Source: Reyranella humidisoli
Lineage (GTDB): Bacteria > Pseudomonadota > Alphaproteobacteria > Reyranellales > Reyranellaceae
Assembly: GCF_019039055.1 (NCBI RefSeq)
Contig: NZ_JAHOPB010000002.1
Coordinates: 806,001 to 870,000 of the forward strand
Direction of reading: 5' to 3'
Length of the DNA stretch: 64,000 nucleotides
Position 1 is the first letter of the stretch. Every line of letters begins with the position of its first letter. A model generated the notes under the pieces. The model was not told the DNA's origin. It made no database searches and saw only the letters and a program-made list of their open reading frames with translations. A program made the translations under genes and the position numbers. Shown one piece after another: positions 1 through 64,000 of this stretch.

Positions 1-1
1 C

Positions 2-331
2 AAGGCCAAGGAATTCCTGTTCACCGCCGACTGGATCAAGGCGGCCGAGGCGCATCGCCTGGGCATGGTGAACCACGTCGTGCCGCGCGCCGAACTCGAC
101 TCCTTCGGCCTCGCCATGGCCGAACGTATCGCCCAGAAGCCGCTGTTCGCGCTGAAGCTCGTGAAGCAGGCCATCAACGCCGCCCAGGACGCACAGGGCC
201 GGGTCGGCGCCATGCAGACCTCATTCGCGCTTCATCACCTGGCTCACGCACACAACATGCTGGCGCACGGCAAGCTGGTCGATCCCACCGGCCTGATGCC
301 GGCGATCAAGAAGCACGAGAAGGCGAGTTAG
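2..331 (+). CDS. enoyl-CoA hydratase/isomerase family protein, C-terminal part
   Basis: The reading frame is already open at the window edge, so the N-terminus lies outside. The visible 109 residues match the C-terminal helical part of the crotonase family: a stretch like the usual 'selllTG..isA.eAl.lGlVn.Vvp' element appears as FLFTADWIKAAEA...GMVNHVVP. An amphipathic region with LVKQAIN follows, typical of the trimerisation helices. The catalytic oxyanion-hole region is not in the window. A role in fatty-acid or aromatic acyl-CoA hydration is inferred from the family only; the substrate cannot be told. The neighbour downstream is on the opposite strand. Confidence 0.85.
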   Translation, partial: KAKEFLFTADWIKAAEAHRLGMVNHVVPRAELDSFGLAMAERIAQKPLFALKLVKQAINAAQDAQGRVGAMQTSFALHHLAHAHNMLAHGKLVDPTGLMPAIKKHEKAS

Positions 332-394
332 CACGCACCGGCACGTCGTTACCCGGCGAGCATGCCGCGGAACTCCGGTGCCTTCACGCCCGAT

Positions 395-1381
395 TCAGGC
401 GAGGCTCGGATCGACCACCAGAATGGTCTTGCCTGCTCCATCACCGGACAGCGCATACCCAAGTGCTTCGCGGTATTTGCCGAATGGGAAGGTTCTTCCG
501 ACCGGCACGTTGAGATCGCCCTTCGAGACCCAGGACAGCAGTTCGTCGAGTTCGCGGGCGGCGGCTCCGGTCTCGAACACCGCGCCGAACTGGCGATAGT
601 CCACGCCGACGAGAGCTGCTCCTTTGAGGAGCGGCAAATTCACCGGCAAGGCCGGTATGTCGCCGCCGGCAAAGCCTACGACGAGATAGCGACCACCCCA
701 TCCAAGCGACCGGAATGCCGGCTGCAGCAGCGGTCCGCTGACCGGATCGAAGACGACGTCGATGCCGTTGGGGGCTACCGCTTTCAGCCTGTCGCGCCAT
801 CCGTCGACGTCCCGGTCGAGGGTGACCCCCGCGCCTGCCTCCGCAACGACGGCGCGCTTCTGCTCGGTCGAGGCGACTCCGATCACATTCGCGCCAAGCA
901 ACCGACCGACCTGGACTGCAGCCAATCCGACTCCACCGGCGGCCCCGATCACCAGCAGGGTCTCTCCGGCTTTGAGTGCAGCGCGGTCGCGAAGGCCGTG
1001 CAGGGCCGTGCCGTAGTTGACGCGAAAGCCGGCGGCCTGGTTCAGCCTCATCCGGTCCGGTATGCGGCTTACCGCCCGTTCGGAGGCAATCGCGTACTCC
1101 GCAAAGCCGCCGCGTACCTGCGCCAGGACACGCTCTCCTATCGCGTATCCCGTGACCCCTGGCCCCAGCGCATCGACCAGGCCCCCGATCTCGGCACCGG
1201 GCACGTGAGGCAAGAGTGGCTTGACCTGATAGCGGCCGAGCGCAACCAGAGCGTCCACGAACCCGACTCCGCAAGCAGCGACCTTGATACGAACCTCTCC
1301 CGTGCCTGGCTGGGGCGCTGGCAGGTCGACCAGGGCATAGTTGTCGATGGAGCTGAGATCAGCCGTCTGTATGGCCTTCAT
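395..1381 (-). CDS. zinc-independent quinone oxidoreductase-like protein (MDR superfamily)
   Basis: This 328-residue protein has the layout of medium-chain dehydrogenase/reductases of the NADPH:quinone oxidoreductase type. It has an N-terminal GroES-like catalytic domain (about residues 1-120, with HVPGAEIGGLV at 59-70) and a Rossmann domain with the dinucleotide motif VIGAAGGVG at 144-152. No cluster of structural-zinc cysteines is seen, as expected for the quinone reductase branch. The start at MKAIQTADLS is chosen because this is the family's usual N-terminus; the frame stays open 50 codons further upstream without family resemblance. It lies just downstream of an alpha/beta hydrolase gene on the same strand (19 bases apart), so co-transcription is likely. 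The substrate is unknown. Confidence 0.88.
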   Translation of the reverse strand: MKAIQTADLSSIDNYALVDLPAPQPGTGEVRIKVAACGVGFVDALVALGRYQVKPLLPHVPGAEIGGLVDALGPGVTGYAIGERVLAQVRGGFAEYAIASERAVSRIPDRMRLNQAAGFRVNYGTALHGLRDRAALKAGETLLVIGAAGGVGLAAVQVGRLLGANVIGVASTEQKRAVVAEAGAGVTLDRDVDGWRDRLKAVAPNGIDVVFDPVSGPLLQPAFRSLGWGGRYLVVGFAGGDIPALPVNLPLLKGAALVGVDYRQFGAVFETGAAARELDELLSWVSKGDLNVPVGRTFPFGKYREALGYALSGDGAGKTILVVDPSLA

Positions 1382-1400
1382 TGGGACGAACCTTCGCTTC

Positions 1401-2288
1401 TTACACGCGGTAGCCGATCCGCTCGAAGAACTGCGCAATCTCTCGTGCGGCGAGATCGGGCTGCTCATAGTGAACGAAGTGGCCGGCATCCTCCGCGATG
1501 CCAGCCTCCACGTCCTTGAAGTACTCCCCAACGACGTCGATCCACGAGGACTTCAGGACGGGGTCGTGGCGGCCCCACAGGACTCGCGTGGGCTGGGTGA
1601 TCATCGGCGGCTTGGGCGCAGTTCCCGCCATGACGGCAAGCCGGCCGGCGTTTTGCGAGATGTACCAGTTGAAGCCGCCCTGGAGGTTGCCAGGCCGCAT
1701 GAAGTTGTCGACCCAGCGCTCCAGCACGCCGTCGAACGCGTCCTTGCGATGGCACCAGTGGGTCAGGAAATGCCGGAAATAGGCGCGGCAGCTGTCGCGC
1801 GAGGCGCCGACGATGCCGGGTGCGAAGGGCATTTGATGGAAAGTCTGGTACCAGATCTCGTTGATCTGCTCGGGCTCTCGCCAGCGCGCGCCGACGCCAT
1901 GGGTGCCGCAGTTGAAGAAGAACAGCCCGGCCACGCGGTCGGGATGGCGGATCGCCAGCCGCTGCATCACGTAGGCCCCGACATCGTGACCGACGAAGCC
2001 GGCCTTCGCGATCCCGAGTCGGTCGAGCAGTGCCACGATATCGTCGGCCAGCACGTCGGGCCCGGCCTGGTCGGAGGGTCCAGACGTCGGATTGCCGCTT
2101 TCGCCGAAGCCACGGAAATCGGGCGCGATAAGGCGGAAGCGATCACCCAGCCGCTCGAACATCGGCTCCCAGGTCGCCCAGAATTCCGGCCAGCCGTGCA
2201 GCAGGAACAGAGGTGCGCCGCTGCCGGCCTCGGCCACGTGGGTCGGGAAACCCCGCGTTTCGACGAAAGAGTGCCTGACGATCGACAT
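1401..2288 (-). CDS. alpha/beta hydrolase, epoxide hydrolase-like
   Basis: This 295-residue alpha/beta hydrolase belongs to the epoxide hydrolase/haloalkane dehalogenase group. The oxyanion-hole motif HGWPEFW is at residues 31-37. The nucleophile elbow GHDVG at 100-104 has Asp102 as the probable nucleophile, and the catalytic histidine is near residue 270 (AGHFVHYEQP). An Asp nucleophile rather than Ser points to ester-intermediate hydrolysis of epoxides or haloalkanes. It is followed on the same strand by a quinone oxidoreductase-like gene and preceded, 13 bases away, by a ThDP-enzyme gene, so the three probably form an operon for small-molecule breakdown. The substrate is not evident. Confidence 0.9.
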   Translation of the reverse strand: MSIVRHSFVETRGFPTHVAEAGSGAPLFLLHGWPEFWATWEPMFERLGDRFRLIAPDFRGFGESGNPTSGPSDQAGPDVLADDIVALLDRLGIAKAGFVGHDVGAYVMQRLAIRHPDRVAGLFFFNCGTHGVGARWREPEQINEIWYQTFHQMPFAPGIVGASRDSCRAYFRHFLTHWCHRKDAFDGVLERWVDNFMRPGNLQGGFNWYISQNAGRLAVMAGTAPKPPMITQPTRVLWGRHDPVLKSSWIDVVGEYFKDVEAGIAEDAGHFVHYEQPDLAAREIAQFFERIGYRV

Positions 2289-2301
2289 CGCGCGACTGCT
2301 G

Positions 2302-3975
2302 CTATCCTTTCTTGACCATCGCCTCGATCAGCGTCGGCCCATCGGTCCGGGCCAGCGCCCGGTCGAGCGCGGCGTCGAAGCCTTCCGCTGTGTCGACCCG
2401 CTCTGATGGCAGGCCGAAGCCCTCGGCGATCTTCGCGATGTTCATCGGCGGATCGTTGAAGTCCATGCCGATCGGGGTGTCGTTGCCGTGGAACAGCTTC
2501 AGGCGGTTCTTGAGGATCTGGTAGCCCTCGTTGTTGGTGATCAGGAAGATCACCGGCAGCTTCTGGTTGGCCGCACTCCACAGCGCGGTGATCGAGTACA
2601 TGGCGCTGCCGTCGCCGATCACGGCCACCACGCGGCGCTTCGGCTCGGCGATCTGCACGCCGACGGCCGCGGCGATGCCCCAGCCGATGCCGCCGCTGAC
2701 ATTGCCGAAGAAGCTGTTCCTGTCGCGGAAGGGGAAATAGCTCGGCAGAGTCGCGGTGCTGGTGAGCCCTTCCTCGACGACGATGGCGTCCTTGGGCAGC
2801 TTGTCGCTGAGGCGCATCATCACCCATTCGGCCGGCAGCGGGCTGGTCGTAGGCGTCGCGACCTTGGCCGCCTTTTGGGCGCGCTGGGCGCTCCAGTTGC
2901 GTGTGGAAATCTCCGCCAGCGAGGCCTTGGCCTGTTCGGCGAGCTTGGCGCCGCCCAGCTTCTTCAGAAGCGGGATCAGGGCCTTGAGCGTCTCCTTCAC
3001 GTCGGCGCGCAGCGCGATCTCGGCCGGGAAGTTCTTGCCCATCTCCCAGTCGCGCAGGCCGATCATCGCCACCTTCGTCGTCTCGGGCAGCGGCTCGGTC
3101 TCGCTCCACACCGACATCTTGAGCACGTCGGAGCCGACGCAGAGCATCAGGTCGTAGTCGGAGAGGACACGGCGCACGTATTTCTGGTCGCGGTTCAGCG
3201 CGCCGAGATAGGCGGGATGCTCCGAGGGGAAATGCGCGCCCCAGGCCACGGTCTGCTGCAGCACCGGCGCGCCCAGCGTCTCGGCGAGTTCGGCCGCCTC
3301 GGCGAAGGCGTCGGACGTCGCGATCTCGTGGCCGGCCAGGATGACGGGCTTCCTCGCCGACAGCAGGCGCCTGGCGAGCTGCTCCAGGGCGGCATCGCTG
3401 GGGCGCACCGCCGTGTCGACGCGGGTCACGTCGCCCATGTCGATGGCGGCTTCGTTGTTCAGGATGTCGCCTGGCAGCGAGATGAACACCGGTCCGGTCG
3501 GCGCCGTCATCGCCACCTTCGCGGCGCGGCGCAGGATGCGGGGCAGGTCCTCGATGCGGCTGACCTCGGTGGCCCATTTCACGACCGGCTGCGCGATCGG
3601 CACCAGCGGCGCGTAGAGGAGAGGCTCGGTCAGGCCGTGGCCCTGCTCCTGCTGGCCGGCGGTCACGATCATCGGCGTGCCCGACATCATCGAGGTGTAG
3701 ATCGAGCCGATGGCATTGCCGAGGCCGGGCGCCACATGGACGTTGCAGGACACCAGTTTGCCGGAGGCGCGGGCGTAACCGTCGGCCATGGCGATCACGA
3801 CGGCTTCCTGGAGAGCCAGCACGTAGCCCATCTCCGGCGCCGACGAGAGCGCATGCATGATCGGCAGCTCGGTCGTGCCGGGATTGCCGAACATCTTGGT
3901 GACGCCTTCGTCCTTCAGCACGCGCAGGAAGGCATCGCGGCCGGTGATGGTGTTGGGGACGTTTGCGTCGGGCAT
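2302..3975 (-). CDS. thiamine diphosphate-dependent enzyme, benzoylformate decarboxylase/acetolactate synthase-like
   Basis: This 557-residue protein has the three-domain ThDP fold. The N-terminal PYR domain carries the cofactor-activating Glu in the FGNPGTTELP motif (about residues 28-37). A middle domain follows, then a C-terminal PP domain with the GDGSAMYS metal/diphosphate motif and a downstream TNNEGY segment. The FGNPG..E signature and the GDGSA.YS...LW.AA pattern resemble benzoylformate decarboxylase more than true acetolactate synthase, so decarboxylation of a 2-keto acid is the likely reaction. The start at 3975 has a strong ribosome site (GGAGGA) just upstream. It is probably the first gene of an operon with the hydrolase and the quinone oxidoreductase. 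It is divergent from the kinase gene at 4076. Confidence 0.85.
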   Translation of the reverse strand: MPDANVPNTITGRDAFLRVLKDEGVTKMFGNPGTTELPIMHALSSAPEMGYVLALQEAVVIAMADGYARASGKLVSCNVHVAPGLGNAIGSIYTSMMSGTPMIVTAGQQEQGHGLTEPLLYAPLVPIAQPVVKWATEVSRIEDLPRILRRAAKVAMTAPTGPVFISLPGDILNNEAAIDMGDVTRVDTAVRPSDAALEQLARRLLSARKPVILAGHEIATSDAFAEAAELAETLGAPVLQQTVAWGAHFPSEHPAYLGALNRDQKYVRRVLSDYDLMLCVGSDVLKMSVWSETEPLPETTKVAMIGLRDWEMGKNFPAEIALRADVKETLKALIPLLKKLGGAKLAEQAKASLAEISTRNWSAQRAQKAAKVATPTTSPLPAEWVMMRLSDKLPKDAIVVEEGLTSTATLPSYFPFRDRNSFFGNVSGGIGWGIAAAVGVQIAEPKRRVVAVIGDGSAMYSITALWSAANQKLPVIFLITNNEGYQILKNRLKLFHGNDTPIGMDFNDPPMNIAKIAEGFGLPSERVDTAEGFDAALDRALARTDGPTLIEAMVKKG

Positions 3976-4075
3976 TTGCTTCCTCCGTTGGGCGGGCGAG
4001 GGTAGCGCGCCACCGTTCCTCGTGAAATGATCGAGTGCATGACGGTTGGAAGACCACGCGCGATGCGAAAAGCCC

Positions 4076-4936
4076 GTGACTGACCTCGAACACAGGATCG
4101 CGGCGCTGGCGTGTTGGCGCGGCCCGGTGACCATGGAGCCGCTGACGGGCGGGCTGACCAACCTGTCCTTTGTCGTCGAGGATGCCGGCGAGAAGTTCGT
4201 CGTGCGTTGTGGCGACGACATTCCAGTCCATCACGTCTTCCGTGATCGCGAGCGAGCGGCCTCCGTGGCCGCGCATGCCGCCGGCCTCTCGCCCGAAGTC
4301 GTCCACACCGAGCCTGGTCTCCTCGTGATGCGCTTCGTCGACGGCCGGACCTTCACCGAAGCGGATCTGCGCGCGAACATCCAGCATCTCGCGCCGCTGC
4401 TGCGGAAGTGCCACCGCGAGGTCGGCCAGCATCTCGCGGGGCCGCCGAGTTTCTTTTCTGTGTTCCACGTGATCCGCGACTACGGCCGCACGATCGCGGC
4501 GGCGGGCAGCCCGTTCGCGGCCGGCGTGCCGCGCTACCTCGAGGCGAACCGGGCGCTGGAAGCGGCGCAGGTGCCGATGCCGATCATCTTCGGCCATCAC
4601 GATCTGCTGCCGGGCAACGTCATGGACGACGGAAAGCGTCTCTGGCTGATCGACTGGGAGTATGGCGGCTTCGGCACGGCCATGTTCGACCTGGCCAATC
4701 TCTCGGCGAACGGCGCCTTCGGCGAGGTCGAGGATACGGCGCTTCTGGATGCCTATTTCGAGGGCAATGTATCGGCCGATCTGCGGCGGTCCTTCCAGGC
4801 GATGAAGGCCGCAAGCGCCTTGCGCGAGGCCATGTGGGCCATGGTCTCCGATGCTCACCTGCAAATCCCGGGCGCCGACTACAAGGCGCATGCAAGGGAT
4901 TATCTCGGCCGCTTCGAGGAACTGATGGCCCATTGA
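4076..4936 (+). CDS. choline/aminoglycoside-type phosphotransferase family protein
   Basis: This is a protein of about 286 residues of the APH/choline kinase fold. It shows the catalytic-loop motif FGHHDLLPGNV (HxDxxxxN pattern) and the metal-binding LIDWEYGGFG, with the Asp of IDW equivalent to the DFG Asp. An N-terminal lobe with GGLTNLSF resembles the nucleotide loop of choline kinases. The start is uncertain: a TTG at 4046 is in frame, but the GTG at 4076 (VTDLEHRI) fits better as an N-terminus. It phosphorylates a small molecule; choline or ethanolamine is possible but not shown. It is divergent from the ThDP enzyme and 41 bases ahead of a solute-binding protein on the same strand. Confidence 0.8.
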   Translation: MTDLEHRIAALACWRGPVTMEPLTGGLTNLSFVVEDAGEKFVVRCGDDIPVHHVFRDRERAASVAAHAAGLSPEVVHTEPGLLVMRFVDGRTFTEADLRANIQHLAPLLRKCHREVGQHLAGPPSFFSVFHVIRDYGRTIAAAGSPFAAGVPRYLEANRALEAAQVPMPIIFGHHDLLPGNVMDDGKRLWLIDWEYGGFGTAMFDLANLSANGAFGEVEDTALLDAYFEGNVSADLRRSFQAMKAASALREAMWAMVSDAHLQIPGADYKAHARDYLGRFEELMAH

Positions 4937-4977
4937 TTGCATGTCGCGCCTGGGGACCAGACCTCAGGAGCACTTGC

Positions 4978-6588
4978 ATGAGCCTTCGCCGATTCAGCCT
5001 TGCCGTTGCGATCGCAGCAGCGTCAGTCGTCCCGCTTTCGGCCGTGCAGGCCCAGGAGAAGACGCTTCGCATCGCCATGACGGCGTCGGACATCCCGACG
5101 ACCACGGGCATGCCGAACAACGGCTTCGAGGGCATGCGCTTCCTCGGCTTCCCGATCTTCGAGGGAATGATCCTGTTCGACCTGTCCAAGTCGGACCAGC
5201 TCGCCACGCTGCGGCCCGGGCTCGCCGAGAGCTGGAAGCAGGCGCCGGACGACAAGAAGACCTGGATATTCAACCTTCGGAAAGGCGTGAAATTCCATGA
5301 TGGCACGGACTTCAACGCCGATGCGGTGATCTGGAACCTCGAGCGCATCTTCAACAAGGACAGTGCCCAGTTCGAGGCGAATTCCGCGGGGATCATGCGT
5401 TCGCGCGTGCCGATCCTCGCCGGCTACAAGAAGATCGACGACAATACCGTGGCGCTCACCACCACGGTCGTCGCTTCGTATTTCCCGTGGATGGTGCCCT
5501 ACATCCTGACCGCTTCGCCCACACAATGGGAGAAGGCCGGCAAGGACTGGAACAAGGTGGCTGCCGCCGGCGGCGCGGGCACCGGCCCCTTCAAGATCAC
5601 CAAGGTCGTTCCGCGCCAGTCGGTGTCGCTCGGCCGCAACGACGGGTATTGGGACCCGTCGAAGAAGGCCAAGGTCGACGCGGTTCTTCTTTTGCCGATC
5701 CCCGAGGCCAATACGCGTCTCGCCGCGCTGCGCTCGGGCCGTGTCGACTGGATCGAGGTGCCGCCGCCGGACGGCATCCCGTCGCTGAAGCAGGCGGGCT
5801 ATGTGATCTCCACCAATTCCTACCCGCACGTCTGGCCGTGGTTCTACAACATGGCCGCCAAGAACAGCCCGCTGGCCGACGTCCGCGTGCGCCAGGGGCT
5901 CAACTACTGCATCGATCGCGGCGCAATCGTCTCGATGCTGAACGGCACAGCCGAGCCGTCGGTCGGCTGGCTGAAGCCCACCGACGCCGCGTTCGGCAAT
6001 CCCGAGCACCGCTACACGTTCGATCCGGCGAAGGGCAAGAAGCTGCTGGCCGAGGCCGGCTTCACGCCGCAGAAGCCGCTCTCCTTCAAGGTCATGATCT
6101 CGACCTCGGGTTCGGGCCAGATGCTGCCGCTGCCGATGAACGAAGCGCTGCAGGAGAACCTGAAGCAGGCCTGCGGCGTCGACGTCCAGGTCGATGCCGT
6201 CGAGTGGCAGGTGCTGCTGAACGCCAGCCGCGCCACGCCCGACGCGCCGTCGCTGAACGGTGCGATGGCCTTGAATGTCAGCTCGCCGTCGAGCGACGTC
6301 GGCATGATGTATCGCTACTTCGCCGCGGCCAACTTCTCGCCCAACGGCTCGAACTTCGAGCAGTGGAAGGACGACAAGTTCGAGACGGCGCTCGCTACGT
6401 TGGCGGAAGCCACGGACGACGCGGTCATCCTGGAGAACTTCAAGAAGGCCCACGAACGGCTGGTCGACAACCCGCCGTGGCTCTACATCGTCCACGACCT
6501 CAACCCGCGTGCCTTCAGCAAGAACGTGCAGGGCTTCACGCCGGCCCAGTCCTGGTTCGTCGACCTGACGAACGTGAGCCTGAAGTAG
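4978..6588 (+). CDS. ABC transporter substrate-binding protein, family 5 (peptide/nickel type)
   Basis: This 536-residue periplasmic binding protein has a clear Sec signal peptide (MSLRRFSLAVAIAAAS...VQAQ, cleaved after about residue 23). The family-5 solute-binding domain follows, with markers such as LRPGLAESWKQ, WIFNLRKGVKFHDG and LAEAGF. A ribosome site (CAGGAG) precedes the ATG. No permease or ATPase genes follow, so the protein is an orphan receptor here; the partner transporter must be elsewhere. The ligand (oligopeptide, dipeptide, opine or other) cannot be read from the sequence. It is followed by a strong hairpin terminator shared with the convergent gene on the other strand. Confidence 0.9.
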   Translation: MSLRRFSLAVAIAAASVVPLSAVQAQEKTLRIAMTASDIPTTTGMPNNGFEGMRFLGFPIFEGMILFDLSKSDQLATLRPGLAESWKQAPDDKKTWIFNLRKGVKFHDGTDFNADAVIWNLERIFNKDSAQFEANSAGIMRSRVPILAGYKKIDDNTVALTTTVVASYFPWMVPYILTASPTQWEKAGKDWNKVAAAGGAGTGPFKITKVVPRQSVSLGRNDGYWDPSKKAKVDAVLLLPIPEANTRLAALRSGRVDWIEVPPPDGIPSLKQAGYVISTNSYPHVWPWFYNMAAKNSPLADVRVRQGLNYCIDRGAIVSMLNGTAEPSVGWLKPTDAAFGNPEHRYTFDPAKGKKLLAEAGFTPQKPLSFKVMISTSGSGQMLPLPMNEALQENLKQACGVDVQVDAVEWQVLLNASRATPDAPSLNGAMALNVSSPSSDVGMMYRYFAAANFSPNGSNFEQWKDDKFETALATLAEATDDAVILENFKKAHERLVDNPPWLYIVHDLNPRAFSKNVQGFTPAQSWFVDLTNVSLK

Positions 6589-6596
6589 GCGACGGC

Positions 6597-6640
6597 CCCG
6601 CGTGGTCACGGCAATTCTGGTGCCGTGCCACGCGGGTCGA
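6597..6640. terminator. bidirectional hairpin terminator between convergent genes
   Basis: A left arm CCCGCGTGG-T-CACGGCA (6597-6613) pairs with TGCCGTGCCACGCGGG (6621-6636), leaving one bulged T and a seven-base loop. It sits in the 56-base gap between the stop of the solute-binding protein gene and the stop of the convergent small gene, the usual place for a shared terminator. Confidence 0.75.
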
Positions 6641-6644
6641 TTCT

Positions 6645-7055
6645 TCACTCGATCTCCAGGCCGACATCCTTCCCGATCTCCAGGGCGGCCGCGATGATGG
6701 TGTCCGGCTTGCCCGTCATGGCCGCCGCTGCGAAGGCCAGGACATCGACCAGCAGATCGATGAACTTCGCCGCGGTCTCGATCACCGCAATACGATCCTT
6801 CGCCTCGTCGATCAGTTCTGTCAGCTTCGCCTGTGAGATCTGCAGCCCGTCGACGATGCTTTTGACGGCCTGGGTCAGCAGCCCACTGGACAGGAGAGTG
6901 AGCTGCTGGATGTGAGAGATAGCTTCCTGTGCTTGATTCTCTGAGATCTTGCCGGCTTTGATCCCGGCAATTGTCGCGTCCATCGCCCGATCGGCGATCT
7001 CGGACAGGCGATCGGCAATCTCGATCACTTCGTTTTTGCTGCTAAGACCGTTCAT
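6645..7055 (-). CDS. hypothetical helical protein, partner of the upstream lipoprotein
   Basis: This 136-residue protein is of unrecognised family. The first 100 residues are a regular alternation of hydrophobic and charged residues typical of amphipathic helices (IADRLSEIADRAMDATIAGI). A hydrophobic stretch near residues 100-115 (LLVDVLAFAAAAMTG) could associate with a membrane. No signal peptide is seen. The gene begins 12 bases after the end of a lipoprotein gene on the same strand, so the two are almost certainly co-transcribed and may act together. No function is proposed. Confidence 0.6.
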   Translation of the reverse strand: MNGLSSKNEVIEIADRLSEIADRAMDATIAGIKAGKISENQAQEAISHIQQLTLLSSGLLTQAVKSIVDGLQISQAKLTELIDEAKDRIAVIETAAKFIDLLVDVLAFAAAAMTGKPDTIIAAALEIGKDVGLEIE

Positions 7056-7067
7056 GACATGCCTCCT

Positions 7068-7922
7068 CTATTTGAGTTCGTCGATCTGGCCTTTCGCGGC
7101 CCAGATATCCCGTGCGATCGCCTTGAGTGCAGCCGCGAATTCCCTGCTGCTGAGGTTGTTCACGTTCCGCCGCAGTTCGGCATGGCCGTTGGCGATTTTC
7201 TCGAGAGCCTTGTCGAGTTCGCTAAGCCTGGCGGCGCGCGTGGTGAACTCGGCGGCTTTCTGCGAGAAATGATCGTCCGACAGGACTGCCAGAAGCTTGT
7301 CCCTGCTCGGACTCGCGCTCGAGTAGGTAGCCGAGATGAAGGGTCGATTGATGTTGTAGATGGCCTGGACTTCACGCCGCTCATTGGCGAGGTCCTTCTG
7401 GTACACCTCGACGATGCGTCGCATTCCCCCTGTCACAGCCTGGATCGACGGATCTGCCTCGGTGACGAGTTCGATGACGTACTGTTGCTGGATGCCGAGG
7501 AGCGCCCACTTGGCGACGAGCCTTCCGAGCGTTCCAGCGGCGTTGGCGGTGTCGGCGTCGAGCCCGAACGGGGGGAAGGCTACGATCGCCTTCTGGAGGC
7601 CTTCGGTCTGCTTATCGAGATTGAATGTCTGCGCGCCGGCGAGCTTGCCGAGCACCAGCATGTAGGCTTGGAGATTCTTGTGGACCGCAATCAGGTCGGG
7701 GACTGCCCGCTGCCGCTCGGGTGTCAGTATCTGGGCGGTCCTGCGACCCTTCTCGTCAAGGTAGACCTCGGCTCGGGTAAAGCGGCTGCCGAACTCTTTT
7801 GTCGCCTCGTCGTATCCCGGCACACTTGCCGACGCCTTGGCATAGTCCTGAACAGCCGCAAGATCGGCGCAGGCGCTCGTGAGGAGCAGCAAGGCCGCAA
7901 CCAATGCAAATCTTAGCTTCAT
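7068..7922 (-). CDS. putative outer-envelope lipoprotein of unknown function
   Basis: This 284-residue protein has a lipoprotein signal: MKLRFALVAALLLLTSAC, with the lipobox Cys at residue 18. The mature part is mostly helical with several charged heptad-like stretches (such as QKAAEFTTRAARLSELDKAL) and lacks a recognised catalytic motif. The start at 7922 is chosen for the signal peptide; the open frame continues 23 codons upstream. It is the first gene of a probable two-gene operon with the 136-residue helical protein. Confidence 0.75.
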   Translation of the reverse strand: MKLRFALVAALLLLTSACADLAAVQDYAKASASVPGYDEATKEFGSRFTRAEVYLDEKGRRTAQILTPERQRAVPDLIAVHKNLQAYMLVLGKLAGAQTFNLDKQTEGLQKAIVAFPPFGLDADTANAAGTLGRLVAKWALLGIQQQYVIELVTEADPSIQAVTGGMRRIVEVYQKDLANERREVQAIYNINRPFISATYSSASPSRDKLLAVLSDDHFSQKAAEFTTRAARLSELDKALEKIANGHAELRRNVNNLSSREFAAALKAIARDIWAAKGQIDELK

Positions 7923-8145
7923 GGCACCCTCGATTGCCCGGCCATCCAAATCGGCCGGATATCGAGGTTTAGTCAGCCGCCTGCTGTTCAATCTGTGAGA
8001 TTAAACACATTGCGTGATATTTCCGGGTAAAGCTCAAGGCTCGCGGTTCAGCGGCGCAGGCATGATGTTCCGCTCTTTGGCCTCGGTCAGTTGCTCGCAG
8101 ACCGTCCCCACCATCCAGGAGCTGGTGGAGAGGAACTCGCCGTCT
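7923..8145. other. intergenic stretch ahead of the lipoprotein gene and behind the purA operon
   Basis: This holds the promoter region of the lipoprotein gene (reverse strand) and the 3' flank of the small membrane gene at 8146. Short open frames here have no ribosome site or recognisable composition. I see no RNA gene or strong hairpin. Confidence 0.5.
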
Positions 8146-8406
8146 TCAGCGCGCGCAGATCTTCGGGATCTTGGACAGCATTTCCACGGAGCAGACCTCG
8201 GTCGGGAACAGGGCCCAGACCGCGGCGAGGATGATCGCGAGGAAGATGAACGGTCGCAGCACGCGCAGAACCACGGGCAGAAGAACCTGGAGCGCCCAGT
8301 AGGCCAGGAGCAGGCCGATGACCACCGCGAGCACGCGATACTGCATGCTCCAGCTGTCCCAGGTGCCGAGGTTGGCCCGCGTCAGGAGTTCGTTGATCTG
8401 TTCCAC
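8146..8406 (-). CDS. small membrane protein encoded directly after purA
   Basis: This 86-residue protein has a GTG start at 8406, only two bases after the purA stop codon, so translation is probably coupled to purA. The N-terminal 25 residues are polar, then two hydrophobic segments follow (about 27-45, AVVIGLLLAYWALQVLLPV, and 50-68, PFIFLAIILAAVWALFP). The tail contains two cysteines (EVCSVEMLSKIPKIC). No family is recognised. The position suggests only co-expression with purA, not a purine role. Confidence 0.6.
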   Translation of the reverse strand: MEQINELLTRANLGTWDSWSMQYRVLAVVIGLLLAYWALQVLLPVVLRVLRPFIFLAIILAAVWALFPTEVCSVEMLSKIPKICAR

Positions 8407-8408
8407 GA

Positions 8409-9701
8409 TCAGTCGCGGAACGGATCGGTCATGAGGATCGTGTCCTCGCGCTGCGGGCTGGTGCTGAGCAGCGCCACCGGGCAGCCGACCAGCTCCTCGA
8501 CTCGCCGCACATACTTGATGCAGGTCGCCGGTAGTTCGCCGAAGGAGCGGGCGCCCTGGGTGCTTTCGCTCCAGCCTTCGAACTCTTCCCAGATCGGCTT
8601 CAGCTTGGCCTGGGCGCCCATCGTGAAGGGGAAGCGCTCGATGCGCTTGCCGTCGAGTTCGTAGCCGACGCAGACCTTGATGACCTTCTCCCCGTCGAGC
8701 ACGTCGAGCTTGGTGAGCGCGATGCCGTTGATGCCGTTCAGTTTCACGGCCTGGCGCACCATCACCGCGTCGAACCAGCCACAGCGGCGGCGGCGGCCGG
8801 TGTTGGTGCCGAACTCCTTGCCGCGGTCACCCAGGCCCTGGCCGATCTCGTCGGTCAGTTCGGTGGGAAAGGGGCCGTCGCCGACGCGGGTGGTATAGGC
8901 CTTGGCGATGCCCAGGACGTAGCCGACCGAGCCGTTGCCCATGCCGCTGCCGATCATCGCCTGTGCCGCCACCGTGTTCGACGAGGTGACGTACGGATAG
9001 GTGCCGTGGTCGATGTCGAGCATGGTCGCCTGCGCACCCTCGAACAGGATGCGCTTGCCGGCAGCGCGCAGCCCGTCGAGCCGCTCCCATACATCTTCCG
9101 CGAAGGGCAGGATCTCCGGCGCCAGTTCAAGCAGCTCGGCGGTCAGCTTGGCGGCATCGATCTGCGGCTGGCCCAGCCCCTTGCGCAGCGCATTGTGATG
9201 CGCGAGCAGCGTGTTGACCTTGAGCGGCAGCATGTCCGGTTCGCCGAGATCGCCGACGCGGATGGCGCGGCGGCCGACCTTGTCCTCGTAGGCGGGGCCG
9301 ATGCCGCGGCGCGTCGTGCCGACGCGGATGACGCCCGGCGCATCCTCGCGCCAGCCGTCGAGGTCGCGGTGCAGCGGCAGGATCAGGACGGCGTGATTGG
9401 CGATCTTGAGGCTGGCCGGCGTGACCGAGAGCCCCTGCGCATTGACCTTCTTGACTTCCTCGAGGAAGTGCCACGGATCGATCACGACGCCGTTGCCGAT
9501 GATCGACAGCTTGCCCTCGCGCACCACGCCCGACGGCAGCAGCGCCAGCTTGTAGGTCTGGTTGCCGATGACCAGCGTATGGCCGGCATTGTGACCGCCC
9601 TGGAAGCGCACCACGACCTCGGCGCGCTCGCTCAGCCAATCGACGATCTTGCCTTTGCCTTCGTCGCCCCACTGGGCGCCGATCACTGCCACGTTGGCCA
9701 T
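8409..9701 (-). CDS. purA: adenylosuccinate synthase
   Basis: This 430-residue protein, the usual length, forms adenylosuccinate from IMP, aspartate and GTP, the first committed step to AMP. The GTP-binding P-loop GDEGKGK is at residues 12-18, with Asp13 as the catalytic acid. The GGHNAGHT motif lies at 35-42, with His41 the conserved catalytic base. Further downstream are the IMP-binding TTRRGIGP and the [14 protein letters not shown] region near the C-terminal third. It acts in the cytosol as a dimer. It lies downstream of hisZ, with a hairpin in the gap between them. Confidence 0.97.
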
Positions 9702-9736
9702 TGCCTGTTTTCCTTCGGCCGGTTCCCTTCAGACAC

Positions 9737-9773
9737 GAAAACGCCTCCCCGGGGCCGGTTCCGGAGAGGCGTG
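9737..9773 (-). terminator. hairpin between hisZ and purA
   Basis: On the reverse strand, ACGCCTC pairs with GAGGCGT (9741-9747 with 9766-9772), followed by TTTTC. It lies in the 119-base gap downstream of hisZ and upstream of purA. It could end hisZ transcription or act as an attenuator for purA. Confidence 0.55.
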
Positions 9774-9820
9774 ATGTCGGATAGCACTTCCATTCGCCGC
9801 TAGCGAGGCGAAATGCATCC

Positions 9821-10984
9821 TCAGAGGGGTACGGCCTCGCCATCGATCAAGGCGTGGCTGCAGCGCAGGCGCTTTGCTTCGGAACGCGGGTCGGAAGCTG
9901 CGACGACAGCGCGCACGACGGCATAGCCCTTCACCTGCCACGGCGCGCAATCGGCCCATGGCGTTCCGAGGCCGACATAGAGGCGCGGTCGCTCGGTTGG
10001 CGCCTCGGAGGCGGCCAGAACGGCGTCCATGTAGACGGTGAAACCGGTCGCCGATTCGCTGACGCCATCCTCGGGATAGCCCGCCGAATAGCGGCCGCCG
10101 CGTGCGAGTTCCTCGCGGCCCTTGAGCGCGAAGACCGAGAAGGAGACACCGGTCTGGTATTCGAGGCCGCGATATTCGACGGGATCGATGGTGAGCGGCA
10201 GGTCGTCCTCGGCGGCGGCGACCAGCTTCACGACTTCGGCGAGGCGGGCCGCCTCGGCGGCGGCCGCTTCCGGCAGCTCAAGCCTCGCGAGCTGCGCGAG
10301 CCCCTTGTCGGCCGGACCGGCGGCCCGCAAAAGGCCCGCGAAGAGATCGGCGGCCCTCTTGTCGGCGCCGGCCTTGGCGATACCGCCTTCGTCCTTGCGG
10401 TCGAGCGCGCGGCGCAGGCGGCTCATGGCCTCCTCGGGCTGGTTCACGCCGCTCGCGACGGCGGCGACCAGCGTGGGCAGGTTGAGGTCGACCGAGAGGT
10501 CCGAAACACCGATGGAGCGCAGCGTATCCACCGCCAGCAGGACGGCCTCGGCATCGGCCTCGGCGCTGTCGACGCCGATCAACTCGGTGCCGACCTGGGC
10601 GAACTGGCGCTCGGGCTTGAGCGCGCTGCCACGGACGCGGATCACGTTGCCGCCGTAGGAGAGGCGCAGGGGCCGGGGCTCGTGCTTCAGCCGTGTAACG
10701 GCGATGCGGGCCACCTGGACCGTCATGTCGGGTCGCACGCCCATCATGCGCTGGGAAACCGGATCCATGAGGCGGAAGGTTTGCTGCGATAGCGCCGCTC
10801 CGGGCCCGCCCAGTAGCGATTCCTCGAATTCGACCAGGGGCGGCTTCACCCGCTCGTAGCCGAAGGCGGCGAATCGCTCGATGGCGACGTCGATGGCGCG
10901 CGCCTCCCGCGCAGCGTCGGGAGGCAGCAGGGCGGCCAGGCCTGCGGGCAGCAGGCCACGGTGGTCGTTGTCGTTTGAGCTCAT
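9821..10984 (-). CDS. hisZ: ATP phosphoribosyltransferase regulatory subunit
   Basis: This 387-residue protein resembles the histidyl-tRNA synthetase catalytic core but lacks the anticodon domain, as HisZ does. It has class II synthetase motif 2-like sequence (MMGVRPDMTVQVARIA) and a C-terminal segment LARGGRY in place of the histidine-activation loop. HisZ joins a short-form HisG to make the histidine-inhibited ATP phosphoribosyltransferase, the first step of histidine synthesis; hisG is not in this window. The start at 10984 (MSSNDNDHRG) leads directly into LLPAGLAALLPPDA, the family's N-terminus. It is divergent from the glycosyltransferase gene. Confidence 0.9.
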   Translation of the reverse strand: MSSNDNDHRGLLPAGLAALLPPDAAREARAIDVAIERFAAFGYERVKPPLVEFEESLLGGPGAALSQQTFRLMDPVSQRMMGVRPDMTVQVARIAVTRLKHEPRPLRLSYGGNVIRVRGSALKPERQFAQVGTELIGVDSAEADAEAVLLAVDTLRSIGVSDLSVDLNLPTLVAAVASGVNQPEEAMSRLRRALDRKDEGGIAKAGADKRAADLFAGLLRAAGPADKGLAQLARLELPEAAAAEAARLAEVVKLVAAAEDDLPLTIDPVEYRGLEYQTGVSFSVFALKGREELARGGRYSAGYPEDGVSESATGFTVYMDAVLAASEAPTERPRLYVGLGTPWADCAPWQVKGYAVVRAVVAASDPRSEAKRLRCSHALIDGEAVPL

Positions 10985-11084
10985 GGTGGCGCTTGATAGC
11001 CCATTGCGCCCCGGAAGGGGAGCGGGACGCGACCGATGCCGGGCGGCTCGTTTTCCCGGTCCGCATGGGTTATTGCTCCCCGGC

Positions 11085-12029
11085 ATGAGTTCAGCCCCAC
11101 GCCCGGCCGTTTCCGTCGTGGCGCCCTGCTTCAACGAGCAGGACGCCTTGCCCGAGTTTTTGCGCCGGGTCTGCGCCGTCCTGGACGGGATCGGCGGGAC
11201 GAGCGAGGTGGTGCTGGTCGACGACGGCTCGCGCGATCGCACATGGGATGTCATGGCCGAAGCGGCCGCCCGCGACCCGCGCATCGTGGCCGTCCGGCTG
11301 ATGCGAAACCATGGGCACCAGCTCGCCTTGACGGCCGGTCTGTCGGTTTGCCGGGGCGAGCGCATCCTGATCATCGACGCCGACCTGCAGGATCCGCCCG
11401 AGCTGCTGGTCGACATGATGAAGATGATCGACGAGGGAGCAGACGTGGTCTACGGCCAGCGTCGCCAGCGCGACGGGGAGAGCCTGTTCAAGCGCGCCAC
11501 CGCGGCGGCCTTCTATCGCCTGATCGGCCGCCTGACCGACGTGCAGATCCCGCCCGACGCCGGTGACTTCCGGCTGATCACGCGGCGCGTCCTCGACCTG
11601 CTGCTGGCCATGCCGGAGCGCCACCGCTTCATTCGCGGGATGGTGGCCTGGATCGGCGGCCGGCAGGTTCCGCTGGTCTATGACCGTCATGCGCGCGTGG
11701 CCGGCGAGAGCAAGTACCCGCTGGCCAAGATGGTCCGCTTCGCCGCCGACGCCATTACCTCCTTCTCGGTGGTGCCGCTGATGGCCTCGATGACAATCGG
11801 ATGGATCATGGCGGGGCTGGGTTTCGCCTTCTTCCTCTATTCGATCGTCGGCTGGATCAACGGCCATACGCTGCCAGGCTGGACGTCGCTGATGGCGGCG
11901 GTCGGACTGCTGGGTGGCATGCAGTTCCTGATGCTGGGCATCATCGGCGCCTATCTCGGTCGCCTCTACGACCAGAGCAAGGGGCGGCCGCTGTTCATGA
12001 TCCGCGACATCGTCGGCGGCCAGAAGTGA
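11085..12029 (+). CDS. family 2 glycosyltransferase, membrane-anchored (GtrB/DPM1-like)
   Basis: This 314-residue protein has an N-terminal GT-A domain opening with SVVAPCFNEQDALPEF and the metal-binding segment IIDADLQDPPE near residue 95. It ends in two transmembrane helices (about 235-257 and 270-292). This arrangement is that of polyprenyl-phosphate glucosyl- or mannosyltransferases that load a sugar onto undecaprenyl phosphate. Its last bases overlap the GTG start of the methyltransferase gene by four, a coupled pair. The sugar and the acceptor cannot be told. Confidence 0.88.
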   Translation: MSSAPRPAVSVVAPCFNEQDALPEFLRRVCAVLDGIGGTSEVVLVDDGSRDRTWDVMAEAAARDPRIVAVRLMRNHGHQLALTAGLSVCRGERILIIDADLQDPPELLVDMMKMIDEGADVVYGQRRQRDGESLFKRATAAAFYRLIGRLTDVQIPPDAGDFRLITRRVLDLLLAMPERHRFIRGMVAWIGGRQVPLVYDRHARVAGESKYPLAKMVRFAADAITSFSVVPLMASMTIGWIMAGLGFAFFLYSIVGWINGHTLPGWTSLMAAVGLLGGMQFLMLGIIGAYLGRLYDQSKGRPLFMIRDIVGGQK

Positions 12030-12769
12030 GCACGCCCGATCCGCAATCCTGGTCGGGCGAGCCGGCGGAGTTCGACGACTACGCCGCCGAGTACCAGGGC
12101 GGCCTCGACAATCCGATCAAGCGGATGCTGGGCAGTTCGCCCGACCAGTTCATCGCCGTGAAGGCGCGCTGGCTGCTGCGCCGCGAGCCGGGCTTGCGGA
12201 CCGGCGGGCTATCCGTCCTCGACTATGGCTGCGGTGTCGGCAGCCTGATGCGTGTGCTGATCGGGCACGGTGCGAAGGGCTCCTTCACCGGCTGCGACAT
12301 CTCGACGGGCATGCTGCGCCAGGTTGAGAAGCGCTGGCCGCGCGAGCTTGGCTCGCCGCCGGCGCTGGCGCCGCAGCAGGGGGCCAGCACGCCATTCGCC
12401 GACGGGCAGTTCGACATCGCCATGATCAGCGCCGTCCTGCATCACGTGCCGATAGAGGACCGGCCAGCGGTCTATGCCGAGCTGGGCCGGGTTCTGAAGC
12501 CGGGCGGGCGGCTCTACGTCTTCGAGCACAATCCGCGCAATCCGCTGGTGCGGCACGTCATCGCCCGTACGCCGATCGACCGCAACGCCATCCTGCTCGA
12601 CGCCAACGAGGTGCGGCATGGGCTGCTGGACGCGGCCCGCTACGAACTCGACACCGACTACCTCATGTTCATGCCGCCCGGCGTGGCTGCCCTGAGGGGT
12701 GTCGATCGCCTGCTGACATGGCTGCCGATGGGCGCGCAATATGCCGTCGCGGCCCGCAAAGCGGCCTGA
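12026..12769 (+). CDS. class I SAM-dependent methyltransferase
   Basis: This 247-residue protein starts at a GTG overlapping the glycosyltransferase stop (GTGA). SAM-binding motif I is VLDYGCGVGSL (around residues 59-69). It is followed by GCDISTGML (motif II acidic region), a PFADGQFD motif and the post-motif LKPGGRLYVFEHNP, the typical Methyltransf_11 layout. The coupling to a lipid-linked glycosyltransferase suggests a substrate in glycan or lipid modification; this is inference only. Confidence 0.88.
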   Translation: MSTPDPQSWSGEPAEFDDYAAEYQGGLDNPIKRMLGSSPDQFIAVKARWLLRREPGLRTGGLSVLDYGCGVGSLMRVLIGHGAKGSFTGCDISTGMLRQVEKRWPRELGSPPALAPQQGASTPFADGQFDIAMISAVLHHVPIEDRPAVYAELGRVLKPGGRLYVFEHNPRNPLVRHVIARTPIDRNAILLDANEVRHGLLDAARYELDTDYLMFMPPGVAALRGVDRLLTWLPMGAQYAVAARKAA

Positions 12770-12779
12770 GGAGGGATGG

Positions 12780-13046
12780 ATGGATCGACAGGCTTTCGAA
12801 GCTGCGCTGAAGCAAGATGGCTACGAGATTGCGACCGGCAATACTCCGGGAGCCAAGCACAATCCTGAGCACAGCCATCCCTACGAGGTGAAGGCGATGG
12901 TGATCGAGGGTGCGATCACGCTCGGCTGGGAAGGCAAGACGCAAACCTTTCGCCCTGGCGAGATTTTCACCATGGCGCGCGGTTGTCCGCATACCGAGAC
13001 GTTCGGCCCCGAAGGCGTCGTGACGTTGGTCGGCCGCAAGCACTAG
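12780..13046 (+). CDS. small cupin-domain protein
   Basis: This 88-residue single cupin has metal-ligand-like elements: EHSHPYE (cupin motif 1, two His and one Glu) followed by FRPGEIF and ARGCPHTETFG (motif 2). It sits 10 bases behind the methyltransferase with a GAGGAGGG ribosome site. Small cupins of this kind bind metals or small ligands; no specific role can be assigned. It is probably in one transcript with the glycosyltransferase and the methyltransferase. Confidence 0.8.
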   Translation: MDRQAFEAALKQDGYEIATGNTPGAKHNPEHSHPYEVKAMVIEGAITLGWEGKTQTFRPGEIFTMARGCPHTETFGPEGVVTLVGRKH

Positions 13047-13073
13047 GGTCCTTCCGATTCAAGTTCATCCGCA

Positions 13074-13188
13074 CATCCTCATTCGGAGGAGCCGCGCTTC
13101 GCGCGGCGTTTCGAAGGATGGGCCACGGACATGGTGCGCGTTCCCACCCTTCGAGACGCGTTCCTGCGGACCGCTCCTCAGGGTGAGG
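13074..13188. repeat. intergenic palindromic repeat, family A, copy 1
   Basis: This is an element of about 115 bp with CATCCTCATTCGGAGGAG at the left, TTTCGAAGGATGGG in the middle-left, CCCACCCTTCGAGACGCG in the middle-right and CTCCTCAGGGTGAGG at the right end. Both halves resemble each other in inverted order. Clearly related copies lie at 22441-22551 and 49949-50058, also between genes. This is a REP/BIME-like dispersed element; no coding capacity is seen. Confidence 0.8.
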
Positions 13189-13235
13189 CCATCGTTTGAA
13201 AGCGGTGTGATTCCTTCTCGACCGGGAGACCTCTA

Positions 13236-14888
13236 GTGACGAAGGCGGCGCCAGCCTGGCAGCTTCTGCTCGCATTCGGGCTCTCCCTGCTGGTGCTGTG
13301 CGGCTTGATCGGGTGGCTGGAGAACGTCCACATCATCAGCGCCAACGGCATGTACAAGAGCATCCAGGCCGAGCCCTGGATTGCCGATCCGTCGACCGCG
13401 CGTCTCGACCAGTCGAACTACCTGTTCTTCCCGCTCTACGGCGTGAGCGCGCGGCTGCTCGACGCGCTCGGCATGCTGCGGGGCGTGGCGTGGAAGCAGT
13501 TCGCCTATCTCAATGCCTTCTGGGCCAGCATCGGCACGGTCATCGTCTATGCCTTCGTCCATCGTCTGACCGGCAGCGCGGGGGTCGCCGCGCTCACCTC
13601 GGTGTTCCATCTCGGATGCGGCTTCGTCCTGCTGCTGTCGGTGATCAGCGAGGACATCATGCCGGGCTATGTGATCGTCCTCGCTTCGATGGCGCTGGCC
13701 GGACTCTGGTTCGACCGGCCGACCTGGCAGCGCATCGCGATCGTCGGCGCGGTCTTCACGATCGGCTGGCTGATCGAATGGCGGCTGCTGTTCCCGACCT
13801 TGCCGGCCTTCGTGCTGGCTCTGCTGATCGCACCGGGACCGCTGAAGAAGCGCGCCGGCCACGTGCTCGTGCTGCTGGTCTCGATCCTGGCCGTGTCGGG
13901 CATCGTCCAGCTTCTGTGGGAAGGCCACAACGGCGCGATCGGGCTGCATGACATCCTGTGGACGGGCAAGGGCGTGGCCACCGGCTGGGCCGGCATCACC
14001 TGGGACAAGGCGTGGATGATGCTGTCCGGCGTCGGCAACTACCTGCTGCTGGTCGGAGGCTACGTCGACCCGAAGTCGGCGAAGGCGGCGGCGGGGCCGC
14101 TCGCGATCTCGGTTCTTCTCCAGGTCGCGATCTTCATTGCGAGCGTTGTGTTGCTCTGGCCGCGCCGTGACGAGCCGCGGTTGCGGGCGGTCGCCGTCGT
14201 CTTCCTCGGCACGCTGGGGGCGGGGCAGGTGCTGAATTTCTACTCGCAGCCGCAGGACCCGCAGATGCAGATCAACGTCATGCCATGGCTCGCCGTGGCG
14301 TGGGCGCTCCTGCTCGCCAGCCTGCTGCCGGCACGGCGCGGCCTCGCGATCGGATTGGCGGTTCTGTCGTTCGCACCGTTCGCCTGGAATGTTTCGGCCC
14401 TCGCCAAATGGCGCGGCGACGATACGCGCTGGCTCGCGGCGACGGCGGCGCTGGAGAAGCGCTTTCCGCCGGACTCCAGCGTGTTCCTCTATTTCGGCTA
14501 CGAGCCGATCACGACCTGGAAGTACGCGCTGTGGAGCCGCACGTGGGATTGGGACAACCGCGTCGCCATCCCGCCGGCGCCCTCGGCCGATCCGAAGTTC
14601 AAGTGGATCGCCGTGAACGCTGGCGCCATCCGTCATCCCGGCTGGACGGCGGCTGAACACGCCGCGGCAATCAGGCGCGACATCAATCTCGCACTCGATC
14701 GCGGCTATCGCGTGGTCGTCTCCGACATGTGGTCGTGGTCGCCCGACGTGCTGGCGGCCCTCCTCGGGACGGTTGCTGCCTCGGGACGCGCCGATGCGAT
14801 CTACCGGATGCTGCACGACGATTTCCGCGCGACCGAGGCCTTTCGCGATCCGATCGCCGGGACCTACTACGAGCTGCAGCGTCGCTGA
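13236..14888 (+). CDS. polytopic inner-membrane protein of unknown function
   Basis: This 550-residue protein starts at a GTG with GGGAGA upstream. I count about nine hydrophobic helices between residues 8 and 385. A soluble C-terminal domain of about 160 residues follows (from ALAKWRGDDTRW onward) that includes FLYFGYEPITTWKYALW. The pattern of many helices followed by a periplasmic tail resembles GT-C glycosyltransferases or related dolichyl-type membrane proteins, but I find no diagnostic DE/DD motif. The function is therefore left open. Confidence 0.7.
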   Translation: MTKAAPAWQLLLAFGLSLLVLCGLIGWLENVHIISANGMYKSIQAEPWIADPSTARLDQSNYLFFPLYGVSARLLDALGMLRGVAWKQFAYLNAFWASIGTVIVYAFVHRLTGSAGVAALTSVFHLGCGFVLLLSVISEDIMPGYVIVLASMALAGLWFDRPTWQRIAIVGAVFTIGWLIEWRLLFPTLPAFVLALLIAPGPLKKRAGHVLVLLVSILAVSGIVQLLWEGHNGAIGLHDILWTGKGVATGWAGITWDKAWMMLSGVGNYLLLVGGYVDPKSAKAAAGPLAISVLLQVAIFIASVVLLWPRRDEPRLRAVAVVFLGTLGAGQVLNFYSQPQDPQMQINVMPWLAVAWALLLASLLPARRGLAIGLAVLSFAPFAWNVSALAKWRGDDTRWLAATAALEKRFPPDSSVFLYFGYEPITTWKYALWSRTWDWDNRVAIPPAPSADPKFKWIAVNAGAIRHPGWTAAEHAAAIRRDINLALDRGYRVVVSDMWSWSPDVLAALLGTVAASGRADAIYRMLHDDFRATEAFRDPIAGTYYELQRR

Positions 14889-14992
14889 AGCGAGGCGCGA
14901 CATTCTCTCCACATTGACGCGACACCCGTCGGCCCGTATATCGGCCGCGGGCCACGCTCCCCCACCGGAGTGCATTTCTTCTGTAAGGGAGA

Positions 14993-16168
14993 ATGACAAT
15001 GACGAAGCCGTCCATGCGTCCTGCGCGTCCCGATTTTTCCTCGGGCCCCTGCGCCAAGCGTCCGGGTTGGACACCGGAAGTTCTCAAAGATGCCGCCGTC
15101 GGGCGGTCCCACAGGTCGAAGCTCGGCAAGAAGAAGATCGTCGAAGCGGTCGATCGCACGCGCGCGATCCTCGGCATTCCCGCCGACCATCGCATCGCCA
15201 TCGTTCCCGCGTCTGACACCGGCGCGGTCGAGATGGCGCTGTGGTCGCTGCTCGGCGCCCGCCCGGTCGACATGCTGACTTGGGAGAGTTTCGGCGAGGG
15301 CTGGGTCACCGATGTGGTGAAGCAGCTCAAGCTCAAGGACACCCGCACGCTGAAGGCGCCCTATGGCCAGATCGCCGACCTCAAGGCGGTCGACTGGACG
15401 CACGATGTCGTCTTCACCTGGAACGGCACGACCTCCGGCGTGAAGGTCCCGAACGGCGACTGGATTTCCGACAGCCGCGAAGGCCTCGCGATCTGCGACG
15501 CGACCTCGGCCGTGTTCGCGATGGATCTGCCGTGGGCCAAGCTCGATGTCGTCACCTGGTCCTGGCAGAAGGTCATGGGCGGCGAGGGTGCGCACGGCAT
15601 GCTGGTCCTGTCGCCACGCGCCATTCAGCGGCTCGAAAGCTACACGCCGGCCTGGCCGATGCCGAAGATTTTCCGCCTGACCTCGGGCGGCAAGTTCTCC
15701 GAAGCCATCTTCAAGGGCGACACGATCAACACGCCCTCGCTGCTCTGCATCGAGGACGCGATCGACGGCCTGAAGTGGGGCGAGGGTGTCGGCGGGCTGA
15801 AGGGCCTGATGGCGCGGTCCGAGGGCAATCTCGGCGTGCTGGAAAAGTTCGTCGAATCCCGGCCGTGGGCAGCCTTCCTGGCGACCGACAAGGCGATCCG
15901 TTCCAACACCTCGGTGTGCCTCGTGATCAAGGCGCCGTGGTTCACGGCGCTGCCGGCCGACAAGCAGGCGGCTGCTGCCAAGAAGATGGGCGACCTGCTC
16001 GAGGCGGAGAAGGCCGGCTACGACGTCGGCTCCTATCGCGACGCCCCGCCGGGCCTGCGCATCTGGTGCGGCGCAACGGTCGAGAAGGCCGATCTCGAGG
16101 CGCTGCTGCCTTGGCTCGACTGGGCCTACGCCGAGATCGAGCGCGAATTCGGCGCCAAGGCCGCCTGA
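14993..16168 (+). CDS. serC: phosphoserine aminotransferase
   Basis: This 391-residue PLP enzyme of the class V fold converts 3-phosphohydroxypyruvate and glutamate to phosphoserine and 2-oxoglutarate. It is the long form found in alphaproteobacteria. The N-terminal [13 protein letters not shown], the phosphate-binding PASDTGAVE (73-80) and the PLP-binding lysine in [14 protein letters not shown] (Lys193) are visible. A ribosome site (AAGGGAG) precedes ATG 14993. It is followed on the same strand by serA, the enzyme before it in the pathway, across a 92-base gap with a perfect 23-bp inverted repeat. Confidence 0.95.
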
Positions 16169-16177
16169 CCCTTCATT

Positions 16178-16238
16178 GGAGCGCGCCACTCCAGTGGCGC
16201 TCATGAATGATGATTGCGCCACTGGAGTGGCGCGCTCC
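16178..16238. repeat. perfect 23-bp inverted repeat between serC and serA (family B, copy 1)
   Basis: The left arm at 16178-16200 (starting GGAGCGCGCCACTCC) is the exact reverse complement of the right arm at 16216-16238, with a 15-base spacer. Each arm contains its own smaller palindrome, GCCACT-CC-AGTGGC. A diverged copy of the same arms is at 60890-60962. It could cap serC messages or attenuate serA, but because it recurs elsewhere it is more likely a mobile or dispersed element. Confidence 0.85.
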
Positions 16239-16260
16239 CCTGACTCGAGGAGTATTGATA

Positions 16261-17844
16261 ATGGCAAAGCCCAAGGTTCTCATTTCCGATGAGCTGTCCC
16301 CGCGTGCTGTCGAGATCTTCTCGGAGCGCGGCTGCGACGTCGATTTCAAGCCGGGCCTGAAGCCGGCCGAGCTGCGTGAGATCATCGGCAACTATCAAGG
16401 CCTGGCGATCCGCTCGGCCACCAAGGTCACCGCCGAGGTTCTGGCCGTAGCCAAGAAGCTCAAGGTCGTCGGCCGAGCCGGCATCGGTGTCGACAATGTC
16501 GACATCAAGGCCGCGACTTCGCACGGGGTCGTCGTCATGAACACGCCGTTCGGCAATGCCATCACCACGGCCGAGCACGCCATCGCGCTGATGTTCTCGG
16601 TCGCCCGCCAGGTGCCGGAGGCCAACGCCAGCACGCAGGCCGGCAAGTGGGAAAAGAACAAGTTCATGGGCACCGAGCTCAGCTTCAAGACGCTGGGCCT
16701 GATCGGATGCGGCAACATCGGCTCGATCGTCGCGGAGCGTGCGATTGGCCTCAAGATGCGCGTCGTGGCCTATGACCCGTTCCTGAGCGACCAGCGCGCC
16801 ACCGAACTCGGCGTGGAGAAGGCGACGCTGGAGCAGGTGCTGGCCCGCGCCGACTTCATCACGGTGCACACGCCGCTCACCGAGCAGACCAGGAACATCC
16901 TGTCGCGCGCCAACCTGATGAAGACCAAGAAGGGCGTGCGCATCGTCAATTGCGCGCGCGGCGGCCTGGTCGACGAGCTGGCGGTGCGCGATCTGCTGGT
17001 CTCGGGCCACATCGCGGGCGCGGGCTTCGACGTGTTCGTCGAGGAGCCGGCCAAGGAGAACGTGCTGTTCGGTGCGCCGAACCTGGTCTGCACGCCGCAT
17101 CTCGGCGCCTCGACGGTGGAAGCGCAGGAAAACGTGGCGCTGCAGGTCGCCGAGCAGATGGCCGACTATCTGTTGACCGGCGCCGTCACCAACTCGCTCA
17201 ACATGCCGAACGTATCGGCCGAGGACGCGCCCAAGCTGGCGCCGTTCCTTGATCTCGCCGAAAAGCTTGGCTCCTTCGCGGGGCAGCTTACCGACACCGA
17301 CATCAAGGCCGTCTCGATCGAGTTCGAGGGCCAGGTGGCGAGGCTCAACGTGAAGCCGCTGACCCAGGTGGCGCTGATGGGCGTGCTGCGCCCGCAGCTC
17401 ACGTCGGTCAACATGGTCAACGCGCCGGTGATCGCCCGCGAGCGGGGCATCGAGGTGGCCGAGGTCAAGCACGAGCGCGAGACCGACTACAACTCGATGA
17501 TCCGCCTTTCGGTCACGACCGAGAAGTACACGCGCTCGGTGACGGGCACGCTGTTCGGCGGCAAGCATCCGCGCATCGTCGAGATCAAGGGCATCGAGAT
17601 CGACGCCGAGTTCGCGCCTCACATGCTCTACATCACCAACGACGACAAGCCGGGCTTCATCGGCCGCCTCGGTACGCTGCTGGGCGAGGGCAAGGTCAAC
17701 ATCGCGACCTTCCATCTCGGCCGCGACAAGCCGGGCGGATCGGCAATCGCGCTGGTCCAGGTCGACCAGCCGATCTCGAACGAGCTGATGGGCAAGATCG
17801 TCGGCATCGAGGGCGTGATGCAGGCCAAGGCCCTGGGCTTCTAG
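16261..17844 (+). CDS. serA: D-3-phosphoglycerate dehydrogenase
   Basis: This 527-residue protein oxidises 3-phosphoglycerate with NAD+, the first step of serine synthesis. The nucleotide-binding motif is GLIGCGNIGS (about 146-155). The catalytic Arg lies in NCARGG, the Glu in VEEPA and the His in CTPHLGAST. An intervening (ASB) domain and a C-terminal ACT domain follow (about 455-527, GFIGRLGTLLGEGKVNIATF). This is the long form of SerA, in which ACT domains usually carry feedback control by serine. ATG 16261 follows a CGAGGAG ribosome site. Confidence 0.96.
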   Translation: MAKPKVLISDELSPRAVEIFSERGCDVDFKPGLKPAELREIIGNYQGLAIRSATKVTAEVLAVAKKLKVVGRAGIGVDNVDIKAATSHGVVVMNTPFGNAITTAEHAIALMFSVARQVPEANASTQAGKWEKNKFMGTELSFKTLGLIGCGNIGSIVAERAIGLKMRVVAYDPFLSDQRATELGVEKATLEQVLARADFITVHTPLTEQTRNILSRANLMKTKKGVRIVNCARGGLVDELAVRDLLVSGHIAGAGFDVFVEEPAKENVLFGAPNLVCTPHLGASTVEAQENVALQVAEQMADYLLTGAVTNSLNMPNVSAEDAPKLAPFLDLAEKLGSFAGQLTDTDIKAVSIEFEGQVARLNVKPLTQVALMGVLRPQLTSVNMVNAPVIARERGIEVAEVKHERETDYNSMIRLSVTTEKYTRSVTGTLFGGKHPRIVEIKGIEIDAEFAPHMLYITNDDKPGFIGRLGTLLGEGKVNIATFHLGRDKPGGSAIALVQVDQPISNELMGKIVGIEGVMQAKALGF

Positions 17845-17851
17845 TCCATAC

Positions 17852-18280
17852 ATGCCGCCTGCGCGCAGCAGGGCGTATCGCACCGTCGCGGGCTTTGTCG
17901 TCGCGCCGATGATGCCGGCGCTGATCCTCGCCGGCGTGGTGCTCGCCGCCGGCGGCGACTCGCAGACACTGGGGTATGCGGCCTTCGCCGGCTACGTCTC
18001 CTATCCGTTCGCGCTGCTGGTCGGCCTGCCGGCATTCCTCGTCATGCGCCGGAGGCGCTGGGACGGCAGGCGTGCCTATGCGGTCGCCGGCCTCGGTCTC
18101 GGCATCGTCTTCCTGACGCTGTTTGCCGCGCTGGTGGCCTTCGACGGCGAGAAGGCCGAATCCGCGTGGTTGGCCCTGCTGGCCAATCTGGCCTTCCTGC
18201 TGCCCTTCGTGCTGGCCTGTGCGCTGGCCGCGTCGATGGTCTTCTGGCTGGTGGTCCGACCGGATCTCGATCGATCCTAG
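17852..18280 (+). CDS. small four-helix membrane protein
   Basis: This 142-residue protein has four hydrophobic segments (about 11-33, 40-62, 75-98 and 107-133) and short basic loops such as RRRRWDGRR. It begins seven bases after serA on the same strand and could be co-transcribed, although no obvious ribosome site precedes it. No family is recognised. The very close spacing and high-GC third positions support it being a real gene. Confidence 0.6.
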   Translation: MPPARSRAYRTVAGFVVAPMMPALILAGVVLAAGGDSQTLGYAAFAGYVSYPFALLVGLPAFLVMRRRRWDGRRAYAVAGLGLGIVFLTLFAALVAFDGEKAESAWLALLANLAFLLPFVLACALAASMVFWLVVRPDLDRS

Positions 18281-18382
18281 GTCCGTGCCTTCGGCGATCT
18301 CATCCGGGCATGAGAAGATGTCCATCGTGGTGCGCCGGGCGGCGGCGCTAACGTCCGGGTCCCTGAAACGGAGAGGTGCTCC

Positions 18383-18937
18383 ATGGCACGGATCAGCGAG
18401 ATTGAGGAAGACGGCGGCGATCCCATCCTGAAGGCCACCTTCGACAAGCAGCGCGAGATGTTCGGCGGCCTGCTCAATCCGACCAAGGTGATGGCGCATT
18501 GTCCGCCGATCCTGCGCGCTGCCGGCATGCTCGGCCAGTCGATCGAGCAGTCGGGCCTTCTGCCCAAGGGGCTGCCGGCGCTGCTTTACGTGCGCGTCGC
18601 GACGATCAACGGCTGCCCGTTTTGAATTGATATCAATTCCAGCCGTGTGCTGGACACGACGGACGGCGGGATGGAGAAGCTGGCGGAGGTCACGACGTGG
18701 CGCGACAGCACGCTCTTCAACGAGGGCGAGCGGCTCGCGCTCGAATATGCCGAGCGGATCACCTACACCGACCGCAAGGTCGACGACGCGCTCGTCGACC
18801 AGCTCAAGCAGCACTACACCGAGGCCCAGATCGTCGAGCTGACGGCGGCCATCGCCATGGAAAACTTCCGCTCCAAGTTCAATCCCGCGCTCGGCATCGA
18901 GGCGCAGGGCTTCTGCATGGTGCCGAAACGCGGCTAG
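18383..18937 (+). CDS. AhpD/carboxymuconolactone decarboxylase-like candidate selenoprotein (TGA at codon 81)
   Basis: The reading frame 18383-18937 is continuous apart from one TGA at 18623-18625. Read through, it gives 184 residues of the AhpD/CMD family. The redox motif of the family is Cys-x-x-Cys (commonly NGCPYCIDMH); here it is NGCPF-[TGA]-IDIN, so the TGA stands exactly in place of the second active-site cysteine (C78, U81). The sequence downstream (RITYTDRKVDDALVDQL and IVELTAAIAMENFRSKF) is normal family sequence, which argues against decay. The AhpD histidine four residues after the second Cys is replaced by Asn85. A hairpin with a CGUGU loop follows 18 bases after the TGA. Selenocysteine insertion is the best reading; a frozen pseudogene is the alternative. 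A second TGA-containing gene starts 38 bases downstream. Confidence 0.85.
18639..18653 (+). promoter_or_regulatory. candidate bacterial SECIS element of the AhpD-like gene
   Basis: CCAGC (18639-18643) pairs perfectly with GCTGG (18649-18653) around the loop CGTGT. The loop begins 18 bases after the TGA. Bacterial SECIS elements are small hairpins in the coding region shortly after UGA, with a G among the first two loop bases; the G is the second base here. An alternative fold pairs CGTGT with ACACG around loop GCTGG. The first fold is preferred because the neighbouring gene has the same CGUG loop start. Confidence 0.7.
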
Positions 18938-18975
18938 ACTGGCAGCCCAACCATGGAAACTGCCGGGAGCGCGCC

Positions 18976-19833
18976 ATGACCGACACTGTCCGCTATATGG
19001 ACCGCACGAGAGCCTACTATCGCGCGCTCGGCTATCCGTCGGATTATGTCTGGGCGCGCTTCGACGACGTGCCGTTCGCGCGTCTGTTCAAGCCGCTGTC
19101 GCAGGCCAGGATCGGACTCGTCACGACGGCGAGCCCGCCGGATCTCGGCAATCGCGATGTCTCCGGCAAACGGCAGGTCTGGTCGGGGGCGGTCTCGCCG
19201 GCGCCGGCCACTCTCTTCACCGGCAACCTCGCCTGGGACAAGGAATCGACCCATACCGACGACCGGGCCAGCTTCCTGCCGATCGAGGCCCTGCAGGAGC
19301 GGGTGGCGGAAGGCACGGCCGGTGGCCTGGCTGCGCGATTTCATGGCGTGCCGACGGAATACAGCCAGCGCAAGACGATGGAGATCGACGCGCCGGAGGT
19401 GCTCGAGCGACTGCGTGCCGACGGCGCCGATGTGGCCCTGCTCAGTCCGCTTTGACCCGTCTGTCACCAAACCGTGAGTTTGGTCGCCCGTCATCTCGAA
19501 GCCAACGGCATCCCGACCGTGATCGTCGGCTCTGCTCTCGACATCGTCGAATATTGTGGCGTGCCGCGTTTCCTGTTCACGGATTTCCCGCTCGGCAATC
19601 CCTGCGGCCCGCCATGGCGGCAGGATCTGCAACGCGTGATCGCCGGACAGGCGATCGATCTTCTCGGGAATGCCGAAGCGCCGCGCACGACGCTGCGCTC
19701 CGATGTCGCCTGGCCGTCCGACGACGATTGGCGGCCACGTTACGGGCGCGTGAAGCCGGAAGAGATCGAGCGCCTCAGGAAGGTGGGCGAGGAGCGGCGC
19801 GAGAGACAGGCGGAATCGAAGAGGCCTGGATAG
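18976..19833 (+). CDS. GrdB/PrdB-type selenoprotein B-family protein, candidate selenoprotein (TGA at codon 160)
   Basis: The frame runs from ATG 18976 to 19833 with one TGA at 19453-19455. With it read as selenocysteine the protein has 285 residues. The sequence around the TGA is LLSPL-[TGA]-PVCHQTV, that is U160-x-x-C163. This matches the active-site region of the glycine/sarcosine/betaine/D-proline reductase selenoprotein B family, where U or C precedes PVCHQT. Downstream LVARHLEANGIPTVIVGSALDI is also family-like, and both halves keep good coding character. A seven-base-pair hairpin with a CGUGA loop follows 17 bases after the TGA. True Grd/Prd reductases are anaerobic Stickland enzymes; in an alphaproteobacterium this homologue probably has another redox role, not known. 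It lies 38 bases after the AhpD-like selenoprotein gene, surely one transcript. Confidence 0.87.
19466..19484 (+). promoter_or_regulatory. candidate bacterial SECIS element of the GrdB-like gene
   Basis: ACCAAAC (19466-19472) pairs perfectly with GTTTGGT (19478-19484), closing the five-base loop CGTGA, which starts 17 bases after the TGA. The G in the second loop position and the distance fit the bacterial SECIS model. The loop matches that of the hairpin in the preceding gene at four of five bases. Confidence 0.8.
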
Positions 19834-19854
19834 GGCGGCTCTGCGCTCTCGGGG

Positions 19855-20832
19855 CTACTCCATCTGCACGTTGAGTTCGCGCAGCTTCTTGGCCCAGAAG
19901 GCATGTTCTTCGCCGACGAACTTGGCGAACTGCGCGCGCGTGCGGTCGGGCGGCATCTCCAGGCCGTCGCGGGCGAGCGCCTCCTCGTACTTCGGGTTCT
20001 TCATGCCTTCCTTGGCTGCCTTCTCGATTTTGTCGAGGATGTCGGGCGGGGTCTTGGCCGGGGCGAACAGGCCCTGCCAGCTGGTGACGACGACGTCGAT
20101 GCCCTGTTCCTTCAGGGTCGGCACGTCCGGCATGGAACTGACGCGCTTGCTACCGGTCACCGCCAGTGCCTTGAGGTTGCCGCCCTTCACCTGCGAGACC
20201 GCCGGCGGCAGCGACGAGAAGTTCATCGTGATCTGGCCGCTAATCACGTCGGCGACGGCCGGACCGGTGCCCTTGTACGGCACGTGGGTCAGCTTGACGC
20301 CGGCGGCCTCGGCGAACAGCGCACCGGCCAGGTGATTGTTGCCGCCCACGCCCGACGACGAGTAGGTGAGCTTCTCGGGATCCTTCTTGGCCAGAGCCAC
20401 CAGTTCGGCGGCCGTCTTCACCGGGACCGAATTGCCCACCACCAGCACGTACTGGTAGTCCGTGATCTGGCAGATCGGCGCCAGGGCGGCGAGCGTGTCG
20501 ATCATGCCCTTCTGGACATGCGGATTGATGATCACGTTCGTGCCGACGGCGACGAAAATCGTCTGGCCGTCCGGCCTGGCGTTGGCGACGGCGCGCAGGC
20601 CGATCGAGCCCGCGGCGCCGCCCTTGTTGTCGATGATGATCTGCTGGCCGATGACCGGCGTCATGACATGCGCCAACTCGCGGGCGTTGATGTCGGTGCT
20701 GCCGCCCGCGGCATAGCCCACGACGAAAGTGACCGGACCGGCCGGCCAGTTGGCCTGGGCGCGCACGGCCGACGGCAGCAACAGGGACGAGCCGCCGAGG
20801 GCCAGAGCGTGACGTCGGGTGATTGGGAACAT
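19855..20832 (-). CDS. tripartite tricarboxylate transporter substrate-binding protein (Bug/TctC family)
   Basis: This 325-residue periplasmic receptor has an N-terminal export signal MFPITRRHALALGGSSLLL...RAQA, which has a twin-arginine-like RR. The body has the Bug-family hallmarks: WPAGPVTFVVGYAAGGSTDINAR near the start, QIIIDNKGGAAGSIG and HVPYKGTGPAV. The family captures carboxylates for TctAB or acts alone as a receptor; the membrane subunits are not next to it. It lies downstream of a tricarballylate dehydrogenase-like flavoprotein on the same strand, which supports a tricarboxylate ligand. Confidence 0.92.
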   Translation of the reverse strand: MFPITRRHALALGGSSLLLPSAVRAQANWPAGPVTFVVGYAAGGSTDINARELAHVMTPVIGQQIIIDNKGGAAGSIGLRAVANARPDGQTIFVAVGTNVIINPHVQKGMIDTLAALAPICQITDYQYVLVVGNSVPVKTAAELVALAKKDPEKLTYSSSGVGGNNHLAGALFAEAAGVKLTHVPYKGTGPAVADVISGQITMNFSSLPPAVSQVKGGNLKALAVTGSKRVSSMPDVPTLKEQGIDVVVTSWQGLFAPAKTPPDILDKIEKAAKEGMKNPKYEEALARDGLEMPPDRTRAQFAKFVGEEHAFWAKKLRELNVQME

Positions 20833-20925
20833 GTTCTTCCTCCTCTGCCGCGCGCGGTTATCCGCGTCGCGCAACCTCAGTTTGCCAAAGACCTTGAAGC
20901 CAATCCCGCCCGGCAGCAAGCGGGG

Positions 20926-22416
20926 CTAGTTCCTTCCCGCGACGTACTTGCCGGCCCCGTCGCCCGCGAGCTTGCCCAGTACCGCGCCGGAGACCAGGCC
21001 CGTGCCGCCCGGGTAGTTGTGATAGAACAGCCCGCCCACCAGCTCGCCCGCGGCGAACAGGCCGGGGATCGGGTGGCCGTCGGTGTTCTCGACCTCGCCC
21101 TCGTTGCTGATCTTGAGGCCGCCGAAGGTGAAGGTGAGGCCGCAGGTCACGGCATAGGCCTCGAACGGGCCCTGGTCGATCGTGTTGGCCCAGTTGCTCT
21201 TCGGGACGGCGAGGCCCCGCGTGCCGCGGCCGTCCTTGATCGCCGGGTTGAACGTCACGTCGGTCATGACGGCGGCGTTCCATTCCTTGATGGTCTTCAG
21301 GAACTGCTCCTGGTTCACGCCCTCGAGCTTGGTGGCCAGCTCCTCGATCGTGTCGGCTCTGACCTTGGTCATGCGCTTGATGCGATATTCGTCGCGCAGC
21401 TTGTCGAGCACCTTCGAGTCGAAGATCTGCCAGGCAAACTGCTGCGGCTGGGCAAGGATCACCGCGCCGTACTTGGCGTAGGTGTAGTTGCGGAAGTCGG
21501 CGCCCTCGTCGACGAAGCGCAGGCCGTTGGCGTTCACCATGATGCCGAGCGGGTAGGAGTGCTTCTGGAAGTTGTCGCCGACATCCAGGTCGCCGAACTC
21601 CGGCGCATTCATATCCCATCCGACGGCGTGGCCGCCCGACCAGTTGCCGTGCGGCTTGGCGCCGATCGCCAGCGCCATGTTGATGCCGGCGCCGGTGTTG
21701 AAGCGGGTGCCGCGCACCTTGGCGAGGTCCCAGGTCGGTCCGAGATAGCGCGTGCGCATCTCGGCGTTGCTCTCGAAGCCGCCGCAGGCCAGCACGACCG
21801 CCTTGGCGCCGATCCGGACCTTGCGGCCCTTGTGGCGGGCGATGACGCCGCGCACGACGCCGTCTTCCTCGATCAGCGACACCGCCGCGGTCTCGTAGTG
21901 GATGGGAATGCCCGCCTTGACCGCGGCCTTGTGCTCGAGATCGACCAGGCCCGGTCCGCCGCCCCAGGCTTCGACCGCGAGGCCGCCCCAGAACTTGTAC
22001 TTGCCGTTCACCTTGAAGGCCTGGCGGCCGTAGGAGGGCTGGAAGCGCACGCCCTTGGAGCGCATCCATTTCATGGTCTCGAAGCTGCGGCCGATCAGGA
22101 TGTCGGTCAGCTCGGGGTCGCAGCGATAGTTGGTCACGCGGCCCATGTCGTCGAGATACTCGTCGGCCGAGTAGCTGCCGAAATCGACGTCGCGCTTCTC
22201 GTCCTCGGTCAGGTCGTAGAGCTGCACCAGGTCGTCTACGCCGTGGAACACCACGCGCATGGCGCCGGCCGTGTAGGTGCTGTTGCCGCCGCGCTCGGCC
22301 TCCGGAGCCGCCTCCAGCATCGCCACCGAGGCGCCCGTCTCGCGAGCCGCCAGGGCCGCACAGGCTGCCGCATTACCGGCGCCCACCACCAACACATCGA
22401 CCTGAAAATCGTCCAC
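20926..22416 (-). CDS. FAD-dependent dehydrogenase, TcuA (tricarballylate dehydrogenase)-like
   Basis: This 496-residue flavoprotein belongs to the fumarate reductase/succinate dehydrogenase superfamily. The FAD-binding Rossmann motif VLVVGAGNAAACAAL is at residues 8-22, and the GxGNAA form is typical of TcuA. A GGNSTYTAGAMR segment, KAVVLACGGF and a C-terminal PGLFAAGELVGG...NYPGGTGLVSG close the FAD domain. The GTG start at 22416 follows GAGGAGCGAGGC. With the downstream TctC-like receptor it suggests uptake and oxidation of a tricarballylate-like acid; no TcuB-type partner is adjacent, so the electron acceptor is unknown. Confidence 0.85.
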   Translation of the reverse strand: MDDFQVDVLVVGAGNAAACAALAARETGASVAMLEAAPEAERGGNSTYTAGAMRVVFHGVDDLVQLYDLTEDEKRDVDFGSYSADEYLDDMGRVTNYRCDPELTDILIGRSFETMKWMRSKGVRFQPSYGRQAFKVNGKYKFWGGLAVEAWGGGPGLVDLEHKAAVKAGIPIHYETAAVSLIEEDGVVRGVIARHKGRKVRIGAKAVVLACGGFESNAEMRTRYLGPTWDLAKVRGTRFNTGAGINMALAIGAKPHGNWSGGHAVGWDMNAPEFGDLDVGDNFQKHSYPLGIMVNANGLRFVDEGADFRNYTYAKYGAVILAQPQQFAWQIFDSKVLDKLRDEYRIKRMTKVRADTIEELATKLEGVNQEQFLKTIKEWNAAVMTDVTFNPAIKDGRGTRGLAVPKSNWANTIDQGPFEAYAVTCGLTFTFGGLKISNEGEVENTDGHPIPGLFAAGELVGGLFYHNYPGGTGLVSGAVLGKLAGDGAGKYVAGRN

Positions 22417-22440
22417 GCCTCGCTCCTCACCTGACCTGGA

Positions 22441-22551
22441 CCTCACCCTGAGAAGCGGCCCGGAAGGGCCGCGTCTCGAAGGGTGGGCAACAAGCGAAGT
22501 GCTCGTTCCCATGCTTCGAGACGCTCGCTGCGCTCGCTCCTCAGCATGAGG
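22441..22551. repeat. intergenic palindromic repeat, family A, copy 2
   Basis: CCTCACCCTGAGAAGC at the left and CTCCTCAGCATGAGG at the right enclose CGTCTCGAAGGGTGGGC and CCATGCTTCGAGACGC, which face each other. It lies upstream of the flavoprotein gene, in the gap to the 22610 gene. It is related to 13074-13188 and 49949-50058. Confidence 0.8.
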
Positions 22552-22609
22552 TCATTTGTGTCCCTATAGCGCGTTTTACCCGCGCCCGAACTGCTCTAGA
22601 ATAGGCGCA

Positions 22610-23257
22610 ATGGGTGATCGTTTCGACCGTCTTGCAGCCCGCCATGCGAATGTCGAGGTCCTGCTACGCCGTCCTGGCATCGGGCACAACAACGGGCCGA
22701 CCTTCGACATGTCGTGGGGAGCCTGGGTCTGGCGCCGCGCCGCTGCCAAGGCCTGGAAGACGCCGAGCCCTGAAGTCGCGAAAATGCGCGTCCGGCGCGC
22801 CGAACGCCTCGGGATCACCTACAAGGAACTGACCGCATCGCTGATGAATACCGGCGCTAATCTGGGTGCCGCGGTGATGCCGCTGTCGCTGGCTGCCCGG
22901 GTGCGCCGCGGGCCCAACCGCGAGATCATCGTCGAAGCCCGAAATTCGGTGGCCGCACTGGTTGCGAAGTTCGGCGGCCGGCTGTTTCTGCTGGGCGATA
23001 TTGATGCCGTGCCGGGCCTCACCGACGACGAGCGCGCCCAGTTCCTGTCGACCGTCAACCGCGCCTTCGACGGCAAGGTCGAGGCGATCGGCTGGGGCCA
23101 TGACGGCAAGGCGATCCGCGCGATGCTCAAGGCGAATGCCGTTCCGCATCAGGAGGCATTCCTGGTCGGCGCCGGCGTCGGCCATCAGGTGCTGGGCGAG
23201 GCTGCGGGCCTGCCTTTCACCAAGGACATCGATACGTGGCTCGCCCCGGCGGGGTGA
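22610..23257 (+). CDS. hypothetical protein
   Basis: This 215-residue protein is of unrecognised family, with no signal peptide or transmembrane segment. The N-terminal third has IGHNNGPTFD and a Trp-rich SWGAWVWRR. The C-terminal half alternates short strands and helices (GGRLFLLGDIDAV, EAFLVGAGVGHQVLGEA). The start at ATG 22610 is the first in-frame ATG before the conserved-looking region; there is a weak ribosome site. It is followed 15 bases later by a CoA-transferase gene on the same strand, so it may share its transcript. Confidence 0.6.
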   Translation: MGDRFDRLAARHANVEVLLRRPGIGHNNGPTFDMSWGAWVWRRAAAKAWKTPSPEVAKMRVRRAERLGITYKELTASLMNTGANLGAAVMPLSLAARVRRGPNREIIVEARNSVAALVAKFGGRLFLLGDIDAVPGLTDDERAQFLSTVNRAFDGKVEAIGWGHDGKAIRAMLKANAVPHQEAFLVGAGVGHQVLGEAAGLPFTKDIDTWLAPAG

Positions 23258-23272
23258 GGTATTTGATGGGGC

Positions 23273-24463
23273 ATGACCTCATCGTTTGAACCGCCTCTCA
23301 AGGGCGTCCGCGTCGTCGAACTCACCCACACCATCCTCGGCCCGTCCTGCGGGATGATCCTGGCCGACCTCGGCGCCGAGGTGATCAAGGTGGAGCCGGT
23401 CGACGGCGATCGCACGCGCAAGCTGCGCGGCTTCGGCGCCGGCTTCTTCGGCTACTTCAACCGCAACAAGAAGAGCCTGGCGCTCGACGCCGATTCGCCC
23501 GAGGGCCGCAAGGTGCTGGTGAAGCTGCTCGAGAAGGCCGACGTGCTGATCGAGAACTTCGCGCCGGGCTCGATGGCCAAGCGCAAGCTGGGACCGGCGG
23601 ACCTGGAGAAGATCAATCCGCGTCTCGTGTACTGCGCGCTGAAGGGCTTCCTGCCCGGGCCCTACGAGAAGCGGCCGGCACTCGACGAGGTCGTGCAGAT
23701 GATGGGCGGTCTCGCCTACATGACCGGCCCCAGCGGCCGGCCGCTGCGCGCCGGCACCTCGGTGATCGACATCGTGGGCGGCATGTTCGGCGCCTTCGGG
23801 ACGGTGCTGGCACTGAAGCAGCGTGACAAGACAGGGAAGGGCGGGCTGGTCGAGAGCGCCCTGTTCGAATCGGTCGTCTTCCTGATGGGGCAGCATCTCG
23901 CGATCACCGCGATCAACGGCGCGGCGCCGCCGCCGATGCCCGAGCGTGTGAGTTCGTGGGCGGTCTACGAGATCTTCAACACGGCCGACGACCTGCAGGT
24001 CTTCATCGGCATCACCAGCGACGGCCAGTGGAAGCGCTTCTGCGAGTTCTTCAAGCAGCCCGAGCTGGCGGCCGACCCGAAGCTCGCTACCAACAACCTG
24101 CGCATCGAGGCACGGCCCTGGCTGGTTCCGAAGGTCGCCAGCGTGTTCAAGGCCTATACCAAGGAGGCACTCGAGAACATGTGCCTCGAGGCCGACATCT
24201 CCTTCGCCCCGGTCGCGCGGCCGCAGGACCTGTTCGAGCATCCGCACCTGCTGGCCAACGGCTCGCTGGCGCCGACCACCCTGCCGGGCGGCGTTCAGAC
24301 CCGCCTGCCGCTGCTGCCCTTCCAGATGATGGGCTGGCGGCCGCCGCTGGTCTCCAATCCGCCGGAGATCGGCCAGCACAACGACGAGGTGCTGGCGGTC
24401 ATCGGCTATGACGCGACGAGCGTTGCCGCGCTCAAGGCCGCGGGAGTTCTGGGCCCGAAGTAG
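23273..24463 (+). CDS. family III CoA transferase (CaiB/BaiF type)
   Basis: This 396-residue protein opens with the family signature LKGVRVVELTHTILGPSCGMILADLGAEVIKVE-like sequence (first 45 residues). FNRNKKSLALD follows, then the catalytic-Asp region PALDEVVQMMGG. The enzyme moves CoA between carboxylic acids through a glutamyl/aspartyl-CoA intermediate. Neither donor nor acceptor acid can be told. Several neighbours deal with small acids, so a carboxylate-activation role is plausible. Confidence 0.92.
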   Translation: MTSSFEPPLKGVRVVELTHTILGPSCGMILADLGAEVIKVEPVDGDRTRKLRGFGAGFFGYFNRNKKSLALDADSPEGRKVLVKLLEKADVLIENFAPGSMAKRKLGPADLEKINPRLVYCALKGFLPGPYEKRPALDEVVQMMGGLAYMTGPSGRPLRAGTSVIDIVGGMFGAFGTVLALKQRDKTGKGGLVESALFESVVFLMGQHLAITAINGAAPPPMPERVSSWAVYEIFNTADDLQVFIGITSDGQWKRFCEFFKQPELAADPKLATNNLRIEARPWLVPKVASVFKAYTKEALENMCLEADISFAPVARPQDLFEHPHLLANGSLAPTTLPGGVQTRLPLLPFQMMGWRPPLVSNPPEIGQHNDEVLAVIGYDATSVAALKAAGVLGPK

Positions 24464-24586
24464 GGCGCGATACACACGAAACAATTCCCCGAGCCGGCAA
24501 TACGGCGATGAAACGCCGGGCCGGTAAACAGTAGACACCGGCACCGGCAATTCAGCCCTGCCGTCTTGATCTTCCGGGGAGTAGTC

Positions 24587-24778
24587 ATGTTCCAGATCGT
24601 CGGTTCGCTGCTGGCCTTGGCGACGGTCGCCGCCACTCTTGCGACTGCTCCTGTCTATGGCTTGGTCTTTGCCCTCGCGACGCTCGGCTGGGTGGTTAAG
24701 GCATCGCCCGTCCGGGCTTCAGCCGCCGCGGACGATGTGTCGCGCGGCAGCGTTACATTTCTCAGCCACTACCGCTGA
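24587..24778 (+). CDS. small membrane protein
   Basis: This 63-residue protein is mostly one or two hydrophobic segments (residues 3-45, SLLALATVAATLATAPVYGLV onward), then a short polar tail. The ATG follows a GGGGAG ribosome site. It lies between the CoA transferase and the convergent hybrid kinase gene. There is no recognised family; the good ribosome site and composition support translation. Confidence 0.5.
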   Translation: MFQIVGSLLALATVAATLATAPVYGLVFALATLGWVVKASPVRASAAADDVSRGSVTFLSHYR

Positions 24779-24798
24779 TCCGAGGGCCGCTGGCCTCT

Positions 24799-27700
24799 CT
24801 ACCCGTCGATTTCCGCCCGCGCCCGCTGGACCTCCACGGCGAGCGGCCCGAGGCTGTCCTGGCAGGCCGCGCGGTCGCCCGCTCTGGCCGTCCGTTCGAG
24901 GATGCCCGCGGCATCCGCCAGCGCGCGGGCGCCGACCGCCAGCGCGCTGCCTTTCAGGCGATGCGCCGCGGCGGCCAGCGCCGGCAGGTCGCCGGCCGTC
25001 ATTGCCGCTTCGATGTCCTGGCGCGAGTCGAGCGCGGTGGTGGCGAACTTGCCTAAGAGATCGCGCCGTGCCGCCTCGTCGTCGCCGATCCACGGATCGA
25101 GCACGCTGCGGTCGATCGCCGACAGCGCGGTGGCCGTGTCGCGCAGCCAGCGCTGCAGGGTCGCCCGCAGGCGCGCGAGGCTGACCGGCTTGGAGAGATA
25201 GCCGTCCAGGCCGGCGGCGCGGCAGCGCTCGTCTTCGCCCGCGAGCGCATTGGCCGTGACCGCGACGACCGGCGTGTGCGGCCGCGCCTCGGCGGCCTCG
25301 ATCCGGCGGATTTCCGCAGTCATCTCGAAGCCGTCCATCCGCGGCATGTGGATGTCGGCGAAGACGATGTCGTAGGCACCGGCCTGCCACGCCTGCAGGC
25401 CGGCCAGGCCGTCGGCCGCCGAATCGGAATCGATGCCCAGTGCCCGGAGTTGGCGTACCAGGACCTCGCGGTTGATCGGATGGTCGTCGACCACCAGCAC
25501 TCGGTTGCCGGCGAGAGGCGACGGCATGGCCGCCATCGTGGCTTCGTCCGCGAACCGGTCGATCAGTGGCAGGTCGATCAGGGGCGAATCGGCCGGCGCC
25601 GCCATGAGCTGGAGCGTCACGGTGAAGGTCGAGCCACCGCCCGGCGTGCTCTCGACCGCCACGTCGCCGCCCATGAGCTGCGCCAGCCGGCGCACGATCG
25701 AAAGGCCAAGGCCAGTGCCGCCGAAACGGCGCGTCGTCGAGCTGTCGGCCTGGGAGAAGGGCACGAACAGCCGGGCCTGCTGGGCCTCGTCCAGGCCGAT
25801 GCCGGTGTCGCTCACCGACAGCACGACGCGCGTGCCACCTTCGCCCAGCGGCTCAGTGCGGGCCCGGATCATCGCGCCGCCGCGATCGGTGAACTTCAAG
25901 GCATTGCCCAGGAGATTGAACAGGATCTGGCGGACTCGCGTTGGATCGCCTACCAGCGCGTCGGTCGAGCCGGGCGCCACCGCCGCCACCAGCGAGAGAC
26001 CCTTGCGCTCGGCCTGCGGCCGGAAGGTGGCGATCGCGCTGTCGACCAGGCCGGTCAACGAGAAGGAGGCCTCCTCGAAGTCGAGCGCACCGGCCTCGAT
26101 CTTGGAGAAATCGAGCAGGTCGTCGATGATGCGCAGCAGCGCCTGCGCCGACTCGCGCATCGTCGCCACGGTGCGCGCCTGCACCTCGTCCACGCCTTCG
26201 GCTTCCAGCACCTCCATCATGCCGAGCACGCCGTTCATCGGCGTCCGGATCTCGTGGCTCATGGTGGCGAGAAAGGTCGACTTGGCCTGGTTGGCGGCTT
26301 CCGCGTCGGTGCGTGATTTCTCGGCGCCGGCCAGCGCGCGTTCCAACTGGCGCTGGCGCTGACGCTCTTCCGAGACGTCGCTCACCAGAATGACCGACCG
26401 TCGGTCGGCCTCGTAGCGCATCGACACGCGGGCCCACTGCTTGGGGCCATAGGGGATCAACGCCGGCCGCCCGGATTGGAGCGTGGCGAGCTGTCTGTCG
26501 GCCCAGACCGTGGAATCCTCGTTCGGCGGCGCGACCACCTTGCCCGCATGCCGTATGGCGGCGCGCAGGTCGGTGCCGGGCGTCACGATCTCCGGAAGGT
26601 GGCGCATGAATCGGCGGTAGGCCTCGTTGCACTGGATCAGGCGCTCGTCGCTGTCGAGGAACGCGATGCCGTCGTCCATCGCTTCCATGGCGAGGATCAG
26701 CCGTTCGCGCGCCTCGGCCGCCTGCCCGCGGGCGCGTTCGAGCTCGGCTTCGCGTGCCTTCAGGTCGGTGATGTCGCTGTAGATGCCGGCAAGGCCGCCC
26801 TCGGCCGTCCGACGCTCGCCGATCAGCACCCAGCGCCCGGTGGAGACGAGGGACTCGATCGGCTCGCCGGGATTGCGCCGTATCGCCATGCGCCAGTCGA
26901 GCCATTCTTCGAGGCTGCGGTCGCCGAGCGGTATCTGGCCGCGTCGCGCCGCGGCTTCGAGCATGTCGCGGACATGCACGCCCGGCTTGGTGATGTCGGC
27001 GATGGCTGGATAGTATTCGAGGAAGTGCCGATTGCAGAGGACCAGGCGGTCATCGGCATCGAACAGCACGAAACCGTGCGGCATGGATTCGATGGCATCG
27101 GTCAGGCGCTCGCGCTCGCGCGAGGCCTCCACGCGCGAGCGCTCCAGTTCCTGTTCGCGTTGCTTGAGCTCGGTGATGTCCCGATAGACACCCAGGGTGC
27201 GGCCGTTGCCAAGCGGGCTGAACCGGAATTCGACATGCTGGCCGGTGGGAAAGCTGCGCTCAAAGCGACAACCATTGGGATCGAGGACGCGCGCCACCCG
27301 TTGCTCGACAGACAGCGCTACTCCGTTCTCGACGATCTCGTCGCCAGCCGCGATTTGCGCACTCACGATCTGGTGCAGTGTTGTGCCGACAGGCAGGTCG
27401 CCGAAGTTGTTGCTGCCAAGGTTCCGCCGGAAGGCATTGTTCGCGTAGATGAGCCGGCCGTCGGCGTCGAACATGCTCGTGGCGTCCGTCATGCCGTCCA
27501 GCATGGTGTTCATGAGTCGATGCGCGTCGGCGACTTCGTCGCGCGTCTGCTCGAGTTCGACCTGCCGCTGCTTGAGTTCCGTGATGTCGCGGTGGACCGT
27601 GAGGACGCGGCCGCCGGGCAGCAGGCGGTACGTGACCTCGACGAGGCGCCCTGTCACGGTTGTCCTCTGCTGCGCCGGCTGGCCTGGCGCGTCGAACCGG

Positions 27701-28602
27701 GCGACGCGGCTCGCAACCCAGCCTTCGAGGCCGCCCGGCAGCGCATCGACCGGACCGTAGTCGCCGCGGTTTGCGCGGTAGCGCACGATGTCGGCAAAGG
27801 TCGGCAGGGTCTTCAGCAGGTCGTCGGGCATGTCGTGCAGTCGTGCCATCGCCTGGTTCTGGTAGAGCCAGCGCCCATCGCCTTCGTAGAGCATCGCGCC
27901 GTCGCTCATGTTGTCGAGCACGGTGCGCATCGTGTCCTGGGCCACGGCGACGTCCCGGTGCGCCTTGTCGAGACTTTGCGACAGGTCGGCGGCGGCGATG
28001 TCGCGGGCGATCTGCTCGCGCAGGCGCATGCGCTCCACATGGGCGAGCATGTTGATGATCGCGAGGTAGACCAAGGGGACGACGGCCAGCCAGAAAGCTT
28101 CGCGGCTGCCGTCGCCGAGGGCGAGGACGCTGGCGATCGGCAGGAGCAGCGCAAGCCCGCTCAGCAGGAACGTCGGGCCGTGCAGGACGCGGGTCGGGAG
28201 CCAGCCCACGGCGAGGCAAAGCGCGAACGACCAGAGCAATCGCTCGTGCTCGCCCGGCAGCGTGGCGAACAGCCCGCCCATCAGACCGTTGGCAAAAGAG
28301 GTGCCCACCGAGCCGGCGCCGTAGAACAGGCGCCAGCCGGCGAGGCTTCGCGCCGCTGCATTTCTCGCGAACGCCCGGCTGGCCTGCCACGACCCCATCA
28401 GCGATGCGACGTAGAACAGCCCCGGCAAGGCAACCATCCAGACCGGCGCGGTCCAGCCATAGAGCGCTGCCGCCGTGACGGCGATGACCGGAAAGACGAG
28501 GACCCGTGTCAGCAGAGGGCTGGCGATCAGCCGTTCCGTCACGACCTGGGCGACGCGGTCCGGGGCGATGGCGGTCGTATCCATCTGTGTCATGAGCGGC
28601 AT
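24799..28602 (-). CDS. hybrid sensor histidine kinase with four PAS domains, receiver and Hpt
   Basis: This 1267-residue membrane kinase reads in order as follows. About five to six transmembrane helices fill the first 190 residues. Four PAS-type modules begin near 230, 370, 505 and 637, each with a similar D-G-x-x-L/M-F core such as [15 protein letters not shown]. HisKA carries the phospho-acceptor in [10 protein letters not shown] near 784. HATPase_c has an N box at about 899 and GTGLGLSIV at about 964. A receiver starts with [12 protein letters not shown] near 1034, with the phospho-Asp near 1083 ([11 protein letters not shown]). An Hpt domain follows, with [13 protein letters not shown] near 1214. 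It is a complete phosphorelay except for the output regulator. Its divergent neighbours and the OmpR-type regulator at 30073 are candidate targets and partner. Confidence 0.9.
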
Positions 28603-28616
28603 GTTGCCGTCCCTTC

Positions 28617-28760
28617 GTATCGCGGATGTGTCGCCGGACCGGCGCTTTGTATCGTCGAAGTCGCGAAAGCCCTCCGACGATACAACGGCGACACGAAGTC
28701 GCCCAATCCGGCGATACGGACGACACACGATGGGAGGAACGGCGACACGGCGACGATACG
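28617..28760. promoter_or_regulatory. cluster of GGCGAYAC-type motifs in a divergent promoter region
   Basis: Between the kinase start and the repeat-protein start, GATAC/GTATC occurs five times (28617, 28649, 28679, 28713 and 28755) within GNCGATAC contexts. GGCGACAC/GTGTCGCC occurs three more times (28628, 28687 and 28741). TTGTATCGTCG (28647-28657) and CGACGATACAA (28675-28685) form a perfect 11-bp inverted repeat. Spacings of roughly 30 bases suggest an operator array; the binding protein is not known. Confidence 0.5.
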
Positions 28761-28833
28761 TGACGCCGGCATAGTCTGTTCATCGGCAGACGGCATCCCG
28801 CAGCCTGCCAGACCTCGAAACGGGAGACAGACA

Positions 28834-29196
28834 ATGTTCAAGACCTTCGCCACGATCGCCGCCGTCGCCGCTTTCTCGGTGACCTCCATCGCCCCGGCAC
28901 ATGCCATCATCAGCCACAACGCCATCACCCATAACGCCTTGGACTCGAACGCCCTTGTCCCTAACGGCATCGACTGGAACGCCCTGGACACGAACGCCCT
29001 CACCGGCAACGCCCTGGACTCGAACGCCCTCACCGACAACGCCCTGGACTCGAACGCCCTCACCGACAACGCCCTGGACTCGAACGCCATTAGCCACAAC
29101 GCCCTGGACTCGAACGCCCTGACGCTGAACGGCATGGAGCAGGGGGCCTCAGCTCTGGTGCTCGAGAAGATCGAGATGCCGGTCGAGAAGGAGTAG
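28834..29196 (+). CDS. secreted pentapeptide-repeat-like protein with NALxx units
   Basis: This 120-residue protein has a signal peptide ending in IAPAHA (cleavage after residue 24). From residue 29 to 99 an Asn recurs every five residues, 15 times, with Ala-Leu/Ile after most: NALDS, NALTD, NAISH and a few NGx units. Classical pentapeptide repeats are A(D/N)LxX; here Asn and Ala are swapped before the central Leu, so this is a variant solenoid candidate. The last 20 residues are acidic and non-repetitive (ALVLEKIEMPVEKE). It is divergent from the hybrid kinase and 62 bases ahead of an ADYC-like gene. ATG 28834 has GGGAG upstream. The function is unknown. Confidence 0.8.
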   Translation: MFKTFATIAAVAAFSVTSIAPAHAIISHNAITHNALDSNALVPNGIDWNALDTNALTGNALDSNALTDNALDSNALTDNALDSNAISHNALDSNALTLNGMEQGASALVLEKIEMPVEKE

Positions 29197-29201
29197 CGAC
29201 C

Positions 29202-29243
29202 AACGAGGCGGTTCGTCGAAAGGCGGACCGCCTTCCTCGTTTT
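29202..29243 (+). terminator. hairpin with T run between the repeat-protein gene and the ADYC-like gene
   Basis: AACGAGG-CGGT (29202-29212) pairs with ACCG-CCTT-CCTCGTT (the CCTT bulged), followed by TTTT at 29240-29243. It would end or attenuate transcription after the repeat protein and before the next gene. Confidence 0.6.
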
Positions 29244-29258
29244 CCGGAGAAATCGCCC

Positions 29259-30023
29259 ATGTTCCGCTCGTTCACCGCCGCCGTCCTGACCCTCTCTGCT
29301 ATCGCGATTCCCGCTCATGCCGACAGCGCGCCGAAGATCGCCGTGCAGGGCACCGAGTTCGTCGTTACCGTGGCTGACGGCCGAGAGCGGCGCAGCGCCG
29401 AGCTGATCGGCGCCGTGCTCACGGTGCGGGTGTCGGGCCGGCCGATGCGGCTGCGCATCGCGGCGGTGGAGCGGGACCCGAACGACCGGACGGGCAGCAT
29501 ATGGTTGCATACGCTGGAGCGACCGCTGTCCGATGGCACGTGGACCAATGTCTGCAACGCCGGACCCGATGGCCGGCGGCAGGCCTTTCCGCTCGATGGC
29601 GGGCCTCACGGGCTCGAACTGAGCTGCACCGGCGGCGCCATCGCCAAGTGCGTGCGCTTCGGCTACCGGCGCTGGGACGTCGGCGCCGACGGTGCCCCGC
29701 TGGCGCCGCTGCATGCCGCCTGCGTTCGTATGGTACGCGCCGACTATGGCGGGGACCGCGGCTGGACGAAGAACGGCATGCGCATCGACCTCTACGACAG
29801 CCGGGGCGTCCAGAAGCCCGACAATGCGCCCGAGGACGCTTTCGAGGCGGGCTGGACCCCGGACGGCGCGGTCTGCGTCCGCCATGTCCGCGTAAAGGAG
29901 AACGTCACGCTGGCCGAGCTGGAGGCAACATATCCGGCATTGCGCGGCCGCACCGGTGAGATTTGCACCGAGGAATTCGCCCGCGCCCATGGCGCCATCC
30001 TGTTCAACAGATCGCCGCCGTGA
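29259..30023 (+). CDS. ADYC-domain-like secreted protein
   Basis: This 254-residue protein has a signal peptide (MFRSFTAAVLTLSAIAIPAHA, cleaved near 21). It has the layout of ADYC-domain proteins: an N-terminal strand-rich part with GAVLTVRVSGRPMRLRI, then WTNVCN, LSCTGGAIAKCVRFGYRRW and HAACVRMVRADYGGD. The eponymous Cys of ADYC is Gly here, while other cysteines are retained. The C-terminal part (about 190-254) contains the last Cys residues. It is probably periplasmic or exported. It follows the pentapeptide-like secreted protein; both may be outputs of the neighbouring two-component system. Biochemical function is unknown. Confidence 0.75.
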   Translation: MFRSFTAAVLTLSAIAIPAHADSAPKIAVQGTEFVVTVADGRERRSAELIGAVLTVRVSGRPMRLRIAAVERDPNDRTGSIWLHTLERPLSDGTWTNVCNAGPDGRRQAFPLDGGPHGLELSCTGGAIAKCVRFGYRRWDVGADGAPLAPLHAACVRMVRADYGGDRGWTKNGMRIDLYDSRGVQKPDNAPEDAFEAGWTPDGAVCVRHVRVKENVTLAELEATYPALRGRTGEICTEEFARAHGAILFNRSPP

Positions 30024-30072
30024 TCGGGATTGGTCCTTCCGCGACGTGTGCTAGGTTTCCGCCGGGGGAGCA

Positions 30073-30780
30073 ATGGACAAGCGTCAGCACATCGTCGTCG
30101 TCGAGGACGAGCCGGCCCAGCGACAGCTCCTGCTCGATTACCTGAGCAAGCAGGGCTTCCGGGTCACCGGCTTCGAATCGGGGTTGGGCTTGCGCAGCAT
30201 GATCGAACGCGAGCTGCCGGCGCTGGTGCTGCTCGATGTCGGCCTGCCCGGCGAGGACGGTTTCGCCATCGCCCGCTGGCTGCGCGAGAAGAGCGGCAAG
30301 GTCTGCATCATCATGGTCACGGCGGCCGGCGACACGGTCGACCGCGTGGTCGGCCTCGAGACCGGCGCCGACGACTACATTCCGAAGCCATTCGATCCGC
30401 GCGAACTGTTGGCGCGCATCAAAAGCGTGCTGCGCCGCGCAGGCGGGGCGGCGGCCTCCACGGCCGGGTCGCGCGTGCGCATGGGCCGGCGGGTGCTCGA
30501 TCTCGACAAGCGGGTGCTGGTCGATGCCGACGGGACCGAGGAGACCCTCGCCGCTAGCGAGTTCGACCTCCTGAAGCTGTTCGCCGAGAATCCCAACCGT
30601 CCGCTGGCGCGCGACTGGCTGCTCGAAACGGTGGGCCATCGTGAGATGGAGACGTTCGACCGGGCCATCGATCTCAGGATCACGCGGCTCCGGCGCAAGA
30701 TCGAGAAGGATGCGGCCCATCCCGAGGCCATCCGCACCGTGCGCGGCGTGGGCTACATGTTCGTGCCGCCCAAGGACTGA
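30073..30780 (+). CDS. OmpR-family response regulator
   Basis: This 235-residue protein has a receiver domain with acidic pocket Glu11/Asp12, phospho-acceptor Asp55 (LVLLDVGLPGEDGF), Thr83 and Lys105 (YIPKPFDPRE). A winged-helix DNA-binding domain follows (about 130-235) ending in IRTVRGVGYMFVPP, typical of the OmpR/PhoB class. No dedicated sensor kinase follows. The hybrid kinase 1.5 kb upstream ends in an Hpt domain and is the natural candidate to phosphorylate it. The GGCGAYAC cluster at 28.6-28.8 kb could be its target; this is inference. Confidence 0.92.
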   Translation: MDKRQHIVVVEDEPAQRQLLLDYLSKQGFRVTGFESGLGLRSMIERELPALVLLDVGLPGEDGFAIARWLREKSGKVCIIMVTAAGDTVDRVVGLETGADDYIPKPFDPRELLARIKSVLRRAGGAAASTAGSRVRMGRRVLDLDKRVLVDADGTEETLAASEFDLLKLFAENPNRPLARDWLLETVGHREMETFDRAIDLRITRLRRKIEKDAAHPEAIRTVRGVGYMFVPPKD

Positions 30781-30819
30781 TGCAGACGCGCGAAGTCGCC
30801 CGGCAGCTCCGGGCGCTCG

Positions 30820-31110
30820 GTGTCCGGCCGGGTGGTACGGATCTACTATCGCGAGAACGACCATTGCTGTCAGCGGTTCGCCCTGGCCGACGACTGGCCG
30901 CGGGCGAGGGGCCTGCAGGCCGAGGGGCCGGTCGGCCCTGGGCGGGCCCGGCTGTTCCGGGCACAAGATGTCGTAGGTCTGGTGGTCGAGGCGCAGCGGC
31001 CAGCGCCGTTGGCTTTTCTCCACGAGGCCGACGCCGGCTGTGCCGAGTGCGACGAGGCCCGGGCCAGCCTGTCCCGAGGTGGGGATAATCTCCGAGGAAC
31101 ATATCTAGAA
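30820..31110 (+). CDS. possible small gene after the response regulator (uncertain)
   Basis: An open frame from GTG 30820 keeps high-GC coding-like composition to about 31090 (VVRIYYRENDHCCQRFAL, RLFRAQDVVGLVVEAQR, CAECDEARASL). It then runs on into the AT-richer recA promoter and stops only at 31236, so the end given here marks where coding character fades. It has two Cys pairs (CC and CAEC). No family and no good ribosome site are seen. It could be a real Cys-containing gene, a decayed gene or a chance frame. Confidence 0.3.
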
Positions 31111-31111
31111 C
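31097..31111 (+). promoter_or_regulatory. LexA (SOS) box of recA
   Basis: GAAC-ATATCTA-GAAC is a perfect match to the alphaproteobacterial SOS operator GAAC-N7-GAAC, 154 bases ahead of the recA start. An inverted pair TGTTCC...GGAACA also lies at about 31148-31169. DNA-damage induction of recA by LexA is therefore expected. Confidence 0.88.
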
Positions 31112-31264
31112 TTGTGTCAAGAACATTAGTCCTATCAGAGAGTTATTTGTTCCATTGCCCGGTGGAACAAAATGGGTACATTGGCGCCATCAGACGTTCG
31201 AACCCTTTGCGGACTTATCCGCATTGCCGCTCCTGACAGGGGCATGGGAAGAAGGAGAAAGCCA

Positions 31265-32335
<1,071 letters not shown>

Positions 32336-32367
32336 GGAACCCCGATCCCCTGTCTCCGGGTCCCTAA

Positions 32368-32438
32368 GGGCGGTACCGCATCCCACGCGCGGTACCGCCC
32401 ATTTTCTTTGGGCGCCAAGGCGCCCAAAGAAAATGGGC
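32368..32438. terminator. two overlapping perfect hairpins behind recA
   Basis: GGGCGGTACCG (32368-32378) pairs with CGGTACCGCCC (32390-32400). The last bases of that arm also start a second hairpin: GCCCATTTTCTTTGGGCGCC (32397-32416) is the exact reverse complement of 32419-32438, with only AA between the arms. The structures share GCCC and so exclude each other. They probably act as a bidirectional terminator between recA and the convergent gene. Confidence 0.7.
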
Positions 32439-32524
32439 AGTGGCAGGCGGCAGCGTATTCGCGGCTGCGCGAATGCGCGGGAGCCTGCACGGTTCAGAAT
32501 AGACACAAATGGCGCAGCACTTCG

Positions 32525-33220
32525 TCAGGACTTCCGCGACATCCCCTTCAGGAACTTCTGGATCCACTCCGGTCCCGTGCGCCGCGCGCCGGTCTTCGGC
32601 CGCGTCTTCGCCCAGTCCATCAGCAGCGCCAGCGGGAACCAGTCCTCGCGTTCGTCCTGTAGTCCGCGCGCGGCCAGGGAGACCTTGGGCACCGGCACAG
32701 GTGTAACGCCTTCCTGCTCGGGCCCGGCGCAGAGTTCCGCAGGCGAGGTGACGAGATATTCGCGGCAGACCAGCGGCCGGTCCGGATGGATCGAGCAGCT
32801 TTCCTCCTCGAGGAACGGGCAGGGGATGCCCAGCGCGAAGTAGCCGGTCGACAGTTCCCGGTCGGGCCGGCCCTTGCGCTCCTTGAGATCGGCGGCAGCC
32901 AATGCCGCCCCGGCGGCGGAGAAGCGGGCCTCCAGCGTGGCGCGCCGCTCGGCCGGCAGGTTGGCCACGGTCACCATCAGCCGTTCAGCCTCCGTGCGCG
33001 AGATCGGCACGAGCTGGCGGCAGCAGGCGCCGCACCCCTTGCGGCAGGAAATGGCTTTGCCGGCTTCCGCCGCCGCGACGACCGTGTTCACCAGCCCCTG
33101 CAGGGCTGGGACGACGTCCGCGGCTGCCACCGGGCCGGTCGGCACGGTGATCGGATGGACGATCCTGAGGTCGCCCACGGAGAGGCGAAGAGTGGCGGTA
33201 GAATGGGCCTCGGCGGCCAT
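32525..33220 (-). CDS. YkgJ-family cysteine cluster protein (zinc/iron-chelating domain)
   Basis: This 231-residue protein carries the conserved cysteine array of the YkgJ/UPF0153 family: [12 protein letters not shown] near residue 60, then [22 protein letters not shown] and a later Cys in PAELC. These cysteines are thought to bind a metal; the biological role of the family is not established. The start at 33220 is the first ATG; a GTG 14 codons upstream is in frame. It is convergent with recA and divergent from alaS, 56 bases from its start. Confidence 0.85.
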
Positions 33221-33276
33221 TTCCCCTGGGTTCCCTGTTCTGGACTTGGCGGGCTGGCGCACGCTACAAGGCCGGC

Positions 33277-35942
<2,666 letters not shown>

Positions 35943-35946
<4 letters not shown>

Positions 35947-36287
35947 AAGCGGCCATCGCCCTCGTGATCGCAGCGGCGGCGATGTCGGCCTGCGCGCCCA
36001 AGGATTTCAGCAAGGACGGCGCGACGGCCGAGCAGTTCACCCGCGACGAATCGCTGTGCCGCAGCCAGGTGCGGGCCCAGTCGCAACAGGAGCGCAACAT
36101 CGACGACCAGCGTCGCGCCACCTTCTCGGCCGAGCGCGAGCGCTATGGCCAGCAGGGGCTCTACACCGACATGGCCAACCAGGGGTACAAGTTCAACTTC
36201 GAGCGCTCGATGGCCAGCTGCATGGAAGCGCGGGGCTGGGCGCCCAAGCAGAACGGGCCCATTCCGATGCCGAAGCTGACCTGGTGA
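35943..36287 (+). CDS. small lipoprotein translationally coupled to alaS
   Basis: This 114-residue protein has a lipoprotein signal ([17 protein letters not shown], lipobox Cys17). The polar, Gln/Arg-rich mature part carries two cysteines (DESLCRSQV and [13 protein letters not shown]), probably a disulfide in the periplasm. Its ATG overlaps the alaS stop by four bases. The pattern C-x-n-C-M-x-x-x-G-W occurs in many small alphaproteobacterial envelope proteins of unknown role. Confidence 0.75.
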
Positions 36288-36294
36288 GTCTCGC

Positions 36295-36579
36295 GTGCTC
36301 AAGGTCGTACTTCTCTATCTGGCCTGCGGGGCGGCGACCTTTCCTCTAACGCTGACGGCGGTGCGCGCGGCCGTTTCCGTCGCGGCTCCCGCGCGCGCGA
36401 CGCCCGCTTTCCATCGGCGCCTCGACAGCGCCATGAGCTGGTCGATGACGGCGTGGATCCTGGGCGTGTTCGTCTTCTACTGGTCGGCCGTGCTGATCGA
36501 ACGCCAGAAGCCCTGCAACGACCAGCGCACCAATCAGCTCACGATAGAGTGCAAGATCGCGCTGGGCGCCATCCGCTAG
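36295..36579 (+). CDS. small inner-membrane protein
   Basis: This 94-residue protein starts at GTG 36295, seven bases after the preceding stop. It has two hydrophobic segments (about 2-27 and 49-68, MTAWILGVFVFYWSAVLI) and a C-terminal tail with two cysteines (KPCNDQRTNQLTIECK). It is part of a run of three tiny envelope genes behind alaS. No family is recognised. Confidence 0.6.
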   Translation: MLKVVLLYLACGAATFPLTLTAVRAAVSVAAPARATPAFHRRLDSAMSWSMTAWILGVFVFYWSAVLIERQKPCNDQRTNQLTIECKIALGAIR

Positions 36580-36592
36580 AGCGGGGTCCTTG

Positions 36593-37009
36593 ATGTATAT
36601 CGATCGGGTACTGCTCTCCATCGTCGCGGCGGCGATACTCGCGGGATGCGAGACGCGGGCGGAGCGGGAGGCGGTCTTCGACAATCAGCTGCGCGCGATG
36701 TCCGGAGCCTCGGAGGCGGGGCTGCTCGGCAGCATGGGCCGCATTCCGGACAACACGTATCAGCTGGAGGACGGCAACAGAATCCTCCAATGGAAATGGG
36801 ACACGTCCTACATCGATCCCGGCATGCCGCCGATGTACCAGCGCTTCGGCGGCTGGGGATGGGGGTGGGGCGGCGGTCTCTGGATTCCGTTGGGAGGCAT
36901 TCCGCCGACGCTGGTGCGCCAGGGCTGCATCGTGGAGTGGACGATGGTCGGCGGATCGGCGCAGGGCTATCGCTGGCAGGGGGCGGGTTGCCAGAAGGTC
37001 ACCCCATGA
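36593..37009 (+). CDS. small lipoprotein
   Basis: This 138-residue protein has a lipobox (LSIVAAAILAGC, Cys near residue 19). The mature region includes a Gly/Trp-rich turn (FGGWGWGWGGGLWIP, about residues 83-97) and two further cysteines (QGCIVEW and GAGCQKV). ATG 36593 is used; a TTG one codon earlier is in frame. It is followed by a branched hairpin shared with the convergent PRC-barrel gene. The function is unknown. Confidence 0.65.
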   Translation: MYIDRVLLSIVAAAILAGCETRAEREAVFDNQLRAMSGASEAGLLGSMGRIPDNTYQLEDGNRILQWKWDTSYIDPGMPPMYQRFGGWGWGWGGGLWIPLGGIPPTLVRQGCIVEWTMVGGSAQGYRWQGAGCQKVTP

Positions 37010-37012
37010 GAA

Positions 37013-37052
37013 AGCCGGCCGACGGCCTCCGTCGGGAAGCAGCCGGCCGGCT
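37013..37052. terminator. branched hairpin between convergent genes
   Basis: An outer stem AGCCGGCC/GGCCGGCT (37013-37020 with 37045-37052) encloses an inner hairpin GACGG-CCT-CCGTC (37021-37033). It lies between two gene ends that face each other, so termination in both directions is the likely role. Confidence 0.55.
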
Positions 37053-37076
37053 CGCCGTTGAGCACGCAGCGGTTGC

Positions 37077-37439
37077 TTACCAGTAGCTCGGGGCGTTGTA
37101 GTACTTGTCGACCTGGCGGCCGTAATCCGGCGTCCAGCTGAAGGTCTCCGAATCGTCGAAGGTCGGCGCCCCTTCGAGCACCTTTTTGTCGAGGGCCACG
37201 ACATATCCGCCCTGGCGCTCGTCGTACTTCAGAGTCGACCACGGCAGGGGATGGTGCTTCTCGCCAATGCCGAGAAAGCCGCCGAACGACATGACGGCGT
37301 AGATGGCGCGTCCGCTCACCTTGTCGATCATGATGTCTGCGACGGTGCCGAGCTTGTCGCCCTGGAGATTGTAGACGTCGGTACCGTTGACGCGATCGGC
37401 GGCGATCAGGTTCCTCGGCGTGATAGACAGGTCGGTCAT
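37077..37439 (-). CDS. PRC-barrel domain protein
   Basis: This 120-residue protein carries the PRC-barrel core: LIAADRVNGTDVYNLQGDKLGTVADIMIDKVSGRAIYAVMS in short strands, then FLGIGEKHHPLPWSTLKY. PRC barrels occur in RimM and in photosynthetic reaction-centre H subunits; stand-alone copies like this are frequent in alphaproteobacteria and often stress-linked. No signal peptide is seen. The start at 37439 agrees with the usual short N-terminus. Confidence 0.88.
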   Translation of the reverse strand: MTDLSITPRNLIAADRVNGTDVYNLQGDKLGTVADIMIDKVSGRAIYAVMSFGGFLGIGEKHHPLPWSTLKYDERQGGYVVALDKKVLEGAPTFDDSETFSWTPDYGRQVDKYYNAPSYW

Positions 37440-37531
37440 CGCTCTCTCCGTTCGAAGGTGGGATGCCTCAGGAACGCAAGGCTTGCCCGCCCAGTTGCCG
37501 CGGATCGCGAAAAGGGATGGCGTGCCGATCG

Positions 37532-37825
37532 TCAGTCGGATGTCTTGTCGGCCGTCGTCTTGCGCAACCGCTCTCCAACCGCGGCGATCATCGCCTCGTA
37601 GGAAGAAACGTCGCTGGCGGTGCCGGCGCGGGGCAAGGCGCGATAGCGTTGGCGGCCGACTTCGGTGAGACGGGGAACCCCGGCATCGATCTCGACGAGA
37701 GACAGGGACGTCAGGCGCATGAGGTCGCGTGGCGCAAGATCCTTCATCGGAGAAATGCCGAGCGCGACACGGCGCAAGGTCACTTCCTCGTTAGGACTGA
37801 GTGGAGCGTCCAGACTGCGTGACAT
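37532..37825 (-). CDS. small hypothetical protein, possible winged-helix-like
   Basis: This 97-residue protein (MSRSLDAPLSPNEEVTLRRV...) is of unrecognised family. The succession of short helices ending in LSLVEIDAGVPRLTEVGRQRYRAL resembles the recognition helix and wing ('L.e.d.g...LT..G..r...L') found in small winged-helix proteins. It could therefore bind DNA, but this is weak. The start at 37825 is used because the upstream 18 codons look non-coding. Confidence 0.5.
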   Translation of the reverse strand: MSRSLDAPLSPNEEVTLRRVALGISPMKDLAPRDLMRLTSLSLVEIDAGVPRLTEVGRQRYRALPRAGTASDVSSYEAMIAAVGERLRKTTADKTSD

Positions 37826-38075
37826 CGTCTTCCCCTGGATGCCACTAAACGCGCATTCGCGTCCCATGGGCAAGATCAACAGGCCGCACCCGTGGTGCGG
37901 TAAGCTTTTGGGCTGTTCGTCGTCGAACCTAGTGCCGATGTTGTCTCCCGGTTTGTGATTATCCTGCGACCAATCCGGTTGCTCTAAGGCATGTGAATTG
38001 TTTCTTGCATCCGGGTTGAAAAATTACTCGGGGCACGCTACCGAGTAGCAGTGGGAGTGCTTTGGGGAGAGAAGC
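37826..38075. other. 250-base intergenic region
   Basis: This divergent promoter space lies between the 37532 and 38076 genes. It is AT-richer than its surroundings. A hairpin-like ACTCGG-N9-CCGAGT lies near 38030-38050, just ahead of the ribosome site of the next gene. Nothing else is recognised. Confidence 0.45.
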
Positions 38076-38363
38076 ATGGACAATGAAGCCGATGAAAAGC
38101 GCCTTCTCCAGAGACGCCGCATCTATCTTGAAGACCGGATGCCGGATGTCGTCGCCGAGATCGAACGCTTCGACGAGGAAGCCATTGCGCTCAAGGATAC
38201 ATTGTCGCGCAATCCCACCGGCGAACTCCTCACCAAGTCGCAACGCCGACTCAACTACGTCCGCCAGCGGCTTGCGATCCTGAACGCCGAGCGCGTCGAT
38301 TCCAACGCCGAGCGCAACGCGATCATCAAGCAGCTCCGCGAGATGGCCGAGGGCGGATCCTAG
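38076..38363 (+). CDS. small coiled-coil protein
   Basis: This 95-residue, highly charged protein is almost entirely helix-forming with heptad-like hydrophobic spacing (MPDVVAEIERFDEEAIAL, RLNYVRQRLAILNAER), so a coiled coil is likely. A good ribosome site (GGGGAGAG) precedes the ATG. No signal peptide or known family is seen. Confidence 0.6.
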   Translation: MDNEADEKRLLQRRRIYLEDRMPDVVAEIERFDEEAIALKDTLSRNPTGELLTKSQRRLNYVRQRLAILNAERVDSNAERNAIIKQLREMAEGGS

Positions 38364-38391
38364 AAATCGACGGCAGATACGATCGGGAGCG

Positions 38392-38778
38392 TCAGGCTCT
38401 CGTGTGGGCGTAAAATACCTTGCTGTCGATGATCCAGCCGCCCTCCCTCCACGTCATCACGAAAAAATCCGTGTAACGCGTACCGCGCCAGTTGAGCGCT
38501 TCCAGCCGGGCCATCGCGGCTCCACCGGCCGGATCAATCGATACGATACGGGCTTCCAGTCCGGGAGCCGGGCCGCCCTTGGCAACGGCATCGCAGAATT
38601 CGTCGAGGCTCCAGGTCACGGGCCTGCCCCCATAACTGCCGCTCACGCGGGCGCCCTCGGCAAAGGCCGAACGCAGCAGGGCGATGTCGCCGGTTCGGGC
38701 GCCGTCAACATAACGCTGGAGCGTCTGCGCGATCGCGCCGGTGACGGCAAAGCTCTCGATCTCGTCGTGTTGGGTCAT
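38392..38778 (-). CDS. nuclear transport factor 2-like (SnoaL-type) protein
   Basis: This 128-residue protein has an NTF2-like alpha+beta barrel pattern. It has an N-terminal helix pair (AIAQTLQRYVDGARTGDIALLRSAF), then strands ending in YTDFFVMTWREGGWIIDSKVFYAH. This is the form of the small Lumazine_bd_2/SnoaL-like proteins, which may be enzymes or ligand binders. It is divergent from the Lrp/AsnC regulator at 38903, which might control it. The substrate is unknown. Confidence 0.78.
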   Translation of the reverse strand: MTQHDEIESFAVTGAIAQTLQRYVDGARTGDIALLRSAFAEGARVSGSYGGRPVTWSLDEFCDAVAKGGPAPGLEARIVSIDPAGGAAMARLEALNWRGTRYTDFFVMTWREGGWIIDSKVFYAHTRA

Positions 38779-38902
38779 GCAGGCCTCCTGTGATGGGGGG
38801 CTACAATCGGCCGATGCAGGCCGGCATGTCCTTGCTTTCATGCCCTGAGCTTCGGCACTCATTGGCAGGACGTTGCGAGAACAGCGGGCGGGGAGCCTGA
38901 GC

Positions 38903-39385
38903 ATGCCAAAGGACGATCTCGACGCCATCGACCGGCGGATTCTGGCGGCGCTGCAGGCCGATGGACGCCTCAGCAACGTCGACCTCGCGGAGAAGATCGG
39001 CCTGTCGCCATCGCCCTGCCTGCGCCGGGTCAACCGGCTGGAGCGCGAAGGGTATGTCGAAGGCTATCGCGCCATGCTCGGGCGCAGGCGGATCGGGCTC
39101 GGCCTCACGGTATTCGTCGGCGTGAAGATCGACGGCCATGCCGACGATCGCGCCACGACCTTCGAGCAGGAGGTCGTCGCGTGCCCGGAAGTCGTCTCCT
39201 GCCACATGGTGGCCGGCGATGCCGACTACCTGCTCGAAGTCACCGTGTCCGACCTCGACGCCTATCAGCGCTTTCTCGTCGGCAAGCTCCTGAACCTGCC
39301 GCTGGTTCGCGAAGTCAAGAGCACCATCGCGATCCAGACCCTGAAGGCAGGCGGGGCGCTACCGCTGGAGCACCTGGCCCCGTAG
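38903..39385 (+). CDS. Lrp/AsnC-family transcription regulator
   Basis: This 160-residue protein has an N-terminal AsnC-type helix-turn-helix (LDAIDRRILAALQADGRLSNVDLAEKIGLSPSPCLRRVNRLE in short overlapping helices, residues about 5-47). A C-terminal RAM/AsnC ligand domain follows (VACPEVVSCHMVAGDADYLL and beyond). Family members sense amino acids. The divergent NTF2-like gene is the natural first target to test. Confidence 0.93.
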   Translation: MPKDDLDAIDRRILAALQADGRLSNVDLAEKIGLSPSPCLRRVNRLEREGYVEGYRAMLGRRRIGLGLTVFVGVKIDGHADDRATTFEQEVVACPEVVSCHMVAGDADYLLEVTVSDLDAYQRFLVGKLLNLPLVREVKSTIAIQTLKAGGALPLEHLAP

Positions 39386-39391
39386 GCGGCC

Positions 39392-40621
39392 TCACTCGGC
39401 GGCGCGCACGCCCTGCGTCGCCGCTTGAGTTCCCGGTGCGATGCCCTTCATCGTGCCGCCGTAGCGGTCGGTGAAAGCGGTCGTGTCGATCTCCGCCAGG
39501 TCGATCTCGCGGTTGAGCACGCGCTCCTTCCACTTCAGCAACTCGGGATGCGCGCCCTGAAACTCGGGCATGACTTCCTTCGCGAACAGCTCCAGCGATT
39601 CGCAGATGTCCTCGTGGCGGTTCTTGCCGGCCTGGTTCAGCAGGACGACCTGGTCGATGTTCGACTCCTGGAACTTCTTCAGCTTGCGCCGGATCGTGTC
39701 CGGCGAGCCGATCAGGCCGCCGCGCAGCGAGGCCGCGTGCTGCTCCGGATTGGCCTTCTTCCACTTCTCGTACTCTTCCCACATGTTGACCGTGCCGGCG
39801 GCCGGCCGGCGCCGGTCGGCCGATTGGCCGTAGAAGCGCAGCGCGAACTGGAAGAACGTGTCGCCGTCGGCGCGGGCGCGCGCCTCCTCGTCGGTCTTGG
39901 CACACATGAAGAAGCTGACCAGCGCGATGTTGGGATTGGTCTTGTAGTCGGCGAGCTTCTTTTGCCGCTTCACGAAGGCGTTGTAGTAGGCGTGCACCCA
40001 GGCGTGCGCGGCGTCGGCCGAGACGAACTGGAAGCCGAGCGCCCCCATGCCCCATTCACCGGCCTTGGTCAGCGTCTGCAGCTGCGAGCAGGCGACCCAC
40101 AGCGGCGGGTGCGGCTTCTGCAGCGGCTTCGGCACGACCATGCGCAGCGGGATGTTCCAGACCTTGCCCGCATGCTCGCTGGGCCCGTCCTTGAACATCG
40201 GCATGATGGCGCGGACCGCTTCCTCGAAGATCTCGCGCTTGTTCTCCATCGTGACGCCGAACGGCTCGAGCTCGGTGATCGAGGCGCTCTCGCCCATGCC
40301 GAACTCGCAGCGCCCGCTCGACAGAAGGTCGAGCGTCGCGACCCGCTCCGCGACGCGCGTCGGATGATTGGTCGTCACCTGGAAGATGCCGTGGCCGAGG
40401 CGGATGTTCTTGGTCCGCTGGCTCGCCGCCGCGAGGAAGGACTCAGGGGAGGGCGAGTGGGAATACTCTTCGAGGAAGTGATGCTCGACCTGCCACGCAT
40501 GGTCGTAGCCCAGCCGGTCCGCCAGCTCGACCTGGTCGAGCGCGTTCTGATAGAGCCGATGCTCGTCTCCGGGCGCCCACGGGCGGGGCAGTTGCAGCTC
40601 GTAGAAGATGCCGAATTTCAT
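39392..40621 (-). CDS. LLM-class flavin-dependent oxidoreductase
   Basis: This 409-residue protein of the bacterial luciferase-like monooxygenase fold begins MKFGIFYELQLPRPW. Family segments WQVEHHFLEEYSHSPSP and NIRLGHGIFQVTTNHPTRVAERVATLDLLSSGR are visible in the first 120 residues. It uses reduced FMN or F420; the substrate is unknown. An ideal AGGAGG ribosome site lies just upstream of ATG 40621. It marks the left flank of the AT-richer island that begins at about 40.7 kb. Confidence 0.9.
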   Translation of the reverse strand: MKFGIFYELQLPRPWAPGDEHRLYQNALDQVELADRLGYDHAWQVEHHFLEEYSHSPSPESFLAAASQRTKNIRLGHGIFQVTTNHPTRVAERVATLDLLSSGRCEFGMGESASITELEPFGVTMENKREIFEEAVRAIMPMFKDGPSEHAGKVWNIPLRMVVPKPLQKPHPPLWVACSQLQTLTKAGEWGMGALGFQFVSADAAHAWVHAYYNAFVKRQKKLADYKTNPNIALVSFFMCAKTDEEARARADGDTFFQFALRFYGQSADRRRPAAGTVNMWEEYEKWKKANPEQHAASLRGGLIGSPDTIRRKLKKFQESNIDQVVLLNQAGKNRHEDICESLELFAKEVMPEFQGAHPELLKWKERVLNREIDLAEIDTTAFTDRYGGTMKGIAPGTQAATQGVRAAE

Positions 40622-40789
40622 GGTGTTCCTCCTGCAAAAGAGAGCATGGCGACGAATTCGGGGGACGCAATAGGGCATAGGACGCAATTTCGATAATCTG
40701 GACTCTCTTGGGTCAAACTCGACAAGCAAAATGTTGTGCTACCTAAAGTAGATGTTTTGGCGTCTTGGCTTGGTTGTGGGGAGAGGGAA

Positions 40790-41425
40790 ATGAAATTTCG
40801 CGAGATGGCCTATAAAGCTGCTGGACGAGCAAACGCGGCCGTTGCTGGTGCAACTCGAAATTACATCGCTGGAATTTATCCTAGAGAGGAGGACATCACG
40901 GCGGGGCTAATAACACTCCTAACCAACAATTTTTCTGGTCGGAAATTCGCCGACTTCAAATGGTCTGCAAGAATTATGAATAGAGGACCTGGCAGTGCGA
41001 ACCAGGAAGGTAAGACGGGGGCTGACATGTTACTTCATGTTAAGATCGACACGCCGACGATTAGCTACTCGAAAGGCGTTTTGATCCAGGCGAAACGTAA
41101 AGATGACGGTGCTGCGCTCGCGACCGCCGACCACACTGATCTTGTTAATCAGTGCAGTAAGATGTTGGATATTTCAGCGTCTTCCTTTGTCGTAAATTAT
41201 TCCAAGAAAGGCATGAGATTTGCGTCGGCCAGCATAGTCAGAGACTCTTCTGATAAGGTGCTTTCAAATATGTGCGTCTGGAGTTCCCATCGTTTCTTCT
41301 TGGAGTTATTTCGCTGCCCCATAGGAGATCCGCGCATCACCAGCGCAAGGTACGACGCTCTTCCTGGTGTGGAGATAGTTGGTGAAGGCGCGTTGGATGG
41401 TTATGATTTCAGCGATGTGGACTGA
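40790..41425 (+). CDS. putative PD-(D/E)XK-like nuclease of the accessory island
   Basis: This 211-residue protein lies in DNA clearly less GC-rich than the rest, with unlike codon use. The segment GADMLLHVKID...KGVLIQAKRK (about residues 73-102) has the D-x(n)-(Q/E)xK spacing of restriction endonuclease-like folds, where QxK is a known variant as in Mrr-type enzymes. The rest is not recognised. Start MKFREMAYKA at 40790 follows GGGGAGAGGGAA. With a TIGR02391-family gene 300 bases downstream this could be a defence or nuclease system; the function is inferred from motif and setting only. Confidence 0.6.
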   Translation: MKFREMAYKAAGRANAAVAGATRNYIAGIYPREEDITAGLITLLTNNFSGRKFADFKWSARIMNRGPGSANQEGKTGADMLLHVKIDTPTISYSKGVLIQAKRKDDGAALATADHTDLVNQCSKMLDISASSFVVNYSKKGMRFASASIVRDSSDKVLSNMCVWSSHRFFLELFRCPIGDPRITSARYDALPGVEIVGEGALDGYDFSDVD

Positions 41426-41474
41426 ACTATTAGCACCAAGACTTAACTCGAATTGGTCGCGGTTGCATATGCTT

Positions 41475-41612
41475 CTACTCCGCTGCCGCCTTCATCGCCT
41501 CCGGATGTGCCACTGGTAGAGAAGGTCGGCTTCCTTCTTCTTGGCCTTCTTCACAAGCGCGTCCCTCACATGGGCGCGGCCGCGGATGTCTCCGGGGATC
41601 GAGGCGAGGTCG
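41475..41612 (-). pseudogene. truncated, frameshifted copy of the 3' end of the indolepyruvate oxidoreductase gene
   Basis: The reverse strand encodes LASIPGDIRG...HVRDALVKKAKKKEADLLYQWH, closely like LASIPDDIRG...HVKDAHLEKAKKKEADLLHQW at the end of the full gene at 42585-46085. The terminal stop codons also align (41475 and 42585). A one-base deletion near 41512 shifts the frame so that it ends early, and the similarity stops abruptly at about 41612. It is a diverged fragment, not a recent exact duplication, separated from the full gene by the TIGR02391-family gene. Confidence 0.85.
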
Positions 41613-41731
41613 CCTTTCTCACTGTAGTCGAGGACGAGTAAGTGGCGTTTGACCATGCTAAGCAAGTCCGGCTGGTCCACCAATTCGATCTCGTCGAGAT
41701 CTGCATTGAAATTTGGAAAGAGCTTTAGTCA

Positions 41732-42451
41732 ATGATGCTATCTCAGATTTTCCCAGACTTGGATGTAGTAGCAGCACTTGAGCAAGAAGAGCTCGGAGTA
41801 CGATTGCTCCCATGGATTGCGCGGTTCCCCAGCGGCAATCGCGAGCTCGGTTGGGCGCTTCGCGAAATTAGCGAACACCATCGGGGTCCAAGGCAGTCAG
41901 AGATAGCAACCGCGATACGAGAAGCTTGGGCATGGCTAGAGGGTGCAGCGCTGCTGATCGAATCTCCAGCATACGTAAGTCCGCATCAGATTAGGGTGTT
42001 GAGTCGGAAAGCAATTCAGCTTGCGGCAACGCCGGAAGCTACTCGCATAGTAAACTCACGTCTGTTGCCCAAAGACAGCTTGCATCCAATCATCCGCGAA
42101 AACGTCTGGGCTCTCTTTCATCGAGGAAAGTTCGATACTGCGGTGTTTGAAGCGATGAAAGCTGTTGAGGTGGCCGTTCGGAGTGGAGCTGGTCTGACGG
42201 CAAAGGACGTTGGGACGGCACTTATGCGCAAGGCTTTTGACGCCGATTCTGGACCACTTGCAGATATGAACGTAGAAAGAAGCGAGCGTGAATCTCGGGC
42301 GCACCTTTTTGCTGGGGCAATCGGATCATACAAGAACCCGCACTCGCACCGGTATGTGGACCTCGACGACGCTGCAGAAGCAGCTGAGATAATTCTGATG
42401 GCCAACCACCTTCTTCGAATTGTCGACAGTCGGCGCGTTGAGCGAAAGTAG
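41732..42451 (+). CDS. TIGR02391 (Ymh) family protein
   Basis: This 239-residue protein lies in the same AT-richer island. The C-terminal half has the family's typical run: LHPIIRENVWALFHRGKFDTAVFEAMKAVEVAVR-like sequence, then FAGAIGSYKNPHSHR and ILMANHLLRIVDSR (about residues 110-235). The family is often found next to restriction or abortive-infection genes but has no settled biochemistry. ATG 41732 is used, with a second ATG one codon later. Together with the nuclease-like gene it forms a probable accessory module between the LLM and indolepyruvate oxidoreductase genes. Confidence 0.82.
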   Translation: MMLSQIFPDLDVVAALEQEELGVRLLPWIARFPSGNRELGWALREISEHHRGPRQSEIATAIREAWAWLEGAALLIESPAYVSPHQIRVLSRKAIQLAATPEATRIVNSRLLPKDSLHPIIRENVWALFHRGKFDTAVFEAMKAVEVAVRSGAGLTAKDVGTALMRKAFDADSGPLADMNVERSERESRAHLFAGAIGSYKNPHSHRYVDLDDAAEAAEIILMANHLLRIVDSRRVERK

Positions 42452-42584
42452 ACCTAGCAGTAATTCTCAAGGATGACTCGGTGGCGGATCGCCGGATCGA
42501 TCAGGCAACGGTGTTCAAGCAGAAATCGCAATCCTCTCGACGTTGTAGAATTAGTTACACCGAGATCTCCGTAGCGGCCTTCAT

Positions 42585-45500
42585 CTACTCCGCCGCAGCC
42601 TTCATCGCCTCTGGGTTGCGCCATTGATGGAGCAGGTCGGCTTCCTTCTTCTTCGCCTTCTCCAGGTGCGCATCCTTCACGTGGCCATAGCCGCGGATGT
42701 CGTCGGGGATGGAGGCGAGCTTGATCGCCAGGGCATGGTTCTGCGCGGATAGCGTCGCCAGTAGCTTGTCGATCAGTGTCTCGTAGTCGGCGATCAGGCG
42801 GCGCTCGGTCTTGCGCTCCTCGGTGTAGCCGAAGACGTCGAACCTGGTGCCGCGCAGGCCCTTGAGCCTGGCCAGCATCCGGAAGGCCGGGAGCATCCAG
42901 GCGCCGAACTCCTGCTTGATGAGCTGGCCGGTCTGCGGGTCGCGGCTGGAGAAGAGCGGCGGGGCGAGGTGGAATTTCAGCTTGTAGTCGCCGTCGAACT
43001 GCCGGCTGAGGCCGGCCTGGAAGGCGGCCTCGGTGTAGAGGCGGGCGACTTCGTACTCGTCCTTGTAGGACAGGAGCTTCGAGTAATAGAGCGCGACGGC
43101 CTCGGCGAGGCCGGTCTGGCCGATCTTCGTCTCGGCGGCGCGTACCTTGTCGACCAGTGCCTTGTAGCGCTGGGCGAGGGCCGCGTTCTGGTAGCCGGTC
43201 AGGTGCTTGGTGCGCGACGCCACGATCTCGTCGAGCGTCTTCGGCTGCGTGCGGGTGAAGGCGACGACGTTGGCCTTGGTCTCCTTGGGCGCGACCATCT
43301 TCTCGACCGCGGCGCGGTCGTGGGCGGCGCGGCGGCCCCAGCGGAAGGCGGCCAGGTTCATCGGCACGGCGGCGCCGTTCAACTCGATGGCGCGCTCGAT
43401 CGTTTCGTGCGCGAGCGGGATCAGGCCCTTCTGGTAGGCATATCCCAGCACGAACATGTTGGTGGCGATCGAATCGCCCATCAGCGCGGTGGCGATGCCG
43501 GTGGCGTCGAGGAAATCGACCCCGTCGGCGCCGGCCGCGGCCTCGACCGAGAGTTTCAGCGTGTTGGCCGGGAAAGCGAGGTCCGGATGGCGCGTGAACT
43601 CGCCGGTGATGGTCTCGTGCGTGTTGACGACGGCATGCGAGACGCCGGGCTCGAGGCTGGCCAGCGCGTTGGGGCTGGCGCTGACGACCAGGTCGCAGCC
43701 CAGCAGCACGTTGGCGCCGCCGGCGGCCAGGCGCACGGCGTGCAGCGCCTCTGGCGTGGCGCCGATGCGGACATGGCTGATCACCGCGCCGCCCTTCTGC
43801 GCCATGCCGAGCTGGTCGAGCACGGTCGCGCCCTTGCCCTCGATATGGGCGGCCATGCCCATGATGGCGCCGATGGTGACGACGCCGGTGCCGCCGATGC
43901 CGGTGATGAGGACGCCGTAGGGCTTGTCCTCGATCGATGGCAGGGTCGGCGCGGCCGGCAGTTCCGGCTCCGGCGCGGCGACGCCGTCGGTCTTCTTCGA
44001 CGTCACCGCCTTGCCCTTCTTCAGCGTGCCGCCCTCGACGCTCACGAAGGAGGGGCAGAAGCCGTTCTGGCAGGAGAAGTCCTTGTTGCAGGAGGACTGG
44101 TCGATGGCGCGCTTGCGGCCGAACTCGGTCTCGACCGGCACGACCGAGAGGCAGTTCGACTTCACGGAACAGTCGCCGCAGCCTTCGCAGACGGCTTCGT
44201 TGATGAAGAGGCGCTTGTTGGGATCGGGGAAGGTGCCGCGCTTCCTGCGGCGGCGCTTCTCGGCGGCGCAGGTCTGGTCGTAGATCAGGACCGACACGCC
44301 CTTGACCTCGCGCAGCTCGCGCTGGACCTCGTCGAGCTGGTCGCGGTGATGGAAGGTGACGCCCGGCGCCCAGGGCGTGCCGACCGGGTACTTGTCCGGC
44401 TCGTCGCTCACCAGCGCGATGCGGCGCACGCCCTCGGCATGGACCTGCTGGCTGATCGTCCAGGGATGGACGTTGCCGTCGTGCGGCTGGCCGCCGGTCA
44501 TGGCGACGGCGTCGTTGTAGAGGATCTTGTAGGTGATGGTGGTGCTGGTCGCGACCGCGTGACGGATCGCGAGATAGCCGGAATGGAAATAGGTGCCGTC
44601 GCCCAGGTTCTGGAAGACGTGCGGCATGTCGGTGAAGTGGCTGGCGCCGACCCACGGCGCGCCCTCGGCGCCCATGTGGGTGAAGGTCTTGGTGTTCCGC
44701 TCCATGCCGATTGCCAGCGTATGGCAGCCGATACCGGCCATCGCCATCGAGCCGTCGGGCACCTTGGTCGAGCTGTTGTGCGGGCAGCCGGAGCAGAAAT
44801 AGGGGACGCGGGCCAGGCCGGCCTCGTTGCGGACCTGGCGGCCGGCGCGGCGCTTCAGCGCCTCGAAGCGTTCCTTCGTGCGGCTGCTGAAGGACTCGAG
44901 GCCGAAGCGGGCGACGATGGCCGAGGCGATCTCGAAGGGGGTGAGCTCGCCGTCGGTCTTGAGCAGCATCTGCCCGCGCTCGTCGGTCTTGCCGACCACG
45001 ACCGGGCGGCGGTCGGCCGGGGCGTTGAACAGCGCCTCCTTGAGCTGCTGCTCGATCAGGTTGCGCTTTTCCTCGATCACGAGGATCTCGCGCTTGCCGG
45101 CGGCGAAGGCGATGGCGCCCTCGGTCTCCAGCGGCCAGACCATGCCAACCTTGTAGATGGAGAGGCCGAGGCGCTCGGCCTCTTCGTCCGCGATCCCCAG
45201 CTCGTCGAGGGCCTGGCGCACGTCGAGATAGGATTTGCCGACGGTGACGATGCCGAAGCGCGCGTCGGGACGGCCCAGCATCAGCCGGTCGAGCTTGTTG
45301 GCGCGCCAGTAGGCCAGCGCGGCGGGCTGCTTGATGGTGACGACGCGGCGTTCCTGGCCGAGCCAGTCGTCGGGCCAGCGGATGTGGACGCCATCGGGCG
45401 GCAGGACGAAGTCGGTGGGGGTGTGGATCTCGACGCGGTGCGGGTCGATGTAGACCGAGGCCGAGCTGTCGACCGTCTCGCTCAGGACCTTGAAGGCGAC

Positions 45501-46085
45501 CCAGAGGCCCGAATAGCGCGACATCGCGAAGGCGTGCAGGCCCCAGTCGAGATACTCTTGGACGCCGGCCGGGTGGATGACCGGCATGCCGGCGGACATG
45601 AAGGCGGGCTCGCTCTGATGGGCGACGGTGGAGGATTTCGCCATGTGGTCGTCGCCCGCGAGGGCCACGATGCCGCCGTGCTTTGAAGTGCCGGCATAGT
45701 TGGCGTGCTTGAAGACGTCGCCCGACCGGTCGACGCCGGGACCCTTGCCGTACCACATGCCGAACACGCCGTCGTAGCGCGCGCCGGGATAGAGGTGGAT
45801 CTGCTGGGTGCCCCACAGGGCGGTCGCGGCCAGGTCCTCGTTGGTCCCGGGCTGGAACTCGATGTGGCTCTTCTTGATGAACTTCTTGGCCTGCCAGAGG
45901 GCCTGGTCGAAGCCGCCCAGCGGGGAGCCGCGATAGCCGGAAATGTAGCCGCCGGTGTTCAGGCCGGCCGCGAGGTCGCGCTGGCGCTGCATCATCGGGA
46001 GGCGCACCAGCGCCTGCGTCCCGGTCAGGTAAACGCGTCCACGTTCGAGTACGTACTTGTCGTCCAGGGTCACCGCGAGGGGCAT
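42585..46085 (-). CDS. indolepyruvate ferredoxin oxidoreductase family protein (single-chain)
   Basis: This 1166-residue fused 2-oxoacid oxidoreductase corresponds to the alpha and beta/gamma parts of IorA/IorB in one chain. The N-terminal pyruvate-oxidoreductase-like domain (YISGYRGSPLGGFD near 48-61) leads to a ThDP-binding region with CSGCPHNSSTKVPDG. A cluster region CEGCGDCSVKSNC can hold an iron-sulfur centre, and a gamma-type domain near 720-900 opens with GIGGTGVVTIGAIMG. These enzymes oxidise aryl pyruvates to acyl-CoA. It is the only copy in the window; its 3' end is partly duplicated at 41475-41612. The start MPLAVTLDDK is at 46085. Confidence 0.9.
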   Translation of the reverse strand: MPLAVTLDDKYVLERGRVYLTGTQALVRLPMMQRQRDLAAGLNTGGYISGYRGSPLGGFDQALWQAKKFIKKSHIEFQPGTNEDLAATALWGTQQIHLYPGARYDGVFGMWYGKGPGVDRSGDVFKHANYAGTSKHGGIVALAGDDHMAKSSTVAHQSEPAFMSAGMPVIHPAGVQEYLDWGLHAFAMSRYSGLWVAFKVLSETVDSSASVYIDPHRVEIHTPTDFVLPPDGVHIRWPDDWLGQERRVVTIKQPAALAYWRANKLDRLMLGRPDARFGIVTVGKSYLDVRQALDELGIADEEAERLGLSIYKVGMVWPLETEGAIAFAAGKREILVIEEKRNLIEQQLKEALFNAPADRRPVVVGKTDERGQMLLKTDGELTPFEIASAIVARFGLESFSSRTKERFEALKRRAGRQVRNEAGLARVPYFCSGCPHNSSTKVPDGSMAMAGIGCHTLAIGMERNTKTFTHMGAEGAPWVGASHFTDMPHVFQNLGDGTYFHSGYLAIRHAVATSTTITYKILYNDAVAMTGGQPHDGNVHPWTISQQVHAEGVRRIALVSDEPDKYPVGTPWAPGVTFHHRDQLDEVQRELREVKGVSVLIYDQTCAAEKRRRRKRGTFPDPNKRLFINEAVCEGCGDCSVKSNCLSVVPVETEFGRKRAIDQSSCNKDFSCQNGFCPSFVSVEGGTLKKGKAVTSKKTDGVAAPEPELPAAPTLPSIEDKPYGVLITGIGGTGVVTIGAIMGMAAHIEGKGATVLDQLGMAQKGGAVISHVRIGATPEALHAVRLAAGGANVLLGCDLVVSASPNALASLEPGVSHAVVNTHETITGEFTRHPDLAFPANTLKLSVEAAAGADGVDFLDATGIATALMGDSIATNMFVLGYAYQKGLIPLAHETIERAIELNGAAVPMNLAAFRWGRRAAHDRAAVEKMVAPKETKANVVAFTRTQPKTLDEIVASRTKHLTGYQNAALAQRYKALVDKVRAAETKIGQTGLAEAVALYYSKLLSYKDEYEVARLYTEAAFQAGLSRQFDGDYKLKFHLAPPLFSSRDPQTGQLIKQEFGAWMLPAFRMLARLKGLRGTRFDVFGYTEERKTERRLIADYETLIDKLLATLSAQNHALAIKLASIPDDIRGYGHVKDAHLEKAKKKEADLLHQWRNPEAMKAAAE

Positions 46086-46259
46086 GGCAACCTCCCTGAC
46101 ATTTCAATATGGGGACGGTAGCGACGTTTGCACGCCGCAGGCAATGCGGAACGGGGCGACGATCGAAAAACGACGTTTTACATCTGCCCATGGCCGCCAA
46201 AGTGGCGTCACCGTTTCACGGTGTCTCCCTTGGGTGAAATGTTGTAATCGTCCGGCCGC

Positions 46260-47234
46260 ATGACTTCCGTCCTGGTCACCGGCGTCGCCGGCTTCATCGG
46301 CTCCCATGTCGCCCGTGCCCTGCTGGGGCGGGGTGAAACCGTGATCGGTGTCGACAATTTCAGCGACTACTACGATCCGGTCCTGAAATTCGCCCGGCTG
46401 AAGCCGCTGCGCGAGATGCCGGGCTTCACCTTCCTCGAGGCCGACGTGTCCGACCGTGAGGCGATGCAGGGGCTGGCCGACCGCCACGGCGACATCGACC
46501 GGATCGTCCACCTGGCCGCCCAGCCGGGCATCCGCCATTCCAAGGTCGATCCCTACATCTATATCCAGACCAACCTGATGGGGCAGGTCGTCCTGCTCGA
46601 ACTGGCGCGCCGGCTGGGGGCGCAGCTCAGGCATCTGGTCTATGCCTCGTCGTCGTCGGTCTATGGCGGCAACCGCAAGATTCCCTTCGCCGTGAACGAT
46701 CCCGTGGACCGTCCGGTGTCGCTCTACGCCGCGACCAAGCGGGCCGACGAATTGATGACCGAGACCTATGTCCACCAATATGGCCTCAAGGCGACCGGGC
46801 TTCGCTATTTTACGGTTTATGGCCCGTGGGGCCGACCCGACATGTCCCCCTACATCTTCGCCCGGGCGATCCACGAAGGCCGCACGATCGACCTCTATCA
46901 CCACGGCAAGGTGAGGCGGGATTTCAGCTACATCGACGACATCGTCTCCGGCACGCTGGCGGCGCTCGACCGGCCGCCCGAGAGCGCCGGACACCGGCTC
47001 TACAATCTCGGCGCTGCCCGGAGCGAGGAGATCCTGCACGTCATCGCGCTGTTCGAGACGGCGCTGGGCCGGAAAGCCGTCATCGAGCTGAAGCCCGGCG
47101 AGCCGGGCGACATGCAGGAAACCGCGGCCGACATCGAAAGCTCCGTGCGTGATCTCGGCTGGTCGCCCCAGGTGACCGTCGACCGCGGCATCCCGCTCTT
47201 CGTCGAGTGGTTCAAGGCCTACAACCGGCTCTGA
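46260..47234 (+). CDS. NAD-dependent epimerase, UDP-glucuronate 4-epimerase-like
   Basis: This 324-residue extended short-chain dehydrogenase has the NAD motif VLVTGVAGFIGSHVA at 4-18, and the catalytic YAATK Tyr-Lys pair near 156-160. DNFSDYYDP and the C-terminal VRRDFSYIDDIV match the UDP-glucuronate/UDP-glucose 4-epimerase group. It acts in the cytosol on nucleotide sugars for surface polysaccharide. It is divergent from the indolepyruvate oxidoreductase and followed by a hairpin-rich gap. Confidence 0.9.
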   Translation: MTSVLVTGVAGFIGSHVARALLGRGETVIGVDNFSDYYDPVLKFARLKPLREMPGFTFLEADVSDREAMQGLADRHGDIDRIVHLAAQPGIRHSKVDPYIYIQTNLMGQVVLLELARRLGAQLRHLVYASSSSVYGGNRKIPFAVNDPVDRPVSLYAATKRADELMTETYVHQYGLKATGLRYFTVYGPWGRPDMSPYIFARAIHEGRTIDLYHHGKVRRDFSYIDDIVSGTLAALDRPPESAGHRLYNLGAARSEEILHVIALFETALGRKAVIELKPGEPGDMQETAADIESSVRDLGWSPQVTVDRGIPLFVEWFKAYNRL

Positions 47235-47263
47235 GCCGGGCGAAGCTCGGCGTCTGAGCGTCA

Positions 47264-47284
47264 GGACATCGCTTTGCGATGTCC
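47264..47284 (+). terminator. perfect nine-base-pair hairpin behind the epimerase gene
   Basis: GGACATCGC pairs perfectly with GCGATGTCC around TTT. It lies 30 bases after the epimerase stop. It has no long T run, so it could be a terminator or the first stem of the larger structured stretch that follows. Confidence 0.45.
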
Positions 47285-47322
47285 GAGAGCGCCGAAGGAA
47301 GCAGGGCCACTTTGACCTCTCC

Positions 47323-47383
47323 GTCGGCGACGCGGCCTGGTTACAAGCCGCAAGACGCCGACACTTCCCTGTTCAAATCAGGG
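47323..47383. other. nested hairpin and tRNA T-arm-like hairpin
   Basis: GTCGGCG (47323-47329) pairs with CGCCGAC (47356-47362), with GCGGC/GCCGC (47332-47336 with 47347-47351) nested inside. Just after, CCCTG-TTCAAAT-CAGGG (47367-47383) is the shape and sequence of a tRNA T-arm, including the G53-C61-type closing pair. No complete tRNA can be folded: no 5' acceptor matching the following TTATTTC is present. Confidence 0.4.
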
Positions 47384-47402
47384 TTATTTCATATGAGGTA
47401 AG

Positions 47403-47462
47403 GGTCCCTCGCATACGCTCCAGGGCGGGGGGTACCCCGCCCTGGAGCGTATGCGAGGGACC
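47403..47462. repeat. perfect 28-bp inverted repeat
   Basis: The arm at 47403-47430 (starting GGTCCCTCGCATACGC) is the exact reverse complement of 47435-47462, with a four-base centre GGTA. The flanking bases A-A-G and T-T-T can extend the stem by three more pairs, one of them G-U. It is much longer than an ordinary terminator; it may be a strong transcription barrier or the remains of a small inverted-repeat element. Confidence 0.8.
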
Positions 47463-47562
47463 TTTCGCCGCCTTCACACACCAACCATCACGGCCTTTTG
47501 AGGCTTATGCGATAGCGGTGCATCTGAATGGGGAGGCACTCCTGGGAGCTTCGAAAGGCAGA

Positions 47563-48108
47563 ATGAGGAAGGGCAGATTCATCCTCACCGGCGCGCCGGG
47601 AGCGGGGAAGACGACCGTCCTGCGGCAGCTTGAGATCAACGGGTTCGGCGTGGTCGAGGAGGCGGCGACGGACGTCATCGCGCTCGAACAGGCCAAGGGC
47701 GTCGCCGAGCCGTGGACCGTTCCCGGCTTCATCGACCGGATCGTGGCACTGCAGCGGCGCAGGCGGCTCTCCGCCTCGGGCGAGGTCCAGTTCCATGACC
47801 GGTCCGCCTTTTGCACCGAGGCGCTGGTGACCTTCCTTGGGCATCCGCCCTCGGACCTGCTGCGTATGGAAATCGACGAGCTGAAGCGCGAGGGCTTCTA
47901 CGATCGCCGCGTCTTCTTCGTGCGGCTGATGGGCTTCGTCGAGCCCACGGCGGCGCGGCGGATCGGGCTGGAGGAGGCACGGCGCTTCGAGGCGGTGCAT
48001 GAGCGCACCTATCGTGCGCACGGCTTCGAGCCGGTCCTCATCGAACCAGGAAGCGTGCTAGATCGGGTGGCCGCGATCGGACACTGCCTCGAGGGCCGCT
48101 CCCTCTAG
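47563..48108 (+). CDS. AAA-type P-loop NTPase/kinase-like protein
   Basis: This 181-residue protein has a Walker A motif right at the N-terminus: MRKGRFILTGAPGAGKTT. The rest (GFGVVEEAATDVI near 30-42, EVQFHDRSAFCTEAL near 76-90 and VFFVRLMGFVEPTAARRIG near 117-135) resembles the AAA_28/DUF-type P-loop family of small ATPases. ATG 47563 places Walker A at residues 10-17; a GTG 15 codons earlier is possible. No partner gene gives a hint of its role. Confidence 0.8.
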   Translation: MRKGRFILTGAPGAGKTTVLRQLEINGFGVVEEAATDVIALEQAKGVAEPWTVPGFIDRIVALQRRRRLSASGEVQFHDRSAFCTEALVTFLGHPPSDLLRMEIDELKREGFYDRRVFFVRLMGFVEPTAARRIGLEEARRFEAVHERTYRAHGFEPVLIEPGSVLDRVAAIGHCLEGRSL

Positions 48109-48157
48109 TCATGAAGCGGGTCGCGCCCCATATCCGGGGTGACGCAAGGAGTGGTGA

Positions 48158-49927
48158 ATGAACGTTGTGTTGGGCGACCTGCCGACCTGGAACCTGGCCG
48201 ATCTCTATTCCAGCCCGACCGGGACGGACCTGGGCGCCGACCTGAAGCGCGCGGCGGCGGAAGCCGATGCCTTCGCGAAGGATTACGAGGGCAGGATCGT
48301 CGGTCTCGACGGCAAGGCGCTGGGCGGGGCGATCGTGCGTCTGGAGGCGATGAGCGACCTGCTGGGCCGCATCGGCTCCTATGCCCAGCTCTATTCGGCG
48401 CAGGACCAGTCCGATCCGGAGCGCAACCGCTTCGCCCAGGACATGTCGGAGAAGCTGAACGACATTGGGTCAAAGCTCCTGTTCTTCCGGCTGGAGATCA
48501 ACAAGATCGAGGATGCCGATCTTGCCGAGAAGCTGAAGGCGCCGGAACTTGCGAAGTACGCGCCGTGGCTGCGCGACGCCCGCCTTTTCCGCCCGCACCA
48601 GCTTTCCGACGAACTCGAGAAGTTCCAGCATGACCAGTCGGTGGTCGGCAGCAGCGCCTGGTCGCGCCTGTTCGACGAGACGATCGCGCGGCTGCGCTAT
48701 CCGTTCGGCAATGAGATGCTGAGCGAGCCGCAGATCCTCGACAAGCTGTCGAACAAGGACGCCGCGATACGCAAGGAAGCCGCCAAGTCGTTCGGCAAGG
48801 TGCAGGGCGAGAATATCGCGGTCTTCTCGCTGATCACCAACACGCTGATCAAGGACAAGGAGATCGACGACCGCTGGCGCAAGTACGCGCGGCCGCAATC
48901 GTTCCGTAACCTCGCCAACGTCGTGGAGGACGAGGTGGTCGACGCGCTCGCGGCGTCGGTCAAGAAGGCTTACCCCAAGCTCGCGCACCGCTACTACAAG
49001 CTGAAAGCGAAGTGGTTCGGCGTCGAGACCATGCCCTACTGGGACCGCAACGCGCCGCTGCCCGAGCATGACGACCGCACGATCCCCTGGCCCGAGGCCG
49101 AGAAGATCGTGCTCGACGCCTACAACGCCTTCTCGCCGGAACTGGCGGATGTCGGCCGCAAATTCTTCGGCACGGGCTGGATCGACGCGCCGGCGCGGCC
49201 GGGCAAGTCGCCGGGGGCCTTCGCCCATCCGACGGTGCCGTCGGCGCATCCCTATCTCCTGCTGAACTATCAGGGAAAGGTTCGCGACGTGATGACCCTG
49301 GCGCACGAGTTGGGCCATGGCGTCCATCAGGTGCTGGCGGCCAAGCAGGGCCCGCTGATGGCCGACACGCCGCTGACGCTGGCCGAGACCGCCTCGGTGT
49401 TCGGCGAGATGCTGACCTTCCAGTCGCTGCTCAAGACCGCGCCCGACAAGGCCACGCGCAAGGCGATGCTGGCCGGCAAGGTCGAGGACATGCTGAACAC
49501 CGTGGTGCGCCAGATCGCGTTCTACGATTTCGAATCGCGCCTGCACATGGCGCGCCGCGAGGGCGAGCTGACGCCCGACGCGATCGGCGAGATCTGGATG
49601 GCGGTGCAAAAGGAGAGCCTCGGCCCGGCCTTCCGTTATGACGACGAATACAAATACTACTGGTCCTATATCGGCCACTTCATCCACTCGCCGTTCTACG
49701 TGTATGCCTACGCGTTCGGCGATTGCCTGGTGAACTCGCTCTATGCCGCCTATCAGGCGAAGCCCGACGGCTTCCAGGAGAAGTATCTCGACATGCTGCG
49801 CTCGGGTGGCGTGAAGCGGCACAAGGAGCTGCTGGCGCCGTTCGGCCTCGATGCCTCCGATCCGGCCTTCTGGGACAAGGGCCTCGATGTGATCTCGGGC
49901 TTCATCGATGAACTCGAGAAACTCTGA
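48158..49927 (+). CDS. M3-family oligoendopeptidase (PepF-like)
   Basis: This 589-residue zinc metallopeptidase has the active site THELGHGVHQ-type sequence: LAHELGHGVHQVL (HExxH) near residue 380, with a third ligand Glu in TLAETASVFGEM downstream. Length and N-terminal helical domain fit the pepF/M3 clade of oligoendopeptidases, which cut short peptides in the cytosol. No signal peptide is seen. It is followed by the third family A repeat. Confidence 0.92.
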   Translation: MNVVLGDLPTWNLADLYSSPTGTDLGADLKRAAAEADAFAKDYEGRIVGLDGKALGGAIVRLEAMSDLLGRIGSYAQLYSAQDQSDPERNRFAQDMSEKLNDIGSKLLFFRLEINKIEDADLAEKLKAPELAKYAPWLRDARLFRPHQLSDELEKFQHDQSVVGSSAWSRLFDETIARLRYPFGNEMLSEPQILDKLSNKDAAIRKEAAKSFGKVQGENIAVFSLITNTLIKDKEIDDRWRKYARPQSFRNLANVVEDEVVDALAASVKKAYPKLAHRYYKLKAKWFGVETMPYWDRNAPLPEHDDRTIPWPEAEKIVLDAYNAFSPELADVGRKFFGTGWIDAPARPGKSPGAFAHPTVPSAHPYLLLNYQGKVRDVMTLAHELGHGVHQVLAAKQGPLMADTPLTLAETASVFGEMLTFQSLLKTAPDKATRKAMLAGKVEDMLNTVVRQIAFYDFESRLHMARREGELTPDAIGEIWMAVQKESLGPAFRYDDEYKYYWSYIGHFIHSPFYVYAYAFGDCLVNSLYAAYQAKPDGFQEKYLDMLRSGGVKRHKELLAPFGLDASDPAFWDKGLDVISGFIDELEKL

Positions 49928-49948
49928 CGTGGCCGTAGCACCAAAAGA

Positions 49949-50058
49949 CCTCATGCTGAGGAGGCCGCGTCGCGGCCGTCTCGAAGCATGGGAACGCGCA
50001 CCCCAATCTTTGCCCACCCTTCGAGACGCGACCCTGCGGGCCGCTCCTCAGGGTGAGG
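49949..50058. repeat. intergenic palindromic repeat, family A, copy 3
   Basis: CCTCATGCTGAGG at the left, CGTCTCGAAGCATGGGAAC in the middle-left, GCCCACCCTTCGAGACGCG in the middle-right and CTCCTCAGGGTGAGG at the right. The last part is nearly identical to the right half of the copy at 13074-13188. It lies between the peptidase and the ABC1 kinase genes. Confidence 0.8.
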
Positions 50059-50074
50059 TGGTTTTGTAAGAATC

Positions 50075-51412
50075 ATGGCCTCTGACGAAGGCGACTCCCT
50101 CGGCGGGCGGCTCGGTCGCTATGCGCGGGTCGGCACGTCGGTAGGCGGGCTGGCGGTCAAGCTGGCGGGGCAGCGCTATCTCGGCTTCGGCCTTGATCGC
50201 GACAAGCATGCCGGCGAGCTGAAGGCCGCACTGGGAGGGCTGAAAGGCCCGCTGATGAAGGCGGCGCAACTGCTCGCCACCATCCCCGACGCGTTGCCGC
50301 CGGAATATGCCCGCGAGCTGGCGCAGTTGCAGGCCAACGCGCCGGCAATGGGCTGGGCCTTCGTGCGCCGCCGCATGGCGTCGGAGCTGGGGCCCGACTG
50401 GCAGGCCAAGTTCGCCCGCTTCGACAAGGAGGCGTCATTCGCCGCATCGCTGGGGCAGGTTCACCGCGCGTCGCTGCACGATGGGCGGGAGGTGGCGGCC
50501 AAGCTGCAGTATCCCGACATGTCGTCGGCGCTGGAGGCCGACCTCAACCAGCTCAAGGTCGTGTTCGCGATCGGCCAGCGCTTCGATCCGGCGATCCGTA
50601 CCGACGAGATCCATGCCGAGATCGCCAACCGCCTGCGCGAGGAACTCGATTATCGCCGCGAGGCGAGGCACACGGCGTTGTACCGCTACATGCTGCGCGA
50701 CGAGAGTCAGGTCCATGTGCCCGGGGTCGTCGCCTCGCATTCGACCGAGCGTCTCCTCACCATGGACTGGCTGCAGGGCGAGCCCTTGCTCAACTGGAAG
50801 ACCCGTTCGCAGGAAGAACGCGACGCGCTCGCCATCGCCATGTTCCGCGCCTGGTATGTGCCGTTCTATTTCTATGGCGCCATCCACGGCGATCCACATC
50901 TCGGGAACTACTCGGTGCGGCCGGACGGTTCGGTGAACCTGATGGATTTCGGCTGCATCCGCATTTTCCCGCCGCGCTTCGTGCGGGGCTCGATCGAACT
51001 CTATCGCGCGCTGATGACGGACGACGAGGCGCGCGCCGTCGCGGCCTACGAGGATTGGGGGTTTACCGGTCTCAGCAAGGAAATGGTCGCCATCCTCAAC
51101 CGCTGGGCCGCTTTTCTCTACGGCCCTCTGATGGACGACCGGTCGCGCCGCCTGACCGAAGGCATGGCCGAGGGCTATGGCCGCGAGATGGCGCAGAACG
51201 TGTTCGGCGAGCTGCGCAAGATGGGCGGTGTGCGGCCGCCGCGCGAGTTCGTGTTCATGGATCGCGCCGCCATCGGCCTCGGCTCGGTGTTCATCCACCT
51301 CCGCGCCTCGATCAACTGGCACCAGCTCTTCGAGGGCCTGATCGACGGCTTCGACGTCGACGCGCTGACAGCGAGGCAGGACACAGCCCTGAAAGAAGCA
51401 GGGCTGGCGTGA
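50075..51412 (+). CDS. ABC1/AarF (UbiB-type) kinase-like protein
   Basis: This 445-residue protein of the ABC1 family is related to UbiB. Its N-terminal extension has MKAAQLLATIP in place of the KxGQ motif, then an A-rich nucleotide loop segment FAASLGQVHRA and the lysine in VAAKLQYPDM. The catalytic HGDPHLGNY (HxDxxxxN-type) and DFG as MDFGCIRIF follow. The family is linked to ubiquinone biosynthesis or lipid transport. The stop overlaps the GTG start of the next SDR gene (GTGA). Confidence 0.88.
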   Translation: MASDEGDSLGGRLGRYARVGTSVGGLAVKLAGQRYLGFGLDRDKHAGELKAALGGLKGPLMKAAQLLATIPDALPPEYARELAQLQANAPAMGWAFVRRRMASELGPDWQAKFARFDKEASFAASLGQVHRASLHDGREVAAKLQYPDMSSALEADLNQLKVVFAIGQRFDPAIRTDEIHAEIANRLREELDYRREARHTALYRYMLRDESQVHVPGVVASHSTERLLTMDWLQGEPLLNWKTRSQEERDALAIAMFRAWYVPFYFYGAIHGDPHLGNYSVRPDGSVNLMDFGCIRIFPPRFVRGSIELYRALMTDDEARAVAAYEDWGFTGLSKEMVAILNRWAAFLYGPLMDDRSRRLTEGMAEGYGREMAQNVFGELRKMGGVRPPREFVFMDRAAIGLGSVFIHLRASINWHQLFEGLIDGFDVDALTARQDTALKEAGLA

Positions 51413-52323
51413 ACATCCTCGTAACGGGTTCGTCGGGCTGGCTTGGCCAGACTCTGGTGCCGAAGCTCGTGCGCGAAGGACACAAGGTGGTGGGGCTCGA
51501 TCCGGAGCCGGGCGCCACGACCAGCGTCGTGGGTTCAGTCGTCGACCGTGCTCTTGTTCGCCGCGTGATCCGCGACGAGGGCATCACGGCCATGATTCAT
51601 GCCGCAGCGCGCCACAAGCCTCACATCGAGACCCACGACAATTCGGAGTTCGTCGCCGTCAACGTGCAGGGCACGCTCAACCTGCTGGAGGAGGCGGTGG
51701 CGCCGGGCTCGGCGGTCGACCGCTTCGTCTTCACCTCGACGACCTCGCTCATGATTTCGCAGCAGATCCGTGACGGGAAGGCGGGCGGAGCGAAGGAGGC
51801 GGCGTGGATCGACGAGACGATGGCGCCACTCAAGCCGCGCAACATCTACGGCGTCACCAAGCTCGCGGCCGAGGAACTGTGCCGCCTGTTCAATCACCTG
51901 CACAGGCTGCCGGTACTCGTCCTTCGCACCTCGCGGTTCTTTCCCGAGGAGGACGACATGGCCCATGCCATCAGGCAGTCGGGCGAGAACACGAAGGCCA
52001 ACGAATTCCTGTTCCGCCGTCTCAGCGTCGAGGATGCGGCCGAGGCGCATGTCGTGGCTCTCGCCAAGGCGAGGGAGATCGGCTTCGACACGTTCATCGT
52101 TTCGGCGATGACGCCGTTCCGGCGCGAGGATTGCCGCGAGCTGATCGCCGACGCGCCCGCGGTGGTGAGCCGGCTCTTCCCGGAATATCTCGCGCTCTAT
52201 GAGAAGCGGGGCTGGACGATGTTCGACACGGTCGACCGCATCTATGACGCCGGCAAGGCGGCCCGTGTGCTCGGATTCACCTGCCGCACGGGGTTCCGTG
52301 AGGTGCTGGACACGCTCCGGTAG
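51409..52323 (+). CDS. NAD-dependent epimerase/dehydratase (extended SDR)
   Basis: This 304-residue protein starts at a GTG overlapping the ABC1 stop. The Rossmann motif VNILVTGSSGWLGQTLVPKL is at residues 1-19, with a HAAARHKPHIE element and a catalytic NIYGVTKLAAE (YxxxK) near 144-154. The C-terminal substrate domain is typical of the family. The coupling to an ABC1 kinase is unusual but may only reflect compact packing. The substrate is unknown. Confidence 0.88.
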   Translation: MNILVTGSSGWLGQTLVPKLVREGHKVVGLDPEPGATTSVVGSVVDRALVRRVIRDEGITAMIHAAARHKPHIETHDNSEFVAVNVQGTLNLLEEAVAPGSAVDRFVFTSTTSLMISQQIRDGKAGGAKEAAWIDETMAPLKPRNIYGVTKLAAEELCRLFNHLHRLPVLVLRTSRFFPEEDDMAHAIRQSGENTKANEFLFRRLSVEDAAEAHVVALAKAREIGFDTFIVSAMTPFRREDCRELIADAPAVVSRLFPEYLALYEKRGWTMFDTVDRIYDAGKAARVLGFTCRTGFREVLDTLR

Positions 52324-52359
52324 GGGGCAACTATTCCGGCTTGCGGGCGTTTTCTCGCC

Positions 52360-52551
52360 ATGATGACCCGCATTCTCCAACCCAAGCGTCTGATCGGTGC
52401 CGCGGTCCTTGCGGGCGTCGCGATAGCGCTTTCCGGCTGTGGCGTTGCCGCATTTCCGGTGCGAGTGACCAGCGCGACGGCGAAGATCGTGCCTGTGGCC
52501 GGCGATGTCGTTGCCTACCCGCTCGACAAGACCGCGGACGCCATCGATTAG
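52360..52551 (+). CDS. tiny lipoprotein
   Basis: This 63-residue protein has a lipoprotein signal: RLIGAAVLAGVAIALSGC with the lipobox Cys near residue 27. The mature part is only about 35 residues (VAAFPVRVTSATAKIVPVAG...). Short lipoproteins of this type are common in alphaproteobacteria and have no known role. ATG 52360 or the next codon can serve as start. Confidence 0.6.
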   Translation: MMTRILQPKRLIGAAVLAGVAIALSGCGVAAFPVRVTSATAKIVPVAGDVVAYPLDKTADAID

Positions 52552-52648
52552 CCAATCGCTGCGCCCGTCAGCCTGAAGCGTGATAAAGGCATCGGGGGGG
52601 GGGCAGGCGGCTCCCGGCGGAGCTTGGGAGTGTAGTCGGGGCGATGAC

Positions 52649-53305
52649 ATGCGGTTGATGCTGTACGCGGTGCTTGCGCTTGGCGCGGTGGCACTCCTGC
52701 TGTCTCTCCTGTCGTGGATCGCCGAGCGCCGCCTCGAAGCCCTGGCCGACCCGTACATCAGCAGCGATCCGGCGAAGTTGCCGGGGGTCACGGTGGCGCT
52801 GGTCCTGGGCGCGGCGCCGATCGGCCCCGAGGGCGGCCCAAACCGCTACTTCGTCTATCGGCTCAATGCGGCGGCTGCGCTCTACAAGGCCGGCAAGGTG
52901 AAGTACCTGCTGGTGAGCGGCGACAACAGCCGTCCTGATTACGACGAGCCGACCGCCATGCGCGCCGGTTTGATCGAGCGCGGTGTGCCGGCCGAGGCGA
53001 TCTATCGCGATTTCGCGGGCTTCCGGACCTGGGATTCGGTGGTGCGGGTCGAAGAGGTTTTTGGCCAGACACGCGTCATCGTCGTGTCGCAGCGCTTCCA
53101 CCTCTCTCGCGCGATCTTCCTCGCCCGTCAGCAGGGTATCGAAGCCTGGGGCTTCGAGGCGCAGGACGTTGCGCGCGCCTACAGCATCGTCACCATCCTG
53201 CGGCGCTATCCCTCGGCCTTGCGCGCCTACTTCGACGTCTGGTTCGACACGCCGCCGAAATACACCGGTCCGCGAATCGTGATCGGCAAGGATCCACCGA
53301 ACTAG
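52649..53305 (+). CDS. YdcF/SanA-like (DUF218) protein
   Basis: This 218-residue protein has an N-terminal membrane anchor (residues 3-24, MLYAVLALGAVALLLSLLSW) and a DUF218 domain. Markers are VALVLGAAP, NAAAALYKAGKVKYLLVSGDN, AEAIYRDFAGFRTWDSVVR and VVSQRFHLSRAIFLARQQG. In SanA-type proteins this domain supports the cell envelope barrier; the reaction is not established. ATG 52649 is used because the anchor follows at once. Confidence 0.85.
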   Translation: MRLMLYAVLALGAVALLLSLLSWIAERRLEALADPYISSDPAKLPGVTVALVLGAAPIGPEGGPNRYFVYRLNAAAALYKAGKVKYLLVSGDNSRPDYDEPTAMRAGLIERGVPAEAIYRDFAGFRTWDSVVRVEEVFGQTRVIVVSQRFHLSRAIFLARQQGIEAWGFEAQDVARAYSIVTILRRYPSALRAYFDVWFDTPPKYTGPRIVIGKDPPN

Positions 53306-53334
53306 GGACTGGGTTCAGTCGCGCAGGACCGTCC

Positions 53335-54483
53335 TCAACGGGAGAGTGCCTTGCCGAATATCCGCGGCAACTCGGCCTGCCAAAAATCCACGAAACGGGG
53401 ATAGGGCAGGATCGGCCGCGGATGGGCGCCGTCGAAATATTCCAGGTGGCCGACGAGAGCGAAGCCGACCAGCAGGCCGGCCACCGTCATTGCGGCCGGT
53501 GCGGGCGTGGTCCTTCCGATGAACAGAAGAACGAACAGGCTGGACAGCAGGGACAGGAAAACCCAGCGAAAGACGTCCCAGCCGAAGAATCCGAGGAGCA
53601 GGGGCGCCAGGCACGCGCCGAGCACGCACAGGACGTTCAGCGCGCCGAACCAGCGATCGGAACGACGGTAAAATGCCACTGCCACGACGACTGATACGCA
53701 TGCCGCCATCAGCAGCGCCCGCGTCAGGTAGCGTGCCGGAGGCATGTAGTAGTTGCGCATCCGCTCGCCGACGAAGTCGTTCCGAAACAGCTGATAATAG
53801 CTTTCGTCGATAGCGTAGCGCGCAACGGAGCGCACCCGCGCCAAAAGCGCCTCGATCATCTCCGATGGCACGGTCTGGAAAAACAGGTAGATGACTGCGA
53901 AAACCGCGACCAGGACAGCGCCGTGTACGATGGCCGTTCTGAATTCACGGCGCAGAGCGAGGCTTGTGACGTAGAGCGGGATGACGGTGAAAGCCGCCAA
54001 CTCCTGGACGAAGAGCGTGGCGCCCATGATCAGGAGGGCGGGCAAGGGCCGCACGTGGATCGCCGCCAGCAGCGCGAGATAGAGGATGTCCTCGGGATAG
54101 CCGGCTGTATGAAAGAGATAGCCACCGGTCGGCGCGACCAGGAATGCGATCACGACCAGTTTCATCGACAGCGGCGAATGCCACGCGCGCCAGAAGAGGA
54201 TCGCGATCAGCGTGTAGCGAACGGCCATCTGTAGCGCCGCCACGAAGACATATTCGAAGCGTAAAGATCCGAACGGATAGAGCAGCGTTCCGACCAGGCT
54301 GCGCCGGCCGAAGCCGTCGAAGAAGCTCGGGATGTAGTAGTTGATGGCCCAGAGTATCGGGAGACCGAAGCCGACGTAGAACGCCAGAAACAGCGCGACG
54401 ATCAAACCGGCATTTGCAGCCAGTTCGATGACGCCGGCGTTCCGCACGGTTCTGTTTCCCGCCAAACGACTGTAGCCGTCCAA
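53335..54483 (-). CDS. polytopic membrane protein of unknown function
   Basis: This protein of about 382 residues has roughly nine hydrophobic helices spread over the chain (for example 22-44, 92-112, 186-206 and 284-304). A loop with RNYYMPPARYLTRA lies near 245-258. The start is unsettled: TTG 54483 gives the longest form, and a GTG about 12 codons later is possible. The composition resembles EpsG-like or other polysaccharide-related membrane proteins, but no family motif is clear. Confidence 0.65.
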   Translation of the reverse strand: MDGYSRLAGNRTVRNAGVIELAANAGLIVALFLAFYVGFGLPILWAINYYIPSFFDGFGRRSLVGTLLYPFGSLRFEYVFVAALQMAVRYTLIAILFWRAWHSPLSMKLVVIAFLVAPTGGYLFHTAGYPEDILYLALLAAIHVRPLPALLIMGATLFVQELAAFTVIPLYVTSLALRREFRTAIVHGAVLVAVFAVIYLFFQTVPSEMIEALLARVRSVARYAIDESYYQLFRNDFVGERMRNYYMPPARYLTRALLMAACVSVVVAVAFYRRSDRWFGALNVLCVLGACLAPLLLGFFGWDVFRWVFLSLLSSLFVLLFIGRTTPAPAAMTVAGLLVGFALVGHLEYFDGAHPRPILPYPRFVDFWQAELPRIFGKALSR

Positions 54484-54490
54484 TGGGCCG

Positions 54491-55495
54491 TCAGCGCGGT
54501 CGGGGAGCGTCGGCGGCGTTGGCCCACTCGCGAAATTCGGGCACGGGCGACGCTACCGGCTTGCCGGCGAAATGGTTGTCGAGGTTGCGGCAGACGAGGT
54601 CGGTCATGCGCCGCTGGGCGTGCTCCGTTCCGCCACCGAAATGCGGGGTCATCACCAGCTTGTCGAGTTCCAGCAGCTCAGTGCCGGTGTAGGGCTCCTG
54701 GTCGAACACGTCGAGCGCCGCACCCTCGATGATGTCGTTGCGCAGCGCATGGGCGATTGCCTTTTCGTCGACCGCCCAGCCGCGCGAGATGTTGACCACG
54801 TGGCCTCGCGGACCCAGCGCCTTGAGCACGTCGGCATTGATGATGTGCCGGTTGGAGGCATCGGAGCGCAGGCAGACGATCAGGTAATCGCACCAGGTGG
54901 CGAGTGCCATCACGTCGGGAAAGTACGGGAAGTCGACGTCGCTGCGCTTGCTGCGGTTGCAGTAGCCGATCTCGACATCGAACCCCTTCAGGCGCCTGGC
55001 GACCTCCAGGCCGATCGCGCCGAGGCCCAGGATGCCGACCCTGCCGCCCGTCAGGCCGGCGATCGGGCCGAAGCGATTGGGAATGCGCTGCTTCCACTCG
55101 CCGCGGCGGATCATCTTGTCGGCGCGTACCAGACGGCGCGTCGAGGCGAGCAGGATGCCGACCGCCAGTTCGGCGACGTCGGGCGCATTGGCGTCTGCGC
55201 CGTGCGTGACCATGATCCCGCGCCGGCGGGCGGCGTCGAGGTCGACCCGCTCGTAGCCCGTGCCGTAGCAGCAGAACAGGGAGAGCCTCGGCAGGGCGGC
55301 CATCATGGCATCGGAAATGCCGACGCTCCCGGTGCTGACGATTGCCTGCACTGTGCCGGCCGTACCGGGCGGGATGTCGGCCGCGGTGGGCGTGGGACTG
55401 TCCATATGCCCGACGATCCTGCACCGCTCCCCAAAAGAAGCGAGCGTCGCCTTGGTGAAATGGAAGCCGGTCAGGATGTGCGGTCGGTCAGGCAT
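54491..55495 (-). CDS. D-isomer-specific 2-hydroxyacid dehydrogenase
   Basis: This 334-residue enzyme has an NAD(P)-binding motif GILGLGAIGLEVARRL near 155-170. Catalytic elements are the Arg in VCLRSDASN, the Glu in DVFDQEP and the His in TPHFGGGTEHA. The N-terminal catalytic half includes YGTGYERVDLDAARRRGI. It probably reduces a 2-keto acid such as glyoxylate or hydroxypyruvate; the exact substrate is not evident. It is divergent from the transhydrogenase operon. Confidence 0.9.
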   Translation of the reverse strand: MPDRPHILTGFHFTKATLASFGERCRIVGHMDSPTPTAADIPPGTAGTVQAIVSTGSVGISDAMMAALPRLSLFCCYGTGYERVDLDAARRRGIMVTHGADANAPDVAELAVGILLASTRRLVRADKMIRRGEWKQRIPNRFGPIAGLTGGRVGILGLGAIGLEVARRLKGFDVEIGYCNRSKRSDVDFPYFPDVMALATWCDYLIVCLRSDASNRHIINADVLKALGPRGHVVNISRGWAVDEKAIAHALRNDIIEGAALDVFDQEPYTGTELLELDKLVMTPHFGGGTEHAQRRMTDLVCRNLDNHFAGKPVASPVPEFREWANAADAPRPR

Positions 55496-55638
55496 GGTCG
55501 AGCCGTAGCATGTGGCGTGGGAGTGCGTAAGCGGGAGGCTTCCACGCGGCGAAAAACCGGCTTGGCAAAGAACGGAACGCTGTGCAAGGTGCGGCGCACG
55601 AAGCGTCCCGCCGCGTTCAAACGGATCTGAAGCGCTCC

Positions 55639-56787
55639 ATGAAAATCGCCATTGTCAAAGAACGCAGGCCCCATGAAACCCGTGTGGCCGCCACTCCCGA
55701 GACCGTCAAGAAGCTGAAGGCGCTGGGCGCGGAGATCACGATAGAGACCGGGGCGGGGGTGGCTGCCGCCTATACCGACCAGGCCTATGGCGAGGCCGGC
55801 GCGACGATCGTTCCGGACGCGGCCTCCGCCATCGCAGCGGGCGACATCGTCTTCAAGATCCAGCGTCCGATGTCGGCCGAGGAAGGGCTCGACGAGCTCG
55901 GCCTGCTGCGGCAGGGCCAGACCCTGATGGCGCCGCTGGGCGCCCTCACCAACAGGGAGCTGGTGCAGGCGCTGGCCTCGCGCGGCGTGACCTCTTTCGC
56001 ACTCGAACTGATCCCGCGCATCACGCGTGCCCAGTCGATGGACATCCTCTCCTCGCAGGCCAATCTCGCCGGCTACAAGGCAGTTCTTCTGGCGGCGAAC
56101 AACTACGGCCGGATCTTCCCGCAGATGATGACGCCCGGCGGCACCCTGGCACCGTCGCGCAGCTTCATCATGGGCGTGGGCGTCGCCGGCCTGCAGGCCA
56201 TCGCCACGGCGCGGCGCCTCGGCTCGATCGTGACCGCGACCGATGTGCGGCCGGCCACCAAGGAGCAGGTCCAGTCGCTCGGCGCCAAGTTCGTGGCGGT
56301 CGAGGACGAGGAGTTCAAGGCGGCCGAAACGGCGGGCGGCTACGCCAAGCAGATGAGCCCCGAGTACCAGGCCAAGCAGGCCGCGCTGGTGGCTGACCAC
56401 ATCAAGCTGCAGGACATCGTGATCACGACCGCGCTGATCCCCGGTCGCAAGGCGCCGGTGCTGGTGAGCGAGGAGATGGTGAAGACCATGAAGCCGGGTT
56501 CGGTGATCGTCGACATGGCGGTCGAGCAGGGCGGCAACTGTCCGCTGTCGGAGTTCGGCAGGGTGGTCGAGAAGCATGGCGTGAAGATCGTCGGTCCGGC
56601 CAACCTGGCCGGCGAACTGGCGACCGACGCCTCGGCACTGTTCTCGCGCAACCTGCTCAATTTCATCACGCCCATGGTCGACAAGGAGACCAAGGCGCTC
56701 ACGATCAACCTCGAGGACGAGGTCGTGAAGGGCACGCTGGTCACCCGCGACGGGCAGATCGTGCACCCCTCGCTGACCCAGGCTTAG
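55639..56787 (+). CDS. pntAA: NAD(P) transhydrogenase subunit alpha, part 1
   Basis: This 382-residue soluble NAD(H)-binding subunit (domain I) of proton-translocating transhydrogenase opens with [23 protein letters not shown]. The nucleotide loop is in [17 protein letters not shown] near 178-194, and a mobile loop segment [14 protein letters not shown] lies near 272-285. It moves hydride from NADH to NADP+ using the proton gradient. The three-gene form (pntAA, pntAB, pntB) is the usual alphaproteobacterial arrangement, and all three lie in order here. Confidence 0.95.
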
Positions 56788-56797
56788 GAGCAGCCCC

Positions 56798-57220
56798 ATG
56801 GACGACAAGATCGCAGGCGAGGCCTCCCGGCTCGCAACCCACGCGCAGGACGTCGCCGCCCAGCTCAAGCTCCTGGCGCAGCAGATCACCGATGCGGCCG
56901 CCGCGAGCCCGGTCGCCGTGCCCGACGGGCATATGCCATTCGTGGCGCTGCTCACCATCTTCGCCCTGTCCTGCTTCGTGGGCTACTACGTGGTCTGGCG
57001 GGTGACGCCGGCCCTTCATTCGCCGCTGATGGCGGTCACCAACGCCGTCTCCTCCGTGATCATCGTCGGCGCGCTGCTCGCGGCGGGCCTCAAGGGCCTG
57101 GGCGCTGCACAGCTGTTCGGCTTCATCGCGGTGGCGCTGGCCGCCGTGAACATCTTCGGCGGGTTCATCGTCACGCACCGGATGCTGTCGATGTTCAAGA
57201 AAAAGCCGGTCAAGAAGTAG
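56798..57220 (+). CDS. pntAB: NAD(P) transhydrogenase subunit alpha, part 2
   Basis: This 140-residue membrane subunit has about three to four hydrophobic helices (about 46-66, 77-97 and 105-125) and a basic C-terminus ending KKKPVKK. It contributes part of the proton channel domain II. It lies 10 bases behind pntAA and 15 bases ahead of pntB. Confidence 0.93.
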
Positions 57221-57235
57221 GCGGGAGCAGCAGGG

Positions 57236-58645
57236 ATGTTCACCCAGGAACTGGCCGCCTACGGCTATCTGATCGCCGCCATCTGCTTCATCATGGCACT
57301 GCGCGGACTGTCTTCGCCGACGACCTCGCGCGGCGGCAACCTCTACGGCATCGTCGGCATGGTGATCGCCATCGGCGTCACCGTCCTCTCGCCCGGCGTC
57401 GTCTCGCCCTGGCTGATCCTCGCGGGCCTGGTGATTGGCGGTGCGATCGGCACCTTCGTGGCGCTGCGTATCCAGATGACCGCGCTGCCGCAGCTCGTGG
57501 CGGCCTTCCATTCGCTGGTCGGCCTTGCCGCGGTATTTGTGGCTGCGGCGGCCTTCATTTCACCGGAAGCCTTCGGGCTCGGCGTCCCCGGCAAGATCAA
57601 GGTGCAGAGCCTGATCGAAATGGGCCTGGGCACGGTGATCGGCGCCATCACCTTCACTGGCTCGGTCGTGGCCTTCGCCAAGCTGCAGGGCCTTGTGACG
57701 GGCTCGCCGCTGGTCTTCAAGGGCCAGCATCCGCTGAACGCGCTGCTCGGCATCGCACTGGTCGTCCTGCTGGTCTGGTTCGCGATGCGCGGCCATACGT
57801 CGACCTTCGTCCTGCTGGTCGTGCTGTCGCTGGCGCTTGGCTTCCTGCTGATCCTGCCGATCGGCGGCGCCGACATGCCCGTCGTCGTGTCGATGCTCAA
57901 TTCCTATTCGGGATGGGCGGCGGCCGGCATCGGCTTCACCCTGGGGAACACCGCGCTGATCGTGACCGGCGCGCTGGTGGGCTCCTCGGGCGCGATCCTG
58001 AGCTACATCATGTGCAAGGGCATGAACCGCTCGATCTTCAACGTGATCCTGGGCGGTTTCGGTACCGACAGCGCGGCGGCCGGCGGCCCGGCCGTCAAGA
58101 ACGACAAGCCGGTCAAGGCCGGCTCGGCCGAGGATGCGGCCTTCCTGATGAAGAACGCGCAGTCCGTCATCATCGTGCCGGGCTACGGCATGGCCGTCGC
58201 CCAAGCCCAGCATGCGCTGCGCGAGATGTCCGACCTCCTGAAGAAGGAGGGCGTGCAGGTCCGCTACGCCATCCATCCGGTGGCCGGCCGCATGCCCGGC
58301 CACATGAACGTGCTGCTGGCCGAGGCCAACGTGCCCTACGACGAGGTCTTCGAACTCGACGACATCAACCGCGACTTCGCCTCGACCGACGTCGCCTTCG
58401 TGATCGGCGCCAACGACGTCACCAACCCGGCCGCCAAGACCGATCCGAAGAGCGCGATCTACGGCATGCCGATCCTCGACGTCGAGAAGGCGCAGACCGT
58501 GCTGTTCGTGAAGCGCGGCATGGCCTCGGGTTATGCCGGCGTCGACAACGAACTGTTCTTCCGGGACAACACGATGATGCTCTTCGCCGACGCCAAGGTG
58601 ATGTGCGAGAACATTGTAAAGTCGCTTGAGGGTTCCTCGCATTAA
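57236..58645 (+). CDS. pntB: NAD(P) transhydrogenase subunit beta
   Basis: This 469-residue membrane subunit has about eight to nine helices in the first 260 residues. A C-terminal NADP(H)-binding domain III follows, with VIIVPGYGMAVAQAQHALREM near 310-330 and VFELDDINRDFASTDVAFVIGANDV later. It completes the proton-translocating transhydrogenase with the two preceding genes. Its last 20 bases overlap the putative TTG start of the MORN-repeat protein gene. Confidence 0.95.
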   Translation: MFTQELAAYGYLIAAICFIMALRGLSSPTTSRGGNLYGIVGMVIAIGVTVLSPGVVSPWLILAGLVIGGAIGTFVALRIQMTALPQLVAAFHSLVGLAAVFVAAAAFISPEAFGLGVPGKIKVQSLIEMGLGTVIGAITFTGSVVAFAKLQGLVTGSPLVFKGQHPLNALLGIALVVLLVWFAMRGHTSTFVLLVVLSLALGFLLILPIGGADMPVVVSMLNSYSGWAAAGIGFTLGNTALIVTGALVGSSGAILSYIMCKGMNRSIFNVILGGFGTDSAAAGGPAVKNDKPVKAGSAEDAAFLMKNAQSVIIVPGYGMAVAQAQHALREMSDLLKKEGVQVRYAIHPVAGRMPGHMNVLLAEANVPYDEVFELDDINRDFASTDVAFVIGANDVTNPAAKTDPKSAIYGMPILDVEKAQTVLFVKRGMASGYAGVDNELFFRDNTMMLFADAKVMCENIVKSLEGSSH

Positions 58646-60008
58646 CGAACCGGCGCAAGCCGAGGCACCGCAGGGGGAAGAGGCCAGGTCTTCCCCGTCT
58701 GAGACAATCACCATCCGTCAGAGGATGCCGCTCGGCTCGCGCTTGGTGGGTGGAGCGATCGCCATCGCATTGGCTACCGGGTTCTCGGGAATCGGCTGGT
58801 GGCTGTGGCGTTCGTTCGTCCCGACGCACCCGGTGGCGGCCTATGTATACGGCATCATTGTCGTCGCGATTGGCACGTCGGGTCTTTATCTCGCCGTCAG
58901 GAACCTGATCCGGCCGGTGCCTTTCGCGATCCGGATATCCGACAAGGGGATCACGGCCTACCGGGGCCGCTGTCCCGATCTCATCCTGTGGTCCGATATC
59001 AAAGGGGCTCATGCCGCGCTCGAGGGCGGTCAACGGGTAAGCGTGCCGATAATTGCCCTGGAACTGGTCGATCCTCGATCCTTTTACGCACGGCTGAATG
59101 ACGGCAAACCGGCATGGCTGGGGCCGGATACCGGACTGCGTCCCAAATACTATCCGCTGGCGTCCACCGGCCTCGACATGGAGCCGGAGCAGTTGCTGCG
59201 GGCTGTCAACGATTCGATCCGCCGGTGGGGGACCGCCAATCCCGATCCATCGCCCGAAACGAACTACATTCCCATGTTCACTCTTTTGCCGGGGCGGGCA
59301 CCGTTCGCGATAGGCTTGGTTTTGCTCGTTACTCTCTTTACGGCACCTTTCGCTCTCCTAAGTCCGCCGAGTTGGATGGCAGCGGCGGAGAATTGCGAAG
59401 TGCGCAATCGGTACGGTGGCAAGCAATGGAGGCGCGCGAAAACGACGAGCGCCACCTGGAGTGGACCGTGTGTCGAGGGGCGCGCACAGGGCCAAGGCAT
59501 CCTCGAATGGTTTCGCGACGGCAGGCTGACGATACGGTATTCGGGGCAAATGGAAGGAGGCCGGATCACGGGGCGCGGGGAATTGACCGAATACGGAATC
59601 CGGTATGAGGGCACGTGGAAGGACGGCGAACTGCGCGAGGGAGTGGGGACGTATCCTGGCGGTCACCGATACAGCGGCAAATGGGACAGGGGAGATTGGA
59701 CAAGAGGCGTGCTGACGGTCCCAGGTGGCTATCGCTTCGAAGAGCGCTGGTATCGAAAGCAGCTCACGGGCAAGAACATCGCCCGGGGACCGCAGGGACA
59801 GTACGAAGGCAACTGGACCGACGGTGTTCCTGAAGGCGCGGGCGTTTTCGTGACCAGTGATGGTCGGCGCTTCGAGGGGAAGTGGCGCAAAGGTAAGCCC
59901 GTCGATCTGGAAGTGGCTCGTCTCCAGGATCAGGAGAGATGGGATTGCTTGTGGGATATCATCTCAAGACGATTCGATGTCGGGCGGCTTCAATGCCGAA
60001 ACCAGTGA
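58626..60008 (+). CDS. membrane protein with MORN repeats
   Basis: This protein of up to 460 residues starts at TTG 58626 inside the end of pntB, or at ATG 58725 if shorter. Three hydrophobic segments are visible (near 44-64, 72-90 and 222-245). Between them is a cytosolic part with FAIRISDKGITAYRG and LILWSDIKGAHAAL, like the PH-type domain of small membrane proteins. The C-terminal 150 residues hold several MORN-type units: IRYEGTWKDGEL, HRYSGKWDRGDW and QYEGNWTDGVPEGAGVF. Two Cys lie near the end (WDCLWD and RLQCRNQ). Role unknown. Confidence 0.75.
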   Translation: MRVPRINEPAQAEAPQGEEARSSPSETITIRQRMPLGSRLVGGAIAIALATGFSGIGWWLWRSFVPTHPVAAYVYGIIVVAIGTSGLYLAVRNLIRPVPFAIRISDKGITAYRGRCPDLILWSDIKGAHAALEGGQRVSVPIIALELVDPRSFYARLNDGKPAWLGPDTGLRPKYYPLASTGLDMEPEQLLRAVNDSIRRWGTANPDPSPETNYIPMFTLLPGRAPFAIGLVLLVTLFTAPFALLSPPSWMAAAENCEVRNRYGGKQWRRAKTTSATWSGPCVEGRAQGQGILEWFRDGRLTIRYSGQMEGGRITGRGELTEYGIRYEGTWKDGELREGVGTYPGGHRYSGKWDRGDWTRGVLTVPGGYRFEERWYRKQLTGKNIARGPQGQYEGNWTDGVPEGAGVFVTSDGRRFEGKWRKGKPVDLEVARLQDQERWDCLWDIISRRFDVGRLQCRNQ

Positions 60009-60628
60009 TGCTCACAGGCCCAACCTATCGCGCTGTCATCTTCGACATCGGAGGCGCGGTCGATCTCGAATTCGCGTGGGAGATGGCGCTCGACGGCGCC
60101 ATCGCAGCGGCCTGCGGGCTGGAAGGCATCCGGGTCGATCCCGCGATGGTCGAGGAAGCCTCGGAGCAAGCGGTCGCTGCTTTTGCGCCAGACGTGGCGC
60201 GCCACATGATCGAGACATTGTGCGGCGGAGAGCCCACCACGGTGGTGCGCGTGGTGCGGCGCGTCGAGGCGATGACCGGCCAACTCGATGCCTTTCAGAT
60301 CCGGCCCGAGATCGAGGACCTGCTGAAGCGCCTCAAGGCGCGCGGTCTGGTGCTCGGCGCGGTCGAACCACGCTGGGAGCGGCTCGAACGGGCAGGGATC
60401 GCCCTTCTGTTCACGCGCGATCACGTCGTGCCGCCGGCCGAGTGCATCCTGGTCGGCGACCGGATCGACGCAGACATCGCACCGGCCAAGGCCGCCGGTA
60501 TGGCCACTATCCAGTTCCGCTCCGGCCGCTGGCGCCGACAGCGCCCGCGATCGGAGGCCGAGACGCCGGATGCCGTCGTGACGGACGTGGCGGAGCTGGA
60601 GGCAGCAATCGCCGCGCTCGTGACTTGA
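60008..60628 (+). CDS. HAD-superfamily hydrolase-like protein
   Basis: This protein of 206 residues starts at ATG 60008, which overlaps the stop of the preceding gene (TGATG). An in-frame ATG at 59993 is also possible. HAD motif I is seen as VIFDIGGAVD (the Asp-x-Gly form, with the second Asp replaced), and motif IV as ILVGDRIDADIAPAKAAGM. The Ser/Thr of motif II is not obvious (GAVEPRWERL). It may be a weak phosphatase or a non-catalytic member; the substrate is unknown. Confidence 0.75.
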   Translation: MLTGPTYRAVIFDIGGAVDLEFAWEMALDGAIAAACGLEGIRVDPAMVEEASEQAVAAFAPDVARHMIETLCGGEPTTVVRVVRRVEAMTGQLDAFQIRPEIEDLLKRLKARGLVLGAVEPRWERLERAGIALLFTRDHVVPPAECILVGDRIDADIAPAKAAGMATIQFRSGRWRRQRPRSEAETPDAVVTDVAELEAAIAALVT

Positions 60629-60889
60629 GTTAAGCGCCAGCGCGTCCTTAAGTCGCCGCAGTCGACTACGGAGGAATGACATGTCTTCTAAAAGCCAGCC
60701 AAACTGCGGGAAGCCTCGCACGTGCACTTCGGTGGCTGAGTTGCGACAAGCGGTGGGGGGAGGCGCTTGTGGATCCGACGCCAAGCGTTCCGCCCCGAGA
60801 AGTCTTTCGCCGACTACGTGATCGTCATGCGGCGGCATTCGCTGCTGGTGCATCGAAACCGGAATGATCTCGCGATAGGGCCGCTCATA
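60629..60889. other. region without a convincing gene, possible decayed reading frames
   Basis: A good ribosome site (GGAGG) precedes an ATG at 60681, but the frame (MSSKSQPNCGKP...) ends after 46 codons. A second frame just behind shows protein-like sequence (SFADYVIVMRRHSLLVHRNRND, about 60805-60870). The two would join only through a frameshift, so a decayed gene is possible. No family is recognised. Confidence 0.3.
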
Positions 60890-60962
60890 GGAGCGCGCCA
60901 CTCCTGTGGCGCTCAAGCTCGTGAGTAGCCACGGCATGAGCGCAACTGGATTTGCACGCTCC
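60890..60962. repeat. diverged inverted repeat, family B, copy 2
   Basis: The left arm at 60890-60912 (GGAGCGCGCCACTCC...) differs from the serC-serA copy at one of 23 positions. The right arm at 60940-60962 differs from its counterpart at four of 23. The spacer is longer (27 bases). The shared 23-base arms at two unlinked gaps mark a dispersed element. Confidence 0.75.
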
Positions 60963-60984
60963 ATTGGTTCTTCCGTTGCCAGCC

Positions 60985-61015
60985 AAACAAAAACCCCCGG
61001 GGATGCCGGGGGTTG
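60985..61015 (-). terminator. rho-independent terminator of rpsU
   Basis: On the reverse strand CCCCCGG-CATCC-CCGGGGG (61012-60994) is followed by TTTTTGTTTG, a textbook terminator, 28 bases beyond the rpsU stop codon. Confidence 0.9.
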
Positions 61016-61039
61016 TCGTCTCGCGCGGAGAAGGGAGGA

Positions 61040-61243
61040 CTAGTAGCCCTCGCGCTCCATGCGCTTGCGCATCAGCTTGCGGGTGCGGCGGATGGCCTCG
61101 GCGCGCTCACGGGCGCGGCGCTCGGAGGGCTTCTCGTAATTGCGGCGAAGCTTCATCTCGCGGAAGATGCCCTCGCGCTGCATCTTCTTCTTCAGGACGC
61201 GCAGCGCCTGATCGACGTTGTTTTCACGAACGAGAACCTGCAC
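61040..61243 (-). CDS. rpsU: 30S ribosomal protein S21
   Basis: This 67-residue very basic protein begins [20 protein letters not shown], the S21 signature, and ends in a run of Arg/Lys-rich helix ([16 protein letters not shown]). The length is normal for alphaproteobacteria. S21 sits on the 30S platform near the anti-Shine-Dalgarno end of 16S rRNA. The gene is followed by a clear terminator and is divergent from the COQ9-family gene. Confidence 0.96.
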
Positions 61244-61367
61244 TTCGATCGCTTCCTTCCAATGCGGCTTGGCCCACGAATGTTCGGGCCCGGAATTCCA
61301 GAGGCGGCGTAGGTATCACAGGGCGATACCCTTGGGAACCCCCCGATTGGGGCCTATATTCCACGGC

Positions 61368-62030
61368 ATGGACGAGCAGAAAACCCCCGATTTCGCGGAA
61401 AATGATCCGGATTCCACCCTGAGGGACCGGCTGGCCGACGCCGTCGCCTCGGAGGCGAGCTTCGAAGGCTGGACGCGGGCGGCTCTGGCCAGCGCTGCCC
61501 GGGGCCTCGATCTGCCCGCTGGCGAGGGTGAGCGGCTCTTTCCCGGCGGTCCCCTCGATGTCCTGACCTTTCTCAGCAGGCGGTCCGACCTGCGCATGGT
61601 CGAGGACATGGAGAAGGAGGGCGTCGTTGCCCTGAAGATCCGCGATCGCATCAAGGGCGCCGTCCGTATCCGGCTGGAGCGTCATTCCGGCCAGCGCGAA
61701 TCGGCCCGGCGGGCGCTTTCCCTGTTGTCGCTGCCGTTCAATGCCCCGCTGGCGCTGAAGCTGCTCTACGGGACCGTGGATGCCATGTGGTACGCCGCCG
61801 GCGACACCAGCACCGACTTCAATTTCTACACCAAGCGGGCGACCCTGGCGGGTGTCTATTCCTCGACCCTGCTCTACTGGCTGAACGATCGCTCGCCGGG
61901 CGCTGAGGCCACCTGGGCCTTCCTCGACCGCCGAATCGACGACGTGATGCGGATCGAGAAGCTGAAGGGGCAGGTCAGGTCGTGGACGAACCCGAAGCAG
62001 GCGGCAGCAGGCCCGGCAGCACGTAGGTGA
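61368..62030 (+). CDS. COQ9-family ubiquinone biosynthesis protein
   Basis: This 220-residue helical protein has the TetR-like COQ9 fold. Family segments are FEGWTRAALASAARGLDL (about 30-47), MRIRLE-type KIRDRIKGAVRIRLE (about 92-106) and the C-terminal lipid-binding region TDFNFYTKRATLAGVYSSTLLYW (about 148-170). COQ9 binds ubiquinone precursors and presents them to the hydroxylase. Its 3' end overlaps the end of the convergent purK gene by 56 bases. Confidence 0.9.
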   Translation: MDEQKTPDFAENDPDSTLRDRLADAVASEASFEGWTRAALASAARGLDLPAGEGERLFPGGPLDVLTFLSRRSDLRMVEDMEKEGVVALKIRDRIKGAVRIRLERHSGQRESARRALSLLSLPFNAPLALKLLYGTVDAMWYAAGDTSTDFNFYTKRATLAGVYSSTLLYWLNDRSPGAEATWAFLDRRIDDVMRIEKLKGQVRSWTNPKQAAAGPAARR

Positions 62031-63078
62031 CGTGCCCCATCTTGCGGCCGGGGCGGGCTTCCGCCTTGCCGTAGAGGTGCAGCCGGGCCGTCGGTTCGGC
62101 GAGGTAGCGGGGCCAGTCGTTGGCCTCGTCGCCGATCAGGTTCTCCATCCGTGATGGCGCCAGCACGTCGACCGGCCCGAGCGGCAGGCCGCAGATGGCC
62201 CGCACCAGCTGCTCGAACTGGCTGGTGGCGCAGGCGTCCATCGTCCAGTGGCCGGAATTGTGCGGGCGCGGCGCCATCTCGTTGGCCAGCACGCTCCCAT
62301 CCTTCGTCACGAACATTTCCAGCGCCACGAGACCGACGAGATCGAGGCCCTGCGCCAGTTCGATGCCGAAGCGCTCGACGGTGGCCAGCGTGGTCGCCGG
62401 CAGCCCGGATGGCACGGTCGTGGTCCTCAGGATGCCGTCGCGATGGCCGTTGATGCCGATCGGGAAGCAGCGCGTGGCGCCGTCGAGCCCCCGGGCGACG
62501 ATGGCGGAGACCTCGCACTCGAAATCGACCATCGCCTCCAGGATGCACTCCCGCCGGCCGAGCTTCTCCCAGGCGGCGGACAGTCCCGCCTTGTCCGTCA
62601 CGCGCGCCTGGCCCTTGCCGTCATAACCTTCGGTGCAGGTCTTCAGGATACCGGGCAGGGCGGTGGCGGCGGCGATGTCGGCTTCGGAGCGGATGGGCTG
62701 GTAGTCGGCTGTGCCGATCCCAAGCTTGCGCAGGAAGTCCTTTTCGCGGAGCCGATGCTGGGCGAAGTGGATGGGCTTCACGCCCGGCCGGACCGGCTTC
62801 AGCTTCTCGCATTCCAGCACGGCGCCTTCGGGGACGTTCTCGAACTCATAGGTGACGACGTCCACCTGGGCCACGAACCGGGCGAGGGTGCTGACATCGT
62901 CGTAGGCCCCCTGGACATGACCGGCGCAGACCTGCGCGGCGATCGGATCGTCCTCCGGGGCATAGACGATGCAGCGATAGCCCAATCGGGCCGCGGCAAG
63001 CGCCGTCATGCGGCCCAACTGGCCGCCGCCCAGGATACCGATGGTCGATCCCGGCGGTAGAGGAAGCTCGGCCGGCAT
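61975..63078 (-). CDS. purK: 5-(carboxyamino)imidazole ribonucleotide synthase
   Basis: This 367-residue ATP-grasp enzyme forms N5-CAIR from AIR, bicarbonate and ATP in purine synthesis. The nucleotide motif IGILGGGQLGRMTALAA is near 13-29. ATP-grasp features include TCTEGYDGKGQARV near 147-160, FECEVSAIVARGLDG near 183-197 and EMAPRPHNSGHWT near 266-278. ATG 63078 overlaps the purE stop (ATGA), so the two are translated together. Confidence 0.95.
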   Translation of the reverse strand: MPAELPLPPGSTIGILGGGQLGRMTALAAARLGYRCIVYAPEDDPIAAQVCAGHVQGAYDDVSTLARFVAQVDVVTYEFENVPEGAVLECEKLKPVRPGVKPIHFAQHRLREKDFLRKLGIGTADYQPIRSEADIAAATALPGILKTCTEGYDGKGQARVTDKAGLSAAWEKLGRRECILEAMVDFECEVSAIVARGLDGATRCFPIGINGHRDGILRTTTVPSGLPATTLATVERFGIELAQGLDLVGLVALEMFVTKDGSVLANEMAPRPHNSGHWTMDACATSQFEQLVRAICGLPLGPVDVLAPSRMENLIGDEANDWPRYLAEPTARLHLYGKAEARPGRKMGHVTYVLPGLLPPASGSSTT

Positions 63079-63611
63079 CAGCGGTGGGGCGGGGCGTCGT
63101 CGGATGGGATCTTGGCAACGGCCTGCGTCTGACGCGTGCGCCACGCCTCGACGGCGGCCATGATCTTGGCGTCGCCAAGACCGACGATCGAAGCCGCCAG
63201 AAGCGCGGAATTGATCGATCCGGCGCGGCCGATCGCGAGTGTCCCGACCGGGATGCCTGCCGGCATCTGGACTATGGAAAGAAGACTGTCCTGACCCTTG
63301 AGTGCGGCGCTTTCCACCGGCACGCCCAGGACGGGAAGCGGCGTCATGGCGGCGGTCATGCCCGGAAGGTGGGCGGCGCCGCCCGCGCCGGCGATTATCA
63401 CCTTCAGGCCACGGCCCTTGGCGCCGGAGGCATAGTCCATCATGCGCTTCGGCGTCCGGTGTGCGGAAATGATGCGCGCCTCGAACGGGACGCCCAGCGC
63501 CTCCAGTGTCTCGGCGGCGTGACGCATGGTCGACCAGTCGGACTGGCTGCCCATGATGAGGCCGACCAGGGGCTTGGTCGTCCGGCGACGTTTGATGGTT
63601 TTCCGGGCCAT
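63078..63611 (-). CDS. purE: N5-carboxyaminoimidazole ribonucleotide mutase
   Basis: This 177-residue class I PurE rearranges N5-CAIR to CAIR. The signature [17 protein letters not shown] is near 17-33, with the catalytic Ser-Asp of GSxSDW-type sequence, SAHRTPKRM near 49-57 and [12 protein letters not shown] near 73-84. It is fused by overlap to purK, giving the usual purEK pair, and follows a YdcH-family gene on the same strand by seven bases. Confidence 0.96.
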
Positions 63612-63618
63612 GGACTTC

Positions 63619-63843
63619 TCAGGCGATGATATCGGGAATGAGCCGACTTTCCAGACGCAGGATCTGGTCCTTCAGGCCGAGCTTGCGCTTCTTGAGGCGC
63701 TGGAGCTGGAGCTGGTCGAAAGGCGGCTTTTCGAGCAGGCGATCGACCACCTCGTCGAGGTCGCGATGCTCGCTTTTCAGGGCCTCAAGTTTGGCCTTGA
63801 TGGTCTCTGCGTCCGGCGGATCCGACGACGTCAGGTCATTCAT
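63619..63843 (-). CDS. YdcH-family (DUF465) small helical protein
   Basis: This 74-residue protein has the DUF465 pattern: [40 protein letters not shown] in short segments, with the conserved LKKRKLxLKDxI ending. It is a small helical hairpin of unknown function, common before purE in alphaproteobacteria. It lies upstream of purE with seven bases between, so the three genes form one operon. Confidence 0.9.
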
Positions 63844-63937
63844 GCGGGGCGCACTCGTCCAGACAGGCTAGCCACGTCGCTCCCGGCCGTGTACCCCGTA
63901 GCCCGCCCAAAGGGAAGCACCCAAAGGCCAAGCAATC

Positions 63938-64000
63938 GTGTCGGACTTTCTCCCCCATCCGTTCTGGAACTTCTCGCTCGAACTCTATGCCGGTGAGGGC
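63938..64000 (+). CDS. TIGR02444-family protein, N-terminal part
   Basis: A GTG at 63938 opens a frame that runs off the window after 21 codons. The visible sequence VSDFLPHPFWNFSLELYAGEG has the N-terminal FWxFSLxxYAxxGV-type signature of the small TIGR02444 (DUF2390) family, which is common in alphaproteobacteria and has no known function. The gene is divergent from the YdcH/purEK operon. Confidence 0.6.
   Translation, partial: MSDFLPHPFWNFSLELYAGEG

Follow-up and report, generated by a model that had tools for sequence, protein, structure and literature searches.

A predicted stand-alone selenoprotein of the PrdB/GrdB superfamily beside an AhpD-like selenoprotein in Reyranella humidisoli

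Within a 64,000-nucleotide stretch of the Reyranella humidisoli genome (hereafter the window), a gene of the PrdB/GrdB superfamily encodes, on comparative sequence evidence, an active-site selenocysteine by UGA decoding; it lies behind a gene for an AhpD-like selenoprotein (Table 1). The product predicted for the former gene belongs to a known and widespread kind, that of stand-alone PrdB-like selenoproteins. Our favoured account, which we hold to be likely, is that of a U-x-x-C reductase that is pyruvoyl-free and does not generally require AhpD.

Table 1 Predicted features of the selenoprotein locus, in window coordinates.
Feature	Position	Strand	Details
AhpD/CMD-like selenoprotein gene	18383..18937	+	184 aa, Sec at residue 81 (C-P-F-U)
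TGA decoded as selenocysteine, U81 (predicted)	18623..18625	+	Context GCPF-U-IDINSS; conserved in full-length close homologues of the order
SECIS-like stem-loop CCAGC-CGTGT-GCTGG, AhpD-like gene	18639..18653	+	3' of the AhpD-like TGA
PrdB/GrdB-superfamily stand-alone selenoprotein gene	18976..19833	+	286-codon frame, 285 aa product, Sec at residue 160 (U-P-V-C)
TGA decoded as selenocysteine, U160 (predicted)	19453..19455	+	Shared TGA column in relatives; alignment with the Terrisporobacter PrdB TGA
Bacterial SECIS-like stem-loop ACCAAAC-CGTGA-GTTTGGT, GrdB-like gene	19466..19484	+	Begins 10 nt past the TGA

The GrdB-like frame, its TGA and the PVCHQTV motif lie exactly where the first-pass annotation of this DNA had put them, and the frame contains a single TGA (..LLSPL-U-PVCHQTV..). 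A profile scan of named genomes returned 439 GrdB-like relatives, of which 80 were kept: 73 carry TGA and seven a cysteine codon (TGT/TGC), with the TGA at one alignment column across Proteobacteria, Myxococcota and Chloroflexota. This shared column bears out the earlier view that a pair of TGAs at catalytic redox positions is very unlikely to arise by chance. Nearly all homologues of both proteins in the order carry one TGA, and that of the AhpD-like gene is kept in all full-length close homologues (≥62% identity) seen there. Among named Reyranella species the GrdB-like protein is 87% identical in R. aquatilis, 72% in R. massiliensis and 65% in R. soli; across 54 aligned sequences U160, P161, H164 and Q165 are invariant and C163 is nearly so. 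The annotation had held that homologues ending at the TGA, with a degraded remainder, would speak against decoding. Constraint on the GrdB-like gene is instead similar on both sides, with dN/dS of 0.12–0.48 downstream of the TGA (beyond the hairpin) and 0.12–0.32 upstream; for the AhpD-like gene it is 0.05–0.33 beyond the hairpin and about the same upstream of the TGA.

Directly 3' of the TGA, most Sec forms of the GrdB-like gene carry the hairpin ACCARAC-CGTGA-GTYTGGT or a compensated variant of it. All seven pairs form in 71 of 88 Sec homologues, against 2.7% expected under a null in which codons are redrawn synonymously from family usage, and in none of 13 Cys homologues. The stem varies by compensatory pair types (AT/GC, CG/TA and AT/TA) that arise through synonymous changes. 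The AhpD-like hairpin behaves similarly: all seven tested pairs are present in 28 of 35 homologues (4.3% expected; pair types GC/TA/CG), the window copy having six of the seven. Folded as single sequences, the window copies make a weaker showing (z of −2.2 for the AhpD-like hairpin and an unexceptional −0.13 for the GrdB-like one), so the case for the hairpins rests on comparison. An Rfam search gave no SECIS family match at the GrdB-like site.

The host genome contains selA (565 bits), selB (466 bits), selD (298 bits) and tRNA-Sec, with selA, selB and tRNA-Sec clustered together. All nine tested genomes with a Sec form of the GrdB-like protein have selB; it was not found in any of five Bradyrhizobium genomes with the Cys form. 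Two metagenome-assembled genomes with the Cys form still have selB, so that losing the machinery does not by itself account for the Sec/Cys switch.

The upstream protein belongs with the CMD proteins, scoring 27.8 against PF02627 (cut-off 23) and possessing the C-x-x-U motif. In AhpD, the catalytic histidine lies four residues after the second cysteine of the CxxC motif. The window protein and 35 aligned homologues have an asparagine (UIDIN) where 2ijc has histidine; the activity of the AhpD-like protein itself is therefore uncertain, and a peroxidase should not be assumed. The Bmp8 debrominase (6ohi) is a distant relative of this protein, the homology being weak, and our literature search found no paper on a Bmp8-like dehalogenase role for it.

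Both TGAs are stops under translation table 11, and might accordingly be taken as genuine stops or sequencing errors, with the frames downstream decaying. This reading, and with it that of a pseudogene, is ruled out by TGA conservation, SECIS covariation and dN/dS, to which the Sec machinery adds a further counter-argument; we count it as vanishingly improbable. The same four lines, independent of one another, agree on selenocysteine at both TGAs, as had been proposed. Membership of the GrdB/PrdB superfamily, claimed from the redox position, likewise holds: the Sec column aligns exactly with the Sec of our reference PrdB, from a Terrisporobacter plasmid with adjoining prdA and prdC, and all 54 aligned relatives match TIGR04483 (PrdB). 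Both observations would suit a genuine component of a D-proline or glycine/betaine/sarcosine reductase whose partner has gone unrecognised. The window protein, however, reaches 66.4 bits against TIGR04483, far short of the equivalog cut-off of 300, and falls below the thresholds of TIGR01917 (22.3 against 602 bits), TIGR01918 (28.3 against 65 bits) and Pfam GRDB PF07355 (13.3 bits against a gathering score of 22), the last of which is matched at E ≤ 0.01 by 22 of the 54 relatives. It also lacks the GrdB-type UxxCxxC motif. Searching 76 genomes of the order for PF09338 (GrdE/PrdA type) gave no match, although the same search found prdA in the control record; this agrees with the earlier statement that classical Grd/Prd partner subunits are absent. 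PF04723 (GrdA) was likewise found in none of the 76, in a search without a positive control match. As the cut-offs are missed and no PF09338 partner was found, we regard the GrdB-like protein as a member of the superfamily that is neither PrdB nor GrdB, and an amino-acid reductase component as very unlikely.

A different alternative concerns the neighbour: the CxxU of the AhpD-like protein could be the specific partner of the GrdB-like UxxC, as GrdA is for GrdB, in a dedicated two-selenoprotein system. The gap between the two genes is 38 nt, as first reported (AhpD-like stop TAG at 18935–18937), and in a divergent species (G039) the AhpD-like stop and GrdB-like start overlap as ATGA. The pair is kept in 13 genomes with purifying selection on both genes, and the same genome has a second GrdB-like gene 35 nt behind a Prx-like selenoprotein gene. 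GrdB-like genes behind AhpD fall into a single clade (SH-aLRT 98), whereas in the AhpD tree G039 stands apart from the other pair genomes, and at least two changes are needed; the GrdB-like gene must thus have been placed or transferred behind AhpD repeatedly, or lost repeatedly, which also speaks for a dedicated system. Against this stands the distribution of the genes. Of the order's 76 genomes, 69 have the AhpD-like gene; by coordinate comparison, a GrdB-like gene adjoins it in 13 of them (a contig end truncates two of the 13 pairs) and not in the remaining 56 (in one of which, G043, the AhpD-like gene lies at the edge of a contig). The genus shares a conserved block, serC-serA-AhpD-Bug-FAD dehydrogenase-CaiB, in which AhpD mostly lacks GrdB, and elsewhere a close AhpD (E ≤ 1e-20) is missing in 23 of 28 other genomes, all reached through their GrdB-like loci, and present in five. 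A two-protein system is not general, because AhpD keeps its place by serA without GrdB and because those 23 genomes lack a close AhpD. The distinct two-protein selenium redox system suggested by the first-pass annotation is therefore unsupported as a general proposition, and a dedicated system seems to us unlikely. The annotation would have counted the lack of a conserved neighbourhood with the AhpD-like gene against the pair: conservation is indeed largely lacking, but the 13 adjacent cases remain. No recurrent partner of the wider family emerged among 53 same-strand neighbours classified by Pfam; a single family accounts for at most four of the 53 (CoA_transf_3, FmdA_AmdA), mostly in near relatives. 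Together, synteny and trees show the GrdB-like gene as an apparent local insertion beside a conserved AhpD. A shared operon is plausible in the Reyranella subclade, given the short gap and the overlap in G039, and a lineage-specific coupled pair is possible. That the subclade has a translationally coupled, pyruvoyl-free two-selenoprotein reductase of an electrophile—a counterpart to GrdA/GrdB that does not belong to the anaerobic Stickland enzymes—we judge to be quite unlikely.

For the stand-alone reductase that we favour, AlphaFold gives a confident model (pLDDT 94.5). Searching the PDB with this model gave no match at E < 0.001 (the matches listed have TM-scores of 0.37 or less and are unusable), and a profile search for solved relatives found none that is credible. 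An Asp/Glu-racemase-like fold is unsupported by structure comparison. Lacking a solved fold match at E < 0.001, our view of the active site rests on conservation. Sec160 would be inserted by SelB and tRNA-Sec, guided by the hairpin past the UGA, and the model places Sec160 and Cys163 where a helix of an alpha/beta domain begins, as a putative U-x-x-C redox pair. By analogy with PrdB and from the UxxC motif, the function best inferred is that of a U-x-x-C reductase. In the most likely chemistry, a small electrophile would be reduced by two electrons: the Sec160 selenolate may attack the substrate and Cys163 resolve the intermediate to give a selenenyl-sulfide, which a small redox protein or the thiols of the cell could then re-reduce. 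The pyruvoyl subunit needed by D-proline and glycine reductases is apparently unused here. One Reyranella lineage appears to have placed its GrdB-like gene behind an AhpD-like gene already at the locus, and co-expression of the two is therefore probable; in the lineage with the pair, the AhpD-like protein may serve as the reductant of the GrdB-like one, though not as a general requirement.

Further GrdB-like genes were encountered. The second selenoprotein pair of this genome (locus L001, 896–2754; contig C1, about 1056279–1058137) encodes a Prx-like protein (FFRGSW-U-PYC) and then a 390-aa GrdB-like protein (LLVPV-U-PACTRAV) with 29% identity to the window protein. This pair, with both TGAs, recurs in four more genomes of the genus (L199, L201, L202 and L205), and five other genomes have the L001-type GrdB-like gene without a Prx-like partner within the fetched stretch. 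Three loci (L097, 772–2511; L207; L208) hold tandem GrdB-like genes with one in-frame TGA each, reading U-PLDHQTV and then U-PVCHQTV. A paralogue of about 45% identity is near-universal in the genus (L090, 5600–6511, own genome C1:960659–961477; L098–L103, L115 and L116); in most of these loci a CoA-transferase family III gene follows directly, and in several species Cys replaces the Sec of the paralogue. In the window, a strong palindrome between serC and serA (16175–16242) gives scores for unrelated miRNA models on either strand and may be a small dispersed repeat.

The enzymes after which the PrdB/GrdB family is named are anaerobic and multi-subunit. The present locus represents a stand-alone PrdB-like branch in a named, culturable genus without a PrdA-type partner, and adds a pair of neighbouring selenoprotein genes; the genome has another pair of this sort. 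The Sec form here and the Bradyrhizobium Cys form without selB make up a natural Sec/Cys comparison, by which the family's function can be tested. Passages of the literature list PrdB-type UxxC and AhpD-like CxxU selenoproteins from 2005 onwards (PMC1088965) and count the PrdB type among the more abundant selenoproteins of surface-ocean metagenomes (PMC1088965, PMC2398784), both types being abundant in marine data (PMC2398784); in its relevant sections, a 2026 review (PMC13188914) adds no PrdB- or AhpD-like selenoprotein of such a kind. Our search for literature on Reyranella selenoproteins found nothing relevant. Nor did we find a description of the AhpD-like/GrdB-like arrangement, which, within the reach of our search, occurs in one genus only.

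Among known systems, the AhpD-like/CMD selenoproteins (COG2128, TIGR01926, NF053654) share with the upstream protein a CMD domain over the Pfam cut-off and the CxxU motif; against NF053654 itself the protein scores 134 bits, with a cut-off of 310. In the part of PMC2398784 that lists AhpD-like pairs, the neighbour differs from the GrdB-like one seen here. The surface-seawater 'Proline reductase PrdB' (PMC1088965, PMC2398784) resembles the window protein in being a UxxC, pfam07355-like protein of oxic habitats, a likeness by description and not a subfamily assignment; the relevant passages of these papers do not mention an AhpD neighbour. The NCBI name 'glycine/sarcosine/betaine reductase selenoprotein B family protein' covers homologues on plasmids of Roseomonas and Haematobacter, which carry Cys. 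Terrisporobacter PrdB, of D-proline reductase, is 30% identical to the window protein over 208 aa, with both TGAs in one alignment column and the U-x-x-C-H context in common; the window gene differs in having no PrdA/PrdC neighbours and longer N and C termini. GrdB differs in its UxxCxxC motif, where the window protein reads UPVCHQT. The AhpD-like protein is apparently not GrdA, and no GrdE-type partner was detected here, yet the grdAB operon of glycine reductase, with its two in-frame TGAs, sets UxxC and CxxU side by side just as this locus does.
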